DNA from: a virus
Length of the DNA: 64,000 nt
IMG/VR virus record: IMGVR_UViG_3300028384_001071
Location: 37,565 to 101,564 of that record
Reading direction: 5' to 3' (one strand)
Shown piece by piece: positions 1-64,000 of the stretch. The notes under the pieces were generated by a model that saw nothing but the letters and a program-made list of their open reading frames with translations, did no database searches and was not told the DNA's origin. Position 1 is the stretch's first letter. Each line of letters starts with the position of its first letter. A program made the position numbers and the translations under genes.

Positions 1-1146
1 AGCACGAACATTCCTGTCAAACTGGATCAGCACGTTCACACGTCCTTCCTGATCCGTGACGGTGAAGAGTCGAAGTCCTTCAAGAGCCTGATCGAAGAGT
101 ACCTCGGCCCTGCGATGATCGCACAGGCTCGATTCGTCGATCAAGTCGTTCTCGGCCAGTTCCCGCAGTTCTTCGCGAACAGCTACGGTGGTCTCGGAAC
201 AATCAGCGAAGATAATGCCAAGGATCGCATCTTGGGTATTCGCAACGTCATGAACCAGACCAAGGCCCACACCAGTGGTCGCAACTTGATCTGGTCGCCA
301 GACGGCGAAACGGCAGCTTTGGGTGCGGAACTGTTCATCAGTGCTGAGAAGCGTGGTGACGAAGGTACTGCACTCCGAGAAGCCAGTCTCGGCCGCCTGT
401 TAGGTATGGACCACTGGATGGCTCAGAACATGTCAGCGTACGCTGACGGTGACGTCGCTGCTTCCGGTGCGGTCAACAGCGCTAATGGCTATGCCAAAGG
501 CACTACGAGCTTCGCAATCGACGGTTTCTCAACCGCAATCGGTGCGAACTCTTGGATCAAGGTTGAAGGCGATGACACCCCTCTGCGAGTTGTCACCACA
601 GTCGGCGGTTCAACGCCAACAAGCGTGACAGTCGCTTCTCCGGGCCTCGGCAAAGCTGTGAGCGATGACGCTGTCGTCACTCACTACGGCTCTGGTGCTG
701 TGAACCTCGCTGGCGGTTACTCTGTTGGTTACGACAAGTACATTGCTTTCGATGGCTTCACCGTGACCCCTCAGGTTGGCCAGTTTGTCACATTCGGCAC
801 TTCTGCGTCGTCTGCGGTCTACACGATCGTCGATGTCGAAGGTGCAACTCTCCTGCTGGACCGTCCGCTCGAAGCGGGTCTTGCTGACGACGATGTCGTC
901 AACTTGGGTCCGGGTGGAAATTACAACTTCGCGTTCCATCGCAATGCAGTTGCTCTGGTCACTCGACCACTTGCTCAGCCTCGAACCGGTGCTGGTGCGT
1001 TGTCTGCCGTTGTGAACTACAACGGTCTGTCAATGCGTGCCGTCATCACGTACGACGGTAACAAGCAGGGTCACTTGGTGACGCTCGACATGTTGTGCGG
1101 TGTGAAGGTACTGGATACCGACTTGGGTGCAGTTCTTTACGGCTAA
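1..1146 (+). CDS. Major capsid (coat) protein, P22 coat-like, 3' part
   Basis: The frame is open from base 1, so the 5' end lies outside the window; 381 codons are visible. The visible part resembles the P22 gp5-type coat family: IPVKLDQHVHTSFLI near the visible start, a middle stretch with GRNLIWSPDGE and LGRLLGMDHWMAQNM, and a beta-rich C-terminal half of Gly/Ser/Val-rich segments. The role would be the main shell protein of the head. It is followed by a strong terminator and then by neck and tail genes, the usual order in siphoviruses. Known from family: P22-like coats are common outside P22 itself. Inferred: the exact family, from fold-like motifs rather than an alignment. Confidence 0.8.
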   Translation, partial: STNIPVKLDQHVHTSFLIRDGEESKSFKSLIEEYLGPAMIAQARFVDQVVLGQFPQFFANSYGGLGTISEDNAKDRILGIRNVMNQTKAHTSGRNLIWSPDGETAALGAELFISAEKRGDEGTALREASLGRLLGMDHWMAQNMSAYADGDVAASGAVNSANGYAKGTTSFAIDGFSTAIGANSWIKVEGDDTPLRVVTTVGGSTPTSVTVASPGLGKAVSDDAVVTHYGSGAVNLAGGYSVGYDKYIAFDGFTVTPQVGQFVTFGTSASSAVYTIVDVEGATLLLDRPLEAGLADDDVVNLGPGGNYNFAFHRNAVALVTRPLAQPRTGAGALSAVVNYNGLSMRAVITYDGNKQGHLVTLDMLCGVKVLDTDLGAVLYG

Positions 1147-1159
1147 GATTCGCGGCTGG

Positions 1160-1190
1160 GTGAGGCCCATTTCGGTGGGCCTCACTTTAA
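1160..1190 (+). terminator. Terminator after capsid gene
   Basis: A perfect 10-bp hairpin, GTGAGGCCCA paired with TGGGCCTCAC, has a 6-base loop and is followed by TTT. It starts 13 bases after the capsid stop and could let the capsid message be made in excess of downstream tail genes. Confidence 0.8.
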
Positions 1191-1209
1191 CCCTTAGTCG
1201 GAGGACACA

Positions 1210-1479
1210 ATGGGAGATAACCATCCAAACCCCGTCACTCGGGTCATGACTCACAGTACTCCTATTACAACAGCACTGGCGATTGCTATCGCCGCCTTAT
1301 GCTTCTGGATCGGACAAGAATCTGCCACATTGAAAGCCGGTGTGTCTCAGAATTCAGTTTCGATAGAGTCAGAGACGCGTGAGTCACGTGAGTGGCGTAA
1401 GGAAGTCCAACTTATCATATCCAAGCTGACATCGTTGTCAGAAGATAACAAACGTCGATTGGATCTGTTGGAAGAGTAA
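1210..1479 (+). CDS. Small single-span membrane protein with coiled coil
   Basis: An 89-residue protein of unknown function. GGAGG lies 6 bases before the ATG. After a short polar N-terminus there is one hydrophobic segment (about residues 16-33, TTALAIAIAALCFWIG), then a charged helical tail rich in Glu, Arg and Lys that could form a coiled coil. It sits alone between the capsid terminator and the neck genes. A holin or antiholin role is possible from size and topology, but its place in the head-neck cluster does not favour that. I do not recognise the family. Confidence 0.6.
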   Translation: MGDNHPNPVTRVMTHSTPITTALAIAIAALCFWIGQESATLKAGVSQNSVSIESETRESREWRKEVQLIISKLTSLSEDNKRRLDLLEE

Positions 1480-1483
1480 CCCG

Positions 1484-1963
1484 ATGCCATCCAACCAGCT
1501 TCAGTTTATAAGACGGACGCTATACCGGCTGAAGCATCGGTATGGTGCCGAGGCGGAATTCTACGTTGAAGGTGAGCTAGTCGTCGATGAGGAAGCAGGG
1601 ACTGCTACCAAGGCGAGGGCGAAATACAAGATACGTAAAGTCATTCGATTACCTGAAGATCAAGAGAGATTTGATCCAAGGTACTTGCAATTCACGAGTC
1701 CGAACGGAACCACCTTTGATGGTTCCGTTCGGTCATTCATAGTTGACGGTAGAGATCTCTCCGGCTTTGAGCCGAACACCGCAACGTATCTGATATGCAA
1801 TGGACAGCGGTACAACATCAAGGCTGTGGAAGAGTTGGACTTCAATGCAGGGTACATGTTCGTCGGTAAGTATACCGAAGGAGCCCCACTTGAACGTATA
1901 TTGGAAGAGTCTCTCTCAAATCAGGTTAGTCTGACGCAGGGGGTGACTAATGAGTTCGATTAA
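1484..1963 (+). CDS. Putative head-tail connector (neck) protein
   Basis: A 159-residue protein with a basic N-terminal helix followed by a beta-rich body. No motif names it. The call rests on position: second gene after the coat gene, in a run of short genes ending at the tail tube, where siphoviruses encode connector and stopper proteins. It begins 5 bases after the preceding stop, and its 3' end overlaps the next gene by 14 bases, suggesting translational coupling. It could equally be a head-completion protein or stopper. Confidence 0.5.
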   Translation: MPSNQLQFIRRTLYRLKHRYGAEAEFYVEGELVVDEEAGTATKARAKYKIRKVIRLPEDQERFDPRYLQFTSPNGTTFDGSVRSFIVDGRDLSGFEPNTATYLICNGQRYNIKAVEELDFNAGYMFVGKYTEGAPLERILEESLSNQVSLTQGVTNEFD

Positions 1964-2420
1964 CGAGAATTGGGTCAGATGGTGTCACCACTCTATAGTG
2001 AAGCACTTCTACGACATTCTCAAAGATGAAGGTGAATGGTATGTTGAAGGCCGGATGCGTCCGGAGAATGAAACATACCCTCGCTATGAACTCCGTATTG
2101 ATGGACCTCACTTCAATGAAATATCAAATGCGTATTGGTACATAGACGTTGAAATCAACATCGCCATTTTGACGGTGCGTGATGACAAGGATATGTACCA
2201 ACATCAGAGATTAGTTGGTAAAGCCACTACGTGCTTTACTGATGACATACTCGTATACCAATTCGGTGAGACAGATAATCCTCTCCTTGGATGTTTCCGG
2301 GAGATGACAACGAGCAAGTTCGGTGAGAAGATTGTAGTGACAAACTATGGCGTCATCGGTGCCACAAGAATCACAGCTTCAACAGCCGAGGGTCACTACC
2401 GCATGTGTCTAAAAGGGTGA
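1950..2420 (+). CDS. Putative tail completion/terminator protein
   Basis: A 156-residue protein without a recognised motif. It lies directly before the tail tube gene, where tail terminator proteins are usually encoded, and its size fits. The sequence mixes alpha and beta segments (HYFYDILKDEGEWYVEGRM-like start region, then YWYIDVEINIAILTV), compatible with the small alpha/beta fold of tail terminators. The start overlaps the upstream gene. Assignment is by synteny and length only. Confidence 0.5.
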   Translation: MSSINENWVRWCHHSIVKHFYDILKDEGEWYVEGRMRPENETYPRYELRIDGPHFNEISNAYWYIDVEINIAILTVRDDKDMYQHQRLVGKATTCFTDDILVYQFGETDNPLLGCFREMTTSKFGEKIVVTNYGVIGATRITASTAEGHYRMCLKG

Positions 2421-2426
2421 TCGACA

Positions 2427-2912
2427 ATGGCACAAATTGATTTCAAGAAAGCTACCGTCAAAATCAAAGACGGTACTACTCCGACGCCGAATGAACTTAC
2501 AGTAGTCATTGGTGAAGGAAACCTGACTTACACTGAGCGAGTCAATCGTGAATACACTCTCGACCGAGGTGTCATCTACGGTGTCCGTGACGGTGATGAA
2601 GAGCCGATGGATGTCTCTCTCGAATTCCTCTGGGAATTCCTGACTGCTTCCACGGGTGAAACTCCAACGATTGAAGACGCCTTTAAGAATCGAGGCGAAG
2701 CAAGCGCTTGGGTGACGAGCGGGGACGACCCGTGTGAGCCGTTCGCCGTGGACATTGAAGTGGTTTACACTCCAGACTGTCCCGGCGTCGAGAATGAGAC
2801 AATTGTCTTGCCGGAATTCCGATACGAAGAGTTGGAGCATGACTTCGATGCCGGTTCGGTCTCTGTCTCCGGTAAGTGTAACGCCAAAGAAGCAACTGTC
2901 AGCCGGGCGTAA
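2427..2912 (+). CDS. Probable major tail tube protein
   Basis: A 161-residue acidic, beta-strand-rich protein. Features that fit tail tube proteins are the ITIKDG-like start (KATVKIKDGT), the segment VIGEGNLTYTERV, and the later DVSLEFLWEFL stretch, which resembles the beta-sandwich of tube subunits with one helix. It lies between the putative terminator protein and the chaperone genes, the usual place for the tube gene. The tube forms the lumen for DNA passage. Domain-level recognition is by eye and not from an alignment. Confidence 0.6.
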   Translation: MAQIDFKKATVKIKDGTTPTPNELTVVIGEGNLTYTERVNREYTLDRGVIYGVRDGDEEPMDVSLEFLWEFLTASTGETPTIEDAFKNRGEASAWVTSGDDPCEPFAVDIEVVYTPDCPGVENETIVLPEFRYEELEHDFDAGSVSVSGKCNAKEATVSRA

Positions 2913-2918
2913 TTCGCG

Positions 2919-3409
2919 ATGGCAGCAATCTCTTCAGTTAATGTTGTCGCACGCCTCACGGCTACCACAACGAAACCTGTCGCAGACGGATCATCTGTAG
3001 TACTGGGATACACGCAGGGCATCTACAAAGGTGCCCTGACGATGCTGATCTCTTCTACAATGATCGTCTGACAATTACGAACGGTGGTGCAACCGACCTC
3101 GACCTCTCAGGCACGCTTGAGAATCAGCTTGGCGAAGTTCAAACCTTCGTCACATTGTTCGGGATCTATGTGTACAATCGATCGACAACTGCGCCTGACG
3201 TTCTTCACGTCGGCGGAGACGCCAATGCTGTACCCCTGTTCGGTGCGGTGGCAGACTACCAGATCGTCGGGCCGGGTGGAGTTCTTCTCCTCGTGAACCC
3301 AACGGATGGCTGGGCTGTCACTGCCACAACAGGCGACATCATTGAAATCGCGAATCCAGGCGGAAATGACATCGACTGTGATGTCGCCCTGCTGGGCCGC
3401 TCAACGTAA
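2919..3409 (+). pseudogene. Frameshifted tail-region protein (two frames, one gene)
   Basis: An ATG at 2919 opens a frame that reads about 39 sensible codons (up to ...GIYKGA), then goes out of frame and stops at 3069. The -1 frame carries a coherent continuation from about 3035 to 3409 (DDADLFYNDRL, TNGGATDLDLSGTLENQLG, VYNRSTTAPDVLHVGG, ending LLGRST). Together they give a protein of about 163 residues resembling phage proteins with repeated beta strands near the tail tube. The break falls in GCCCTG; one extra C would join both parts. There is no canonical slippery heptamer, so a real deletion or an assembly error is likelier than programmed frameshifting. Downstream in-frame starts such as TTG 3155 would give only the last half. 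Confidence 0.65.
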
Positions 3410-3416
3410 TCTGAAC

Positions 3417-3444
3417 GCACGGCACCTCACTTGAGGTGTCGTGC
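3417..3444 (+). terminator. Hairpin before tail chaperone gene
   Basis: A 12-bp stem (GCACGGCACCTC with GAGGTGTCGTGC, one G-T pair) with a 4-base loop, followed by ATATTT. It could be a weak terminator or an RNA-stability hairpin between the tail-tube module and the chaperone gene. Confidence 0.55.
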
Positions 3445-3467
3445 ATATTTCCCATCGGAGACTTATC

Positions 3468-3944
3468 ATGAAATTCGGCGGACGCGAAGTCAAACCCAAT
3501 ATCGTACTCGTTCCTATTCCACGCGACAACGACGACGATTTCATCTTCCAGTTGAAAGCAGTTCCTGACCTTGAGAAGTTCATCGAACTGTGCCCTGAAC
3601 CAAAGCCACCGAAGAAGACCTTCCCAGGTGGCCGGACGGCAGTGGATCGTGAAGATCCAGAGTTCACCAAGAAGCTCGAAGAACACGCAGAATACCGATT
3701 CCATTACATGGCCATCGAATCCCTCAAGGCAACAGAAGCCTTGGAGTGGGATACTGTCGACCATCTGAATCCTGAAACATGGTCCAATTGGATCGATGAG
3801 ATGAAGGAAGCTGGCTTCACTGAGGTGGAAGTCAACAGAGTGGTCAATGGAGTGATGGATGTAAACTGCCTAAATGAAGAGCGAGTCGAGGAGGCAAGGG
3901 CTCGTTTTTTAGCTGGACAACAGGCAGACCCAGAAAGCGAATAA
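3468..3944 (+). CDS. Tail assembly chaperone, short form (lambda gpG-like)
   Basis: A 158-residue acidic helical protein starting at an ATG with CGGAG 8 bases upstream. It lies between the tail tube and tape-measure genes, where long-tailed phages encode the chaperone that coats the tape measure during tail assembly. Its 3' part contains a T TTT TTA slippery sequence, and the -1 frame stays open to 4150, so ribosomes should make both this short form and a longer fusion. The position, acidity, slippery site and overlapping extension together make the role well supported, although the primary sequence itself was not recognised. Confidence 0.8.
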   Translation: MKFGGREVKPNIVLVPIPRDNDDDFIFQLKAVPDLEKFIELCPEPKPPKKTFPGGRTAVDREDPEFTKKLEEHAEYRFHYMAIESLKATEALEWDTVDHLNPETWSNWIDEMKEAGFTEVEVNRVVNGVMDVNCLNEERVEEARARFLAGQQADPESE

Positions 3945-4150
3945 CTCCGAAAGGCCGGACACAGCTCTACACTCTTTGGCGAGCCTGTGAACGACTGAAC
4001 ATCCGACCGCCCGGTGTTAAGCCCAATCTCGATGATTGTAGCTTCGAGACTTTGACAAATATCATAGCCTTTCATCAAATCCGTGAATTGGAAGAAGCGG
4101 ATGAGTTTGAGGCTATGGTCAAAGCATCAGCCGGAGGTAAGTTGAAATGA
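3468..4150 (+). CDS. Tail assembly chaperone, -1 frameshift fusion (gpG-T-like)
   Basis: This is the predicted -1 frameshift product. Reading stays in frame 0 to the codon TTA at 3909-3911, slips back one base on T TTT TTA, and continues as AGC TGG ACA to the stop TGA at 4148-4150. The fusion is about 227 residues. The added 79 or so residues look like real protein, with segments TQLYTLWRACERLNI and LTNIIAFHQIRELEEADEF. The stop overlaps the start of the next gene (ATGA). In lambda, the G-T fusion is made at low frequency and binds the tape measure through the T part. The same job is inferred here. Confidence 0.8.
3905..3911 (+). promoter_or_regulatory. Programmed -1 frameshift slippery site
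   Basis: The bases T TTT TTA fit the X XXY YYZ rule, with zero-frame codons CGT TTT TTA. This is the same heptamer class as the HIV-1 gag-pol site. The stop for frame 0 comes 11 codons later, and the -1 frame is open for about 80 codons. Confidence 0.85.
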
Positions 4151-4845
4151 GTTTCGTCAGTATGCAAGCTGACCTGTTGAAGATTAAGGAAGACGTGGCC
4201 ATCAAGTTGATAAGAGCAGCGGTGCGGCAGCAAATGCGTGTTGCCGCCCGTGCTTTTATCAGAGCAGCATTTCCTAGAGTGCCGGTTGATACCGGTATGT
4301 CTCGGGGTGCTTTCCTTGGGGTAGCTAAAGCCTTGAGAGTCAAGGTGCCGATCGCCCCGAGAAGATTCCGAACAGTAACGATTGACGGTAAGAACTACAA
4401 GCTCGATAATACCAAGCAACGGTATAAGAACGGGCAAATCAAGTCTCCCGATTTAGGTACGAGACTAACTGATGTGAACAGTGTTCCGAGTAAGGGAATA
4501 TCACAAGGCGGTGTGATACTTACACGTGGTAGCAAGTTCACCTTTAGATTGAATGTGAACATCTTGCAATATGACATACATGATGCTGGTACTTGGAGGG
4601 CATTAGAAGCAGGCCGTGCCGCCTTCACTCAGCATATGTTGACAGTTGCATCGACCCGACTTCCTACAATTGACAAGTACCTTGTCAAGAGTACGTTGAA
4701 AGTGAACGGTCAAACTATTACAAAATCGAAGGAACAATTCCTACGACGACGCATACCTAACTTGAGAGACAGAGAACGCTCTGCTTTCGAGTTGGGACTG
4801 ACAAGCGGTGAAGGTCTCGGTGATCTTCCAGTTGATCAAATCTGA
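4147..4845 (+). CDS. HK97 gp10-like protein (neck/tail completion)
   Basis: A 232-residue basic protein. The segment RVPVDTGMSRGAF near residues 45-57 matches the conserved P-x-D-T-G-x-L/M-R motif of HK97 gp10-family proteins, which act at the head-tail joint. Its ATG overlaps the stop of the frameshifted chaperone (ATGA), so its translation may be coupled to it. Location between chaperone and tape measure is unusual for a neck protein, which usually precedes the tail tube. It could therefore be a minor tail protein that uses the same fold. Confidence 0.6.
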   Translation: MSFVSMQADLLKIKEDVAIKLIRAAVRQQMRVAARAFIRAAFPRVPVDTGMSRGAFLGVAKALRVKVPIAPRRFRTVTIDGKNYKLDNTKQRYKNGQIKSPDLGTRLTDVNSVPSKGISQGGVILTRGSKFTFRLNVNILQYDIHDAGTWRALEAGRAAFTQHMLTVASTRLPTIDKYLVKSTLKVNGQTITKSKEQFLRRRIPNLRDRERSAFELGLTSGEGLGDLPVDQI

Positions 4846-4853
4846 GGTGACCC

Positions 4854-7800
4854 ATGACACAGAATGTGCAATTTGGAGGTAACACCGCAGGCTTGGAATC
4901 CGCATTGAAGCGGGTGAATAAGTTCTTCGATGCGACTAACAACAAGATCAAATCTGTTAGTCGAGCATCGGTATCACTTAACAAGCGTGGCGGCGAACTC
5001 CGAACAACAATCAGTGGATTGACAGTCGATGGTCAACGATTCACTGCGACACTTGACCGTGTCAAGACCAAAACCGGGAAGCTGACGAAGGATTGGAAGG
5101 TGATGAGAGTCGCCACCGACTCCGCCGCTGAAGGTCAGAAGCGTCTTCAAAAGGAATTGAAACGAACATCGGCTGAGGCAGCTAAAGTCAGTGCCCAGCA
5201 AGCAAAGATCAATAACAGGAAGGAAGCATCAAGATTCCTGAGAAGTAACATCACAGGTAACAGGCAATTGTTCCCTGATGGTTTTGGCTCAGGTACTACC
5301 GATGCTCAAAGGGCTAATGTCCAAGCTGCGATTGCAGCCACTGGTCGACTTATCGAACGTGGCGAGTTCACTCGGCAGCAGTTCGCACGGGTCGGCAACG
5401 ACATCCGGAATAACTTGAACGCAGCGTTCACAGGTCCGGAGGCTAAGGCGGCAGCAGCCTTCCGTCGAATTGACGCAGCGATGCGGAACACTGGGACCAC
5501 GGCTCAAGAGGCCGCGAAGAAGGTGATCTTGACATGGACTGGTGTAATTAGGCTGTTTGCAGTTCAAGCCTTGCACTTGGTTATCGGACGGATAATAAGC
5601 AGCTTCCGGGAAATGGTCACAACAACCGTTGACCTTTCGAAACGGATTGCGGAGATAGGGACGATCTCGCGTAACGCAAACGCAGGATTCGGGGAATGGT
5701 CAAGTGTGTTGAAGGAAGTATCCAATAACTTTGGATTGGATCTTCTAGATGTGGCCGAGGGTGCATATCAAGCACTGTCAAACCAAGTAGCGAATGCCGC
5801 AACTGTTCAAGGCTTCTTAAACGAAGCCGCGTCATTCGGTCGAATTACAAACTCTAGTTTGACAGACTCTGTAAACCTTCTGTCGTCAGCAGTCAATGCT
5901 TATTCGTCACAAGGATTGTCAGCCGCCCGAGCATCAGAAGTCTTCTTCAAGACTATTGAACTTGGCCGTGTTCGTGCATCTGAACTAGCCAACACGTTAG
6001 GTACATTACTGCCGCTTACTTCACAGTTAGGTGTGTCGGTTGAAGAAGCCGCAGCAAGTGTTGCGACTCTGACCATTCAAGGTATCAGATCTGACACAGC
6101 GTTGACACTCATGCGTAATGTCATGCTTGGCCTTATTAAGCCAACCGACAGCATGAAGCAGTTGATGGAAGAATGGGGTGTTAGCACTGGTGAAGCGGCG
6201 ATCGCTACATTCGGATTGTCCGGAGTTCTTGAGCGATTGAACCAAGAAGCCCTTAGCGGTGGGATTACTCGTATCGGTGAACTAGCGGGCCGTCTGCGAA
6301 ACATTCAAGGTGTCATCGGTACTACCGGTAACGCCTTTGGTAAATTCAACGACAACCTTCGTGAAATTCAAGAAAATGCAGCCTCGTCATTCGACATTGC
6401 AGATCGCATAGCATCGAACTCACTGGGCAATCGACTGTCGGTACAGTTCCGGGAATTCCAGAACTTCTTCCGGACAGAACTAGGCCCTGCACTTTCGAGA
6501 AGTATCGCAGACCTTGTTGATAGGTTCGGAGGTGTTGATACAATCTTGAAGAATCTGATCGGACCATTCCAATCATTCTTCAATATCATGTCATCATTCA
6601 CCGAAGTGATCACAGCAGTCATAACTCCCATCGCGGATATGGCAAGTAGTTTAGGATTAGTCTCAGCCGGTGGAAGCCTACTCGGACCAATCTTAGCGGC
6701 ACTGACTGTTCGATGGGTTACAATGCGTGCCCAAGTCGTGGCATCGTCTGCTGCGACATTGTTAGCAGCGGCAGCTAAAGGTAAGCTCGGAGTATCTGCC
6801 CGTAGACTCGGTGCAATAATCCGATTGAATCGAATCCGGTTCAAGAATCTAACAGCATCTATAAGAGCCAACGCTCAAGCGGCAACTCTTCTGAATGCTG
6901 GTAGTAGAGCTTTGAGTGTCACAACTAGACTACTCGGATCTGCCTATCAGAGGGTGACAGCCTTCTTAATCCAGAACCGGATAGCTCAAGGCGTCTCGAA
7001 TTTCACTACTAAGATTGCAACCACAACTCAGAGTTTGTTCAGAACTGCCCTTCTTGCGACGACATTTCAATTAGGCATTTTCCGAGCAGCGTTACTTCAA
7101 ACAAACATCGGCACGAAGCTGGTAAACGTATCCTTGAACATCGCAGCAATTGGTACGAGGTTGTTTGGTTCGAGTTCAGCGATCGCAGCCGGTGGGGTGT
7201 TAGCTCTGACAGTTGCTACACGAGCGTTGGCTATCGCAGTCAATTCGGCATTCTTCTTCCTACCATTACTGATTGGATTCTTCATTGAAGCCGGTCAAGC
7301 GGCGGAAATGGAGTTTGCTAATAAGCTCGATGTCGCAGTCGAAGAGTCTCGAAGGTTAGGTCAGGAATCCTTAAAGGAACTGAACAAGAGTCTCGATGAG
7401 AACAAAGTAGCCTTCACGGATGTGGCAGATGCAATATCTGGTAAGTATCTGAAGGCCATCGCTGAGGTCCGTCGAGAAGCATTGAAGCTGTCAGGTGAAG
7501 AACTTAACGGAGCCTTTGATGGTTCTCTGGGTTCTATCAATCCTGATGATCTTGCTCAAGAACTAGGATTCGACAACAAGACAGCCAAGGATGCGGCTAA
7601 GGAAGCTGTTAAGTCGATCGAAGATAGCCGCTCGAAAGTCGAGAAGCTATTGTCGTCTATCACCGAGCTGCAAGAAGGAATTGCAGATCGTGCGTTGACG
7701 ACGACCGCTGATAGTATCAAAGCAGCATCTGGTAATCTTGAAGAAGTCGCCTTCTTGCAAGGCGAGCTTGAGAAGCTACTGACTCGTTCAGATACCTTCT

Positions 7801-9431
7801 TCGCATCAGGCGACCTTGACTCTGCAGAGCGAACCCTTGACAGGGCTGCTCGTTTGGCAGATCGAATCGATAAGGTCGATGCGACGATCGGGACTGAAGG
7901 TCTTGAAAGCGACCTCAAGAGTCTGAATGAAGCCATCAAGGTCACTGCTAAGCTGATTGAAGATGCTGACAAGCTCCTCAATGTTGAGCAGAAGTTCACG
8001 ATCCCTGAGCTATCAGTTAAGATTCGTGGTACTGATGATCTGAAGGAAGCAATCAATCTGTTCGGGAAGTTCACCGATCAGGTCGAGAAAGCAATGAAGA
8101 CTGTTGACGATCTCATTAAGAGTACACGTCAGCAAGTCATCGAGTTCGATCGACTAGGTGATGCGGAAGACCCGTTTAAGCTTGAGCAGGATGCTATCGA
8201 GCTATTCAATCTTGGTAACATCGATCAAGCCAAGACACTGTTTCAACAAGTTGACAAGCTCATCAATGGTATCGTTAAGAATGAACGTAAGGTCATCCGT
8301 TCAGCGGAAGCCCTTGGTGTCCGATTCCGTTCAGGTATCCTGAATAGATTCCGTAACGTATTCTCAGATCGACTTAACACTCTGAATCAGGGTCAAGGTC
8401 GTCTACAGGGTATACGGGGTCAGACAACAGGTGCCTTCCGAGGCTTGGTTGATCGTAACCGATCTAACCTAGAATCGAATCGAACGCGAGCCACTGACCT
8501 AGCCCGTCAGATTGCAGCGAACCCGAATGCGGCATCATCAGATGCAAGGGATCGTGTCGATCAAGCTCGTATCCGTTTACTACAGTCGGAAGTCGATAAT
8601 CAGAAGAAACAGCAAGAACGTCAAGCTGAACTGTCTCGATCATTCCAAGCAATTGCGAATAGTCAAGACGAGATTGTACGTAAGACTAAGGAAGCCAACG
8701 AAGCGCAGGCGGCTTACAACAAGAGAATCCAACAGACTGCCGAGAATTACGAACTAGCTCGAACCAACCTTAACAAGTTGGTAACCGACGGTGGTCGTCT
8801 TCAATTCGGTAAGGGATTCTTCGGCTTCGGATCGACAGACCTGACAGGTATTGAAGCTGCATCTCAACAAGCCGCAAGTGCGGCAGGTGCATTGTTTAGT
8901 GATCAAAGCGTTCCTGCTTTGAACCGCTACACTCAGTCTCTTAACAGGCTTGTGTCAGAGATTGAGAAGTCTCTTCTGATTGAGGAAGGTCTTAACCCTG
9001 ATGGTAATCGGGCGGAACTGCTAAAGCAGATCCCATCGATTAGCGTTGGAGGGCAACCTCAATCAGCGTCGTTGTTCATTAAGGACTTCCGAGATTCGAT
9101 TCGAGAGTTCGACAAGAACTTCCGAGCGAACTTCTCAAGTAGCCGAGGCGGTGTGCGTCCCGATGGGCCTGCTGCGTTGGAACGTGCAGTTCGAGATGAA
9201 CTGAAGAAGGCAAACCAGTCATTGGATGTCATTCGAAATCGTGGAACTTTCACACCTCAGATCCGATCAGGTTCTAGTGGTATTGGGCCTCAAAGTAATG
9301 CCGGTGCAATCACTGTCGGTGATATTGTTCTGAACATTGACGGGGCTGACGCTAGTGAAGGTGAAATGTACGAACGAATTACCCGTAGATTACGACGCGA
9401 TGTTCTTCGCGGAAATGTGAGGTTAGGATGA
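4854..9431 (+). CDS. Tail tape measure protein
   Basis: At 1525 residues this is the longest gene of the window. It sits right after the tail chaperone genes. Residues about 250-560 resemble the TP901/PhiTM-type core (MVTTTVDLSKRIAEIGTIS, then GVSVEEAAASVATLTIQG and LGNRLSVQFREFQNFF). A hydrophobic stretch near residues 780-825 (LALTVATRALAIAV and FFFLPLLIGFFIEAG) could insert into the host membrane during DNA entry. Long helical, coiled-coil-rich flanks fill the rest. By the usual scaling of about 1.5 angstrom per residue the tail would be very roughly 200 nm. Its last bases overlap the next gene (ATGA-type coupling). It ends with a short conserved-looking tail after a low-complexity region. 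Confidence 0.92.
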   Translation: MTQNVQFGGNTAGLESALKRVNKFFDATNNKIKSVSRASVSLNKRGGELRTTISGLTVDGQRFTATLDRVKTKTGKLTKDWKVMRVATDSAAEGQKRLQKELKRTSAEAAKVSAQQAKINNRKEASRFLRSNITGNRQLFPDGFGSGTTDAQRANVQAAIAATGRLIERGEFTRQQFARVGNDIRNNLNAAFTGPEAKAAAAFRRIDAAMRNTGTTAQEAAKKVILTWTGVIRLFAVQALHLVIGRIISSFREMVTTTVDLSKRIAEIGTISRNANAGFGEWSSVLKEVSNNFGLDLLDVAEGAYQALSNQVANAATVQGFLNEAASFGRITNSSLTDSVNLLSSAVNAYSSQGLSAARASEVFFKTIELGRVRASELANTLGTLLPLTSQLGVSVEEAAASVATLTIQGIRSDTALTLMRNVMLGLIKPTDSMKQLMEEWGVSTGEAAIATFGLSGVLERLNQEALSGGITRIGELAGRLRNIQGVIGTTGNAFGKFNDNLREIQENAASSFDIADRIASNSLGNRLSVQFREFQNFFRTELGPALSRSIADLVDRFGGVDTILKNLIGPFQSFFNIMSSFTEVITAVITPIADMASSLGLVSAGGSLLGPILAALTVRWVTMRAQVVASSAATLLAAAAKGKLGVSARRLGAIIRLNRIRFKNLTASIRANAQAATLLNAGSRALSVTTRLLGSAYQRVTAFLIQNRIAQGVSNFTTKIATTTQSLFRTALLATTFQLGIFRAALLQTNIGTKLVNVSLNIAAIGTRLFGSSSAIAAGGVLALTVATRALAIAVNSAFFFLPLLIGFFIEAGQAAEMEFANKLDVAVEESRRLGQESLKELNKSLDENKVAFTDVADAISGKYLKAIAEVRREALKLSGEELNGAFDGSLGSINPDDLAQELGFDNKTAKDAAKEAVKSIEDSRSKVEKLLSSITELQEGIADRALTTTADSIKAASGNLEEVAFLQGELEKLLTRSDTFFASGDLDSAERTLDRAARLADRIDKVDATIGTEGLESDLKSLNEAIKVTAKLIEDADKLLNVEQKFTIPELSVKIRGTDDLKEAINLFGKFTDQVEKAMKTVDDLIKSTRQQVIEFDRLGDAEDPFKLEQDAIELFNLGNIDQAKTLFQQVDKLINGIVKNERKVIRSAEALGVRFRSGILNRFRNVFSDRLNTLNQGQGRLQGIRGQTTGAFRGLVDRNRSNLESNRTRATDLARQIAANPNAASSDARDRVDQARIRLLQSEVDNQKKQQERQAELSRSFQAIANSQDEIVRKTKEANEAQAAYNKRIQQTAENYELARTNLNKLVTDGGRLQFGKGFFGFGSTDLTGIEAASQQAASAAGALFSDQSVPALNRYTQSLNRLVSEIEKSLLIEEGLNPDGNRAELLKQIPSISVGGQPQSASLFIKDFRDSIREFDKNFRANFSSSRGGVRPDGPAALERAVRDELKKANQSLDVIRNRGTFTPQIRSGSSGIGPQSNAGAITVGDIVLNIDGADASEGEMYERITRRLRRDVLRGNVRLG

Positions 9432-9973
9432 ACGAACTGAATGTTCAACAGAAAGTAGGCGTCCAAGTCCTACGGCGTCGGCCGTTGGTGGATGTCTTTC
9501 AACCGAAAGGTCTATTCAGCGTAGATCACATGCGTGCGGGCGAATTGCTTGCTCGATATGAATTCCCAAACGGTGTAACAACTGTCGGGAAGAATCATGC
9601 TCTCGATGTCGTATTCGGTGGAACCACTCAGGTTTCTGAATGGTACATTGGAATGATCAATGGCTCAGGGTTCACCTCAGTGTCTGCGACAGATACGATG
9701 TCGAGTCATGCGGGCTGGACCGAGTTCACGTCTTACAGTAACGCGACAAGGCTAGCATGGACTGATTCCCCTACTTCCAGTGGATCAAAGACAAGTGCAT
9801 CAACAGCAGACTTCACGTACAATGCCACAGGTACTCTGAAGGGTATCTTCATCGCAAGTGATAACACTAAGGGTGGCACAACTGGCACCCTGTGGGCGAC
9901 AGCATTGTTCTCAAGCGATATTGGAGTTGTCAACACTGACATCTTGAAGATCACCTACACGGTGGCTGCTTGA
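9428..9973 (+). CDS. Tail protein, paralogue A
   Basis: A 181-residue protein. It shares with the next gene a domain marked by a G-K-N/D start, W-Y-I-G-M/L-I-N, a D-T-M-S-S-H-A-G-W core and a G-x-F-I/L-A-S-D end. The two genes are therefore tandem duplicates. The domain is, from memory, common in phage and prophage tail clusters with no assigned function. It starts at an ATG overlapping the tape measure stop and is overlapped by the next gene by 4 bases. A role at the tail tip or fibre base is inferred from position. Confidence 0.65.
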   Translation: MNELNVQQKVGVQVLRRRPLVDVFQPKGLFSVDHMRAGELLARYEFPNGVTTVGKNHALDVVFGGTTQVSEWYIGMINGSGFTSVSATDTMSSHAGWTEFTSYSNATRLAWTDSPTSSGSKTSASTADFTYNATGTLKGIFIASDNTKGGTTGTLWATALFSSDIGVVNTDILKITYTVAA

Positions 9974-10449
9974 TGCTTGATTTAATTGGTCAGTTTGAGA
10001 TCCAGCTTATCCGTAAGGATGAGCTGGTTTTCTCACGTACAATCAATAACGGCATTGCTACTGCCGGTAAGGACTATCTGCTGAACGCATGTTTTGGGCT
10101 AGTTACCCCAGCATCAACCTGGTACATTGGCTTGATCAACAATGCGGGATTCTCAACCTTAGCTCCATCTGACACGATGAGTAGTCATGCCGGTTGGTCT
10201 GAGTTGATTGATTATAACGAAGGTAGTCGCCAATTATGGACCCCGGTTTTTGCATTAGCGGGAACTATCACAGGTATCAGTACTGTTAGCTTTGACATAA
10301 ATGCCACAGTGGATGTTCGTGGTATGTTTCTTGCGAGTGACAGCTCGAAAAACGGTACTGCCGGTAGGTTATGGTCAACTGCTTCCTTTCCAGCCGAATC
10401 CTTGACCGCTACTGATGAGTTCCGTGTCAATTACACTCTGAATGCTTAA
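9970..10449 (+). CDS. Tail protein, paralogue B
   Basis: A 159-residue paralogue of the gene before it: AGKDYLLNACFG, TWYIGLINNAGF, SDTMSSHAGWSE and GMFLASDSSKNG line up with their counterparts there. The N-terminal 25 residues differ, which suggests the copies attach to different partners. ATGA overlaps join it to its neighbour on the 5' side, and it overlaps the next start by one base. Function unknown; likely distal tail. Confidence 0.65.
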   Translation: MMLDLIGQFEIQLIRKDELVFSRTINNGIATAGKDYLLNACFGLVTPASTWYIGLINNAGFSTLAPSDTMSSHAGWSELIDYNEGSRQLWTPVFALAGTITGISTVSFDINATVDVRGMFLASDSSKNGTAGRLWSTASFPAESLTATDEFRVNYTLNA

Positions 10450-10862
10450 TGGCTACTGTTACTGTTGACGTTTCCCAAGAACTCTCGTTGAGTCAATTAG
10501 GTGAAGGGTTTGGTTCTGGAACACTCATTTCACAATTAGACTTCCAACAAACTGCGGAAGTCAACAGAATCTCCAACATTAGTGTTTTGTCACAGCTTGT
10601 AATCATCGACTCTGGCTTGGTCCCAAGGCTTGTTCATGTCAACCAGCAGTTAGGTTTATCTGATAATGTTGTTCAACACGTGATAGATGTAAATCAATCA
10701 CTAAGCCTGGACGACTCTGTCTATATCGAAAGACGCATAGCACCTTCCAGCACACTCACCTTCACGTCCGGAATAGGACTCAACATTAATCAGAATCTCT
10801 CAGTCACATCGATGATCGACTTCCAACAGGTCGCGATTGGCTACTCAGAATACACTTGTTGA
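10449..10862 (+). CDS. Repetitive beta-rich tail protein
   Basis: A 137-residue protein built of short repeats of the type hydrophobic-x-Gln-x-Leu/hydrophobic (VDVSQELSLSQLG, QLDFQQTAEV, VHVNQQLGLSDN, IDVNQSLSLDD, LNINQNLSVTS). Each repeat could be one pair of beta strands. A related run of repeats occurs near the C-terminus of the 1397-residue tail protein (EFTQNAQFEHG, LEFTQLVEFS, VVFEQSVQA). No known function; probably a fibre or tail-surface element. Confidence 0.6.
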   Translation: MATVTVDVSQELSLSQLGEGFGSGTLISQLDFQQTAEVNRISNISVLSQLVIIDSGLVPRLVHVNQQLGLSDNVVQHVIDVNQSLSLDDSVYIERRIAPSSTLTFTSGIGLNINQNLSVTSMIDFQQVAIGYSEYTC

Positions 10863-10871
10863 GGTGCAATC

Positions 10872-11933
10872 ATGGCATTAAGATGGATAGAGGGTTTCGA
10901 ACTGTTCGGAACCTCAACTGACATTGACACTACTCTGGGTTATAAGTACCCTTCCTTTATTAGCACAATTACCGACTATGACATATCGTCAGTCGTAAGA
11001 TATGCATCAGGGTCGGGCCAGTCACTTCTGGTCGAATCGATATCTGATTTCTACCTTGAGACCCCCACACTAAGTGCCCAGTCTCACTGGTTTATTGGAT
11101 TTGCATTCAATGTGTCCGACACTGAAAGTAGCTTTAAACCGGTGTTCAAGTTAGTAGACGAGAATGGTGATGTCCAAGTCCGTATCAATTGTGGTACTGG
11201 ATTAACCCCAGCATTCAACGTCTACAGAGGTGACAATACCTCATTACTCGGTACGACTCAAGTCTTCGCGCTCAGTGAATGGCATTATGCTGAATTTGAG
11301 ATTGTCATTGACAATTCAACGGGTATTGTCCGTAGTTGGTTGAATGGGGTTCAAGATCTCAATCTGACGGGCCTAGATACTCAACAGTCAGCAATCGCAA
11401 CGGCCGACAAGGGTCAAATGTGGTTAGGCTGGGGTGATACTAATTCTGATCTTTACCTTGACGATTGGTACATGTGTGACAACACAGGATCAACTAACAA
11501 CAGTCGTTTGGGTAACGTCCGAATTGAAGGACTCCTACCTGCCGGTGCTGGTAATTCAGCCCAATGGACTCCGGACTCAGGTAGCAATTACGACCGTGTG
11601 AATGAAGCCACTGCCGATGCAGATACTTCATATGTTGAGTCTCAGACTGTGTCCGAGAAAGACACATACACATTTGACAACCTCACTGATATTAATTCGA
11701 ACATCTTGGGAGTGCAAGTTTCAGCAATAGCTCGCTTGTCGGATACTGATGTAGCACCGGACTTCCGGACCGTCGCTCGAAGCAACGGCATTGAATCAAC
11801 AGGCAACACTCATACTCTGAACAGTACAACTTACTCTTGCAAGGCGGACGTATTTGAAACAGATCCGGATACCGGGTCCGCTTGGACAGACACTGCCGTG
11901 AATGCGGCTGAATTTGGTGTTGAAACCGTTTAG
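10872..11933 (+). CDS. Tail protein with concanavalin/LamG-like lectin domain
   Basis: A 353-residue protein. Residues about 1-210 read like a jelly-roll lectin domain (WFIGFAFNVSDTESSFKPVF, then a WHYAEFEIVIDNSTGIVRSW strand pair, and DLYLDDWYMCD at the end), similar to LamG/concanavalin A-like folds in many phage tail proteins. The C-terminal 140 residues contain a second beta-rich region with repeated Thr/Asp. A role in adhesion to host surface sugars is plausible. GAGG precedes the ATG by 5 bases. Confidence 0.65.
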   Translation: MALRWIEGFELFGTSTDIDTTLGYKYPSFISTITDYDISSVVRYASGSGQSLLVESISDFYLETPTLSAQSHWFIGFAFNVSDTESSFKPVFKLVDENGDVQVRINCGTGLTPAFNVYRGDNTSLLGTTQVFALSEWHYAEFEIVIDNSTGIVRSWLNGVQDLNLTGLDTQQSAIATADKGQMWLGWGDTNSDLYLDDWYMCDNTGSTNNSRLGNVRIEGLLPAGAGNSAQWTPDSGSNYDRVNEATADADTSYVESQTVSEKDTYTFDNLTDINSNILGVQVSAIARLSDTDVAPDFRTVARSNGIESTGNTHTLNSTTYSCKADVFETDPDTGSAWTDTAVNAAEFGVETV

Positions 11934-11942
11934 GGGTGAATC

Positions 11943-14900
11943 ATGGCTAGAGTAACACAACTTGGTGCGGAAGTTCTAGCCACCGCTACTGCGGGTGCTG
12001 CCCGCGTCACGCAACTCGGTGCAGAAGTCCTTGCAAATCAACCAGCGACGGCTGCCCGCGTCACGCAACTCGGTGCAGAAGTCCTTGCAAATCAACCAGC
12101 GACGGCTGCCCGAATCACGCAACTCGGTGTTGAAGTTCTGGCATCAAGTACTTCGGTCGAAGTGTCGGGAGACATTGCAGCTACGACGCCCTCTGTTGTT
12201 CAAGCTTTGACTGGCAGCGTCGAAGTCCAAGGTGATATCACCCAGACAACACCATCAGCAACTCAGAAGGCATCGGGTTCAGAAGGAGCAATTGGGAACA
12301 TTGCTCAGACAACCCCATCAATAACACAATCAGCTACCAACGTCCCGAACGCACCAGTTCATGAAGATACTCAAAGCACGGATTATGCAACAGGTACTAG
12401 CCATACGGTAACGAAACCTACTGGAACTGTTGAGGGTGATCTACTTATCCTCACATTCCACGTGACAAACAACAGTTCCTCAACTAACACCGTACCTACT
12501 GGCTTTGTCCCGCTGTTCAACGGTCATGGTACTGCGAACTACAGATCTTCAGGTATCTATTGGAAGCTTGCTACCGATTCTGAACCTACTGATTACACCG
12601 TCACAACCAGCACTAGTGCTGCTGCGTTTGTGTCAATCTCTCGATTCTCTAACGTCGATCAAATCTGCCCTATCGGGCCTGTGAGAGCGTCATCCGCACA
12701 GACTACCGACTGGAATACGCCCGCACTGGATATCGATGGTGAGTGTATCGTTTACCGAGCCATACTGGTTAACGATAACACGACGATTACCGAAGATGCA
12801 GAAGTCACTGAACTAGCGACAGGTGTCACTTCTCTCGGGAGTGATGGTACGATTGGCGTAGGTATTGATAACGATACCTACTTTGATGGTGATACGACTC
12901 CGAGTCACGGTTGGACTTCATTTGGAAATGAAAATGGCAATGGCAATGGATTCTTAGTCAGTGCTGCAATCTACGGCACCGGTGAATCCGGAGCAGTCAC
13001 ACCTGTCCCGGTCATTGAATCGCAATCTGATCTTAATCAAGTAGTAACCACCACAGTTCAGGTCACTCCTCCGACGGGGATAGAACAGAATGATCTCATC
13101 CTATTCCTTCTGACGATCGCGGATGATGTCGACTTCAGCATTACCGGATTCACGACTCTTGCAGAAAGTTCCTTCGGTACTAGTACTGATCGCTACCAGA
13201 TCATGTACAAAATAGCAACCGATAGTGAGCCTGCAACTTACACACTGACTAATGTTCCCGGTTCTCAGTCTGAGTATGTAGGAACTATGCTCAGGATCTC
13301 AGGAGTCGACATCGTCTCTCCAATTGAAGATCACGTGTTAGACCCTGCTGTATCTGCCGTAGAGGATACGTACCCTTCAGTCACTTCGTCATCTGGTAGC
13401 TTGATCATTCGTGGTGAGTTTCACGATAATGACACCAGTGCATTGGCGACTTATATCAGACCTCAATCATCAACAACTGTGCATTTCGATGATGATAACT
13501 TTGGGGATGATTATGGAATCGTCGTCACTCAAGGTCCGGGTGTTGACTCTGGTACCGAGCCTGAGCGTTACTTATACACCAGCGACGGCGGTGTTCAAGA
13601 AGTACTCCCGTTCACGCTCTCACTCCGTCCATTAGCACCGGTAGTAGCTGGTGATATAATTCAAACCACTCCGAGTGTCACTCAGGAGGTGTTTGAAACA
13701 TCTCGTGAATCCGATGCTTCTCAAACTACCCCGAGTGTAACATCAGCAGCATCAGGGCAAGTCGGTTACTTCCCAGTATTCGAATCAGCAACAACATCAG
13801 GGCCAACATCAGGCACATCTTACGTAATTACAAAACCATCAGGTACTGTTGAAGGTGATCTACTCATCTTGACATTTACTGATAACGATCTCCTACAGAA
13901 CCTTTCTAGTGATGTCACAATACCATCTGGCTTCAATGTTGCAATTGATGACAGGTACGATTCTGAAAGGAACCGGTTTACTGCGTGGAAGTTAGCAACA
14001 GCTTCTGAGCCCACTGATTATACCATAACTGGGACAGTTTCTAAAGTAGGGATGGTAAGTCTGAGTCGATTTTCGAATGTCGATCAAAACGCACCTATTG
14101 GAGAAGTTCGAAGGTATACTGATGTTACTGCTAACAACACATCGGACCTCGATACGCCAGCATTGACTGCTGATGGTGATTGTCTAATCTTCCGTAGAGG
14201 ATTGATCGAAGCCTTTGATGATTCTATAGTGGCAGACTCAGGCGTCACAGAGATTGCCAACCTCAATACATCAGGAATCAGTGTATCTATGATCGCTGGT
14301 TACGATGATGTTGCTTATGTTTCAGGGACAGCAGTCCCGGCTCAAGGCTGGACTGCTAGTATTGCGGATGGTACTGACACTGCTACGTTAGCAATATATG
14401 GGCCAAATCAGTCGCGTGTCACAGTTCCTGTCCCTGTTGTCGAATCTCAGACGGATTTCGAGGAATTAGCAGCATCAAGCTTCACTGTCGATAAACCTAC
14501 GGGTACAGTCGAGAATGATCTGCTACTGATCGCAGGTATTGATGTTGATTCAGAGACGGCGTTGTCTGTTTCAGGATTCACAACAATCGGATCAGGTGAT
14601 GTTGATGGTTTCAGTTATTACCTCGCGTACAAGGTTGCTGGGGCTTCAGAGCCTGCAAGCTACACTGTTACTGCTAATAGTGTAGGTAGTTTCAGTGTAG
14701 GATCATTGTTCAGGATATCAGGGATTAATACGACAGATCCTATCGATGCGTCTGTGTTCAACCCAACGGTATTGACTCGAACTGACATTCCTTCACCAGC
14801 AATCACTACAACAGGTCGTGCCCTCATAATGAGAGGTTTGCTGGTTGATGACCTAGGCCCTGATGGAGTGGGTAATGTCAATGATTCAGGTGTCCAACTG

Positions 14901-16136
14901 TTTCGAGATAAGACTAACTCAGGGAATGGTAATGTAGGTAATATGTTCTTGTACGCTGCACCAGGGCCGGATACTGGTATTGCTAGTGAGAGAACATTTA
15001 CACCTTTTAGCTCAGGTTCGACAGGCGAATTCAACTACAAAGCGTTCACAATAGCTATCGCCGGTGGGGTAGTTGAACCTACTGGTGATATTTCCCAAAC
15101 AACACCATCGACAGTTCAAACCTTAACAGGTGAAGTAATTGTCGAAGGTGATATATCTCAGACAACTCCGCCAGCAACTCAGCAAGCAAATGCTGGTGCT
15201 AATGTTATTGATATCATCACCCCATCAGTAGTCCAATCTTTGACTGGAGGCTCTGATAGGTTAGGTGATATTGTCCAAACAACACCACCTATTACACAAG
15301 CCTTAATTAGTGAAGATGATGTAGTTGGTGACATTGGCCAGACCACATCGGGTGGATATACTCAATCTCTTATAGGGGCATCATACTCTCAAGCCGTAGT
15401 CACTCAGACTACGCCAATGGTTAGTCAATCTTTAACAGCAGGGATTGATGCCTTAGCAGTCGCGGGTAATGAGTTCGAGTTCACGCAGAATGCTCAGTTT
15501 GAACATGGGCGAGGATTTGTCAGTGATCTTGAGTTCACACAACTTGTGGAATTCAGCACTGAGACTAGCGATGCTCTAACCTCGACAGTGGTGTTTGAAC
15601 AGTCAGTACAAGCCACACGTCCGGTTCCGGATGGTGCTTGTCCGACCAAGTATTACTCACCAATTTCAACGACTCTGTCAGATGCAACTCTGAAAGGTTC
15701 TCGATTCCGTGTCACTAGCTCAGGCATTGCGTGTCCGGATGTTGTACCTATTCAGAACACTGTGTTCGGATATCCTTACGGAAGCCCAACCACAACTCTG
15801 ACTCTGTCGAATCCTGAATTCGGTAACGCTACGGTTCTTGAAGAATCAACGTCAATAGTCCGTCTACGAAACGGGAAGGTGACAGTATTCCGTGATCCGC
15901 AGTGGCCGTCGTACTTCAAACACTCGTATCAATTCAATCTTGGATGTCGTGATCCTTCGATTCAATCGATCCTAGACTTCCTTAAAGAAAGTCTTGGTCA
16001 AGAAATCCAGATCACAGATTACGAAGGTCGTCTATGGAAGAGTGTTATCACAAATCCGAATACTCCAGTCTCTCAACAACACACTAATCTGGTGGTGTTT
16101 GGGCTGGATGTTGAGGGAGAACTCATTGCATGGTGA
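11943..16136 (+). CDS. Large repetitive tail fibre/tip protein
   Basis: A 1397-residue protein with clear modular structure. Residues 1-75 hold four copies of an 18-residue unit (core RVTQLGAEVLA). Next come short GDI-x-QTTPS-x-TQ units, which recur near residue 1040-1180. Between them lie four related domains of about 210 residues (starting near 140, 350, 605 and 815), each with the marks P-x-GT-x-E-x-DLL, K-A-T/A-x-SEP-x-x-Y-T and SRFSNVDQ or RISG. Repeats of EFTQ type precede a C-terminal domain (about 1220-1397), with TTLTLSNPEFGNA, which resembles the next gene. The size, repeats and position suggest a fibre or receptor-binding protein. Confidence 0.75.
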   Translation: MARVTQLGAEVLATATAGAARVTQLGAEVLANQPATAARVTQLGAEVLANQPATAARITQLGVEVLASSTSVEVSGDIAATTPSVVQALTGSVEVQGDITQTTPSATQKASGSEGAIGNIAQTTPSITQSATNVPNAPVHEDTQSTDYATGTSHTVTKPTGTVEGDLLILTFHVTNNSSSTNTVPTGFVPLFNGHGTANYRSSGIYWKLATDSEPTDYTVTTSTSAAAFVSISRFSNVDQICPIGPVRASSAQTTDWNTPALDIDGECIVYRAILVNDNTTITEDAEVTELATGVTSLGSDGTIGVGIDNDTYFDGDTTPSHGWTSFGNENGNGNGFLVSAAIYGTGESGAVTPVPVIESQSDLNQVVTTTVQVTPPTGIEQNDLILFLLTIADDVDFSITGFTTLAESSFGTSTDRYQIMYKIATDSEPATYTLTNVPGSQSEYVGTMLRISGVDIVSPIEDHVLDPAVSAVEDTYPSVTSSSGSLIIRGEFHDNDTSALATYIRPQSSTTVHFDDDNFGDDYGIVVTQGPGVDSGTEPERYLYTSDGGVQEVLPFTLSLRPLAPVVAGDIIQTTPSVTQEVFETSRESDASQTTPSVTSAASGQVGYFPVFESATTSGPTSGTSYVITKPSGTVEGDLLILTFTDNDLLQNLSSDVTIPSGFNVAIDDRYDSERNRFTAWKLATASEPTDYTITGTVSKVGMVSLSRFSNVDQNAPIGEVRRYTDVTANNTSDLDTPALTADGDCLIFRRGLIEAFDDSIVADSGVTEIANLNTSGISVSMIAGYDDVAYVSGTAVPAQGWTASIADGTDTATLAIYGPNQSRVTVPVPVVESQTDFEELAASSFTVDKPTGTVENDLLLIAGIDVDSETALSVSGFTTIGSGDVDGFSYYLAYKVAGASEPASYTVTANSVGSFSVGSLFRISGINTTDPIDASVFNPTVLTRTDIPSPAITTTGRALIMRGLLVDDLGPDGVGNVNDSGVQLFRDKTNSGNGNVGNMFLYAAPGPDTGIASERTFTPFSSGSTGEFNYKAFTIAIAGGVVEPTGDISQTTPSTVQTLTGEVIVEGDISQTTPPATQQANAGANVIDIITPSVVQSLTGGSDRLGDIVQTTPPITQALISEDDVVGDIGQTTSGGYTQSLIGASYSQAVVTQTTPMVSQSLTAGIDALAVAGNEFEFTQNAQFEHGRGFVSDLEFTQLVEFSTETSDALTSTVVFEQSVQATRPVPDGACPTKYYSPISTTLSDATLKGSRFRVTSSGIACPDVVPIQNTVFGYPYGSPTTTLTLSNPEFGNATVLEESTSIVRLRNGKVTVFRDPQWPSYFKHSYQFNLGCRDPSIQSILDFLKESLGQEIQITDYEGRLWKSVITNPNTPVSQQHTNLVVFGLDVEGELIAW
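11997..12104 (+). repeat. Perfect 54-bp tandem repeat, two copies, inside fibre gene
   Basis: The 54-bp unit from 11997 to 12050 is repeated without change at 12051-12104. Diverged partial copies flank it. It encodes 18 residues each time. Identity at the DNA level, including third codon positions, indicates a recent duplication, and copy number could change by slippage. Confidence 0.9.
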
Positions 16137-16495
16137 TATTGCAAGCACCTGCCAGACTACCAGAAACCACGACGTTCCTAAAGAACCCAGAGTTCGGGGA
16201 CGCTCGTGGTTTGTCTGCATCTGTCAGCTTGAAGCGTGCTATGAACGGCACGGTCTACACTACTGTTAAGACAACAGGTGATGAGCGGTTAGAGTTGTCA
16301 TTCGAGAATGTCACAAGACAGAAGGCACTGGAAATCGAAGACTTCTACCGACTATACGCTGCCGAGGAAATTAGGCTGACGACTCACAACGGTGACGTCT
16401 ATGTCGGTAAGTTCATTGAAGGTATTGAGATCACGCCTGTCGGGCGTGGTGAGCATTGTCAGTTTCAGATCGTATTCGAAGGGACCAAGCAATGA
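16130..16495 (+). CDS. Minor tail protein related to the fibre C-terminus
   Basis: A 121-residue protein. It aligns with the C-terminal domain of the preceding 1397-residue protein: TTTFLKNPEFGDARGL here against TTLTLSNPEFGNATVL there, then a stretch with RQKALEIEDFYRLYAAEEI against a region with QSILDFLKESLGQEI, and LTTHNGDVYVGKF against ITDYEGRLWKSVI. It looks like a free copy of that domain, which may allow the two to co-assemble. Its ATG overlaps the upstream stop, and its TGA overlaps the next start (ATGA). Confidence 0.65.
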   Translation: MVILQAPARLPETTTFLKNPEFGDARGLSASVSLKRAMNGTVYTTVKTTGDERLELSFENVTRQKALEIEDFYRLYAAEEIRLTTHNGDVYVGKFIEGIEITPVGRGEHCQFQIVFEGTKQ

Positions 16496-19400
16496 GAGAA
16501 TTGAACAGCACAGCACAGGCTGAGATTCTCAAGAAGCTCGGCACGGAACCAGTCAGTGTGATCGAAGTAGTCTGGAATGACACATCGACATTCTACGCTG
16601 ATAAGGATCTTGACTGGGCCGACGGTCGAATCAAGACCATCAGTTCATTGGACGAAGTCATCCGTTTGGAAACAGGAGGTACATCTAGTCAGATCGCTGT
16701 TGAGATCGTCGATACTGATGGTAGCTTCTTGGAACTCTTCAACAGTATCGACCTGCACAAGCGACCTTGCCGCGTCTATCAAGCGTACGAGGGATTAGCT
16801 AAGGAAGACATGTTCCTATTGTTGGAAGGTGAAGTCCTTACACCTATCCGATGGAACGAGGCAGACCGAACCTTCGGTTTTGAAATCGCGAACCAGTTGA
16901 TCAGTAACGAAGTCGGGTTCTCTCCAGAGTCAGGTCAATTGCCTGATACCGTAGACCCATTTGCAATTGGTAAGCCGTGGCCTTTGTGCTTTGGCAAGCC
17001 AGTACACGTGCCGGGTACTAAGATCGAGGAAGTGGCAGTCGGTTCGAATGCCACTTACTTCATGATCCCCGATCCTGCACTTTCAGTGAAGCAGATCGTC
17101 ATCCTGGGCAGGCTCAACGACATCGCCAACAACTGGGTATATATTCTAAGTCTGATACAATCTGAAGACCTGTTTGGGATTCAACCTCAAGAAGTCATCG
17201 CCAATTACACTTCAGTTATTGTCAATGAAGATACATTGAAACAGCAGCGTGAAGACTTACTGACCGAGATCAGGGACATTGAATCCGTAATCGATGACCT
17301 CAAGCAACTTCAACAAGAAGCGTTGACTCAGGAAGTCTCGGACGCTATTGGAGATCAGATCGCATCTGAGGAAAATCGACGTGATGCTCTGAAAGCACAA
17401 CTAGCAGCTATCCTTGAAAGCCTTACTGATGTTATTATCAGTAAGGCTTTCATTGAAGTTGATGTGGATGTTGCAGAATACGAGTATAACCTTGTAGGTC
17501 GGATGCGTCAATACCTTGAACGGTTGATAGGTGAATATCGTACCCTGATTGAAGAATACAACATCATAACCACCATCATCGATTCTGCGAATTCATCTAC
17601 TGTGGGCAGTTTCACAATGGTCAATTCTGAAAGATTCGAACAAGGCACTCTTGATTTGATTGTCAATGGTGTGCGGATGTCAGGTGTGTTATCTGGTAAT
17701 GAGTTCACAGTCTCTAAGATCCTACCAAACTACACAAACGTCGAGATCGCTGACCGCCCGAATCGTGACTCTTTCATAATCTCTGACACAACCATCAATC
17801 TGGAAGGTATGTATTGCCTGACAGATGATAGTCGAATCTTTCAAGTACGTGAGCAGATTGGTCAGACGTGCTACGTCGACCCTGTGTCATTGAAACGAAT
17901 TGATAATCGTCGCTCTAACAGTAATCTCCCGGACTTGAATAGGTTGAAAGATCTCGACCCGTTTACTTGGGGATTGCTTAACGATGCAAGTGAGAAGACT
18001 TCAGGAGAACGTCAGCAAATCCTTGAATCTTCAGTATTGCAAGGTGATGATGGGGAAGGCATCCGTGAACTTAAGAAGAAGATCGAGGGATTGTCAGAAC
18101 TAGCAGAGCAATCTGAAGACGAAGAAGTATTCAGAACTCTTCGAGATGCTATCTTCCGAAATATGCGACACTACAACTCACTTGTGAGTAATAGCCGCAT
18201 CCCAGAGAATGTACTTCAAGAAGCTAACGCTTTGATTTCACAGCAGGAGTTTGAGACACTCTTACGATTGGTGAATCTAGATGCAGTAGAAACGGAACGC
18301 CGTGGTACTCCTCTGGAAGCCGAGATCGATCTTGAACTCTACTACTTGACCGCTGATCAAATTGAGAATATCGTAGAAGTAGCTCCGATCATTCTTCCTG
18401 ATTGGATGACAGCATACACTGGTTATGCTGCGAACCCGTACTTCGGTTACGACGGCTCAACTGGTGGATTCTACAATCCGATCTACTACTTACCAAACAC
18501 CGGACATTGGATCGCTCAACCGGGATCATCGATTAAGGACAATTCCAACTTCCAAGAGAAGTTCGTCGCTAACATCCTTGAGTCAGAAGTCAAGACCGTA
18601 TACGCCTACCGAGGCGTTGAAGGTGTCAGACAACTGTTCCCTGTACCTTCAAGTTACTACGATGTAACATCACCTGAGAGCTTCGGTGAAATACTACTGG
18701 CTGATGAAACTACTACCCCTCTCAATGCCACTACCATCTCATTTAAGCGTCCTCTATCTGAGTACGTCGATGAAGGTTGGGAGGGCGATGACATATTCGT
18801 TACACTATCATCTAGTGTTGGTCAGAACGTTGTCGATGTTATTCGACACCTATTAACGACCTACAGCGATGTCACCATTGACGAAACATCCTTCGATACT
18901 GTTCACGGTCAAGTGGCAGCCTTCCCTGTCAACTTCGCAGTATTGGATCGTCCGGATGTACTGGACCTCGTAAGATCCATAGCCTTTCAGGCTCGCTGCG
19001 AAGTCCGGATAGTCAACAAGGTAGCAACGATGGTATATCTGCCGAAGCTACCGGTTCCAATTCGGACTTTCAATGAGACAGACATCGAGTTCCAAACGCT
19101 CGTCGTCGAGACAGTGGAAACCGAGGATATTGTCACGAAGTTCATAGCTCAGTGGAAACCACACTATGAGCAGCAAGTAGACAATCAAGAGATCGTCCGC
19201 TTCAACATTCGGAAGTACGGCGTTCAGGAAGAGTCGTATCCTTTCAACATCTACAATAATCAGGACTTAGTACAGCACGCCGCAACCTTCTGGTCCATGA
19301 GAAAGGCTAATGTGTGGAAGCGTCTGACATTCAAGACATTCCTCACTAACCTTGACCTTCAAACCGGCGATGCCATCACAATAAACCTGACAAGTGACTA

Positions 19401-20235
19401 CTTCGCTACTGAACCTGTCATTGCACTCGTTGACAAGATCACGTACGATTCCTCTGACCAGTCCATTACTCTTCGCGTTGACTTGCCCGTTCGTTTAGGT
19501 GAGACAACGACGTTCGAGCATTACTGGCCAGCCGACATCGAAACCATCTATCCGATCATCAATGATCAGGCGGCAGGATATGCGGGAGATCCGTTCCACT
19601 TCTACATCCGACAAGACTCACAGTTCAACATTACTCCAGGGCTGCCTATTGAGCCTTTTACGGATAGCAATCGTCCTCGTGATTATGGTGCTGTACGGAT
19701 CGACGATTCTGCGAACCTTGATACAGGTTCGATCTTTGATTCGGCATTGGCTCTCCCAACTAATGTGACCTTCCAAGGTTTGACAACGTCGAACACGGGC
19801 GGTAACGATATCTTCCGGGAGGTGGAGACTACGGAGCCTGCTGAATACCTAGGTTCACCTCCTAAACCCCAAGGCCGAGGTTCAACAACCCCTAGGGAGA
19901 CTCCTGAGAAATATCCTTCCTTCATCGGGACTGTTGAAGGTCACGCACAAACTGAAGGTGCGGACGAAGTCAAGTCCCGATTACAAGGTAATATCTCTGG
20001 GGATAAAGACGCCGACAACAATGTCAGCGATGGGGTGTCTTCGGTAGATTCTGTGATTGACGCGAAAGTGGCTGATCCCAAATACTACCGCGTAAGGCGG
20101 GAAGATGGTACTTCAGTGTTAGTCCGTCAGATGCAGATTCGCCAAGATTGTATCATTCCAAACGGAACTAAAGTGAACGTCAATTACAACACAAGCACGG
20201 GTGATTATGAAATGCAGGTGCCAGTATGGCTTTAA
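16492..20235 (+). CDS. Tail tip / baseplate hub-like protein
   Basis: 1247 residues from the ATG that overlaps the upstream stop; a GTG 36 bases further upstream is less likely. It is the second largest tail-tip gene and follows the order tape measure, distal tail proteins, hub. The N-terminal 250 residues (VSVIEVVWNDTSTFYADKDLDWADG and EIVDTDGSFLELFNS) look like the beta-barrel start of hub proteins. A long coiled-coil region follows at about 250-380 (LLTEIRDIESVIDDLKQLQ, ALKAQLAAILESL). The C-terminal part is beta-rich. It probably plugs the tail tip and contacts fibres. Assigned by position, size and composition. Confidence 0.6.
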   Translation: MRELNSTAQAEILKKLGTEPVSVIEVVWNDTSTFYADKDLDWADGRIKTISSLDEVIRLETGGTSSQIAVEIVDTDGSFLELFNSIDLHKRPCRVYQAYEGLAKEDMFLLLEGEVLTPIRWNEADRTFGFEIANQLISNEVGFSPESGQLPDTVDPFAIGKPWPLCFGKPVHVPGTKIEEVAVGSNATYFMIPDPALSVKQIVILGRLNDIANNWVYILSLIQSEDLFGIQPQEVIANYTSVIVNEDTLKQQREDLLTEIRDIESVIDDLKQLQQEALTQEVSDAIGDQIASEENRRDALKAQLAAILESLTDVIISKAFIEVDVDVAEYEYNLVGRMRQYLERLIGEYRTLIEEYNIITTIIDSANSSTVGSFTMVNSERFEQGTLDLIVNGVRMSGVLSGNEFTVSKILPNYTNVEIADRPNRDSFIISDTTINLEGMYCLTDDSRIFQVREQIGQTCYVDPVSLKRIDNRRSNSNLPDLNRLKDLDPFTWGLLNDASEKTSGERQQILESSVLQGDDGEGIRELKKKIEGLSELAEQSEDEEVFRTLRDAIFRNMRHYNSLVSNSRIPENVLQEANALISQQEFETLLRLVNLDAVETERRGTPLEAEIDLELYYLTADQIENIVEVAPIILPDWMTAYTGYAANPYFGYDGSTGGFYNPIYYLPNTGHWIAQPGSSIKDNSNFQEKFVANILESEVKTVYAYRGVEGVRQLFPVPSSYYDVTSPESFGEILLADETTTPLNATTISFKRPLSEYVDEGWEGDDIFVTLSSSVGQNVVDVIRHLLTTYSDVTIDETSFDTVHGQVAAFPVNFAVLDRPDVLDLVRSIAFQARCEVRIVNKVATMVYLPKLPVPIRTFNETDIEFQTLVVETVETEDIVTKFIAQWKPHYEQQVDNQEIVRFNIRKYGVQEESYPFNIYNNQDLVQHAATFWSMRKANVWKRLTFKTFLTNLDLQTGDAITINLTSDYFATEPVIALVDKITYDSSDQSITLRVDLPVRLGETTTFEHYWPADIETIYPIINDQAAGYAGDPFHFYIRQDSQFNITPGLPIEPFTDSNRPRDYGAVRIDDSANLDTGSIFDSALALPTNVTFQGLTTSNTGGNDIFREVETTEPAEYLGSPPKPQGRGSTTPRETPEKYPSFIGTVEGHAQTEGADEVKSRLQGNISGDKDADNNVSDGVSSVDSVIDAKVADPKYYRVRREDGTSVLVRQMQIRQDCIIPNGTKVNVNYNTSTGDYEMQVPVWL

Positions 20236-21731
20236 GTTTACCGACATTGGTTGAAGGGCCGCACAAGAAGTATGCCTTCAACAGGCCACTGTTCCATGAA
20301 GAGGTATATGGATTACCTCCTAAGAATCTGTCAGACGATCCGGCTAATGATCCGGCAAAGACTGTCACAATCTTAGGTGAAGTGTCTAGAGGGACGTATA
20401 GTCGAGCCGATTTGTATGGGAACATACTATCATTTCGAACGAATCACGATGTTAAACGCACCATTCATTTCAACGTCTCAAACTCCTACGTAGGTGTAAA
20501 TATCGACGTATTGAATTCAGGCTTGCTTATAGGGGATGCGTGGACTCCAACCATAGATGTTAGCTATGCCCCATCAACCCCGATGTCCACTGTTGTCGAT
20601 GCCATAAACAATCACTTTATCTTAGGTGAATGGTTGACAGTGGAATTACTGGATTCTAATTCATGGCATGTCGATAGGCTTTCACCTGTAACGGAAAGTG
20701 AACTCATTGGCATCGAAGGTACTCGTTATAGAATAACACTGTCGACCATATCTTACTTGGACAGGTGTTACGCTTTCAATCCGATGAATGAACAGCCAAG
20801 AGTCTTGTTCATATTGTCTGCTCTAGATCAGGTTGAGAACGGTCCTGTGTTCTCTAAATACTTCAGGAACGTCGGTCTAGGCTACGACTACTATCACAGT
20901 GGAATTGTGACTGATGACCCTCAAGTAGGCGGGCCTTACAACCAACGAGCCCTTAATGAGAGTGAAGAAGATCGATGGGAGAGATATCTTGATTATGTCG
21001 ATGTCGCTAGTGATCTTGAAGATCAAATAGGCTCACAAGCAATTGTTAACCTGTACTATGCGGAGTTTCCTAGCTATCTAATGTTCGGAGGGATTGACTA
21101 CGCCTTTAGTGGGAGTTACGGTCCTCTAGAATATGACTCAGGATCATTCGAGATTATCGCAGATTCGATGACTACCGGTGATTACGATACATCGATAGCG
21201 TCAACAATGCCGGTTACAATCGTGTGGGTTCGCACAGGGTTGTTCACACTAATCCCAAATCATCCTGATCGTGACGCTGAGATGATTGCTTATGAGGCTC
21301 TCATACTTTCAATCATCAATGAGATGTCAAAGTACTCCGATCTTCGGATCTTCATGTATCTAGACGTTGGTCCGCCTAAGCTAGGTGAGCGAACATACTC
21401 AGCCTATCTAGGTTTCGACACAGACCCTAAAGGATTTGCCGGTCAGGTTGGAGGTCTGTCTATTCCAGATACATTTCCTACTGTGTACTCGAATTCAGAT
21501 GCGCTTGATCTGAAATACTGGGAACATCATGGTAGCCAACTACTAATAGGCTCACTGGAAACTGTCAGGCCTGTTAACGTCTTCTCAACCGATCTGGCAG
21601 CAGTTCGGGCTTCATGTGAACGATTGGCTGCAGCCAGTAAGAATATCTTGTATAAAGGGGAAATATCCTCTGCAAGTTCACTCGATGTAAGTGACTTGGC
21701 ATCAGATCTCAAGACGAGGTACAATGTATGA
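20226..21731 (+). CDS. Tail-associated protein of unknown function
   Basis: A 501-residue acidic protein starting at an ATG 10 bases inside the upstream gene. I recognise no motif. The middle has aromatic, Tyr/Asp-rich segments (VGLGYDYYHSGIV, SYLMFGGIDYAFSGSYGP), and the C-terminus is helical. Being last of the tail-tip genes and just before a cysteine peptidase, it may be a receptor-binding or base-of-fibre protein. It overlaps its downstream neighbour by 4 bases. Confidence 0.55.
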   Translation: MALSLPTLVEGPHKKYAFNRPLFHEEVYGLPPKNLSDDPANDPAKTVTILGEVSRGTYSRADLYGNILSFRTNHDVKRTIHFNVSNSYVGVNIDVLNSGLLIGDAWTPTIDVSYAPSTPMSTVVDAINNHFILGEWLTVELLDSNSWHVDRLSPVTESELIGIEGTRYRITLSTISYLDRCYAFNPMNEQPRVLFILSALDQVENGPVFSKYFRNVGLGYDYYHSGIVTDDPQVGGPYNQRALNESEEDRWERYLDYVDVASDLEDQIGSQAIVNLYYAEFPSYLMFGGIDYAFSGSYGPLEYDSGSFEIIADSMTTGDYDTSIASTMPVTIVWVRTGLFTLIPNHPDRDAEMIAYEALILSIINEMSKYSDLRIFMYLDVGPPKLGERTYSAYLGFDTDPKGFAGQVGGLSIPDTFPTVYSNSDALDLKYWEHHGSQLLIGSLETVRPVNVFSTDLAAVRASCERLAAASKNILYKGEISSASSLDVSDLASDLKTRYNV

Positions 21732-22318
21732 GGTATGAAGACGTAAGGCTACAAATACAGACAGGGGACATCCTCTCTTGTCAAGGGACAGCCATCTACT
21801 CCAACATCATACGGAAGTGGGGAGGTTTGAAGAACTGGTTCTGGCGTGGGGATTGGAAGGAGGATCAATTCACGCACACAGGAATCGCAATCTGGATTCA
21901 ACTAAATGGGGATGATCGACTCTGCATCCTTGAAGCTCACATCTTCAAGGGCATCCGGCTTAACCCGCTCAGCGAAGTGCTGAAGGAATACTGGAAGCCG
22001 GGCGGTAGGGTGTACTGGCAGGCTGTGCACGGGATCGACGGTACAGTCGTCGCTCAAGAAGCGTTGAAGAACTGGACCAAGGCTTACCCGAGCCTATTCC
22101 AATTCCTAATCGCCGGGTCGAGTGTGGCCCGTTGGATTCGTAAGAGGGTGTTCCGGAAAGGAGCCGACACCAATGGTGACAAGTACCACTGCTCGGAACT
22201 AGCGAGCCGTTCACTCATCCATGCAGGATTCAAGTGGAACATGCCCCCTGCTGCGACGACTCCGCAGATGGTTTCTGAATTCAGTTGCCTGACCTCCCCG
22301 GTCGAACTCGAAGCATAA
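21728..22318 (+). CDS. Permuted NlpC/P60-like (YiiX-type) cysteine peptidase
   Basis: A 196-residue protein. The motif order is GDILSCQG (residues 13-20), FTHTGIAIW with a candidate catalytic His near residue 50, and YHCSELASRSL with a candidate nucleophile Cys near residue 157. His before Cys is the order of the circularly permuted NlpC/P60 group (YiiX/LRAT-like). Such enzymes cut peptide or acyl bonds, and in phages often cell-wall peptides. As the last tail gene it may help the virion cross peptidoglycan or act in lysis. It has no signal peptide. ATGA overlap with the preceding gene. Confidence 0.7.
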   Translation: MRYEDVRLQIQTGDILSCQGTAIYSNIIRKWGGLKNWFWRGDWKEDQFTHTGIAIWIQLNGDDRLCILEAHIFKGIRLNPLSEVLKEYWKPGGRVYWQAVHGIDGTVVAQEALKNWTKAYPSLFQFLIAGSSVARWIRKRVFRKGADTNGDKYHCSELASRSLIHAGFKWNMPPAATTPQMVSEFSCLTSPVELEA

Positions 22319-22323
22319 AGAAA

Positions 22324-22353
22324 GCCCCGTACTGGCACTTGCCGGTACGGGGC
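22324..22353. terminator. Bidirectional terminator between the two arms
   Basis: A hairpin of 9 bp (GCCCCGTAC with GTACGGGGC) plus a further 3 bp around an ACTT tetraloop. It lies 5 bases after the + strand peptidase stop and 5 bases after the end of the - strand phosphoesterase gene. A-rich sequence on the left and T-rich sequence on the right allow action in both directions. Confidence 0.85.
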
Positions 22354-22358
22354 ATTTG

Positions 22359-23624
22359 TCATTTACGGGCATCGGCATTGAACGTGCCGACATACCCTCT
22401 GTCAAAGTTCCACAGCCATGCTTCCGCACAGCGATTACCTTTCACGTAGCCTTTCTTGTAGTGCCACGCATCTGTACCACTCAACGATGGTAGGATCTGC
22501 ACCCTGACCCCGTTGAAGGTATCACCGGCGTTGTGCCGAGTCTCCTTCTTCTTGTGGAAGTGCCCGAGATGCCAGTACAACGATGACGCCTTAGCGAACT
22601 GCTCAGGTCTCTCGCGAGCCATGATCAGTGGCAAGTCGGCATGCTTCTCTTCGTTGCCGTGTGTGAACCCGATCAGCGATGCTCCGTATGCGACATACTT
22701 ACGCATCATCGGTGTGGAGTTGACACGGACAGCATTCACATTTCGATACCAAGCATCTACGATCTTCGCCATGTAGTATGACGTCTCAGGGTCGTGGTTA
22801 CCCGGAACCCAGAGGACGTTGACAGGTGCCACAGCAATGCACGCTTCGATCGCTCGAATCACAGCTTGACAACCTGCATCGAATATCTTCGCCATACGAC
22901 TGTCCACATCCTGCGGAGTGTCGTTGACCGTCGTGTTCTTCCAACTGTTCACGTGGAAGAAGTCGTTGCCGATTGGGAATAGTATCTGTTCGATACTGTA
23001 TCCTGATGTCAGATCCAACAGATCGCGTATGGCGTTGGCATACAACAAGGACGCGAGTTCCATGTCATAGTCAGTGCCGGTCTCCGGACCCCATGCCAAC
23101 TTACCGAAGTGGGCATCAAACAGTGACACCTCTAACAAGTGACGTTCACTTGTGATTGGCATGAATGTCGGTTCAGGTATGGGTGTCCAAGTTCCGATGC
23201 GATCGAATAATGACTCGACTGCGTGCTCGACGTGATCAACTTCACGCTTCTTGAGCCAGATCTTGACTTGCCATAGATCCTGAACCTCTGCCGACTCTGC
23301 ACCTTTAGGGACATAACCCATGTCCCATTTGTTGATGATGTAGCGTTCGACTTCCCACACTTCCAGATCGACTTCAGCGATCTTGAGTGCGACTTCAAGA
23401 GTCTTGACTCGTGAGTTGACAGTGAGAGTCTTCTCGTCCTCACCGCTGCCTTCCTCCTTGACAAGACCCTCTTCAGGACTTACGTCAAAGTCAGATGCAC
23501 GTTGAACTCGACCTCTTACGGTACTAGCGGATAAGCCTAATGCTTGTCCTGCTTTTGCGTAAGACCCGTACTGCTCGTAGGCATCTACTGCTTCTTGAAC
23601 TTGCTCAGGTGTGAGCTTAGCCAT
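22359..23624 (-). CDS. HTH-metallophosphoesterase fusion
   Basis: 421 residues. Residues 1-45 form a homeodomain-like helix-turn-helix (PEQVQEAVDAYEQYGSYAKA, then ALGLSASTVRGRV). From about 165 there is a calcineurin-like phosphoesterase with the metal motifs D-x-H (FDAHFG), GN-D (PIGNDFF), GNHD (VPGNHDPE), TH-GNE and GHFH. The fold acts on phosphodiesters or phosphomonoesters; SbcD/Mre11-type nucleases are relatives. The attached DNA-binding head suggests a DNA substrate, which is an inference. It is the last gene of the minus-strand replication operon and ends at the bidirectional terminator. Confidence 0.8.
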   Translation of the reverse strand: MAKLTPEQVQEAVDAYEQYGSYAKAGQALGLSASTVRGRVQRASDFDVSPEEGLVKEEGSGEDEKTLTVNSRVKTLEVALKIAEVDLEVWEVERYIINKWDMGYVPKGAESAEVQDLWQVKIWLKKREVDHVEHAVESLFDRIGTWTPIPEPTFMPITSERHLLEVSLFDAHFGKLAWGPETGTDYDMELASLLYANAIRDLLDLTSGYSIEQILFPIGNDFFHVNSWKNTTVNDTPQDVDSRMAKIFDAGCQAVIRAIEACIAVAPVNVLWVPGNHDPETSYYMAKIVDAWYRNVNAVRVNSTPMMRKYVAYGASLIGFTHGNEEKHADLPLIMARERPEQFAKASSLYWHLGHFHKKKETRHNAGDTFNGVRVQILPSLSGTDAWHYKKGYVKGNRCAEAWLWNFDRGYVGTFNADARK

Positions 23625-23633
23625 CTAATCACC

Positions 23634-24293
23634 TTAAATTGGAGTATCGCGTATTCGGGAACGCTTGATCAACCTCCTGTAGACTTCTGCTGTTGCCACG
23701 ACATCATCCAACGCCGTGTGAGCCCTTGTACGTTCAATCCCAAGTGTGGTGCATAGGTATTGCAGGTTACACTTCGGGTACTCGAAAGGTTCGGATCGCC
23801 AATCTGCCACATCATTCTCATACAGTGCCATCGACATTACATCGCGATACTGAGGATGGAAGTAATGGTGGAAACCTTCGGCACCGAGCCAATCAATCAT
23901 GAAGGGTCTGTCATACGCCCAATTACAAGCGACGGGCATGATCTTCTTGAACGGTGCCAGTTTGAGTTGATCAAACCAATCACTGAACAAGTCTGCCGCA
24001 CGGTCTGCATCGCAACCATTTGTCGCGATCCGAACCACACGTTTACGATCCTCGCATAGCTTCTCCCGAACTACCTTGTCCAGAGTCTTGCCTTGAATCC
24101 TCAAGGCTTCTAAATCGATGTTATCCAGCCTACGAGGTTGAAGTTCCATCGAAAATGGCATGATGTTCTGAGCCGGTTTCAAATCCGGACCCAGAATAAG
24201 CACGCATACTTCGATAACGTCATTGAAGCCAGGAGTGAAACCAGTGGTCTCAGTATCGATGACCCCAATGACATTTCCATTCAGATGTTTGAT
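23634..24293 (-). CDS. DEDDh 3'-5' exonuclease (DnaQ-like), ATC start
   Basis: About 219 residues if translation starts at the ATC at 24293-24291. The catalytic motif I (VIDTETTG) lies upstream of the first ATG, GTG or TTG in frame; the GTG at 24203 would delete it. GGAGG sits 8 bases before this ATC, and the frame is closed by the stop of the upstream gene just before it. The C-terminal motif AHTALDDVVATAEVY supplies the Exo III H and D. So an intact enzyme needs a non-standard start (ATC, or less well placed CTG at 24284). It would proofread or degrade DNA or RNA ends beside the primase-helicase operon. Confidence 0.8.
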   Translation of the reverse strand: MKHLNGNVIGVIDTETTGFTPGFNDVIEVCVLILGPDLKPAQNIMPFSMELQPRRLDNIDLEALRIQGKTLDKVVREKLCEDRKRVVRIATNGCDADRAADLFSDWFDQLKLAPFKKIMPVACNWAYDRPFMIDWLGAEGFHHYFHPQYRDVMSMALYENDVADWRSEPFEYPKCNLQYLCTTLGIERTRAHTALDDVVATAEVYRRLIKRSRIRDTPI

Positions 24294-24296
24294 AGG

Positions 24297-24905
24297 TTAA
24301 TCCTCCCAGAACTGTGAGTACTGCTCTGCCAGTTCGATATCCTCCTCTGGATAGTCCGTCGTCATCAGGAACTCACGAACCGTCAAGCCTGAAATCATCA
24401 GCTTAGGGAATCCATACTTCCAGCCGTCGGGTGGATCTATCCACATCTGAGGTTTGTACAAGACAAGTTCAACACCCGCCTCATCAAACTGGTCGGTGGC
24501 CATCTTGAATGCATCAGCCCAACGGCTCATCGCATCTTTCGAAGGCTCAGGTGCCACGCACCTCTCCACACCAGCCTGAATCATCTTGGCCGCACATCGT
24601 GAACACGACATAAACGGATGAGTGTATAGGCAGGAACCTGCCACACTCCCTTGAGCCGAGATCAGTGCATTCTCTTCGCAGTGAATGACCATCTCATACT
24701 TGATTGACCGGTCTTGATAACGCTCATCCGTGTCTTCCACTCCCGCCGCAAAGCCGTTGTATCCAACAGAGATCACTGAACGATCAGGTCGCACAAATAC
24801 AGCACCCGTTTGAGTGCTAGGGTCTTTAGACCAAGTCGAAACCAACTTAGCCATCTTTAGGAATCGTCGATCCCACTTCTCAGTTAGCAGCTTCATACCT
24901 GCCAT
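24297..24905 (-). CDS. Deoxycytidylate (dCMP) deaminase
   Basis: 202 residues. The zinc sites are HCEENAL near residue 74 (His ligand, catalytic Glu) and PFMSCSRCAAKMI near residue 95 (two Cys ligands). The N-terminus (WDRRFLKMAKLVSTWSKDPS) and SVGYNGF match dCMP deaminases. It converts dCMP to dUMP, the substrate for the ThyX encoded at 61.5 kb. A C-terminal extension of about 60 residues after the deaminase core is unassigned. Its stop is 3 bases before the ATC start of the exonuclease gene. Confidence 0.9.
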   Translation of the reverse strand: MAGMKLLTEKWDRRFLKMAKLVSTWSKDPSTQTGAVFVRPDRSVISVGYNGFAAGVEDTDERYQDRSIKYEMVIHCEENALISAQGSVAGSCLYTHPFMSCSRCAAKMIQAGVERCVAPEPSKDAMSRWADAFKMATDQFDEAGVELVLYKPQMWIDPPDGWKYGFPKLMISGLTVREFLMTTDYPEEDIELAEQYSQFWED

Positions 24906-24966
24906 GTTGCAGTGTTATCTCCTGACCGTCGAAGATCATGCAATTCCTTAGCTGGTCTCGCCGTAC

Positions 24967-25869
24967 TCACTCGTAAGCCTCCTTGATCCAAAGGAACTCT
25001 TTCCGAACACCACGCTCCATTGTACCTTGACGGTCTTCCATGTTGTTGTTCTTGTCGAACGCACGAGCCGTGACTCGATTGTCGACTTGATCATTCATGT
25101 GAACGCCATCCCAAGGGAACTGATCGTAGATAGGATTCTCGTAACCTGATAGGACTACTGCCCCTTCGGTTGAGAAGATCCTCTCACACATTTCAATGTG
25201 ATCCTTCTTGGTGAAGCCTGTCCCATACACGTCCCGCCCGTAGTAGGGTGGATCGAGATAGAACAGAACATCCGGACCGTCGAAATCTTCAACACATTGC
25301 TGCCAGTCGAGGTTCTCGATCTGAACGCCTTGCAGTCTGCGATGGACCGCAGGGAATAATGGCAGGCCGACTCGGAGCTTGTTAGGGATGTTGTTGTGAT
25401 TGTTCACAACTCGCCCGAACATTTCAGCACGGCCAGCGAATGACGCCTGCACCAAGTAGTAATACTTGAGTGCCCTCATCACTACATCATCTTCAGTTTC
25501 CCAAGTGTCCCGACACCACGCAAAGTATTCACGTGAGTGTGGTAACAGTTGGACCTTTTCGGTCAACTGCCTCAACAGTTCATCGTCTTGGATGCATTGG
25601 TACAACGCAACAGTCCCTGAGAACCGATCGTTAAATACTTCCAATTTCGATGCTGCTTTGGAAAGCAAGACCGCACCGCTACCACCGAACACTTCGACAT
25701 ACGTCTCATGCCAAGGTAGTAGTGGTAGTATCCAATCCAGTTGACCACACTTGTTACCCATGTAATTCAAAGGAGGATGGATATACTCACCAGCAGCACG
25801 GGAACCGTGATCGGAATCAAGAAATGCGAACATTGCTTCGAGATGCTGAGCATCTTCCTTCTTACTCAT
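24967..25869 (-). CDS. dam: DNA adenine methylase, D12/Dam class
   Basis: 300 residues. AdoMet-binding motifs are PLNYMGNKCGQL (residues 33-44) and VFGGSGAVLLS (about 59-69). The catalytic DPPY motif is in YLDPPYYGRDVY near residue 198. The order fits the D12 class of N6-adenine methyltransferases (Dam, M.DpnII). Roles would be marking phage DNA, protecting it from host restriction or timing packaging. No partner endonuclease is visible nearby, so it is probably an orphan. It overlaps the NUDIX gene upstream by 8 bases. Confidence 0.9.
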   Translation of the reverse strand: MSKKEDAQHLEAMFAFLDSDHGSRAAGEYIHPPLNYMGNKCGQLDWILPLLPWHETYVEVFGGSGAVLLSKAASKLEVFNDRFSGTVALYQCIQDDELLRQLTEKVQLLPHSREYFAWCRDTWETEDDVVMRALKYYYLVQASFAGRAEMFGRVVNNHNNIPNKLRVGLPLFPAVHRRLQGVQIENLDWQQCVEDFDGPDVLFYLDPPYYGRDVYGTGFTKKDHIEMCERIFSTEGAVVLSGYENPIYDQFPWDGVHMNDQVDNRVTARAFDKNNNMEDRQGTMERGVRKEFLWIKEAYE

Positions 25870-26290
25870 CGAGACCCTCCATTACTTCTGATAAGTCACA
25901 CCAGCGTTCGTAGCAGTCCTTCATGATTTCGTAGGAACCGCCAAAGTCACTGGTAAACAGATCATGCCAGTATGCTATATGAGTTCGACCTTCAGGAGTC
26001 TTCCGTCCGATCTTAACATCACTCAAACCAGTGACAATGAAGGTGTTGACGAAGGCCCCGTCATGGTACATCCCTGAACAGAGGAATTCAGCATGACTAC
26101 CGATGATCCCTGTCTCTTCCTTAAGCTCTCGAAGAGCTGTCTCTTTGAAAGTCTCACCTTCCTCCCATTTGCCGCCGGGTAGGATGATTCCTCGCCCTTT
26201 AGCACATTCGATTGAGATGAAGCCTTCCGATGAATACATGCCCGCAGGCGTGTAAGGGCATAAAGCCACGCAGCCAATCTTATGTGTCAT
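25862..26290 (-). CDS. NUDIX hydrolase 1
   Basis: 142 residues with a perfect NUDIX box (GGKWEEGETFKETA then LRELKEETGI, residues about 39-62; consensus GX5EX7REUXEEXGU). Family members hydrolyse nucleoside diphosphates linked to another group, such as oxidised dNTPs, NAD or caps. The substrate cannot be read from the sequence. It is part of the minus-strand nucleotide operon and overlaps both neighbours. Confidence 0.88.
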   Translation of the reverse strand: MTHKIGCVALCPYTPAGMYSSEGFISIECAKGRGIILPGGKWEEGETFKETALRELKEETGIIGSHAEFLCSGMYHDGAFVNTFIVTGLSDVKIGRKTPEGRTHIAYWHDLFTSDFGGSYEIMKDCYERWCDLSEVMEGLDE

Positions 26291-26705
26291 AGTTCTGTAT
26301 GTTGTATCCTTGAGGCGGATGAATGCACATGGATATTAACCAGTGCAGATTATCCAGAGAATGAGACGGGAGGTTATTGACCCGATGAATAGATACCGGC
26401 TCGTCCCGCTCCTTAGTATTGTGAACGGCTTGCAAAGCAGCTTCGTTCAATATATGAGTGGTGAACACATCAACTACCCATTCAGAGTCGTGCATCTTCA
26501 CGACACGTGTCCAAGGGGATGTCAACGGTACGCCAGTCTCTTCAAACCACTCACGGTTCATTGCTGAGCCGTGAGTCTCATCGTCTTCCACCTTACCTCC
26601 GACGCCGTTCAACTTACCAGCCTGCCAATCTGGACGAGCTTTAGTAAGTAGAACGACATTCTGGAAGTTAGGCGTAAAGGCGAAGCCGAGACAGTATCTA
26701 ATCAA
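26280..26705 (-). CDS. NUDIX hydrolase 2
   Basis: 141 residues with the NUDIX box GGKVEDDETHGSAMN then REWFEETGV, near residues 36-59. It has the start of MutT-type members (LGFAFTPNFQNVVLLTK). It overlaps the first NUDIX gene by 11 bases. The two differ outside the box, so they probably have different substrates. A dNTP-pool cleaning or NAD/nucleotide-sugar role is possible. Confidence 0.85.
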   Translation of the reverse strand: MIRYCLGFAFTPNFQNVVLLTKARPDWQAGKLNGVGGKVEDDETHGSAMNREWFEETGVPLTSPWTRVVKMHDSEWVVDVFTTHILNEAALQAVHNTKERDEPVSIHRVNNLPSHSLDNLHWLISMCIHPPQGYNIQNYDT

Positions 26706-26886
26706 CCTTGACTACCCTAACCCCGGTTACTTCGACGTCGATACCAACTGCTTGCTTAGGCAGATTGTCTGCCAAGTTGTGCAAGCACGCGGCCAGGTCA
26801 TCGGCTTCGACCGGGTTTGTGTTGTTAGGGATGTCCTGAGATTCACCACCTGGACCTTTGATGTTCATGAAGATGTTGTATTTCAT
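26698..26886 (-). CDS. Small conserved-looking protein in nucleotide operon
   Basis: 62 residues, unrecognised. Its ATG overlaps the end of the dNMP kinase gene (4 bases) and its end overlaps the NUDIX 2 start. This coupling and the lack of a gap support it being real. The C-terminus is beta-rich (VGIDVEVTGVRVVKV); the start KYNIFMNIKGPGG could be a first strand. It might be a small partner subunit. Confidence 0.6.
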   Translation of the reverse strand: MKYNIFMNIKGPGGESQDIPNNTNPVEADDLAACLHNLADNLPKQAVGIDVEVTGVRVVKVD

Positions 26887-27452
26887 ATGTTGAACCGTTC
26901 AATGAGACTGGTGACATCCGCATAGAAGCCATCCATGTCGGTGTTAGTGATGACCGCATCCCACCCGTCGAAACCGACGAGAGCATTGTCTGCGACATCA
27001 TCAGTATCGGGAATTTCCGGACGTTCGATCTTGACAAGCATACCGCCAAGCTCTGTGACTCGTTGAGCCTCGTTCGGAAAACGCAGGTCTGAGATCAGTA
27101 GAAGCTCAGCACCCGCAGCCTTCATCTTGCTGAACAGGATATCGACCCAGGTGCTCTCGTAGATGTGACGTCCAACAGACGTACCCATCTCGATCCAAAC
27201 CTCTCGAACTGTCTTACCGATGGTCGGAAGCATATCCTCCCGTCGATCCTCATTGCCAGGTAGTTCGTAGAACTCCGGTTCGCGAAGGCCATCCCATCCA
27301 TAAAGCTGGTGGCAGATGAGCTTCAATTCGTAAGCAAAGGAACCCTTGTTGATCTGATACTTAGATCCCTTTGTTCTTAAAAAGCTGGTCAGAAACTTAC
27401 AGGCAGTGTCTTTGCCCGTACGTTTGCGATGCCCGAAGGCAATTACTCTCAT
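26883..27452 (-). CDS. Deoxynucleoside monophosphate kinase
   Basis: 189 residues. The P-loop is GHRKRTGKDT near residues 7-16, with G-x-x-x-x-G-K-D as in T4 gp1-type dNMP kinases. ISDLRFPNEAQRV near residue 120 is another mark of that family. It phosphorylates dNMPs to dNDPs. With dCMP deaminase, ThyX, dUTPase and RNR it makes a nearly complete dNTP supply route. Its ATG overlaps the nucleotidase gene by 4 bases. Confidence 0.88.
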   Translation of the reverse strand: MRVIAFGHRKRTGKDTACKFLTSFLRTKGSKYQINKGSFAYELKLICHQLYGWDGLREPEFYELPGNEDRREDMLPTIGKTVREVWIEMGTSVGRHIYESTWVDILFSKMKAAGAELLLISDLRFPNEAQRVTELGGMLVKIERPEIPDTDDVADNALVGFDGWDAVITNTDMDGFYADVTSLIERFNI

Positions 27453-27976
27453 GCAAGTTGTCCCAACTGAGCGATAATGTACTCGAACTTATCGCCCGAG
27501 AAGCCAGCATCAGTATTCCAAGGTTGAGGTACTAGTACGGCCTTACCTCCCGCTGAGCGGAAGTTATCAACCATCTTGTCAGTGTCATCAATCAACACTC
27601 GACCGGCTGCGGCTATCAGATGTTTCTGAGCCGTCATAATCGAACGCTTCCTGATGTCGATTTGGTGGTGATGAAGCCAAGCCACTTTACCTGCGAATGA
27701 TTCTTCGTATGTAGATGGTTTCGTTAGAATGTACCAGTCGTCGAAGTGATCGTCCACGTACTCGATAAGCTGATTTGCCCAAGGCAATAGCTCAAGATTG
27801 TACCAGAACGAAGCATCTCGGAACAACTCCTGTTCCATATCTTCCTGTGTGACACCGACAACCTCACAGATATCAGTCTCACCGGGAGTCCATTCCCCTT
27901 CGTACTCGAAATGACGCATGACAGCACCACAGAAGTCAACTAGGGTGCCATCCATATCCAGAAATGCAGCAGACAT
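27449..27976 (-). CDS. 5'(3')-deoxyribonucleotidase, HAD family
   Basis: 175 residues. The HAD motif I is LDMDGTLVDF at residues 6-15; motif II is YILTKPS near residue 80, and motif IV-like VLIDDTDKMV near residue 130. These fit 5'(3')-deoxyribonucleotidases (NT5C type), which remove phosphate from dNMPs. The enzyme would trim the nucleotide pool, possibly removing dUMP or a host nucleotide. The start codon shares one base with the end of the primase-helicase gene. Confidence 0.85.
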   Translation of the reverse strand: MSAAFLDMDGTLVDFCGAVMRHFEYEGEWTPGETDICEVVGVTQEDMEQELFRDASFWYNLELLPWANQLIEYVDDHFDDWYILTKPSTYEESFAGKVAWLHHHQIDIRKRSIMTAQKHLIAAAGRVLIDDTDKMVDNFRSAGGKAVLVPQPWNTDAGFSGDKFEYIIAQLGQLA

Positions 27977-30705
27977 TAACCCACCTTCGGGACAAGATTG
28001 TCCTCTACTTTGATAAGAGGTACAGACACGTCTGCATCCGGACTCAGTGGCTCCCAGCTAATGTTGCCGACATACCATTGAGATGAACGAGCCGCTACTC
28101 TACCTTTGGGATGTTGTTTCGGAAGCCGACGGCCTGTCTTGATCTTACCCCAATCAGTCTGATAGGCAGGATCGAGCCAAGCAGCAAACCTCTCATAGAA
28201 CTCACTCCACTTGATCATTTGACCAGTGACGTGGAAACAGTGTTCCCGGATGAAGACCTCCAAGAAGGACTCGTTGGCAATCGCCGCAGCAGTCTTGATC
28301 TCGGTCTCGATAACAGGAACATTCAATCGATCCGCAGGAGGCGGAATCTCAAGATTCAACAATTCACATAGGAAGTCAGGAGCCTCTCGTTCGAGTTGAG
28401 GCAGCATGTCTTTCTTTGGAATCATCTGTCCGGGATTGAGAGTCGGTACCTCAACCATCGTAATACGAGTGTCCTCGCTGATGATCGGGCAGAACTCAAC
28501 CTGATTGGCACATTGGATGAAGTGACACGTATTCGTGACCGTGTATGGTGTCATACCCTTCTGATGCACTTGCATCGTCGGAGATGTAACCCAGTCCTTA
28601 ATACGCTGCTGAGCCTGACGGTTAGTACGCAGGTCCGTTTCCTCGATGACACACAACACTGAGCCTTCTAGTTCACCGTTGAAGCCCTGTTGGTTGATCA
28701 GAGCAGCATCAGCCCTAGCCACACCTCGAGTCATCAACAATGACACCGCTTCGTGTAGGATCGACTTACCCGTGCCCTGCTCCTGTGAATACAGAAACAG
28801 ATAAGGCAACGGCTGCTCCGGTTCCTGTAACAAGGACGCCAGCCAGCACTTCAAGTAATCCGCACCAGTGAGAATGCCATTACTCTGACACCACTTGTGC
28901 TTGCTCACCGCCTCATCGAGCCCTGAGCCGATATGCTCAAGTATCTTCATCCATGTGGGATATTGAAGATTGGAGGAAATGTCCGAGGGTCGGAACCGCA
29001 ACTGTGCGGCATTCCGATTCCACATCCGATCCCCGATGAACTCAGGTTGAAAAGGTCGGCAGACTACTGTCCACGGCTTTGCGATGGCCGCACCTAGAAT
29101 CTGGTCAACTTCCCTACCCTTACGATCATGTGACCCTCGCAGGTACACCTTCACGTCGTCCTTCTTCTTCATACGCCAGACCGAATCGCCTTGCAGCGAC
29201 CAACCTGTCATATAGTCTTCGCCATTGGCACCTGTTACAAGGTGACGGATTTGGTCGTCGTAATTCGCGACTTCCGTTTCCACCGCCTTGGTAGACTTAA
29301 TTGTGAAGAACTTCATCCAAGTCTTCTTGTTCGGGAGCCAACCCTTCATCTCGCCGCCGTCGTCACGATCGTCTTTGTCGATTTCGACCTTCAGACGTCC
29401 ATCCTTGTGGAGTGACATCCGAGTCTTACGACCGTGATACTTAGGTTTGAGTCCGAAGTCCGCACCCAACTGCCCAGCCGCCTTGTTCGCAGTCTGGGCA
29501 TCCATGAAGTTGAATCCGCCCTTATCGTCTTCAACCCCCTCACCTGCACGAGATACAGTCTTGAGATCGGGATCGATATTGTAGAAACATCGAGTCCAGC
29601 CTTGACCATCCTGCTCCCACGTGTCCGCCTCTGCGACACCGGGTGTGAATCGACGTACGACCCACCCACCGTGTCGAGTAGGAAACGCGAAGGCATTCCA
29701 CTCTAAGCCCTTCTCACGGCCTTTCGATGCAGTCTGGTAGATTCCCTTGAAACCAAGTTCCTCGTGAGCTACTAATAGGTCGTGAGTGTGACATGTAAGC
29801 ATCTTGGAATCCTGATCCCATGCCCACATAGCCTTGCTACTCTCAAGCCAGCGTATCAACTTCTCGTGGCCAGCATCCAAACTAATGGACGATCTACGAG
29901 ATGTGATATCCTCGAATGCAGCCTCGATACTCGTGTCACCAGACAGTGCTATGAACTTTGGCTGAGGTCGGGATCTCTTCCCTTTGACAACGGTCACGTG
30001 ATCTTCCCAGTTCGTGGGAACATCCTCCAACACACCGCCTGCTTTGACGAGTTTCAATCCCTCAGGATTGTCAGCCATCTTCCGATGCCATACCCACATG
30101 TTACCACCACATACATCCACTTTGGACGTGAAGTCGAAGCCTGTGAGTCCTGCCATCTTACCCAGGATCGCACGGGCGAGAGCCGCGTGCTCTGTGTGAT
30201 TCTGCGTAGGTACATTGGGCAACATGACATACAGATGTAAGCCACGTCCGCCGGTGCTCTTACGCACAGTCACCCAGTTAAGATCGGTAACAGCCTGTTG
30301 CACTTCTCCAAGCTCGATGTCTGTGAGCTTCTTCTCGTGTTTCTCGCTGTGCCCGATGATTGCGTCGAAGTCGTACCCGACCCAACGCGATTGTCTGTTG
30401 ACCCAATCCCACCCTGTCATCCCGATTGCTAAAGCATGCATCTCAAGATCAAAGGAAATGACTCGGTCTTCATATGTCGGTTCTGAGTTTGCATTATAGG
30501 GGATTCGGAAGGACTTCCATGTTTGCATTCCATCCGTCCACGCCTGCCAGCGTCTACCTTTGAATTCACCATCCACACGCTCGCCGCCATCCTGTGCGAC
30601 ATTTACCTGACATTCCATATCATGTGAGTACATGGATGACAAGTCTGGATGTGTCTTCGCCAGTAGCAGATTCTTGACCGCCTCAGTGCGGGTCACCTTT
30701 GCCAT
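27976..30705 (-). CDS. PrimPol-SF3 helicase fusion (replicative primase-helicase)
   Basis: 909 residues from the ATG at 30705, chosen because GGGAGG lies 6 bases upstream; earlier in-frame starts at 30717 and 30771 have no such site. The N-terminal third is an archaeo-eukaryotic-type primase/PrimPol domain, with the D-x-D pair in YDFDA (111-115) and STGGRGLHLYV (150-160), much like LigD polymerase domains. The C-terminal third is a D5/SF3 helicase with Walker A EQGTGKS (near 642-648), Walker B LCVIEETD and an Arg-containing stretch after TCHFIQCANQVEF. It would prime and unwind at the phage origin. First gene of the minus operon, beside the repeat-rich control region. Confidence 0.85.
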   Translation of the reverse strand: MAKVTRTEAVKNLLLAKTHPDLSSMYSHDMECQVNVAQDGGERVDGEFKGRRWQAWTDGMQTWKSFRIPYNANSEPTYEDRVISFDLEMHALAIGMTGWDWVNRQSRWVGYDFDAIIGHSEKHEKKLTDIELGEVQQAVTDLNWVTVRKSTGGRGLHLYVMLPNVPTQNHTEHAALARAILGKMAGLTGFDFTSKVDVCGGNMWVWHRKMADNPEGLKLVKAGGVLEDVPTNWEDHVTVVKGKRSRPQPKFIALSGDTSIEAAFEDITSRRSSISLDAGHEKLIRWLESSKAMWAWDQDSKMLTCHTHDLLVAHEELGFKGIYQTASKGREKGLEWNAFAFPTRHGGWVVRRFTPGVAEADTWEQDGQGWTRCFYNIDPDLKTVSRAGEGVEDDKGGFNFMDAQTANKAAGQLGADFGLKPKYHGRKTRMSLHKDGRLKVEIDKDDRDDGGEMKGWLPNKKTWMKFFTIKSTKAVETEVANYDDQIRHLVTGANGEDYMTGWSLQGDSVWRMKKKDDVKVYLRGSHDRKGREVDQILGAAIAKPWTVVCRPFQPEFIGDRMWNRNAAQLRFRPSDISSNLQYPTWMKILEHIGSGLDEAVSKHKWCQSNGILTGADYLKCWLASLLQEPEQPLPYLFLYSQEQGTGKSILHEAVSLLMTRGVARADAALINQQGFNGELEGSVLCVIEETDLRTNRQAQQRIKDWVTSPTMQVHQKGMTPYTVTNTCHFIQCANQVEFCPIISEDTRITMVEVPTLNPGQMIPKKDMLPQLEREAPDFLCELLNLEIPPPADRLNVPVIETEIKTAAAIANESFLEVFIREHCFHVTGQMIKWSEFYERFAAWLDPAYQTDWGKIKTGRRLPKQHPKGRVAARSSQWYVGNISWEPLSPDADVSVPLIKVEDNLVPKVG

Positions 30706-30730
30706 TAGCCCTCCCATCGAGAAGTAGTAA

Positions 30731-30759
30731 CATCGACATCCGGTTTCCCGATGTGGATG
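30731..30759. repeat. Imperfect operator-like palindrome upstream of primase gene
   Basis: CATCGACATC at 30731-30740 faces CCCGATGTGGATG at 30747-30759, one mismatch from the motif CCCGATGTCGATG found at 31204, 51061 and 51209. It lies 26 bases before the primase-helicase start on the minus strand, where a repressor could act. Confidence 0.55.
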
Positions 30760-31187
30760 TGGTCCGACCATTTCAACGGTCGGTTTAGTGTAAACTTAGA
30801 CCTTACACTTTATACTAGAGCAACAACAGGAAATAATTGCACTTGCTCTAAGTCCAATCATATCAACGACTTACAACTTACGTTTACCACTTTCACCCAA
30901 AGCCCAGAACAAAAGCAAGTACAGAGAGAATAGAAACATAGTGAGAGTATAGGGGGAAACTTGTAACGTAAATGACGTAAGCCGTTCACTGCAAACAACT
31001 TACGTCAAGTTCGGCGTTTGGCACGGCATTTGCTACGCACGCACGCACGCGATCTATTTAATCCCTGACATTTTCCCGGAATTCATGCAATTATTCCGCC
31101 AACTTACTCTAGTATAGAATACAGGCCGGAATGTTTCCGGCGATCGTGAATCAACCCCGAAATGCCATAGTTGAGTTGCGTGAGGTA

Positions 31188-31216
31188 CATCGACATCGGG
31201 ACTCCCGATGTCGATG
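31188..31216. repeat. Perfect palindrome upstream of ParB-like gene (parS-like candidate)
   Basis: CATCGACATCGGG, a 3-base spacer, then CCCGATGTCGATG: two perfect 13-base arms. Perfect symmetry with a short spacer suits a dimeric DNA-binding protein. The nearest gene downstream encodes a ParB-like protein, so this may be its centromere or operator site. Confidence 0.65.
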
Positions 31217-31348
31217 CAACTGTTCAAAGTCGATGACACATCGGACCGAAATGAGGAGGCAACACATTAAGCATTAACATCCTACCCAAACGGATTGCAC
31301 ATCGAAAACGGACTCAACTGCAACATTCTGTTTGAGGTATTGTTCACC

Positions 31349-32452
31349 ATGAGTGACGCTGCTGCTACTACTACGAAGTCTGAACTGAAGGAAATCCCAC
31401 TGTCGATGATTCGAGAGAATCCTGTGGCCCTTCGAGACGTGAATCGTAACACTGAGAACTACATGGAGATCGTCGACTCGATCAAGACCCGTGGCGTTCT
31501 CAATCCAATCGTCGTCCGGGCGATGAAAGATCCGGAGACTGACGAAGAGTTCTACAGCCTGATTGACGGGCTGCACCGCTACACCGCATCTCAAGATGCT
31601 GGTAAGGAAACTATCCCTGCTCACATTACGAGCATGGAAGATGCTGATGTCCTTGTTGCACAGATCATTGGTAACATTCACCGCATCGAGACGCGACCTG
31701 TCGAATACTCGAAGCAGCTTCAGCGAATCCTCGCTCAAGACCCAATGCTGACGTCGGCACAACTCGCGAAACAACTCGGCAAGTCCACGACGTGGATCAC
31801 CGACCGTTTGAATTTGCGAAAGATTGACGACAACATCGCCAAGTTGGTCGATGAAGGCAAGATCAACTTGTCGAACGCATTCGCACTTTCGAAGCTGCCA
31901 TCGGAAGAGCAGGCAGACTTCGCTGACCGTGCGATCACGATGACACCTGCGGAATTCACCGCAACTGTCTCTGAGCGTAAGAAGGCGTTGGACAAAGCCC
32001 GCCGTGAGGGCAAGGCTGCGACCAAGGGCGAATTCGTTCCCCCGGTCCATATGCGAAAGTTGAAGGAAGTTCGAACAGAGTTCGAGAAGCCGGAAGTCGG
32101 ACCACACCTGCTCAAAGAGCACGGCGTCAAGACCCCGATGGATGCATTCGCACTGGGCGTCGCCTGGGTTCTGCACCAAGACCCGACATCAGTCGCCGTC
32201 GCGAAGCAGAAGGACGACGCACGGAAGCGAGAGCTTCAGGAGAAGCGGGACAAGGCGAAAGCCCAGCGAGCATCGAACAAGGCGTCACAAGCTGCGACAC
32301 GTGCAGCACGTCTTCAGGTCGAATCAGAACTGCTCGAAAAGGGAGCGGACGAAGCTACCATCAAGAAAGCACTCGACGAGTTCGATGCTGCGAACGGCAT
32401 GAAGGACGGCAAGTTCGTCAAGCCCGAGAAGACCGAAGGCGATGCTAAGTAG
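31349..32452 (+). CDS. ParB-like DNA-binding protein 1
   Basis: 367 residues from the ATG at 31349 (GAGG 11 bases upstream; an in-frame GTG/ATG start further up lacks a ribosome site). The N-terminal domain has ParB/Srx marks: NPIVVRAM, IDGLHRYTA near residue 72 and IIGNIHRIETRP near residue 110. An HTH follows (TSAQLAKQLGKSTTWITDRL). The C-terminal third is a basic coiled coil rich in Lys, Arg and Ala. No ParA lies nearby, so partition is doubtful; regulation, DNA condensation or a CTP switch is as likely. The 13-bp-arm palindrome just upstream is a candidate target. Confidence 0.82.
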   Translation: MSDAAATTTKSELKEIPLSMIRENPVALRDVNRNTENYMEIVDSIKTRGVLNPIVVRAMKDPETDEEFYSLIDGLHRYTASQDAGKETIPAHITSMEDADVLVAQIIGNIHRIETRPVEYSKQLQRILAQDPMLTSAQLAKQLGKSTTWITDRLNLRKIDDNIAKLVDEGKINLSNAFALSKLPSEEQADFADRAITMTPAEFTATVSERKKALDKARREGKAATKGEFVPPVHMRKLKEVRTEFEKPEVGPHLLKEHGVKTPMDAFALGVAWVLHQDPTSVAVAKQKDDARKRELQEKRDKAKAQRASNKASQAATRAARLQVESELLEKGADEATIKKALDEFDAANGMKDGKFVKPEKTEGDAK

Positions 32453-32499
32453 CCCGGTCCACCCGACCACATTCACATCTCAGAGAATCGAGTAACAAC

Positions 32500-33219
32500 A
32501 TGAAGACTATTCCAGCAGCTCCGTTCGCATCCGTATTCGGTGACGATGGCGGCTCCCTGATCTCACTTGCTGACTTGCAGGTGGGCGGTGAATTGACCAC
32601 TTCCGATGAGGACTTCGACAGTCTGATTACCTCGTCTTCCTTCCTACCTCGCGTCCAACTGTTTGGTGCAAACAGCAATGCTGTCACCGAAGAGAAGATC
32701 GGCCTCGGTCGATTCGGACTCGTGAAGTCGAAGGACGACATCGAAGACCTTGGTAAGACACTCGAATGTCTGCCAATTGCTTGGCGTTTCAAGGCGATGC
32801 AGATCGCCGATGGTGAAGTAGTCAGTAACTACGATCACGAATCCGACGAGTTCAAGCGTATCCAAGCGGAGTCTGAGGAAACCGATTCGGGAGCCATGTA
32901 TGGCATCGAGTTCCTCCTGTGGATTCCGGACATCAGTGGCTACGCCACTTACTTCCTGTCATCGAAGTCAAGTCGCCGTGAGGCGAAGCCGCTTCGAGCA
33001 CTGCTTGGAAAGGCAGCCTCCATCGAGGCTAACTTGGTCAAGACGAAGAAGTATGCGTGGCACGCTCCAAAGGTATCGTCAAGTGCGACACCATTCACGA
33101 ACATCCCTGATGGGGAAAGCGTTCGTGCTGAACTGGAGAAGTTCAAGAATCCTTCGTCATCGAAGACTGAAGGCACGACGGATGAGGAAGAGAAAGCGGT
33201 CGACGGAAGTCGCCGCTAG
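32500..33219 (+). CDS. Unknown protein, possible ssDNA-binding role
   Basis: 239 residues. I do not recognise a family with certainty. FLPRVQLFGANSNAV, then a conserved-looking GLGRFGLVKSKDD and LPIAWRFKAMQI suggest a mixed alpha/beta core. The C-terminus is charged and acidic in part (TEGTTDEEEKAVDGS). The position between ParB and the RNA cluster and the acidic tail are compatible with a single-strand-binding or DNA-associated protein, but this is only a guess. Confidence 0.55.
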   Translation: MKTIPAAPFASVFGDDGGSLISLADLQVGGELTTSDEDFDSLITSSSFLPRVQLFGANSNAVTEEKIGLGRFGLVKSKDDIEDLGKTLECLPIAWRFKAMQIADGEVVSNYDHESDEFKRIQAESEETDSGAMYGIEFLLWIPDISGYATYFLSSKSSRREAKPLRALLGKAASIEANLVKTKKYAWHAPKVSSSATPFTNIPDGESVRAELEKFKNPSSSKTEGTTDEEEKAVDGSRR

Positions 33220-33226
33220 CGTATAC

Positions 33227-33284
33227 AGGGCCGGAGTCGATGGGTTATCGATGCTACTGAATCCCACCGACAACAACATGCCCT
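33227..33284 (+). ncRNA. Y RNA-like element 1 (usual strand order)
   Basis: Predicted fold: AGGGC (33227-33231) pairs with GCCCT (33280-33284). CGGA bulges on the 5' side, opposite AACAACAT on the 3' side. Then GTCG/CGAC and TGGG/CCCA form a helix with one mismatch, and the terminal loop begins TTATC. Animal Y RNAs have the same order: outer helix, C-C-G-A bulge, helix, G-G-G-U-U-A-U-C loop; A-rich bases face the bulge. It lies 7 bases after the previous CDS and 6 before a tRNA-like element. Confidence 0.65.
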
Positions 33285-33290
33285 AACTTT

Positions 33291-33420
33291 GAAGAGGTAG
33301 GCAACACGGTTAGCCGCGAGTAGTGTAGACCATGACATCAACATTCCCGCCATGCGGGACGGCGTCTATGGATTATCAATAAGGAACTCGTGTATGTTGG
33401 TTCGAATCCAACTCTCTTCA
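33291..33420 (+). ncRNA. tRNA-like RNA with permuted Y-RNA module 2
   Basis: A tRNA body: acceptor GAAGAGG/TCTCTTC (33291-33297, 33413-33419) with A73, D arm GGC/GCC with a loop containing GG, and T arm GTTGG TTCGAAT CCAAC. At the anticodon-arm site CGAGT/ACTCG (33317-33321, 33386-33390) opens into a 64-base module: TAGAC/GTCTA, then AACAT opposite CGGC, then TCCCGC/GCGGGA closed by CAT. GGATTATC follows. This is a Ro60-binding module with its strands in reversed order. No normal 7-base anticodon loop with U33 can be formed, so it should not decode. A small-intron tRNA is the alternative. Confidence 0.6.
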
Positions 33421-33422
33421 CT

Positions 33423-33486
33423 TGCGGGTCGATGTATGACGGTTATCTTTTGGGAAGCTAGTCCCGTCAACACAACTATATCCGCA
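33423..33486 (+). ncRNA. Y RNA-like element 3 (usual strand order)
   Basis: TGCGG (33423-33427) pairs with CCGCA (33482-33486). A GTCGA bulge on the 5' side is followed by TGT/ACA and GACGG/CCGTC. The loop begins TTATC. The 5' strand, GGTCGA...GACGGTTATC, is close to the animal Y RNA strand G-G-U-C-C-G-A...G-G-U-U-A-U-C. The 3' side has the unpaired CAACTATAT. It lies between two tRNA-like RNAs, with 2 and 4 bases of spacing. Confidence 0.65.
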
Positions 33487-33490
33487 TCCT

Positions 33491-33611
33491 GTCAACGTAG
33501 TGTAATGGAAGCACGCTAAATCATGGTCTCCGACATATGCCTTCTGGGCCGGATGGAAGATCGTTATCGAATTAAAATCGAGTAGTCTAGGTTCGAATCC
33601 TAGCGTTGGCA
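33491..33611 (+). ncRNA. tRNA-like RNA with permuted Y-RNA module 4
   Basis: Acceptor GTCAACG/CGTTGGC (one G-T pair) with A73; D arm GTGT AATGGAA GCAC; T arm CTAGG TTCGAAT CCTAG. The anticodon arm is replaced by GGTCTCC/GGAAGATC (33525-33531, 33555-33562, one bulged A), an internal loop with GACATAT facing CGGA, and a tip helix GCC/GGC with loop TTCTG. GTTATCG follows at 33563. The base of the arm pairs poorly. Same plan as elements 2 and 7: tRNA body with reversed Y-module. Confidence 0.6.
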
Positions 33612-33633
33612 TCCCGAGGTCTCGGGTCTTGAA

Positions 33634-33709
33634 GGCGGGTTGGAGTAGTCTGGCTTATCTCGTCAGGTTTTGATTCTGAAGATCGTAGGTTCGAATCCTA
33701 CACCCGCTT
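33634..33709 (+). tRNA. tRNA-Gln (TTG)
   Basis: Acceptor GGCGGGT/ACCCGCT with G1-U72 wobble; D arm GAG/CTC with GG in a long loop; anticodon arm TCAGG TTTTGAT TCTGA giving anticodon TTG; T arm GTAGG TTCGAAT CCTAC. A weak first base pair is typical for Gln. The base at position 73 reads T, not the usual G, and no CCA is encoded. Confidence 0.88.
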
Positions 33710-33715
33710 CTATAT

Positions 33716-33790
33716 CGCAGGTTGGAGAAGTCGGGTCATCTCACTTGGCTCATAACCAAGAGATCGTGGGTTCGAATCCCACACCTGCTA
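33716..33790 (+). tRNA. tRNA-Met (CAT)
   Basis: Anticodon arm CTTGG CTCATAA CCAAG gives CAT; T arm GTGGG TTCGAAT CCCAC; D arm like that of the Gln tRNA before it, so the two are probably duplicates. Acceptor pairs GCAGGT/ACCTGC with an unpaired C1-T72, a feature recalling bacterial initiators, but the three G-C pairs needed in the initiator anticodon stem are missing. It could also be an Ile tRNA with modified CAT. CCA is not encoded. Confidence 0.85.
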
Positions 33791-33794
33791 TTAA

Positions 33795-33868
33795 GGGCGA
33801 GTAGCTCAACTGGGAGAGCATCCGGTTTGCAACCGGAAGGTTGCGGGTTCAAGTCCCGCCTCGGTCCA
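33795..33868 (+). tRNA. tRNA-Ala (TGC), bulged acceptor
   Basis: D arm GCTC AACTGGGA GAGC, anticodon arm TCCGG TTTGCAA CCGGA (anticodon TGC), T arm GCGGG TTCAAGT CCCGC. The 5' strand GGGCGAG pairs with CTCG-G-TCC only if one G bulges on the 3' strand. That reading restores the Ala identity pair G3-T70 and puts A at 73. Read without a bulge, pair 3-70 would be G-G with C73. It may be functional or decaying. Confidence 0.85.
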
Positions 33869-33913
33869 TTCGATCCCATTCAGTGCGTAACTGTTATGCT
33901 CGTAAATTCATCG

Positions 33914-33980
33914 AGCCGGAGGCGATCGGTTATCTACGAAATTCAAACTGAGGTAAGTAGATTGAAGAATGACTATGGTT
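33914..33980 (+). ncRNA. Y RNA-like element 5 (usual strand order, weaker)
   Basis: AGCC/GGTT (33914-33917, 33977-33980) encloses a GGAGG bulge, the helix CGATC/GATTG (one G-T pair) and a loop that opens GGTTATC. The unpaired 3' side is AAGAATGACTAT, like element 3. The helices are short, so this is the least certain of the set. An alternative fold uses GCTCG/CGAGC (33898-33916) as a reversed-order module. Confidence 0.45.
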
Positions 33981-33989
33981 AAACGTGGT

Positions 33990-34070
33990 GTGGGCAACCA
34001 CCAATTCGATTGTCGATGACATACCCGCCTGTCGGGTCGGACGATAATCGTTACCCTACGAAAAGCCCAC
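33990..34070 (+). ncRNA. Permuted Y RNA-like element 6, without clear tRNA arms
   Basis: Closing helix GTGGGC/GCCCAC (33990-33995, 34065-34070). Inside is a strong reversed-order module: ATTGTCG/CGATAAT (7 bp, one G-T), ATGACAT facing CGGA, tip ACCCG/CGGGT with loop CCTGT, then CGTTACC in place of GTTATC. There is no T-loop signature in the flanks that I can place with confidence, so this may be a Y RNA without a tRNA body. tRNA-Asn follows 20 bases later. Confidence 0.55.
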
Positions 34071-34089
34071 GGGTCGCAAGGCCCAACAC

Positions 34090-34161
34090 TGTACGATAGC
34101 TTAATGGTAAAGCGTCCGGCTGTTAACCGGGTGACTGTAGGTTCGAGTCCTACTCGTACAG
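34090..34161 (+). tRNA. tRNA-Asn (GTT)
   Basis: Perfect acceptor TGTACGA/TCGTACA; D arm with AATGGTAA loop; anticodon arm TCCGG CTGTTAA CCGGG with anticodon GTT; T arm GTAGG TTCGAGT CCTAC; G73 as usual for Asn. CCA not encoded. Confidence 0.93.
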
Positions 34162-34169
34162 CTACTTCT

Positions 34170-34264
34170 GGAACCGTTGCCTGTTGGTAGGCACCTGATT
34201 CTCATAACATGCCAAATAGGCCGGAGAGCATTAGTTATCGTTGGTTCGATTCCAATCGGTTCCA
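34170..34264 (+). ncRNA. tRNA-like RNA with permuted Y-RNA module 7 (clearest case)
   Basis: The tRNA body is complete: acceptor GGAACCG/CGGTTCC with A73 (34170-34176, 34257-34263), D arm GCC TGTTGGTA GGC, T arm GTTGG TTCGATT CCAAT. Directly after the D arm comes CTGATTCTC (34195-34203), pairing with GAGCATTAG (34226-34234) with one mismatch. Inside it, ATAACAT faces CGGA, and the tip is GCC/GGC around AAATA. TTATC occupies the place of the variable loop, then the T arm begins. So the anticodon arm is exactly replaced by a Ro60-binding helix with reversed strand order. It cannot act as an adaptor tRNA. Confidence 0.68.
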
Positions 34265-34266
34265 CT

Positions 34267-34326
34267 GACGGCTTCTGTCTGACTTATGACTCACCATACC
34301 TGAGCAAATAGTCCACAGAAGCCGTC
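34267..34326 (+). ncRNA. Long structured hairpin RNA A
   Basis: GACGGCTTCTGT and ACAGAAGCCGTC form a perfect 12-bp stem, with inner helices GACT/AGTC and CTCA/TGAG. No T-run follows, so a terminator is unlikely. It starts 2 bases after tRNA-like element 7, and no Y motif is visible. Possibly a separate small RNA or a processing spacer. Confidence 0.55.
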
Positions 34327-34334
34327 CAATACAA

Positions 34335-34430
34335 TTCGATGGTGGTAACTCGCTGGGAGCGGGCAGCGTACGATCTGGATGATCATTCGTGGAGCAAAGA
34401 AGCAGGTTCGATTCCTGCACCAACATCGAA
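34335..34430 (+). ncRNA. Degenerate tRNA-like element
   Basis: TTCGATGGTGGT (34335-34346) pairs with ACCAACATCGAA (34419-34430) with one mismatch, giving a 12-bp stem longer than a tRNA acceptor. A perfect T arm GCAGG TTCGATT CCTGC and a D-like arm CTC GCTGG GAG are inside. The remaining 40 bases hold GATC TGGAT GATC and no usable anticodon loop. CTGGATGATCATTCG is a weak echo of the Y motif. Either a decayed tRNA or another tRNA-bodied RNA. Confidence 0.5.
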
Positions 34431-34433
34431 GTA

Positions 34434-34490
34434 GGTAGTCGTGCCATTTCCGAAGCATGGCCACGCAATCTGAAACATAGTGCGACTACC
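34434..34490 (+). ncRNA. Long structured hairpin RNA B
   Basis: GGTAGTCG/CGACTACC (8 bp perfect) encloses a second hairpin GCCAT/ATGGC with loop TTCCGAAGC, then CGCAATCTGAAACATAGTG. It sits between the degenerate tRNA-like element and tRNA-Asp, in the same kind of place as hairpin RNA A. No function recognised. Confidence 0.5.
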
Positions 34491-34495
34491 GCCAC

Positions 34496-34566
34496 GGTCC
34501 TAAGGTGTTATGGTAGCATGACTGGTTGTCTACCAGTTGGCCGGGGTTCGACTCCCCGTAGGATCG
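34496..34566 (+). tRNA. tRNA-Asp (GTC)
   Basis: Acceptor GGTCCTA/TAGGATC (one G-T pair), anticodon arm ACTGG TTGTCTA CCAGT giving GTC, T arm CGGGG TTCGACT CCCCG and G73, the usual discriminator for Asp. The D arm is short, with GTGT/GCAT. CCA not encoded. Confidence 0.9.
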
Positions 34567-34644
34567 CTTGGCCTTTGCTAAGGTTAGCAATATCTGCGAA
34601 ACCCTTTGAAAGCATCGGTCCCCATTTCCAAAAGGAACCATGAG

Positions 34645-34785
34645 ATGCAGTGTATTACTGTTGAAGCCATCATCGCAGAACTTCGAGAGATCAAGGATAC
34701 TGTCGATGGTGAACCGGGTCAGGCGAAAGCCAAGATCGAAACACTGATGAACATCCTTGAACGCTCCGAGCGGTCATGTGCGTAA
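34645..34785 (+). CDS. Small helical protein inside the RNA cluster
   Basis: 46 residues with AAGGA 8 bases before the ATG. The sequence (ITVEAIIAELREIKDTVDGE, KAKIETLMNILERSE) is helical and looks like real protein. A second ATG 5 bases upstream opens a different, implausible frame. Function unknown. Confidence 0.6.
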   Translation: MQCITVEAIIAELREIKDTVDGEPGQAKAKIETLMNILERSERSCA

Positions 34786-34799
34786 GGCGACCGTGATTT

Positions 34800-34859
34800 C
34801 ACACATCTCGGAAAGCCTGTCACCGTAAACCTGAATGTGTGCAGGGAATGAAGGTGACA
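34800..34859 (+). ncRNA. Possible pseudoknot
   Basis: CACACAT (34800-34806) can pair with ATGTGTG (34835-34841), and TGTCACC (34818-34824) with GGTGACA (34853-34859). The two 7-bp helices interlock as in an H-type pseudoknot. It lies between the 46-codon gene and Y element 8 and may be part of the leader or of that RNA. Confidence 0.4.
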
Positions 34860-34863
34860 CTTT

Positions 34864-34973
34864 GTAGGGCCGGATGATTGATGGTTATCGCTGCCAAACC
34901 TTAGCGACGGTGGAGAGGCCACGTAATGGGTTCGATTCCCACGTTAATCCCGTCATTCTCTAACATGCCTTAC
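34864..34973 (+). ncRNA. Y RNA-like element 8 (YrlA-like, usual strand order)
   Basis: GTAGGGC/GCCTTAC (34864-34870, 34967-34973) forms the outer helix. CGGA faces AACAT, then GATGG/CCGTC (34880-34884, 34950-34954), then TTATC. The inner 60 bases hold CGCT/AGCG and GTGG/CCAC arms and the T-loop hairpin TGGG TTCGATT CCCA. An end-to-end Ro helix with an internal tRNA-like part is the layout described for bacterial YrlA RNAs. The Ro60 gene lies about 320 bases downstream. Confidence 0.65.
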
Positions 34974-35000
34974 TTTCTATGAATGAAATCCCAGATGAGT

Positions 35001-35070
35001 TCAGCGGTACGCTGAGCAACAGATGAAGAAGATCAGGAGGCAGCACTGCTCGCAGTGGCAGCCCCTGATC
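35001..35070 (+). terminator. Two hairpins ending the RNA cluster
   Basis: TCAGCG GTA CGCTGA (35001-35015), then GATCAGG/CCTGATC (35031-35037, 35064-35070) with inner GGC/GCC and CACTG/CAGTG helices and a CTCG loop. There is no long T-run after it. It may be a terminator or processing hairpin for the tRNA/Y RNA transcript, or another small RNA. Confidence 0.5.
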
Positions 35071-35103
35071 TATATTGCATCGAATATCTCTTGAGAGTCT
35101 TCA

Positions 35104-35283
35104 ATGATTCGATTCATAGCCGTCAACCCTAACGGGCAACTGATTGACAGCACTTTAAGATGTCAAGAGCAATCTTCAAGAACCGCACTGCTAGCATATC
35201 TCGCAGTTCGAGATGAGAGGTGGGATGACCTAGTCGCGGAAGGCTGGTCCATCAAAGAAGTCACTATCACTCTGGCCGAATAA
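35104..35283 (+). CDS. Small protein before Ro60 gene
   Basis: 59 residues (IRFIAVNPNGQLIDSTL at the start, WDDLVAEGWSIKEVTITL at the end), with protein-like composition. Its stop is 11 bases before the Ro60 ATG. Only a weak ribosome site (GAGAG) precedes it. Unknown; it could be a small Ro60 partner because the two genes are adjacent. Confidence 0.6.
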   Translation: MIRFIAVNPNGQLIDSTLRCQEQSSRTALLAYLAVRDERWDDLVAEGWSIKEVTITLAE

Positions 35284-35294
35284 GGAGAATATCC

Positions 35295-36881
35295 ATGCCA
35301 GCAGGAAACCTCGCGAAGCACGTATCAACCCGCCGAACACCTCAAACCCAACGGTCACAACCTGATGAGGTTGTGAACAACGCAGGTGGATTCGTCTTCC
35401 AACTCGACAAGTGGAAGCGTCTGGAACGCTTCCTGATCCTCGGCTCAGACGGCGGGACTTATTACGCCAATGAGCGAGATCTAACCATCGACAATGCACA
35501 AGTCATCAACGACTGTGCTTCCGAAGATGGACGTAAGACAGTTGATGTCATCTGCGAGATTTCGCAGGCCGGACGAGCACCGAAGAACGACCCAGCCATC
35601 TTCGCGATGGCAATGCTCGCAGGTTATGCCGATGACAATACTCGCAAGTATGCACTTGCGAATCTGAACCGAGTGTGTCGTATCGGTACACACCTCTTCC
35701 AGTTCGTCGATGCTGTCGAGAACTTCCGAGGATGGGGACGTGGACTGCGTAGAGCAGTCGGAGCGTGGTACACGGACAAGGATGCCAATCGACTGGCATA
35801 CCAAGTTACGAAGTACCAACAACGAGGTGGCTGGTCACACCGGGATGTACTCCGGTTGGCACACCCAGTCACTGAGAACGCCGAACTAACCGATGTCATC
35901 AAGTATGCAGCCGGGAAGTCCCATGATGGGACTAACCGCCTGATTGAAGGCGTCGAAGAAGTAAAGCGAGCGGGTAGTGCCAGCGAAGTGGTTCGGCTCA
36001 TTACCGAATATGGCCTCGTCCGAGAGCATGTACCAACCGAATGGTTGGGTGACGTGCAGGTGTGGGAAGCTCTCGTCGAGAAGATGCCAATCACTGCGAT
36101 GATCCGGAACTTGGGTAAGATGACCAGCAATGGTCTCCTCACTCCGATGAGCAACGCAGCGATGAAGGTCATCGCCAATCTTCGCGACGTCGAGAAACTG
36201 CGGCAGGGACGGGTACACCCGCTCGCTGTTCTTACCGCAATGAAGGTTTACTCTCAAGGTAAGGGAATCCGTGGCAGCCTGTCTTGGACACCTGTCAGTC
36301 AGATTTCCGATGCCTTGGACGACGCCTTCTATGCTTCGTTCGGAGTGATCGAGCCAGCCAATAAGCGGACGCTGATTGGTCTCGATGTGTCTGGATCAAT
36401 GTACGGAGGTTGGGGTGGTGATATCCAAGGAAGCCCACTCTGTGCAGCAGAAGCCTCAGCCGCAATGGCAATGGTTTCTGCAAGAACCGAGCCGTTCTTC
36501 CAGTTGATGGCTTTCTCCGATACGTTCCGTGACGTTACGTTCGGGGCCAAGTCAAGACTGGATGATGTACTTTCACGAACACGAAATATGACCTTCGGTT
36601 GTACTGACTGTTCACTTCCAATGATCTATGCGTCGGAGAACAACATTGATGTTGACACGTTCATGGTGCTCACCGACAGTGAGACGTATGCCGGAAGTAT
36701 CAAACCTCACCAAGCAATCCAACAATATCGTCAGAAGACGGGCATCCCTGCGAAGCTCGTTGTCGTCGGTATGACAGCGACCGGATTCAGCATTGCTGAT
36801 CCGAACGATGCCGGAATGCTTGATGTAGTGGGGTTTGACACGGCCGCTCCAAACATCATTTCCGACTTCTCGCGAAGCTAA
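35295..36881 (+). CDS. rsr: Ro60 / Rsr protein (TROVE plus vWA domains)
   Basis: 528 residues, the usual length for bacterial Ro60. AAGGAGA lies 7 bases before the ATG. Residues about 20-350 are HEAT-like TROVE repeats (FILGSDGGTYYANERDLT, PAIFAMAMLAGY, LMT-like NLGKMTSNGLLT). Residues about 355-528 are a vWA domain with the MIDAS DVSGSM (363-368) and LTDSETY. Ro60 is a ring that holds Y RNAs on its outer face and misfolded RNA in its hole; in Deinococcus and Salmonella a Y RNA ties it to PNPase. The cluster of Y-like RNAs just upstream should supply its partners. A strong terminator follows. Confidence 0.93.
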   Translation: MPAGNLAKHVSTRRTPQTQRSQPDEVVNNAGGFVFQLDKWKRLERFLILGSDGGTYYANERDLTIDNAQVINDCASEDGRKTVDVICEISQAGRAPKNDPAIFAMAMLAGYADDNTRKYALANLNRVCRIGTHLFQFVDAVENFRGWGRGLRRAVGAWYTDKDANRLAYQVTKYQQRGGWSHRDVLRLAHPVTENAELTDVIKYAAGKSHDGTNRLIEGVEEVKRAGSASEVVRLITEYGLVREHVPTEWLGDVQVWEALVEKMPITAMIRNLGKMTSNGLLTPMSNAAMKVIANLRDVEKLRQGRVHPLAVLTAMKVYSQGKGIRGSLSWTPVSQISDALDDAFYASFGVIEPANKRTLIGLDVSGSMYGGWGGDIQGSPLCAAEASAAMAMVSARTEPFFQLMAFSDTFRDVTFGAKSRLDDVLSRTRNMTFGCTDCSLPMIYASENNIDVDTFMVLTDSETYAGSIKPHQAIQQYRQKTGIPAKLVVVGMTATGFSIADPNDAGMLDVVGFDTAAPNIISDFSRS

Positions 36882-36886
36882 TTCAT

Positions 36887-36919
36887 AGGCCGCTGCCCTG
36901 TAATGGGGCAGCGGCCTTT
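36887..36919 (+). terminator. Terminator after Ro60
   Basis: AGGCCGCTGCCC and GGGCAGCGGCCT form a perfect 12-bp stem with a 7-base loop, followed by TTC. It ends the RNA cluster and Ro60 unit. Confidence 0.88.
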
Positions 36920-36927
36920 CTGCATCT

Positions 36928-37209
36928 ATGGTTGAATTCAAAACACCCAAAGCCAATAGCCCGATCAATCGGGAAAGACTCGCACTATTCCTATCCCCGA
37001 TGATCGAAGGATCATTCACCACGAACTTCCGCCCTTATACGATCAACAATGATGACTGCCATTGGTCATTAGCATCATCGAATAATTGGTTCTTGACTAT
37101 CGCAGAAGACAACATGTCATTCATGATACGTCATCGATACTCCGAAGACAAAGCGGAAGCCTTCGCTATGTGGATCGATGCACGTACAGGGTACATAAGG
37201 ATGAAATGA
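36928..37209 (+). CDS. Hypothetical protein
   Basis: 93 residues, unrecognised. It has aromatic-rich segments (NNDDCHWSLASSNNWFLTIA) and SFMIRHRYSEDKAEAFAMW. It begins 8 bases after the terminator with no clear ribosome site; its stop overlaps the next start (ATGAAATGA). The coupling supports expression. Confidence 0.6.
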   Translation: MVEFKTPKANSPINRERLALFLSPMIEGSFTTNFRPYTINNDDCHWSLASSNNWFLTIAEDNMSFMIRHRYSEDKAEAFAMWIDARTGYIRMK

Positions 37210-37721
37210 CACCTCAAGCATTCCTGATCGGACGTCCTGATTTCGACGTCGATAACTACCTTGTAGCTGCAAAGCAAGCACTCGGGTACAGCTTGACATT
37301 ACCTCAAGGTCGAGGCAAGCACGAGCCATCATCGGTCTTAACGATGCTAGCTCAGCTACAGAATGGAAACGCAACGATAGCTAACACCCTTGAAGATCCG
37401 GGGCATCTACTCCGGCACCTACACTACACATTCCTCATTGCTTGCGATCCATCCACTCGTGTCGACCTAATTCAGAGAACACCACTAGCCATCGAGTACA
37501 CCTCAACCGGGCGTGGAATGGACATGGCAGTCTTATCAGGAAACCTTGAAGAGTGGCGAACCTCTGTGATCAATTGCTGCTCTGATCAATCACCGTATCA
37601 AACACGTCTAATGTTTGATGTAATCCTTGTCAAGTTCGAAGGCGAAGGCTTAGCGAAACTATGGTCGAGGTATCAGAAGAAGACAATGCCCGATCAAACA
37701 ATCAGACTCATCGAGAGGTAA
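37206..37721 (+). CDS. Unknown protein, faint ThyX-like C-terminus
   Basis: 171 residues from the ATG at 37206, which overlaps the preceding stop. The segment GNLEEWRTSVINCCS is faintly like the N-x-x-x-W/F-R region of ThyX thymidylate synthases, but the ThyX motif R-H-R is not present, and a better ThyX lies at 61.5 kb. It also has a GHLLRHLHYTFLIACDPSTRV stretch-like helix. Function unknown. Confidence 0.6.
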   Translation: MTPQAFLIGRPDFDVDNYLVAAKQALGYSLTLPQGRGKHEPSSVLTMLAQLQNGNATIANTLEDPGHLLRHLHYTFLIACDPSTRVDLIQRTPLAIEYTSTGRGMDMAVLSGNLEEWRTSVINCCSDQSPYQTRLMFDVILVKFEGEGLAKLWSRYQKKTMPDQTIRLIER

Positions 37722-37722
37722 C

Positions 37723-39807
37723 ATGAAACCGTGGCAGCTCGCTTCTTGGCAGGAAGGCCAAGAACTTGCCTTCAAATGGATTGTAGGCAAATTCAAGAAA
37801 CCGATAACAATCACACGTAAAGGTCAACGCCTGTGGTTGAAGTTCCCATTCTCCCGCCCAATCATGGCGGAAATCAAGACTTCATTCGTCGGTTACAAGT
37901 GGCACGGTTATGAGACACCGGCCATCAAGCAGTGGAGTGTGAAGCACTGCCCACACAATTGGTTCCAAATCTTGTACCTCGCAGGGTTCAATCCATACGC
38001 CCCGTACGATGAGCCTCTGATCCCTTGGGAAGCATTCGGTGAAGCTGATGATGGCGGTCGATACCGATACAAGATCGGTGACCACCAAACACGACACCTG
38101 TATCGGCACCAAGCCGAGACAGTCAGTCACATCCTGACCCGGAAATACTGCCTACTGGCGGAAGAGATGGGGACAGGTAAGACGCTCGCAGCTATCGAAG
38201 CGATGGAAGCGTCAGGCAAACGTGACTGGTTGTTCGTCGGTCCGAGATCAGCGTTGACGAGTGTTGAGATGGAGTTCCGGAAATGGGACTCACCCATCAT
38301 GCCAACATTCTGCACGTACTCATCACTTCAGAAACACAATGAAGAATGGGATGGTCGCCCAGTCTACGAAGGCATCGTCTTTGACGAGTCTTCACGAGTA
38401 AAGAACCCCGTCACAAAGCGAAGTATCGCCGCCCAGTATCTTGCGGATGCAGTCCGTGAAGAACACGGTGACGACGGGTATGTCATTGAGATGTCTGGCT
38501 CGCCTGCTCCGAAGGCCCCTACAGACTGGTATAGCCAGTGTGAAATTGCGATGCCAGGCTTCCTCAAGGAAGGTCACGTTTCCAAGCTGAAGGATCGACT
38601 CGCAGTCATTCACCAACGAGAGTCGGTGACAGGCGGAGCATATCCTCACTTGGTCACGTGGCTGGATGACGCCAATAAATGCACCGTCTGTGGTGAATAC
38701 GAGGATCATGAATATCATGATGCAGTATATGCGATGGAACGTGATCAGGAAGGATCACCGTACCACGTATACAAGCCAGCAGGCATCAATGAAGTCGAGA
38801 ACATGTACAAGAGGATGAAGGGACTCGTCATCGTCAAGTTCAAGAAAGATTGCTTGGACCTGCCTGCGAAGCAGTACCGAATCATCCATTGCAAACCTCG
38901 CAAGAAGACAATGGCGGCGGCAAAGATCATCAGTCGTACGGCACCAAGTACAATCAAAGCACTCACGATGCTACGCCAGTTGTCCGATGGGTTCCAATAC
39001 TCAGAAGAGGAAGTCGGACGGGAAACATGCGGCGTGTGTCATGGGAAGCGTACAATCAATCAGCCCAACTATGTTGGTCCTGAGAAAACTGTCAAGTTCC
39101 TAAGGGAAATTAACTCACTACCAAGCTGGTACGACGGTCACGAGATGACGGACGAGGCAGTCCTGCAAGAAGTGATCATTGACCCGTCAGACCATCCAGA
39201 CTACTTCCAGTGGTTGGATGTCGCCTGCCCTAACTGTAAAGGTACTGGTGAGCAGGTCGTGTATCAGAGATCAACCGACACTGTGAGATGTCCGAAGATC
39301 GATGCCCTCGAAGAACTACTCGATGAGCATGACGATGTCGGACGTATCGTACTGTTCGGAGGATTCACGGGATCAGTCGACATCTGCGTCGATACCGTGA
39401 CCAAGGTCGGTTGGGATTGGATTCGTGTTGACGGTCGAGGATGGGCCAGTAGTATTGAAGGTCTTGATCGTGTCGGAATGCTGGAAGCATTCCAGAACGA
39501 GAAGATCAAGCACAAGCGAATAGCATTCATTGGTCAGCCGGGTGCGGCAGGTATGGGTCTAACCCTGACAGCAGCACCGACCATTGTCTACTACTCGAAC
39601 GACTTCAATGCGGAATCCCGAATCCAGTCTGAGGATCGTATCCACCGTCCCGGTATGGACTTGAACCTTGGAGCGACGATCATCGACTTGATCCACTTGC
39701 CATCTGACGAGTATGTGCTGAACAACCTGCAAGCGAAGCGGGAACTTCAGAGCATGTCGATGGGTGATCTGAAGGATGCCTTCGAGGAATATCCTGATGA
39801 GGATTAG
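37723..39807 (+). CDS. SNF2/SF2-type helicase with zinc motifs
   Basis: 694 residues. Motif I EEMGTGKT (147-154), motif II FDES (about 220-223) in place of DEAD/DEAH, motif III MSGSP, and motif VI QSEDRIHRPG near the C-terminus are typical of the SNF2/RapA group of SF2 helicases. Between the two RecA-like halves there are CTVCGEYEDH (near 323), CGVCHGKRT (near 435) and CPNCKGTGE (near 505); the last two resemble split DnaJ-type CxxCxGxG knuckles. SNF2 proteins move on duplex DNA or strip proteins from it. It may remodel DNA during replication or recombination. Confidence 0.85.
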   Translation: MKPWQLASWQEGQELAFKWIVGKFKKPITITRKGQRLWLKFPFSRPIMAEIKTSFVGYKWHGYETPAIKQWSVKHCPHNWFQILYLAGFNPYAPYDEPLIPWEAFGEADDGGRYRYKIGDHQTRHLYRHQAETVSHILTRKYCLLAEEMGTGKTLAAIEAMEASGKRDWLFVGPRSALTSVEMEFRKWDSPIMPTFCTYSSLQKHNEEWDGRPVYEGIVFDESSRVKNPVTKRSIAAQYLADAVREEHGDDGYVIEMSGSPAPKAPTDWYSQCEIAMPGFLKEGHVSKLKDRLAVIHQRESVTGGAYPHLVTWLDDANKCTVCGEYEDHEYHDAVYAMERDQEGSPYHVYKPAGINEVENMYKRMKGLVIVKFKKDCLDLPAKQYRIIHCKPRKKTMAAAKIISRTAPSTIKALTMLRQLSDGFQYSEEEVGRETCGVCHGKRTINQPNYVGPEKTVKFLREINSLPSWYDGHEMTDEAVLQEVIIDPSDHPDYFQWLDVACPNCKGTGEQVVYQRSTDTVRCPKIDALEELLDEHDDVGRIVLFGGFTGSVDICVDTVTKVGWDWIRVDGRGWASSIEGLDRVGMLEAFQNEKIKHKRIAFIGQPGAAGMGLTLTAAPTIVYYSNDFNAESRIQSEDRIHRPGMDLNLGATIIDLIHLPSDEYVLNNLQAKRELQSMSMGDLKDAFEEYPDED

Positions 39808-40165
39808 TTCGAGTGATGTCATCACCGATGAAGACCCTGAAAGAAGACAAGCTCTGTTGGATCTGATGTCAGGAACTACTATGGGTACTGGCGGTATGAC
39901 CGATGAAGAAACCGAACAACTCCGACGTGAGAACGCCCGACTGAAAGGGATGATATCAGAAGACTCCTTCTCGATATTCAAGACTGCTCTCAGTAAAGAT
40001 GATAGTTGGGCGTGGTCTTGGCATTGTAATCTTACGATGCTGATTCACGACTCAGGGGTTGATATCAAAACCTCTAATAGAAGAGCAGCCGAATTCATGA
40101 ATAGGACATTTGATATCGATGTCACCAAGTTTGATGAATGGAGGTTAGCTGATGTGGAAGACTAA
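39797..40165 (+). CDS. Hypothetical phage protein with short coiled coil
   Basis: 122 residues from the ATG at 39797, inside the end of the helicase gene; an ATG 21 bases earlier is possible. A leucine-rich coiled coil (EETEQLRRENARLKGMI) is followed by a region with DDSWAWSWHCNLTMLIHDSG and RRAAEFMNRTFDID, a combination that, from memory, recurs in small phage proteins. No function known. Confidence 0.65.
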   Translation: MRISSSDVITDEDPERRQALLDLMSGTTMGTGGMTDEETEQLRRENARLKGMISEDSFSIFKTALSKDDSWAWSWHCNLTMLIHDSGVDIKTSNRRAAEFMNRTFDIDVTKFDEWRLADVED

Positions 40166-40316
40166 CTTGAAACTGTGGCTAGTGCGACTGGTCCCAAGAT
40201 CGTGGTTGTACTGGTGTGTGATCCAAGCCTGGGCCTACACCACAACTGAGAAGCATACCGACCTAACACCGGGTGAAGTATCATGGGACATGGTCTGTGA
40301 CTACATGAGTTCATGA
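40152..40316 (+). CDS. Small conserved-looking phage protein
   Basis: 54 residues starting at the ATG that overlaps the upstream gene. LKLWLVRLVPRSWLYWCVIQ then AWAYTTTEKH resembles a common small protein of actinobacterial and other phages, from memory. Amphipathic, aromatic. Function unknown. Confidence 0.65.
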   Translation: MWKTNLKLWLVRLVPRSWLYWCVIQAWAYTTTEKHTDLTPGEVSWDMVCDYMSS

Positions 40317-40343
40317 CTTGAAGAATTCGCCAAAGCATTAGGG

Positions 40344-40586
40344 ATGACTGTTGTGAGCACTCAAACAGACAAACGTTGGGCCGTATCACTGTATTGCCAG
40401 TCCGATGGTGAACTGAAGACTGAAGCCCACTACGCCGAGACTTGGCGGGAAGCATTACTGCAACACTCGAAAGTCGATTCCACTGAGAATCGAGGTTGGC
40501 AAGAAGGAATACCGAACGAGTTAGAACAAGCTAAACAATACTTCATCGATCTACATCAAGTGATTGATGTAATCCGAATCCACTGA
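40344..40586 (+). CDS. Hypothetical protein
   Basis: 80 residues, unrecognised. It has WAVSLYCQSDGE, YAETWREALLQHS and NELEQAKQYFIDLHQVIDV, looking like a small alpha/beta fold. The GGG before ATG is a weak ribosome site. Confidence 0.6.
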   Translation: MTVVSTQTDKRWAVSLYCQSDGELKTEAHYAETWREALLQHSKVDSTENRGWQEGIPNELEQAKQYFIDLHQVIDVIRIH

Positions 40587-40594
40587 GGTGTGAC

Positions 40595-47986: not shown

Positions 47987-50073
47987 AACACAGATTCAAC
48001 CTGGCCGAAGCGACGGTCGACGAACTTCGAGAGATGACGCCTGAATTCGGCTACAATGGATTCGGCGAGTTCGTCTTCTATCGAACTTACTCAAGGCCCG
48101 ATGAAGAAGGCAACATGGAGACATGGCATGATGTCGTGATCCGTGTCACCGAGGGTACATTCAGCATCCGAAAGGATCACTACAAGAGAAACCAGATTCC
48201 TTGGGATGAGGACTTCTGGCAGACATACGCTCGCAACTTCGCTATCTCCATGTTCAAGATGGAATGGCTACCACCCGGTCGAGGCTTGTGGGCAATGGGG
48301 ACTGACTACGTTTACGAACGTGGCAGTATGAGCCTCAACAACTGTGCCGTTTGCGAAATCAAGAACATCGCCGACGACGCACACTGGATCATGGATGCAC
48401 TGATGAACGGCGTGGGCGTAGGATTCCTACCAACCCGCGACGACAACATTCTACTCGAAATCAAAGAACCAAAGGGTACTGAGAAGTATGTCATACCTGA
48501 CACACGTGAAGGTTGGTGTGACTCACTTCACGACCTCATTGACTGCTATTTTACGGGTGGACCCAAACCGGTATTTGAGTATCATGAGATACGCCGAGCC
48601 GGTCAGCCTATTCGTGGCTTTGGTGGTATTGCAAGTGGTCCTGATCCGCTTAAGCAACTCCACGGACGCATCGAAGAGTTCATGAAGCGTGCCGCTGACG
48701 TCACCGATGAAGACTACGACAGTGTCAGACTCAAGATGGATGTGGCGAACGCAATCGGATGTTGTGTCGTAGCTGGTAACGTAAGACGATCGGCTGAACT
48801 TGCCGCAGCCCCGCTGAGCGACGACACGTTCAAGGATCTGAAGGATTATGACAAACACCCAGAACGAGCCGCTCTCGGATGGATGTCCAATAACTCAGTT
48901 CTTCTTGAGACCGACGAGGACTTCCAGCGATTGGGAGAGATTGCAGCAAGAGTCGTCAAGAATGGTGAACCCGGATACATCAATCTTCGGAACCTTCACA
49001 AAGGAAGACTGGGACGCGACGATGGTCTCAGACGAGACAAAGCCATCGGCTTCAATCCCTGCGGCGAGCAGCCTCTTGAAGACAAGGAACTCTGTACGCT
49101 CGTCGAGACCTTACCAACCCGATGCCCGGATCATCAAACTTGGCTCAAAGCATGTGAGTACGCTACGGTCTATGCTTCGACAGTCACGCTACTGCCGACG
49201 CACCGTTCAGAGACGAACGCCGTCATGCTCCGCAATCGACGTATTGGTGTTAGCATTGTGGACATTACAGGCTGGCTCCACGAAGAAGGAGCCAGTAGCG
49301 TTATCAACTATATGCGAGAAGGTTATCAGATCGTCCGAAAGGCGAACCAATGGGTGAACTCGGAAGCAGGGATTCCTGAAGCAATCCGAGTCACGACAGT
49401 TAAGCCGGGCGGAACGATACCAAAGGTTGCAGGCAGAACATCGGGAGTCGGATATCCAACCTTCCGACACACTCTGATGAGAGTACGAGTCGCAGCCAAT
49501 AGCCCCATCCGTGGGATTCTTGAAGATGCAAACATTCCGAACGAACCGGACATCAATGATCCCGACGGAACTCTGGTCTTTGAATGGCCAGTCCTACAAG
49601 GACCATCGAAACCGGCAACGGAAGCAACATTGTTTGAGCAGGCGATGAATCTCGTCATGGTTCAACGTGAGTGGTCCGACAATGCGGTCAGCAATACGTT
49701 GTACTTCCGACCGCAGTGGCAGCTTATTGAGACTAACTTCAACGGCAAGAACTTCAAACCTGCTGACGATCATAAAGTAGAGACTGACCAATGGGGTCAG
49801 ACGAATCTCTACAGACGAGACCCAAATCACGAGGAAGACGTCGTTGAACGTGTCCTCTCGATGATAGCTCCGCTGACCAAGAGTGTCAGCCTCCTACCAC
49901 ATACACCAGCAGGCGTATACCCACAATCACCACAATCAGGCATTACCGAGGAAGAATACAACCAACGACTCAAAGACATGAAACCAATCGACTGGCAACG
50001 TCTATCTTTCAGCACTCCTGATATATCAGACGACAAGTATTGCTCGGGAGGCAATTGTACGCTCCCCGTGTAA
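47983..50073 (+). CDS. nrdJ: Class II (B12-dependent) ribonucleotide reductase
   Basis: 696 residues from the ATG at 47983 (GGGAG 5 bases upstream); an in-frame ATG at 47920 is less likely. Active-site loop FNPCGEQPL (Cys359, Glu361), first catalytic Cys in SLNNCAVCE near 118, and the C-terminal swinging pair CSGGNC at 687-692. The order and size fit monomeric adenosylcobalamin-dependent ribonucleoside triphosphate reductase (Lactobacillus type, NrdJ). It makes dNTPs with or without oxygen and depends on host B12. Confidence 0.92.
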   Translation: MKHRFNLAEATVDELREMTPEFGYNGFGEFVFYRTYSRPDEEGNMETWHDVVIRVTEGTFSIRKDHYKRNQIPWDEDFWQTYARNFAISMFKMEWLPPGRGLWAMGTDYVYERGSMSLNNCAVCEIKNIADDAHWIMDALMNGVGVGFLPTRDDNILLEIKEPKGTEKYVIPDTREGWCDSLHDLIDCYFTGGPKPVFEYHEIRRAGQPIRGFGGIASGPDPLKQLHGRIEEFMKRAADVTDEDYDSVRLKMDVANAIGCCVVAGNVRRSAELAAAPLSDDTFKDLKDYDKHPERAALGWMSNNSVLLETDEDFQRLGEIAARVVKNGEPGYINLRNLHKGRLGRDDGLRRDKAIGFNPCGEQPLEDKELCTLVETLPTRCPDHQTWLKACEYATVYASTVTLLPTHRSETNAVMLRNRRIGVSIVDITGWLHEEGASSVINYMREGYQIVRKANQWVNSEAGIPEAIRVTTVKPGGTIPKVAGRTSGVGYPTFRHTLMRVRVAANSPIRGILEDANIPNEPDINDPDGTLVFEWPVLQGPSKPATEATLFEQAMNLVMVQREWSDNAVSNTLYFRPQWQLIETNFNGKNFKPADDHKVETDQWGQTNLYRRDPNHEEDVVERVLSMIAPLTKSVSLLPHTPAGVYPQSPQSGITEEEYNQRLKDMKPIDWQRLSFSTPDISDDKYCSGGNCTLPV

Positions 50074-50118
50074 CCTCCGGCTGCTGCTCCATATTCTGCA
50101 ACCAATGAGGTTAGAACC

Positions 50119-50628
50119 ATGAGTTCCAAAACGGTTGGCGTTTTCGTAGACGTCGGTAATCTGTATCACTGCGTCAGTAAGAAGTTTGACGGAGCGAAAC
50201 TGAATTACAAGATGTATCTCGACAACGTAGTCTCCGATGGAGACATTATCTATAACGCAACGGCATACGGCGTCCAAGTCAAAGACGAGGCTGCCAAGTT
50301 CATCGCATGTCTCCGACACTTTGGATACGAACCCAAGTATCGACGACCTCGCATCTTTCAGAGCCAAGGTCGCGATCAAGTACGACGTATCCCTTGGTCG
50401 GTCGGCATTTCGATGGACATCGTCCGGATCGTAAGCAGTAACAAACTCGACACAGTTGTCTTGGGTTCATCGGAACCCGAGTTCGTAGACCTGGTTAACT
50501 GGGTCAAAGAACGAGGAGTCCGATGCATAGTCGCATCTTGCGGAATCCCTAAGACAATCCGAGAAGCCGCGAACGATCATATCGAAATCACGGAGTCTTA
50601 TCTTGAAAGCTCAAATCCAACCGAATAG
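50119..50628 (+). CDS. NYN-domain ribonuclease (LabA/PIN-like)
   Basis: 169 residues. GVFVDVGNLYH near residues 7-17 carries the first acidic residue, SVGISMDIVRI the second and DTVVLGSSEPEFVDLV the third. This is the pattern of NYN domains (LabA-like), PIN-fold enzymes that cut RNA. GGTTAG precedes the start. In this genome it may act with Ro60 and tRNAs in RNA turnover; that link is inference. Confidence 0.8.
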   Translation: MSSKTVGVFVDVGNLYHCVSKKFDGAKLNYKMYLDNVVSDGDIIYNATAYGVQVKDEAAKFIACLRHFGYEPKYRRPRIFQSQGRDQVRRIPWSVGISMDIVRIVSSNKLDTVVLGSSEPEFVDLVNWVKERGVRCIVASCGIPKTIREAANDHIEITESYLESSNPTE

Positions 50629-51076
50629 ATGGTCGTGTTTGCTCACGGCTTTCGCTATCGCACTTGACGAGAATGTCGATAAGTTGGTAGAGGAGATTGG
50701 GCACGACGGGTCTGAAAGGATCTGGAGTGCCCCTCACCCTAACGACTGTCGAGGTTTTCATATTCAAGAGATTATTGAGTGCTGCCTGTTCCGAAAGGTG
50801 GCCGTGGTTCCTATTGAACCACGGCCATCTCTTACACATCCGCTAACTAAGCAGGGTGTGTACGCGGTACCGGTGAATGATCCAGCATCACGGATGACGT
50901 ACCATATGCAAGGTGCAGTGGGCGTGCTGACTGGAATTACTGAGAATAACAGCCGTCATGCCCTTACTTGGAATAGGTCTGAAATCATTGACCCGAGTGA
51001 TGGTTTAGCACGGCAGACCATACATCCAGAGTGGCAAATAGAGTGCTTCTGGAAGCTAATCCCGATGTCGATGTAA
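50603..51076 (+). CDS. C39-like cysteine peptidase-fold protein
   Basis: 157 residues from a TTG that lies within the NYN gene; no better start is visible. QPNRWSCLLTAFAIAL (Cys12 at a helix start), then SRHALTWN (His near 116) and IIDPSDG (Asp near 124) give the Cys-His-Asp order of the papain-like C39/transglutaminase-like folds. It could be a peptidase or an acyltransferase. The last codons contain CCCGATGTCGATG, a motif repeated in control regions. Confidence 0.6.
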   Translation: MKAQIQPNRWSCLLTAFAIALDENVDKLVEEIGHDGSERIWSAPHPNDCRGFHIQEIIECCLFRKVAVVPIEPRPSLTHPLTKQGVYAVPVNDPASRMTYHMQGAVGVLTGITENNSRHALTWNRSEIIDPSDGLARQTIHPEWQIECFWKLIPMSM

Positions 51077-51221
51077 TTAACATCAGCATCGAAAGTCCGG
51101 CCTGAATAATCCGGAAATTCCGTTCAAGTTAACTTGACAAGTTTGACGATATATGAGATAAACCGGGGTTTCGGGGTTACCCTATTGTGACCGTTCCGGG
51201 TCGCGAATCCCGATGTCGATG
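51061..51221. repeat. Two copies of CCCGATGTCGATG before the sigma gene
   Basis: The 13-mer at 51061-51073 is the same as half of the palindrome at 31188-31216 and is followed by an imperfect inverted copy CATCAGCATCG at 51081-51091. A second copy lies at 51209-51221. CGGAAATTCCG (51112-51122) and TTTCGGGGTT (inverse of AACCCCGAAA at 31154) also recur in the 31.1-kb control region. Confidence 0.6.
51134..51162 (+). promoter_or_regulatory. Sigma70-type promoter for sigma factor gene
   Basis: TTGACA at 51134-51139, a 17-base spacer and GATAAA at 51157-51162 (4 of 6 matches to TATAAT). It lies in the 191-base gap before the sigma factor gene. A host-type promoter here fits an early regulatory gene. 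Confidence 0.6.
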
Positions 51222-51267
51222 TTGTTTTGCCGCAAATCTCGATGTTTGGGCTGGAGCCAAAATAAGC

Positions 51268-51942
51268 ATGTTTCTACTTGGTCATCGGGCCAAGGCCGCA
51301 TCAATCGATCATCCACTAGGTACTACGACTGCACTGGATGACGACGCCACGGATGCACTAAAGAATCAGATGTTGGACGGAGATCCGACAGCCGCTGATA
51401 AGATCATTACGGGTTTCACCCGAATGGCAATTAGCATTGCCGCGAAGTATGTCGGCTTCCGACCGGAGTTAGAAGCTGATTTGTGCAGTGAAGCACTGCT
51501 GGCCGTGACCGTCGCAGTTCAACGCATTCGTGACAGGGAGGTCGAATACGAAAACATCAGCCCGTACATTATCGGTTTCGTTCACAGCCGTTGTAGTTAC
51601 TTCGTCAGGAACGATCGATTGTTCGGGCCTTCATGGTCAACACGGCAAAGCAACAAAGAACGTGGAATCCATGAGCCAGTAGTGACAACCATCGACGATG
51701 AAACAGTCGAGCAAATCACTGTTGGTAACATACCACCTGAGTTTGATTTACAAGAATGCATCGACGCATGCACCGACTGTGCTCGGCAACGTGTTATCAT
51801 TCAACGAAAGTTGAATGGGTACACGGCGCGTGAGATTGCAAATGAACTCGAAATCGATCCAGCAACGGTATCCCGTTCGCTTAACCGATTTCGAGATGCA
51901 CTAGGAAACATGATACATGCAGACTTTCCTACCTTACGCTGA
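51268..51942 (+). CDS. Sigma70-family (ECF-like) sigma factor
   Basis: 224 residues from the ATG at 51268 with GGAG 11 bases upstream; a GTG at 51187 would read through the repeat motif. Region 2: DPTAADKIITGFTRMA, ELEADLCSEALLAV and YIIGFVHSRCSYFVRND. Region 4 HTH: CARQRVIIQRKLNG, TAREIANELEIDPATVSRSL. It would redirect host RNA polymerase to phage promoters. Its target promoters are not identified; motifs shared with the 31-kb region may be part of the circuit. Confidence 0.85.
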   Translation: MFLLGHRAKAASIDHPLGTTTALDDDATDALKNQMLDGDPTAADKIITGFTRMAISIAAKYVGFRPELEADLCSEALLAVTVAVQRIRDREVEYENISPYIIGFVHSRCSYFVRNDRLFGPSWSTRQSNKERGIHEPVVTTIDDETVEQITVGNIPPEFDLQECIDACTDCARQRVIIQRKLNGYTAREIANELEIDPATVSRSLNRFRDALGNMIHADFPTLR

Positions 51943-52528
51943 CTTTGACAAGTCAGCCCAAGCCCTTGACACTCAACGACTGCTCAAGCAGATTGTTGAA
52001 GCAACGCAGATAACAAGCATTGTCGTGGCGAGCACGATGAAGTCTATGACTGTGGTTGAGAAGCACTTCCAACCAATCAACATCAATATGCCTAAATGGC
52101 TGACTGGTCGTGTGGTTGGTATTGGTCATTGGGTTGAAGAGCGAGTCGTCGTGAAAGACATAGCGTGGTCCAATCACCCGGCCACGAGGATGTGGGTCAA
52201 TCACCGATGGGGCCTGATCTGTTACACCTACACCATGATTCGTGAATACGAACGGCGTGGGTATGACGCAACAGTGCTTAGATCAAACATCGGTAAGTTT
52301 GGCTTAGAATTGACGCAAGAGCGTCTAAAGGAAATGGATGATGTTCAGAACGAACTAGCTAGATCCGCACCCAACATGTACTACGAACAAGAGTCGTTCC
52401 CACGTTGGCTGGGTCTTGAATTATTCCATTCAAAGCATCGAGCAACATTACTGTCCAAAGCCCCAGACTTCTACGGGAAGTATGGTTGGACTGAAAAACC
52501 AGAGTATGGTTACTACTGGCCAGCATGA
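51917..52528 (+). CDS. Pyrimidine dimer DNA glycosylase family protein
   Basis: 203 residues. MQTFLPYADFDKSAQALD, QRLLKQIVEATQI, WSNHPATRMW and FHSKHRATLLSK match, from memory, the MSMEG_6728/pyrimidine dimer glycosylase group. The family is related to T4 DenV by annotation and is common in phages and actinobacteria. It would start repair of UV-damaged DNA. Its ATG overlaps the sigma gene by 26 bases. Confidence 0.78.
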   Translation: MQTFLPYADFDKSAQALDTQRLLKQIVEATQITSIVVASTMKSMTVVEKHFQPININMPKWLTGRVVGIGHWVEERVVVKDIAWSNHPATRMWVNHRWGLICYTYTMIREYERRGYDATVLRSNIGKFGLELTQERLKEMDDVQNELARSAPNMYYEQESFPRWLGLELFHSKHRATLLSKAPDFYGKYGWTEKPEYGYYWPA

Positions 52529-52540
52529 AGGAGTGAAAGC

Positions 52541-52705
52541 ATGACACGGCTGTCAGAACGTACACAGATGGTGATCGGTTGCCTGATAATCGCAGCAGGG
52601 CTGCTGACCTTGAATGAATTAGGCTTGATCCCACTGTATCCGTGGGAATCTGATGAGACGACCGAGGTACTTGAGTCCAACCTCAATCAACCTGTATTAC
52701 CGTGA
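52541..52705 (+). CDS. Small single-span membrane protein
   Basis: 54 residues. GGAG is 6-7 bases before the ATG. Hydrophobic segment QMVIGCLIIAAGLLTL (residues 8-23), then an acidic outer tail. Overlaps the nuclease gene by 53 bases. A holin-like role is possible, but only one span is present and no lysis cassette is nearby. Confidence 0.6.
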   Translation: MTRLSERTQMVIGCLIIAAGLLTLNELGLIPLYPWESDETTEVLESNLNQPVLP

Positions 52706-53663
52706 TATCGAAGAGTTCTATTGTCGGTATCTGACGGAACATCGACCGCCGCGTATGAAGCAGACACGGCCAATGTCGATCGGTTCTGCATTCGACGCGT
52801 ATGTCAAGAGTTACCTGCACGAGAAGCTGTTCGGCAAGGGTGCAGACCCGATGTACGAACGAGACACGCTCTTCGAAGAGCAGGTGGAAGAACACAATTG
52901 GGATTGGGCACGAGTACATGGTGCCCATGCGATGGAGATCTATCGCCAGTCCGGGGCGTTGGCTGACTTGCTCATTGAGTTGAACAAAGCAGTTGGCGAT
53001 CCGGTATTCGAGGTTAGCTTGGAAGGTAAGCTGAGTGTGAATCGGGCAGGTGTTGATCCGACACCTGTGAACTTCCTCGGTAAGCCTGACATCTACTTCA
53101 TCAACAAGCTCGGCAACCCAGTCATTCTCGACTGGAAAGTGAATGGTTGGTGTTCCAAACGTGGAGCATCTCCTAAGAAGGGCTATCTCAAGTTGCGTCA
53201 TGGTAGTAACGTGCGGAGTCTTGACAAGCCTCATCACCGAGACTGCCAGCCGATGATGCACCAAGGCATGATGATCAACGCCGGGATTACACTCGACATG
53301 GTCGACAAAGACTGGGCCACGCAGCTTGCGATCTACGCATGGCTTTGTGGCTGCGACATTGGTTCCGACTTCATTACGGGTCTGGATCAACTCGCGTGTA
53401 AGCCAAATGAACTAGGCGGGCAGTTTCCCGATGTCCGGATTGCTGAACACCGACTGCGAGTCGGTCGCCAGTTCCAATGGGAAACATTCCTCAAAGCACA
53501 GGAAGTGTGGGACGTTGTCCATTCGGACCACATCTTCCGAGATATGTCTGAGGACGAATCACGGCGTAAGTGTGAAACACTCGACGCTCAGTGTAAGTCC
53601 CTGACTCAGATGAGTAATTCTGATGACCCAATGGACAAGTTATTTATGGAGATGACAAAGTGA
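52653..53663 (+). CDS. RecB/Cas4-like PD-(D/E)xK nuclease
   Basis: 336 residues. YLSPTSINLYYRDIEEFYCR and the QTRPMSIGSAFDAYVKSYL segment match RecB-family starts; NFLGKPDIYF and VILDWKVNGW supply the PD...DxK catalytic residues (Asp near 150, Asp-x-Lys near 166-168). The C-terminal Cys residues of Cas4 iron-sulfur sites are not clear. It fits a phage exonuclease of recombination or DNA processing. Confidence 0.82.
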   Translation: MRRPRYLSPTSINLYYRDIEEFYCRYLTEHRPPRMKQTRPMSIGSAFDAYVKSYLHEKLFGKGADPMYERDTLFEEQVEEHNWDWARVHGAHAMEIYRQSGALADLLIELNKAVGDPVFEVSLEGKLSVNRAGVDPTPVNFLGKPDIYFINKLGNPVILDWKVNGWCSKRGASPKKGYLKLRHGSNVRSLDKPHHRDCQPMMHQGMMINAGITLDMVDKDWATQLAIYAWLCGCDIGSDFITGLDQLACKPNELGGQFPDVRIAEHRLRVGRQFQWETFLKAQEVWDVVHSDHIFRDMSEDESRRKCETLDAQCKSLTQMSNSDDPMDKLFMEMTK

Positions 53664-54052
53664 TGCGACGATTTCTCTTCCTTGCGATTGTAGCCTGTAC
53701 GGCTTCGACCGCAGATGCCCAATGGTGTCCAAACTGCCGACCTTACGTACCGCCACCTCAACAGTGGGTGTACCAGCCGACACAATGGCAGCGGGTTCCG
53801 ATAGGCCCGCCAGTCGAGATGCAACGCACAGTTGAACTGGTTGGTCGGCGAAGTATGCTGTTCCCGTGGTACACTCATTGGGGTTACGAGACACGAGTGC
53901 GGCCGGTCACTTACCGGCAGCCGCCGATGTTAATGCAGCCTGTTGTACAACGTCAGCCGCCTGTTGTGCGGCAACGGGAACCAGCACGTCAAAGTCCACC
54001 GCCAGAATCGACCTTCTCGCAGAAAGTGCAGTGGCGTAAACCTCGCGACTGA
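53663..54052 (+). CDS. Exported Pro/Gln-rich protein
   Basis: 129 residues from the ATG that overlaps the upstream stop (TGATG). Signal peptide RRFLFLAIVACTASTADAQ then a mature part rich in Pro, Gln, Trp and Arg with CPNC and repeats such as RQPPMLMQ. It looks like short secreted proteins of Planctomycetes, which is a weak hint about the host. Function unknown. Confidence 0.6.
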   Translation: MRRFLFLAIVACTASTADAQWCPNCRPYVPPPQQWVYQPTQWQRVPIGPPVEMQRTVELVGRRSMLFPWYTHWGYETRVRPVTYRQPPMLMQPVVQRQPPVVRQREPARQSPPPESTFSQKVQWRKPRD

Positions 54053-54123
54053 CACAAGGCCCGTACGCCTCAAGTCTTGAGCAACGACTTACCAAAGTAC
54101 ACAAGTGGATTCACTTAGGTACA

Positions 54124-54147
54124 GCCCGCCGTACGGGGCGGGCGTTT
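54124..54147 (+). terminator. Terminator
   Basis: GCCCGCC/GGCGGGC (7 bp) around GTACGG, followed by GTTT. It lies between the exported protein gene and the AAA+ gene, and touches the truncated tRNA-like element at 54146. Confidence 0.65.
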
Positions 54148-54187
54148 CGCCGGATGGTTAACGCAGGTTCGATTCCTGCACGGCGAA
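54146..54187 (+). ncRNA. Truncated tRNA-like minihelix (acceptor plus T arm)
   Basis: TTCGCCG/CGGCGAA (7 bp) is joined through GATGGTTAAC to a perfect T arm GCAGG TTCGATT CCTGC. D and anticodon arms are missing. CCGGATGGTTAACG also recalls the Y motif CGGA...GGTTATCG. Acceptor plus T-arm minihelices are known minimal RNase P substrates, so it may serve as a cut site. It could simply be a tRNA relic. Confidence 0.5.
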
Positions 54188-54257
54188 TGTTGGGTGAGCC
54201 AATGGCAGGCAAACCCACTTATTTCCGATGGTCGCAAATCTAAGAAAGGACGCGACA

Positions 54258-55760
54258 ATGAGTACGATTGCCAAACTTAAAGATGGTTCCAAAGGAGCTG
54301 GTGCTGCTGAGCCGACACATCTCACAAATGTGTTGAATCTCATGACGGGAAACATCCCGCCTGATATTGCCACCCAATTGGAAGAACTGCGATTCCGTGC
54401 CTCAACTGACGGTACTGATGTCGTCGTCCAAGGTAAGAAGCTGATCTTGCCGGTAGGTATGTCGAAGACTGATGCGGTGTCCTACCTCAATCGCAAGATT
54501 GTCGAAGAAGACACCTCGTTCGACATTCAGGAAACGATCGAGGCGTTCCCGTTCGATGCCGCTCGTGCATTGAAGCTGGTCCTCGAAGATATGTACGGTG
54601 AACCTCTGTCGGAGGGCAAGGAGATCCAAACAGTGTTTGGGCCGTTCAAACTGAACTGCCAGATGATTCGACTGGAAGTGTCGAAGGGTAAATACGAGAT
54701 GATCCCGTGGGGTACGATCAACATCCCCGGCGTCGGTCGTATCACGATGGGCTTCGCAGCCTTGAACGATCGAACAGTCCTCAGTCTGGAGGCTACAGTC
54801 CTCGGTAAGCACCGCGATAATCTCACGGAACTGCTCACCAAGGTCCGGGCCAAGGCGGCTGACCTGTCCATCTTCAAGGGTCAGGCTGTCAAGTTGGAGT
54901 TCCGGAACTATGACGGTGAGCGTGTCGTGATGGGTCCAGACTGGGCTCCCGAGTTCGTCGATCTGACGACCTCACCGAAGCCCATCTTCAACGAGCGTGC
55001 TGCGAACGAGATCGAAGTGGCTCTGCTGAACCCAATTCGACACACCGATGTTCTGCGTAAGCGGGATATCCCAGTCGGTCGTCGGGTTCTCCTCGAGGGC
55101 GAATACGGTAACGGTAAGACTCTAACGGCGGCTCACCTTGCTCGGGAATGTGTGAAGAACAATTGGACGTTCTTCTACTGCACCGATGTCCGCGATATCG
55201 ACCAGACGATGAAGATCGCGGTCAACTATGGTCCGGCTGTCGTCTTCGTCGAAGATGTGGATCACGTGATTCTCCATGCGGAGAATGACAACGAAGCACA
55301 ACTCAATGTGCAGAACCTGTCAACCGCATTCGATGGTGTCGATAACAAGGATTCGGAAGTCATGCTCGTCATGACCACGAACAACGTCGATGCCATTCCG
55401 AAGATCCTGAAGCGTCCGGGTCGTATGGACGCCATTATCAACATCGGAAACCCGGACCAGGATACTGTCGTCCGACTCGTACGTCAGTACGCTGGTCAGT
55501 TCATCGATACGAAGTTCGACGACGCCAGCATCAAGAAAGCAGTCGAGCCAATCATTGGCCAGTCTGCTTCCTTCGTCCGTGAGTTGGTTGAACGTGCCAA
55601 GTTGGGATCAGTCACCAATGAGGACGGTGCAATCACTCCGGCAGACATCAGTACCGCTGCCGGTATGATGGCACACCATGCCAAAGTGTTGGATCGTGCC
55701 GATGAAGTACCGGAACTTGTGACTGCCGATGCTACTGACGATGACCTTGACATCGACTAG
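54258..55760 (+). CDS. AAA+ ATPase (CDC48/FtsH-like core)
   Basis: 500 residues from the ATG at 54258 (AAAGGA upstream). Walker A LEGEYGNGKT near 277-286, Walker B AVVFVEDVDH near 327-336, sensor MTTNN, Arg finger RPGRMDA, and the C-terminal small domain. The N-terminal 260 residues, containing FGPFKLNCQMIRLEVS and a RITMGFAALNDRT region, are not a known domain to me. It may unfold proteins or remodel a complex. The family is, from memory, present in several jumbo and large siphoviruses. Confidence 0.82.
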   Translation: MSTIAKLKDGSKGAGAAEPTHLTNVLNLMTGNIPPDIATQLEELRFRASTDGTDVVVQGKKLILPVGMSKTDAVSYLNRKIVEEDTSFDIQETIEAFPFDAARALKLVLEDMYGEPLSEGKEIQTVFGPFKLNCQMIRLEVSKGKYEMIPWGTINIPGVGRITMGFAALNDRTVLSLEATVLGKHRDNLTELLTKVRAKAADLSIFKGQAVKLEFRNYDGERVVMGPDWAPEFVDLTTSPKPIFNERAANEIEVALLNPIRHTDVLRKRDIPVGRRVLLEGEYGNGKTLTAAHLARECVKNNWTFFYCTDVRDIDQTMKIAVNYGPAVVFVEDVDHVILHAENDNEAQLNVQNLSTAFDGVDNKDSEVMLVMTTNNVDAIPKILKRPGRMDAIINIGNPDQDTVVRLVRQYAGQFIDTKFDDASIKKAVEPIIGQSASFVRELVERAKLGSVTNEDGAITPADISTAAGMMAHHAKVLDRADEVPELVTADATDDDLDID

Positions 55761-55812
55761 ATGAGTGTCGCGTCCGGTCAGGTTGGAACTGACGACCATC
55801 CATCCTGACCTC

Positions 55813-55846
55813 GGAGAGGCAGGCCCACACCTGCCTCTCCTTCTTT
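55813..55846 (+). terminator. Strong terminator after AAA+ gene
   Basis: GGAGAGGCAGG/CCTGCCTCTCC, a perfect 11-bp stem with a CCCACA loop, followed by TTCTTT. Confidence 0.9.
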
Positions 55847-55936
55847 CATAGCTGTGGGAGGCCGACAGCACGGACATGCGACGGCAATCTCTCATGGATG
55901 AGACTCCCACAGCGTTTCTCCAAACTTGGTGAGGTA

Positions 55937-56296
55937 ATGTTCAGAAGCAAGTACAAATCTATGTACGAGCTTGAGTTTGAACGAAACTCGAACTTAGTGG
56001 CCGAGTTAAAGGTCGCACAGGATAAATATGAACGTCTCGCGAAACGGTACAACCGACGCATGATGCAGGAGATCACTAGGACAGTCGATGTCTTCTCCGA
56101 CATGATCGAATACCTGATCGATCACTTTGGAATCAACTGCGAATTCGATTTCGAATACGAGGGTGAGATCGAAGGTGATGAACTTTGGGAAGTTCGGAAT
56201 ACTGAGACCGGTAAGGTCCGTCAGATGCACATTTGTTGGGAGCCTACTCACAATGGTAGGCTCTCTTTCGACATCGCAATTTCAGAGGAACAATGA
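55937..56296 (+). CDS. Coiled-coil hypothetical protein
   Basis: 119 residues from the ATG with GAGG 3 bases upstream (a longer start at 55898 is less well placed). Residues 8-45 are charged and helical (YELEFERNSNLVAELKVAQ, KYERLAKRYNRRMM). The rest is acidic. The 3' part contains a terminator-like hairpin at 56240-56268. No family recognised. Confidence 0.6.
   Translation: MFRSKYKSMYELEFERNSNLVAELKVAQDKYERLAKRYNRRMMQEITRTVDVFSDMIEYLIDHFGINCEFDFEYEGEIEGDELWEVRNTETGKVRQMHICWEPTHNGRLSFDIAISEEQ
56240..56268 (+). terminator. Terminator-like hairpin inside a coding sequence
   Basis: GAGCCTAC/GTAGGCTC (8 bp) around TCACAATG, then TCTTTC. It lies about 30 bases before the stop of the 119-residue gene. 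It may attenuate the downstream membrane-protein gene; the codons WEPTHNGRLS cover it. Confidence 0.45.
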
Positions 56297-56859
56297 TGAC
56301 TCGTCGCGTTAAGGATGGTTGGGACAAGCTGGATGACGCAGCCGACAAGGGGCCGTTTAGCTTCGGTGCTCGAATCATATTGATCGTGTTTGGATTGGCA
56401 GTGTTCGCCGGAGTGATCGCCTTCGTAGCGAACCCGTTCACACAAGCCGCAAGAATCGTCAACAAGACGATCGACGCAGACAACGTGATCTACAACTACG
56501 AATGGTTCAAACTCCGCCACGAAGGCATCTTGGCCATCGACAATAAGATCACCACAGCCACAGCTGATGTGAACTCGTTCGAAGAGTCAATGGGGCCTCG
56601 CAAAGAGTGGGGTCGTGAAGACAAGATCGAACACTCCCGACTGAAATCAATCGCAAGCGGATTGCAGATGCAACGGGACGATCTCGCAGGCAGAACTTCC
56701 GGCCCCGCCGAAGACGGCAGTTACGGGTCGAACGGGGATGCGATCTTCTTCTTCGCAACCGACGGTACATACCTGGAGTGGAACGGCAGATATCACTTGA
56801 GTGACAAGCCGTTGAAACTCACCCAGCCACCGATGGTGACAATGGAAGCCGAGAAATAA
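56293..56859 (+). CDS. Single-span membrane protein
   Basis: 188 residues. Membrane span IILIVFGLAVFAGVIAFVA near residues 28-46, then a helical domain (DADNVIYNYEWFKLRHEGIL, EESMGPRKEWGREDKIEHS, LKSIASGLQ) that recalls, from memory, a small family of phage membrane proteins with the same D-N-x-I-x-N-Y-E-W-F motif. Function unknown; the ATG overlaps the upstream stop. Confidence 0.7.
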   Translation: MMTRRVKDGWDKLDDAADKGPFSFGARIILIVFGLAVFAGVIAFVANPFTQAARIVNKTIDADNVIYNYEWFKLRHEGILAIDNKITTATADVNSFEESMGPRKEWGREDKIEHSRLKSIASGLQMQRDDLAGRTSGPAEDGSYGSNGDAIFFFATDGTYLEWNGRYHLSDKPLKLTQPPMVTMEAEK

Positions 56860-56873
56860 CCCACTGGTACAGG

Positions 56874-56907
56874 CGGCCCTGTCGGTCAAACGGCAGGGCC
56901 GATCTTT
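56874..56907 (+). terminator. Terminator
   Basis: CGGCCCTG/CAGGGCCG stem (8 bp) with a 12-base loop, followed by ATCTTT, 14 bases after the membrane-protein stop. Confidence 0.75.
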
Positions 56908-56918
56908 AGGAGTGAGCT

Positions 56919-57176
56919 ATGGACGACGTGTGCCGAACCTGCAATGATGAAGGGAGACCTCGAGGGTGTCCCCGATGCTTCAAGGTTAAGAAGAAACGTC
57001 GTCGATACTTCCCTCCTAAGTCAAAACTTACAGAAGAGCAAAAGCATCAACTGAAAGTGCAAGAGATACGACGATTATGGAGAGAAGCTAACATGGAGGA
57101 GTGGCGAGGTAATCGCCGCAAGTACATGGAGCTAATCAAAGTAATCAAGCGTAAAGAGAATCTACTTCACAGGTAG
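56919..57176 (+). CDS. Small zinc-knuckle basic protein
   Basis: 85 residues with CRTCNDEGRPRGCPRC at residues 5-20 (CxxC...CxxC), then a very basic helical tail (KVKKKRRRY, RLWREANMEEWRGNRRKY). Likely binds nucleic acid. AGGAG lies 7 bases before the ATG. Confidence 0.65.
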   Translation: MDDVCRTCNDEGRPRGCPRCFKVKKKRRRYFPPKSKLTEEQKHQLKVQEIRRLWREANMEEWRGNRRKYMELIKVIKRKENLLHR

Positions 57177-57231
57177 TCATGAACCGCGAACGCGGAAGGG
57201 ACAAACATCATCCAAATTCAAGAACGGACTC

Positions 57232-57711
57232 ATGAAAACCATCTTCACAACCGGACAAGTGGCAAAGATCTGTAAAGTCGCACCTCGAACCGTCAGCAAG
57301 TGGTTCGACTCAGGACGTCTCAAGGGTTATCGAATCCCCGGATCGCAAGACAGACGCATACCCCGCGAACATCTCATTAAGTTCCTCAACTCACATGGAA
57401 TGCCTCTCGGCGAACTCGCAGCCGAAGTGGTAATCTTCACATCTGACGCCTCACTCAAGCAGGCAGCACAACACATCAACCCTGATGTCGTAGTGACTTC
57501 GAGTTCATTCGAAGTCGGTGCACTAATCAACACAATCAAGACGCTCATCATTGACATGGACGAGGCCGACGCCTCGGACATTGTCACCCAAGTCGAAACC
57601 GAAGACATCGAACTGGTAGCGCTGGCAAGTCCAGAAACCAGTACAGGGGCCATTACGCGAATCATTCGCAAACCATTCACCGTGGAGAGTCTGACAGATT
57701 GTATAACCTAG
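57232..57711 (+). CDS. HTH (MerR/BldC-like) plus receiver-like regulator
   Basis: 159 residues. Residues 1-55 read TTGQVAKICKVAPRTVSKWF, GYRIPGSQDRRIPREHL and NSHGMPLG, a winged-helix start that, from memory, is typical of regulator proteins in Planctomycetes and some other phyla. The second half (VVIFTSDASLKQA, VVVTSSSFEVGALINT) is alpha/beta, like a degenerate response-regulator receiver. It is the best host clue in the window. Role: transcription control. Confidence 0.7.
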   Translation: MKTIFTTGQVAKICKVAPRTVSKWFDSGRLKGYRIPGSQDRRIPREHLIKFLNSHGMPLGELAAEVVIFTSDASLKQAAQHINPDVVVTSSSFEVGALINTIKTLIIDMDEADASDIVTQVETEDIELVALASPETSTGAITRIIRKPFTVESLTDCIT

Positions 57712-57929
57712 TCGATGAGACTATCACAATAGCTGGCAAGACGGAAGCCATCAATGATTACGTCGTATGGTGGAGTATGCCATACTTGGGCCTGTTTGAA
57801 CACAAAGCCGACGCCATCGAGGCGTGGGATGCGATGAACGAAACAGGAGAACTACCACCCGCAGCACAAGTCATCGGACCCGTCTGCGTAGCTGTAGGAG
57901 AGACTTTGTACGAGCCGGTCACCCGATGA
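57699..57929 (+). CDS. Hypothetical protein, TTG start
   Basis: 76 residues from a TTG overlapping the regulator stop; no ATG is available before residue 27. YVVWWSMPYLGLFEHKADAI and LPPAAQVIGPVCVAVGETLY look like a small compact domain. Overlaps the PhoH start (ATGA). Confidence 0.55.
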   Translation: MYNLVDETITIAGKTEAINDYVVWWSMPYLGLFEHKADAIEAWDAMNETGELPPAAQVIGPVCVAVGETLYEPVTR

Positions 57930-58582
57930 GTCATACCGACAGAACAGTAACTCCTCGTAAGCATCACAAAGTGGGCCTCCGAGGTGATGGTCAAATCCAA
58001 TTCGTACGATGTGTTCGTAACACAGATGTGACCATTGCCTATGGACCTGCGGGTTCTGGTAAGACCTTCCTTGCAGTAGCGTGTGCTTTGGAAGCATTGC
58101 TCAAGCAGCAAGTAAGCAGAATAGTCCTGACTCGACCCGCAGTCGAAGCAGGTGAGAAGCTGGGATATCTCCCCGGTGACTTTGAGACAAAGGTACAACC
58201 ATACCTGCAACCTCTACTCGATGCACTTCACCACCTACATCCGGACGCTAGTGGGATGCGGGAAGCCGGAGTCATTGAAGTATCGCCACTGGCGTACATG
58301 AGGGGTAGGACATTCAACGACACCTTCATGGTGTTGGATGAAGCACAGAACACTACTCCTGTACAAATGCAGATGTACCTGACCCGTATGGGTAATGGTT
58401 CGAAGAACGTTGTCGTAGGTGACCCATCTCAAGTGGATATCGATGGCAGTAACGGCTTAACTGATGCGATCAATCGCTTCGAGGAAGCCAAGCACATTCA
58501 AACAACTCAACTCAGAATTGCTGACATCCAGCGACACCCAGCCGTCGAAGAGATAGTGAGAAGATATGCAGAAATCGATTGA
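57926..58582 (+). CDS. phoH: PhoH-like ATPase
   Basis: 218 residues. Walker A AYGPAGSGKTFLA (38-50), Walker B FMVLDEAQNTTP near 133-144, and VVGDPSQVDI near 160. IVLTRPAVEAGEKLG is a family signature. PhoH proteins are P-loop ATPases linked to RNA helicase activity and are common in phages of marine and aquatic hosts. Start at ATG 57926 by ATGA overlap. Confidence 0.88.
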   Translation: MSHTDRTVTPRKHHKVGLRGDGQIQFVRCVRNTDVTIAYGPAGSGKTFLAVACALEALLKQQVSRIVLTRPAVEAGEKLGYLPGDFETKVQPYLQPLLDALHHLHPDASGMREAGVIEVSPLAYMRGRTFNDTFMVLDEAQNTTPVQMQMYLTRMGNGSKNVVVGDPSQVDIDGSNGLTDAINRFEEAKHIQTTQLRIADIQRHPAVEEIVRRYAEID

Positions 58583-58985
58583 GTGTATCGACGCAGTCTT
58601 GAAGCTAGCACATCTGATCCGAAAACGAATGGGTAGGGACTACACACGTTATCAAGCGTTGAAGTTCCTACAACATTACACAGATGTGACACAACGCCGA
58701 CTGGCGGCTCATCTAGACCAAAATGAGAGTAGTGTAAGCACTCTCATAGGGCGGATGGCATCTGACGGCTTGGTTCAACGTAAAGGCGATACGAAAGATC
58801 GCCGACGTTGGCTAGTGATCATGACTACTAGAGGTACGGAAGCATTGCATGACTTGACCTCATCTTACATGAAGCACGCAGACGACATCCTTCACGGTAA
58901 GCCCGAATACTTCACATCCACATTAACCAAGATGCTGAAAGACGTCCATGCCAGTAGCACACATAATCAGAGGGATGCCGGGTAG
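58566..58985 (+). CDS. MarR-like winged-helix regulator
   Basis: 139 residues. VTQRRLAAHLDQNESSVSTL then IGRMASDGLVQRKGDTKDR and the RRWLVIMTTRGTEAL wing follow the MarR pattern. The HTH begins near residue 42. It may repress phage genes or host targets. Starts 17 bases before the PhoH stop. Confidence 0.78.
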   Translation: MQKSIECIDAVLKLAHLIRKRMGRDYTRYQALKFLQHYTDVTQRRLAAHLDQNESSVSTLIGRMASDGLVQRKGDTKDRRRWLVIMTTRGTEALHDLTSSYMKHADDILHGKPEYFTSTLTKMLKDVHASSTHNQRDAG

Positions 58986-59385
58986 CGGGAAGACCGCGTT
59001 GGCCAAATCTCTTAATTGTAATGAAGTGTCAGCCGACGACTTCTTCACCGATGAAGATGGTACCTATAAATTCGATCCTAGTAAGATCGGCGAAGCACAT
59101 CAGTGGTGCTTCGGTCATTTCATAGACTATCTTAGTTTGGGATTGGACATCTCGGTTCATAACACTTTCACCGCTCTGTGGGAATTCGAGAACTACATCA
59201 AGGTCGCGAAGTTGGCAGGATACACTGTCGAAGTTCATGAGATGATCATCGACAATCCTGAACAGATACGGAAATGTACTTCTCGCAATATCCACGGCGT
59301 GCCGCTTGAGATCATGTTGAGAATGTGGCATGACTTCGTACCGTACAACGGCCCTGAGACAACAACACATCATGGGATCACATAA
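58948..59385 (+). CDS. P-loop kinase (polynucleotide kinase/AAA_33-like)
   Basis: 145 residues. P-loop RGMPGSGKTALAKS near residues 8-21, VSADDFF near 28, and the lid with RKCTSRNIHGVPLEI. These fit the AAA_33/NEDD4BP2L group of small nucleic-acid or metabolite kinases. It ends at the first base of the DNA ligase gene. An end-repair pair (kinase plus ligase) is an attractive inference. Confidence 0.7.
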   Translation: MPVAHIIRGMPGSGKTALAKSLNCNEVSADDFFTDEDGTYKFDPSKIGEAHQWCFGHFIDYLSLGLDISVHNTFTALWEFENYIKVAKLAGYTVEVHEMIIDNPEQIRKCTSRNIHGVPLEIMLRMWHDFVPYNGPETTTHHGIT

Positions 59386-60545
59386 TGCCGAAGCGTGAAT
59401 TCGTACAACTGGCACAGCCATTCAAGGAAGCCAAGCACTTGGCATCCGGAGCCTACTTCAGTGAGAAGCTGGACGGGTTCCGGGCATTCTGGGATGGCGG
59501 TGTCAGCCGAGGTCAGAACAAGAACTCAATACCGTGGGCCAACCTCGACAAGGACGCCCGATTCACGGAAGCCCAGATAGCAACCGGTCTCTGGACTCGA
59601 TACGGTAACGTGATTCACGCACCAGACTTCTGGCTCGATCGTCTGCCCAACTTCATGTTGGACGGTGAACTGTGGATGGGTCGAGGCACATTCCAGACCT
59701 TACGTAGTAAGGCATCCAAACTACCTGCCAAGCGGGTAGACAATGATTGGGAGTCAATCCAATACTGCGTCTTCGACATGCCAAACGTGGACAACGTGTT
59801 CACCCCCGGCAGAATCAATGGAACCAACTTCAAGAAGGAGATGGACACTTCAATGGCTGACTGGTGCCGTAATCAGCAGTCAGCCTTGATGGTCCCCAGA
59901 ACCAAGGTGTTTCAGAGTGTGTTAGCTTTCCTAAAGAAGCATCTCAAAGAATGCAACACACTCAAACGACACCCACACGAACAGTTACCATTTGGCACCG
60001 AGTCGGCTCTCAACATACTCTATGAACAGCTTGACAACGTGACATCTGAAGGTGGCGAAGGTCTTATGCTGCGACGTCCACAGTCAATATGGATGCCGTA
60101 TCGTACAGACAACCTCGCCAAGCTGAAGAAGCTTGATGATTCGGAAGCTACTGTTGTAGACTTCGTTACAGGCCGCCGTACTGATAAGGGTAGCAAGCTA
60201 CTCGGATTGATGGGTGCCTTGGTCGTTGACTGGAACGGTAAGAGATTCGAACTGTCAGGCTTCACTGATGAAGAGCGAGTTCTCGTCCACGATGAGGGCG
60301 AGGCGTCCGTTCATATCAGCACGTTACGTGGTGATGATCTGAAGGACATGCTTGTTGAGCCGAGAGCTTTCGAGTGGGCACAAAATCACCCTTCACCAGA
60401 AAGCGGACCGGGGCAGCGAGTGCCAGATGACATCTCTGCACGGCACTTCAAACGTGGTGATTCAGTGACGTTCCGTTATCGGGAATTGACCGACGACGGA
60501 GTTCCTAAAGAAGCCCGATACTGGAGAAGGCACGAAGCACTCTAG
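59385..60545 (+). CDS. ATP-dependent DNA ligase
   Basis: 386 residues. Nucleotidyltransferase motif I EKLDGFR (Lys28), motif III FMLDGELWMG near 86-95, motif IV GGEGLMLRR near 222, and motif V LAKLKKLD near 242. The C-terminal OB-fold-like part ends with HFKRGDSVTFRYREL. It joins nicks in phage DNA. RNA ligase activity cannot be excluded from sequence, but motif spacing is DNA-ligase-like. Confidence 0.9.
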   Translation: MPKREFVQLAQPFKEAKHLASGAYFSEKLDGFRAFWDGGVSRGQNKNSIPWANLDKDARFTEAQIATGLWTRYGNVIHAPDFWLDRLPNFMLDGELWMGRGTFQTLRSKASKLPAKRVDNDWESIQYCVFDMPNVDNVFTPGRINGTNFKKEMDTSMADWCRNQQSALMVPRTKVFQSVLAFLKKHLKECNTLKRHPHEQLPFGTESALNILYEQLDNVTSEGGEGLMLRRPQSIWMPYRTDNLAKLKKLDDSEATVVDFVTGRRTDKGSKLLGLMGALVVDWNGKRFELSGFTDEERVLVHDEGEASVHISTLRGDDLKDMLVEPRAFEWAQNHPSPESGPGQRVPDDISARHFKRGDSVTFRYRELTDDGVPKEARYWRRHEAL

Positions 60546-60578
60546 TGGAGGGCCAAGAGACTAAAATAGGAGGTAGTC

Positions 60579-61154
60579 TTGGAGCAAGTAGATGAGAATG
60601 TCCTTGAAATCATCGGCAAACCTAATGCCGAACAATGCGTAGGTTTCGGGACGGTCAAATTCTACGCAAATGAACCGAACAAGCAGTTCGGATTTATCTC
60701 ATCGGAACATGGAGATATCTATATCCACGGTAGCCGGTGTTATAGACTGGCCGATGTGGGGAAGGATCTCCCACGACTTGGTGAGCCAGAGAGAATAGCA
60801 GAAGGATCTTTGCTCGATCCACCGAAACGTAAGAACAGTGTATTGTTCGTAGCCGAGTCCGATAACCGAGGCGGGTTACGAGCCGTACGTTGGGTGAAGT
60901 GGTCAGATGCAATTCTGCAAGCCGTCCTTGATGAGATCTGCGATCGTCCGAAATACCAACTGGTAGAACGCAAAGGCCCGGCGGGTCAATTGCAATTCGG
61001 AAGTATGTCAGTTCTCTGGGAGGGTACAGATCTGGAACAAGTACGACGTCGATTTCCGAAGCGTCGCATTGTTCTACACGACACGGATGAAGGGGCGTTG
61101 TACTTCACGACGTTCCAGGACGACGAATGGATTCCTTGTGGAGACCCACGATAA
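60579..61154 (+). CDS. Cold-shock-like domain protein, TTG start
   Basis: 191 residues from a TTG with AGGAGG 5 bases upstream. Residues 22-60 resemble a cold-shock domain: FGTVKFYANEPNKQFGFISS and GDIYIHGSRC (RNP-like F-G-F-I and D-I-Y-I-H). Cold-shock domains bind single-stranded RNA or DNA. The rest is unassigned, with a second beta-rich region (FGSMSVLWEGTDL). Another part of the phage RNA-binding set. Confidence 0.65.
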   Translation: MEQVDENVLEIIGKPNAEQCVGFGTVKFYANEPNKQFGFISSEHGDIYIHGSRCYRLADVGKDLPRLGEPERIAEGSLLDPPKRKNSVLFVAESDNRGGLRAVRWVKWSDAILQAVLDEICDRPKYQLVERKGPAGQLQFGSMSVLWEGTDLEQVRRRFPKRRIVLHDTDEGALYFTTFQDDEWIPCGDPR

Positions 61155-61330
61155 TGTTTGGACTCGGACCTGCCGAGATGGCCATCATAGGCATCATCGG
61201 TGTGCTTCTGTTTGGTAACAAACTCCCTGCAATGGCTAAGAACCTCGGTTCAGCCATCCCTTCATTCAAGAAGGGTCTTCAAGGTATCGAGGACGAAGTG
61301 TCCGACATCAAGAAGCAGGTTACTGCATAG
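61154..61330 (+). CDS. tatA: TatA twin-arginine translocase subunit
   Basis: 58 residues, the size of a minimal TatA. The ATG overlaps the upstream stop (TAATG). FGLGPAEMAIIGIIGVLLFG gives the short N-terminal membrane span, then NKLPAMAKNLGSAIPSFKK is the amphipathic helix. All marks of TatA are present (G-P/A-E-x, F-G hinge, L-P). No TatB or TatC. It may help export a folded phage protein through the host TatC, or alter host secretion. Confidence 0.9.
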   Translation: MFGLGPAEMAIIGIIGVLLFGNKLPAMAKNLGSAIPSFKKGLQGIEDEVSDIKKQVTA

Positions 61331-61336
61331 AACGGT

Positions 61337-61387
61337 GCCCAAGAGCAGGTCGGCTGCGTCTGACGGGTTCGACTCCCGTCTTGGGTA
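61337..61387 (+). ncRNA. Truncated tRNA-like RNA lacking the anticodon arm
   Basis: Acceptor GCCCAAG/CTTGGGT (one G-T) with A73, D-like arm GCAG GTCGG CTGC, a 5-base link and T arm ACGGG TTCGACT CCCGT, all in 51 bases. It begins 7 bases after the TatA stop. Same pattern as the element at 54146. It could be a processing signal for RNase P and RNase Z between genes, or a relic. Confidence 0.55.
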
Positions 61388-61480
61388 ATATGGAACACTG
61401 AAACCCGGAGAGATCGGTATTGAGTTGATACCGGGTAACTCTTGGTTCGACCTCAACGAATTGTATAAAGAAGGATAGCC
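61388..61480 (+). other. 93-base gap with further T-loop-like pieces
   Basis: Hairpin CGGTAT TGAGTTG ATACCG (inside ACC/GGT) near 61414-61437, then TTGG TTCGACC TCAA at 61443-61457. I cannot build a full tRNA from them. AAGGA at 61471-61475 is the ribosome site of the ThyX gene. Confidence 0.4.
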
Positions 61481-62326
61481 ATCGACTTCAAAGTTCGAAT
61501 CTTGGCAGATTCAACCAATCGGATTAATCGCCGAGTAACCACAGTAGAACTCACGTACCCTCGTAAGGTACATGCAGAGTTCATGACCCATAGGATGTTC
61601 GCAAGAAACACGGCATCGAGCCGAGCGATCCCTATTGGTAAGATGCGTCGTCGCATTCGGGAAAGCCCTGTGATCCCCATCAAGTGGGGTAAGAATCAGA
61701 AGGGAATGCAAGGTGGCGACGAACTCGTAGGCTGGCGGCGATGGGCTGCTCAGAAGGTAGTTCAAACCGGCCTGTACTGCGGTCTGGCCCAATCATGGGC
61801 ATTGGACAAGCTCGGATGTCACAAGCAGATCGCCAACCGTTACACTGAGCCGTGGATGTGGATCACCGCAATCGCGACAGGTAACGGGACGGCATTCGAG
61901 AACTTCTTCAAGCTACGATGTCACCCTGATGCCGAGCCGCATATCGCTAAGATCGCATACATGCTGCGTGACGAGTATGATGCGAGCACTCCAAACCCAC
62001 TAGCGTGGGGCGAGTGGCATCTACCCTTAACAGGGTTTGAGGGTGACGAACTACTGACACAATCAGATCTGGTGAAGGTATGCGTAGGACGCTGTGCCCG
62101 GATCAGTTACCTGACACACGACGGTCGTCGTGATGTCAGCAAAGACATTGGCCTTCATGACCGATTGGTCAAGAGTGGTCATTGGAGTCCGTTTGAGCAT
62201 GCCGCTCAGGCGATGGAAATATCCACCACTGGAGGTTGCCTTGGTCCAACTTGGCACATGTATCGAAAGGAATTCAAACATGAAGTCTGCAAGGAAGCAC
62301 CTCGCGTGGTGGGAACAGGAAGCTAG
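61481..62326 (+). CDS. thyX: Flavin-dependent thymidylate synthase ThyX, ATC start
   Basis: About 281 residues if read from the ATC at 61481, which lies 5 bases after AAGGA and restores an N-terminus like other phage ThyX proteins (DFKVRILADS). TTG 61502 is the first standard start but lacks a ribosome site and cuts off these residues. Family marks: ELTYPRKVHAEFMTHRMFAR, NTASSRAIPIGKM and HWSPFEHAAQA. ThyX makes dTMP from dUMP with FAD and folate. It needs the dUMP from dCMP deaminase and dUTPase, also present. Confidence 0.87.
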   Translation: MDFKVRILADSTNRINRRVTTVELTYPRKVHAEFMTHRMFARNTASSRAIPIGKMRRRIRESPVIPIKWGKNQKGMQGGDELVGWRRWAAQKVVQTGLYCGLAQSWALDKLGCHKQIANRYTEPWMWITAIATGNGTAFENFFKLRCHPDAEPHIAKIAYMLRDEYDASTPNPLAWGEWHLPLTGFEGDELLTQSDLVKVCVGRCARISYLTHDGRRDVSKDIGLHDRLVKSGHWSPFEHAAQAMEISTTGGCLGPTWHMYRKEFKHEVCKEAPRVVGTGS

Positions 62327-62519
62327 GTTCGATGTAGAGCCTACACAAGAACAACTCGACCGGTTCGAATGGGGAGAGGTGGAAGATGATCTTAGATCAG
62401 AGGGGCGACAAGATTCATGCGGTGAGGGGCAAGTTCTCGGTCCACATCGCAACGATCATGGACAACGGGATTCGATTGCAACAAGTCGATCCGACGATGG
62501 CAGCCGTGATTGGCCTTGA
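62280..62519 (+). CDS. Hypothetical protein overlapping ThyX
   Basis: 79 residues from an ATG inside the ThyX gene. The first half (KHLAWWEQEARFDVEPTQEQ, LDRFEWGEVEDDL) is protein-like; the second half shares DNA with the next gene and looks less so. Confidence 0.4.
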   Translation: MKSARKHLAWWEQEARFDVEPTQEQLDRFEWGEVEDDLRSEGRQDSCGEGQVLGPHRNDHGQRDSIATSRSDDGSRDWP

Positions 62520-62574
62520 ATTAGACGAGCGAGGGTTCCCGCTCGTTGAACTGACTCACCCAGAGTCGGTATGA
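62386..62574 (+). CDS. Hypothetical protein
   Basis: 62 residues; ILDQRGDKIHAVRGKFSVHI, MAAVIGLELDERGFPLVELT. Beta-rich small protein. Stop overlaps the next start (ATGA). Unknown. Confidence 0.5.
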   Translation: MILDQRGDKIHAVRGKFSVHIATIMDNGIRLQQVDPTMAAVIGLELDERGFPLVELTHPESV

Positions 62575-63191
62575 ATTCTGGACAGCCCGGTGTGGCTCGC
62601 AGTCTTAACCAGAACTGTGAGACATTGCCGGGCTATTTTCGATGGAAGACTTACATGATCTTCGTACAGACAGACGACGGAATGTTCTGCACCAATCCTA
62701 TCTTCCACGGTAAGAATTGGTACTTACGATGCACGGACGAAGGCTGCGAAGTTCGCATCAAGAAGTACGCGAACACATCACAGTCAGCAGCACGAACACG
62801 AGCCTCACGAGTGCTACGTGAACGTGGATTATCAGTCAAACTAGGAGACTATCTGGACGAGGATACCGTACCAATGCCTCCGAAGTTCGACTCGATGTTA
62901 GAAGTCGTTGGCTTCGAAGTAAGGATTCGCAAACCTACACCTAAACCTGACAAGTTCGACACGCAAGTCAATTCACCTGCACTTGAACATCCATTCTTAG
63001 CTTGGAAGATGGAGTTCTCGCGTGAAGCAATCGAGTCAATTCTCGATAAGTCTAAACGCATGAATCCCATGCTCGTAAAGTTCCTGACAGGAGACGAACT
63101 CGTGAGAGAATCCGACAGGAAGAGTTTGCAACGCAAGTTGCGAAAGATGATCCCGAACCCTCTAACCGAGAGGGTGACACTTGACAGTTGA
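62571..63191 (+). CDS. Hypothetical protein
   Basis: 206 residues from ATG 62571; ATG 62655 (GGAAG upstream) would give 178 and is a serious rival because a hairpin occupies 62584-62634. The middle has MFCTNPIFHGKNWYLRCTD and VRIKKYANTSQSAARTRAS; the end has LEHPFLAWKMEFSREAIES, a Lys/Arg-rich tail. Possibly nucleic-acid-binding. No family recognised. Confidence 0.5.
   Translation: MNSGQPGVARSLNQNCETLPGYFRWKTYMIFVQTDDGMFCTNPIFHGKNWYLRCTDEGCEVRIKKYANTSQSAARTRASRVLRERGLSVKLGDYLDEDTVPMPPKFDSMLEVVGFEVRIRKPTPKPDKFDTQVNSPALEHPFLAWKMEFSREAIESILDKSKRMNPMLVKFLTGDELVRESDRKSLQRKLRKMIPNPLTERVTLDS
62584..62639 (+). other. Structured hairpin with T-run near a start codon
   Basis: AGCCCGG/CCGGGCT (7 bp, 62584-62590 and 62628-62634) encloses CGCAGT/ACTGTG and is followed by ATTTT. 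It could be a terminator or attenuator. If so, the coding start at 62655 is favoured. Confidence 0.45.
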
Positions 63192-63387
63192 CAAGTCATT
63201 GATTTGGCAGATGCGGAATCTACCAAAGGTGGCAAAGGAAGCTGTCAATTATGAAGCTATCATCAAACGTTATCGTGAGGCATGTCGTAGAAAAGACGGA
63301 ACGGCAGGGCGTTTACACTCAAACATGACGGCGATAGTTGAAGAACACGGAGTAAGTAAACCACGGAAGAAGAAAGGCGACAAGTAA
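63181..63387 (+). CDS. Small basic protein, TTG start
   Basis: 68 residues from a TTG with GAGGG 6 bases upstream, inside the previous gene's end. LIWQMRNLPKVAKEAVNYEA then AIIKRYREACRRKDG and a Lys-rich tail. Probably binds nucleic acid. Unknown. Confidence 0.5.
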   Translation: MTVDKSLIWQMRNLPKVAKEAVNYEAIIKRYREACRRKDGTAGRLHSNMTAIVEEHGVSKPRKKKGDK

Positions 63388-63401
63388 CACGAGATGGTAC
63401 A

Positions 63402-63863
63402 TTGAGAGTACAACTGGCAGAAGGGGCGACCGCTCCGACACGAGCCCACGAGTCTGTGGGCTACGACTTCTACAATCTTGAAGATGTTACCCTTCCCGGC
63501 TTCAATGTCAATGAAGGGCCTGCAATCTCAATTGCAAACTTCAAGAAAGAAGACGCTGTCCCTGTGGTAGTAAGAACTGGATGCAATATCATCCTTCCGA
63601 ATGGTCACGTCGGACTACTACGAGATCGTAGTAGTTACGGAGTACGGGGCATCATTGTCACCGCCGGCGTCATTGACCCAGATTACCGAGGCGAAGTCCT
63701 TGTCTGTTTGGCAAACCTGAATTCATTCCCTGTGCAAATTCCAGCGGGAAGCAAGATTGCACAGATGCTGATAATGCCATGTCAGCGTGAGGAAGTTGTC
63801 ATAGTCAAGGAAGTCGGCACCACTGAACGTGGTAGCGGGGGCTTCGGAAGTACGGGAGGCTAA
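63402..63863 (+). CDS. dut: dUTPase
   Basis: 153 residues from a TTG. Trimeric dUTPase motifs: 1, ESVGYDFYN; 2, LLRDRSSYGVRG; 3, AGVIDPDYRGEV; 4, the AQMLIMPC region; 5, RGSGGFGSTG. It turns dUTP into dUMP, keeping uracil out of phage DNA and feeding ThyX. Last full gene of the window. Confidence 0.88.
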   Translation: MRVQLAEGATAPTRAHESVGYDFYNLEDVTLPGFNVNEGPAISIANFKKEDAVPVVVRTGCNIILPNGHVGLLRDRSSYGVRGIIVTAGVIDPDYRGEVLVCLANLNSFPVQIPAGSKIAQMLIMPCQREEVVIVKEVGTTERGSGGFGSTGG

Positions 63864-63864
63864 G

Positions 63865-64000
63865 ATGCTGTGTTTGAGCAGGAAGCGTGATGAGAAGGTA
63901 ATGATCGGGGATCTTGGCTGGGTCCAAGTACTCGACATCAGGGGTGACAAAGTCCGACTAGGATTCGAGTTCCCATCTGAAGTACCAGTTCATAGGGAGG
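63865..64000 (+). CDS. csrA: CsrA RNA-binding regulator, 5' part
   Basis: 45 codons are visible before the window ends. MLCLSRKRDEKVMIGDLGW and VQVLDIRGDKVRLGFEFPS then VPVHRE match CsrA (MLxLxRxxxExxxIG; I-R-G-x-K-V-R-x-G; P-V-H-R-x-E). CsrA binds GGA motifs in mRNA leaders and controls translation. A phage copy may tune host or phage messages. The ATG follows the dUTPase stop by one base. Confidence 0.88.
   Translation, partial: MLCLSRKRDEKVMIGDLGWVQVLDIRGDKVRLGFEFPSEVPVHRE

What the first reader, a model, noticed from the sequence alone, without database searches (positions are those of the whole stretch)
33227..36881. Cluster of eight Y RNA-like elements beside a phage Ro60 gene, interleaved with tRNAs
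Within 1.75 kb I find eight elements sharing one pattern: a short helix, CGGA (or close variant) facing ACAT or an A-rich strand, a second helix, then GTTATC. This is the Ro60-binding signature of Y RNAs (animal Y4 has C-C-G-A and G-G-U-U-A-U-C at matching places). A full-length Ro60 gene follows. Helices differ in sequence but keep pairing (AGGGC/GCCCT, ATTGTCG/CGATAAT, CTGATTCTC/GAGCATTAG), which is covariation-like support. Most organisms have one or a few Y RNAs. A phage array of many, mixed with tRNAs, suggests a distinct RNA quality-control or RNA-sorting system.
Basis: partly seen in the sequence, partly recalled or inferred. Interest (0 to 1): 0.95.

Follow-up and report, generated by a model that had tools for sequence, protein, structure and literature searches.

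The report
Y RNAs built into tRNA bodies
Next to its Ro60 gene this phage carries a packed array of tRNAs and Ro60-binding Y RNAs, three of which are tRNA-shaped RNAs with the Ro60-binding hairpin set in as an extra or lengthened arm; the same design recurs in many phages and bacteria, where it is the reverse circular arrangement of the known bacterial Y RNA.

Summary
Seven CGGA/RUUAYC motifs lie in 1.8 kb beside a full-length Ro60 gene; 1000 shuffles averaged 0.2 and never reached seven. Three of its eight elements (33291-33420, 33491-33611, 34170-34264) are parts of tRNA-shaped RNAs: 7-bp acceptor stem, D arm and T arm in normal tRNA order, with the Ro60-binding hairpin at the anticodon side. 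Published bacterial YrlA has the opposite order: its own ends form the Ro60 stem, and the tRNA-like part is circularly permuted. Relatives separate the two forms by acceptor pairing. Across 244 modules, 59 pair 7/7 in tRNA order (1.25 expected) and 67 in YrlA order (0.9 expected). tRNA order occurs in 19 of 39 viral and 27 of 63 bacterial Ro60 loci with modules, including Minicystis rosea, Polyangium and Desulfonema magnum. The two forms never share a viral locus and cluster on the Ro60 tree. Both often keep an anticodon-like 7-nt loop. Two elements are plain Y RNA hairpins, one YrlA-like, one an inverted hairpin; one is doubtful. Ro60 binding, tRNA-type maturation and function are inferred. 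The key YrlA papers were not held, so priority is unchecked. Verdict: a new variant of a known kind.

The parts
33227..33284 (+). E1: plain Y RNA hairpin, canonical order (AGGGC/GCCCT, CGGA facing ACAT, upper helix, GUUAUC, small loop)
   Evidence: Sequence; scanner; fold -18.1 kcal/mol, z -2.0; Rfam RF01656 nematode sbRNA 36.0 bits against gathering 38, E 3.9e-5
33291..33420 (+). E2: tRNA-order Y RNA; acceptor GAAGAGG/TCTCTTC, D arm, anticodon-type stem CGAGT/ACTCG enclosing the Ro hairpin (loop CAT), AUUAUC, T arm GTTGG-TTCGAAT-CCAAC
   Evidence: R1 65.9 bits (R1 includes this element); acceptor 7/7 against the upstream D arm, 4/7 against a downstream one; anticodon stem 5/5
33423..33486 (+). 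E3: plain Y RNA hairpin, canonical order (TGCGGGT/ATCCGCA, CGAUG, TGACGG/CCGTCA, GUUAUC)
   Evidence: Sequence; fold -19 kcal/mol, z -1.1; CGAUG departs from CGGA
33491..33611 (+). E4: tRNA-order Y RNA; acceptor GTCAACG/CGTTGGC, D arm GTGT-AATGGAA-GCAC, Ro hairpin (loop about TTC), GUUAUC at 33563-33568, anticodon-like hairpin TCGA-ATTAAAA-TCGA (33567-33581), T arm
   Evidence: R1 89.0 bits (R1 includes this element); acceptor 7/7; anticodon-like loop with U33, A37, A38
33634..33710 (+). tRNA-Gln(ttg)
   Evidence: ARAGORN; Rfam 55.4 bits
33715..33791 (+). tRNA-Met(cat)
   Evidence: ARAGORN; Rfam 61.2 bits
33795..33867 (+). tRNA-Ala(tgc)
   Evidence: ARAGORN; Rfam 62.3 bits
33907..33934 (+). 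E8: CGAG-CCGGA-GGCGATCG-GUUAUC motif without a convincing partner strand (doubtful)
   Evidence: Motif present; fold z 0.08
33990..34070 (+). E9: inverted Ro hairpin (CGATTGTCG/CGATAATCG, ACAT, ACCCG-loop-CGGGT, CGGA, GUUACC) inside an outer stem GTGGGC/GCCCAC; no full tRNA body
   Evidence: Scanner score 35, permuted order; fold; R1 only 22.3 bits
34090..34162 (+). tRNA-Asn(gtt)
   Evidence: ARAGORN; Rfam 72.6 bits
34170..34264 (+). E10: compact tRNA-order Y RNA; acceptor GGAACCG/CGGTTCC, D arm GCCT-GTTGGT-AGGC, Ro hairpin in place of the anticodon arm, GUUAUC in the variable-loop position, T arm
   Evidence: Rfam tRNA 36.4 bits, full length 1-71; R1 55.4 bits (R1 includes this element); acceptor 7/7; fold z -2.1
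34496..34567 (+). tRNA-Asp(gtc)
   Evidence: ARAGORN; Rfam 51.6 bits
34864..34973 (+). E14: YrlA-order element; Ro stem from its own ends (GTAGGGC/GCCTTAC, CGGA/ACAT, TGATGG/CCGTCA, GUUAUC) with a T arm inside but no clear D or acceptor arm
   Evidence: R2 34.9 bits full length in the stretch 33000-35300; fold
35295..36881 (+). Ro60 (Rsr) protein, 528 aa, TROVE plus vWA
   Evidence: Pfam; PDB 1yvp Xenopus Ro60 E 1e-126 and 2nvo D. radiodurans Rsr E 2e-121; residues aligned with Xenopus K170, R174 and H187 are kept

Best explanation
The locus makes a set of Ro60 guide RNAs as one packed tRNA/Y RNA array. Three of them are tRNA-order Y RNAs: a tRNA body (acceptor, D and T arms) with the Ro60-binding hairpin inserted at the anticodon side. 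This is the circular permutant of YrlA, with the RNA's ends at the acceptor stem instead of at the Ro stem. Inferred working: the precursor is cut by tRNA enzymes (RNase P at the acceptor 5' end, tRNA 3' processing and CCA addition). The same cuts release the plain Y hairpins that lie 3-4 nt from tRNA-type ends. Ro60 then binds the CGGA/ACAT-helix-GUUAUC hairpin, while the tRNA body, modified as in YrlA, offers a tRNA-like handle to an effector such as PNPase or a tRNA enzyme. Shown here by sequence and comparison: the anatomy, its covariation, its recurrence, and the heritability of the topology. Inferred: Ro60 binding (from conserved motif and residues and neighbouring genes), the maturation route, and the effector.
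For: Acceptor pairing was not used to pick the modules. 59 of 244 modules pair 7/7 with the upstream D-arm acceptor strand (1.25 expected) and 67 with the downstream one (0.88 expected), as two separate groups. All three window composites pair 7/7 in tRNA order. A covariance model from 17 elements finds others out of sample in viral and bacterial Ro60 loci. In 40 aligned elements 96% of cells pair, with 334 double-change cells against 87 shuffled; all 8 pairs of the upper Ro helix have compensatory changes. Rfam's tRNA model matches many full length at 36-55 bits although ARAGORN misses them. The topology is clustered on the Ro60 tree: tRNA order needs 10 changes against 30.9 shuffled. An anticodon-like 7-nt loop is enriched (71 against 12.9 expected) with U33, A37 and A38. 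Residues that bind Y RNA in Xenopus Ro60 (K170, R174, H187; role recalled, not re-tested) are conserved. Gaps between E1, E2, E3 and E4 are only a few nt.
Against: No expression, processing or binding data. The window elements fold only modestly better than shuffles (z -1.1 to -2.1). E2 and E10 lack an anticodon loop, and E14 lacks a full tRNA body. Window E2 and E10 score far below the best relatives. The window elements and several relatives were in the seed of model R1, so their R1 scores are not independent. Only 11 of 60 tRNA-order elements encode CCA, and discriminator bases vary. No sigma-70-like promoter was found in the array (0 found, 2.3 expected by chance).
Confidence: 0.72

Rival explanations
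1. Topology artefact: these are ordinary YrlA RNAs in tandem, and the 3' half of one unit plus the 5' half of the next only look like a tRNA with an insert.
For: Tandem YrlA arrays are common, and one R1 hit of 56.6 bits (Gordonia phage Cashline, L002) is exactly this, with acceptor pairing 4/7.
Against: In E2, E4 and E10 and in dozens of relatives the acceptor pairs 7/7 within the unit and not with the next one. The lower Ro helix is closed by a short loop in the same unit. No viral locus mixes both orders.
Confidence: 0.06
2. Anti-defence decoys: the composites are tRNA mimics whose anticodon-like loops or tRNA bodies soak up or report host anticodon nucleases, with Ro60 protecting or disposing of damaged tRNAs.
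For: Anticodon-like loops with U33 and 33 different triplets. Ro60/YrlA sits in RNA-repair operons activated by cleaved tRNA, and a competitive-inhibitor role was proposed by others (PMC7790460).
Against: PMC7790460 found no YrlA fragments under nuclease activation. E2 and E10 lack the loop. The design is as common in bacterial chromosomes as in phages.
Confidence: 0.15
3. The composites are broken or intron-bearing tRNA genes, invaded by a Y RNA hairpin or an intron, without function of their own.
For: The Rfam tRNA model accepts several as tRNAs with long inserts.
Against: The insert has the same Ro motif and covarying helices in unrelated Ro60 loci. No Rfam intron family matches. The topology is inherited with Ro60.
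Confidence: 0.04
4. The tRNA order is only a neutral rearrangement of YrlA: it arises when a tandem array shifts register, and both forms do the same job with no special maturation.
For: The two orders interconvert by a shift of register in a tandem array; several switches are needed on the Ro60 tree.
Against: Each topology persists in clades and the two are not mixed in viral loci, which suggests that the form matters for processing or binding.
Confidence: 0.3

Closest known systems
YrlA (bacterial Y RNA-like A; Chen 2014; structure 6CU1)
   Same: Ro60-binding helix plus a tRNA-like part with D, T and acceptor arms; gene beside Ro60. The published Salmonella YrlA superposes on tRNA with a circular permutation (PMC11472068) and is described as a large stem made by the 5' and 3' ends plus a tRNA-like domain (PMC8394870).
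   Different: In E2, E4 and E10 the ends lie at the acceptor stem and the Ro helix is a closed internal hairpin, i.e. the circular permutant in normal tRNA order. Rfam RF02553 does not detect them.
Animal Y RNAs, nematode stem-bulge RNAs and D. radiodurans Y RNA
   Same: E1 and E3: short terminal stem, CGGA-type bulge, upper helix, GUUAUC. E1 approaches the Rfam sbRNA model (36.0 bits, gathering 38).
   Different: Much shorter (58-64 nt), several per locus, and placed a few nt from tRNA-type ends.
tmRNA
   Same: A tRNA-shaped end with an inserted functional part in place of the anticodon arm.
   Different: Insert of about 50 nt that is a Ro60-binding hairpin; no reading frame; D and T arms both intact.
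Phage tRNA arrays with Ro-like genes (actinophages; Listeria phage CKA15)
   Same: A Ro-like gene close to tRNAs and YrlA-type RNAs. Ro-like proteins occur in 349 phage records, and Y RNAs were suggested for CKA15 (PMC12282133).
   Different: The named phages examined with resolvable order had YrlA order only (7 modules, none tRNA order).

Membership tests
Y RNA (Ro60-bound) | Conserved Ro60-binding helix with bulge motif and UUAUC | tested here: met
   Motif excess; covarying helices in relatives
Y RNA (Ro60-bound) | Encoded next to a Ro60 gene | tested here: met
   Ro60 at 35295-36881
Y RNA (Ro60-bound) | Bound by Ro60 | not testable with these tools
   Only conservation of the residues aligned with Xenopus K170, R174 and H187
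YrlA | tRNA-like D, T and acceptor arms | tested here: met
   E2, E4, E10; E14 has only a T arm
YrlA | Ro stem formed by the RNA's own 5' and 3' ends (tRNA part circularly permuted) | tested here: not met
   Not met for E2, E4, E10 (acceptor 7/7 in tRNA order). E1, E3 and E14 do have terminal Ro stems
YrlA | Match to Rfam RF02553 at its gathering score | tested here: not met
   Best 23.2 bits against 69. Neither order matched in 14 relative loci either, so this model is narrow
tRNA | Acceptor 7 bp, D arm, T arm in order | tested here: met
   Rfam tRNA on E10 36.4 bits
tRNA | Anticodon arm with 7-nt loop | tested here: inconclusive
   E4 has TCGA-ATTAAAA-TCGA; E2 and E10 do not. About a third of tRNA-order relatives have one
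tRNA | Recognised by a tRNA gene finder | tested here: not met
   ARAGORN misses all composites
tRNA | Aminoacylated and used in translation | not testable with these tools
   No data
Nematode sbRNA (RF01656) | Match at the Rfam gathering score | tested here: not met
   E1 36.0 bits against 38, E 3.9e-5

The most novel reading that the evidence does not exclude
Ro60 partners in many phages and bacteria are complete five-armed tRNAs. They have acceptor, D, T and often a real anticodon stem-loop, plus a Ro60-binding arm between the D and anticodon arms. They mature through RNase P and CCA addition and serve as tRNA decoys or adaptors for a tRNA-directed enzyme or for host tRNA nucleases.
Probability: 0.3. 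Interest if true: 0.87.

Novelty: new variant of a known kind. Interest (0 to 1): 0.72.

Why it matters
What the tRNA-like half of bacterial Y RNAs is for is still open. A natural circular permutant that keeps the same parts but moves the RNA ends from the Ro60 site to the acceptor stem is a ready-made test. It suggests that the tRNA-like part is under selection as a true tRNA shape, predicts tRNA-type maturation, and separates Ro60 binding from end placement. The forms occur in cultured bacteria (Minicystis rosea DSM 24000, Polyangium sp., Desulfonema magnum), so the predictions can be checked with ordinary small-RNA sequencing. It also means that annotation pipelines may miss these genes or call them odd tRNAs.

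Tried and rejected
Single-sequence Ro60 search of viral and genome contigs gave nothing; an alignment query worked. Rfam YrlA as a detector was rejected because it finds neither order here. Cashline (L002) as a named phage with tRNA order was rejected: its two YrlAs are canonical, acceptor 4/7. L059 and L157 R1 hits look canonical for the same reason: poor in-unit acceptor pairing by eye, and canonical units found by scanner or R2. A bit-score cut-off alone was rejected as a classifier; the acceptor test was used instead. A decoy-hexamer control first looked leaky (up to 9-10 hits), but every decoy hit was one of the real elements met through another hexamer. E8 as a full element was rejected. 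Aminoacylation identity from the anticodon-like triplets was not pursued: triplets and discriminator bases are too varied. No structure prediction was run because Ro60 is already solved in homologues.
Full report
Setting. The window is bases 37565-101564 of a 101,564-base virus record. It encodes a major head protein, a tape measure protein, a DNA polymerase and a DNA ligase, so it is a tailed phage. The Ro60 gene at 35295-36881 has both Ro60 domains and aligns over nearly its whole length with Xenopus Ro60 1yvp (E 1e-126) and D. radiodurans Rsr 2nvo. The residues aligned with Xenopus K170, R174 and H187 are conserved. Their role in Y RNA binding is recalled from the literature, not tested here.

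Observation. In 33200-34999 the motif CSG[AC]-N5-12-RTTAYC occurs 7 times on the + strand, while 1000 dinucleotide shuffles gave a mean of 0.2 and a maximum of 3. E1 (33227-33284), E3 (33423-33486) and E14 (34864-34973) have the Ro stem at their own ends. E2, E4, E9 and E10 have the strands in the reverse order, with the lower helix closed by a short loop. E8 has the motif only and no convincing fold. E1 nearly reaches the gathering score of the Rfam nematode stem-bulge RNA family (36.0 of 38 bits, E 3.9e-5). Those RNAs are described as homologues of vertebrate Y RNAs (PMC4726728).

The missed tRNA bodies. E2, E4 and E10 each lie in a tRNA-shaped body. Acceptor stems are GAAGAGG/TCTCTTC, GTCAACG/CGTTGGC and GGAACCG/CGGTTCC, with D arms and TTCGA-type T arms in normal order. 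ARAGORN misses them, but Rfam's tRNA model accepts E10 over its full length at 36.4 bits. The order known for Salmonella YrlA is different. YrlA is described as a large stem made by the RNA's 5' and 3' ends plus a tRNA-like domain (PMC8394870), and it superposes on tRNA with a circular permutation (PMC11472068). So the window's composites are the opposite circular form: tRNA order, with the Ro hairpin internal.

Relatives. Ro-like proteins occur in 349 phage records. I fetched 12 named phage loci, 80 viral-contig Ro60 loci and 80 bacterial genome loci. A covariance model of the tRNA-order RNA (R1; 17 sequences, 123 positions, 28 pairs) finds many further elements in viral and bacterial Ro60 loci. 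The 17 seed sequences include the three from the window, so their own R1 scores are not independent. In 40 aligned elements 96.0% of cells pair, with 334 double-change cells against 87.5 shuffled and a covariation score of 0.809 against 0.220. That alignment is fitted to the model and so leans towards it. The seed alignment, made by MAFFT, shows the same (91.6% paired, 121 against 38 double changes), but its members had been chosen partly for acceptor and T-stem pairing. A model of the YrlA order (R2, from 20 sequences) finds that form widely as well.

Discriminating test. A tandem array of either form can be misread as the other, so each module was scored without using acceptor pairing to choose it. 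Does the 7-nt strand after the T arm pair with the acceptor strand of the D arm upstream (tRNA order) or downstream (YrlA order)? Of 244 modules 59 pair 7/7 upstream (1.25 expected from cross-locus re-pairing) and 67 pair 7/7 downstream (0.88 expected). Counting 6/7 or better on one side only, viral Ro60 loci give 29 tRNA-order modules in 19 loci and 25 YrlA-order modules in 17 loci, of 39 loci with any module and none with both. Bacterial loci give 34 modules in 27 loci and 53 in 31, of 63 loci, five with both. Named phages give 0 and 7. A few loci are near-duplicates (for example L178/L180, L196/L197), so locus counts are slightly inflated. All three window composites are 7/7 in tRNA order. 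The test also caught a false R1 hit in Gordonia phage Cashline (4/7), so bit score alone is not a safe classifier.

Heritability. On a tree of 95 Ro60 proteins the tRNA-order label needs 10 changes against 30.9 for shuffled labels (0 of 500 as low), and well-supported branches force at least 4. The topology is inherited with Ro60 and has switched several times. This is a quick tree, and near-copies add to clustering.

Anticodon-like arm. Directly after RTTAYC many modules of both orders carry a 3-5 bp hairpin with a 7-nt loop: 71 against 12.9 in shuffles. Position 33 is U in 58 of 71, positions 37 and 38 are A in 56 and 54, position 32 is C in 46, and 33 different triplets fill positions 34-36. 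A few of these are T arms misread, as in E10. In the YrlA-order alignment two pairs of this stem show compensatory changes. E4 has TCGA-ATTAAAA-TCGA. In nine tRNA-order elements, including E2, a 5-bp anticodon-type stem encloses the Ro hairpin instead (1.75% expected by cross-pairing), and about 20 of 60 have the separate hairpin. So the Ro arm lies either between the D and anticodon arms or inside the anticodon arm.

How it probably works. The elements lie head to tail: gaps of a few nt separate E1, E2, E3 and E4, and real tRNAs follow. No sigma-70-like promoter is seen inside, which is weak evidence for one precursor. I infer that tRNA enzymes cut the precursor, that the cuts at tRNA-type ends also free the plain Y hairpins, that Ro60 binds the Ro hairpin, and that the tRNA body is the handle for an effector. 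In D. radiodurans the Y RNA tethers Rsr to PNPase (PMC7790460), and YrlA is a DusA and TruB substrate (PMC8394870). Only 11 of 60 elements encode CCA, so CCA addition would be needed. None of these steps was shown here.

Limits. No expression or binding data exist for these elements. Element boundaries outside the acceptor stems are approximate. Model E-values come from short calibration. The key YrlA papers (Chen 2014, Wang 2018, and the Wolin reviews, except as cited by others) were not in the library, and full-text searches found no mention of a tRNA-order form, so novelty is likely but unproven. Verdict: a new, widespread topological variant of a known RNA family, found here in a phage array.

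Noticed in passing
34339-34427: A further tRNA-shaped element with acceptor-type stem and T arm but no Ro motif and no normal anticodon arm (Rfam tRNA-Sec 21.9 bits, below its cut-off; R1 18.7 bits).
   Followed up: partly
34267-34327 and 34435-34490: Two compact hairpin RNAs with long outer stems (GACGGCTTCTGT/ACAGAAGCCGTC; GGTAGTCG/CGACTACC) packed between tRNA-type elements; no family match.
   Followed up: no
31295-32452 and 41278-42153: Two ParB-like genes flank the Ro60/tRNA region at a few kb on either side.
   Followed up: no
L003:6995-7416 and 7670-8110: Gordonia phage Sixama has a tmRNA and three YrlA-type motifs interleaved with about 20 tRNAs just downstream of its Ro-like gene.
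   Followed up: partly
L290:8896-9148; L226:8888-9012; L233:5587-6113: Cultured bacteria (Minicystis rosea DSM 24000, Polyangium sp. 15x6, Desulfonema magnum 4be13) carry tRNA-order Y RNAs beside Ro60; in the first two they lie among many tRNA genes.
   Followed up: partly
L005, L002, L156, L198: Rfam's YrlA model (RF02553) misses clear YrlA-order RNAs beside Ro60 in phages such as Ava3 and Cashline, so public annotation of bacterial Y RNAs is probably far from complete.
   Followed up: partly
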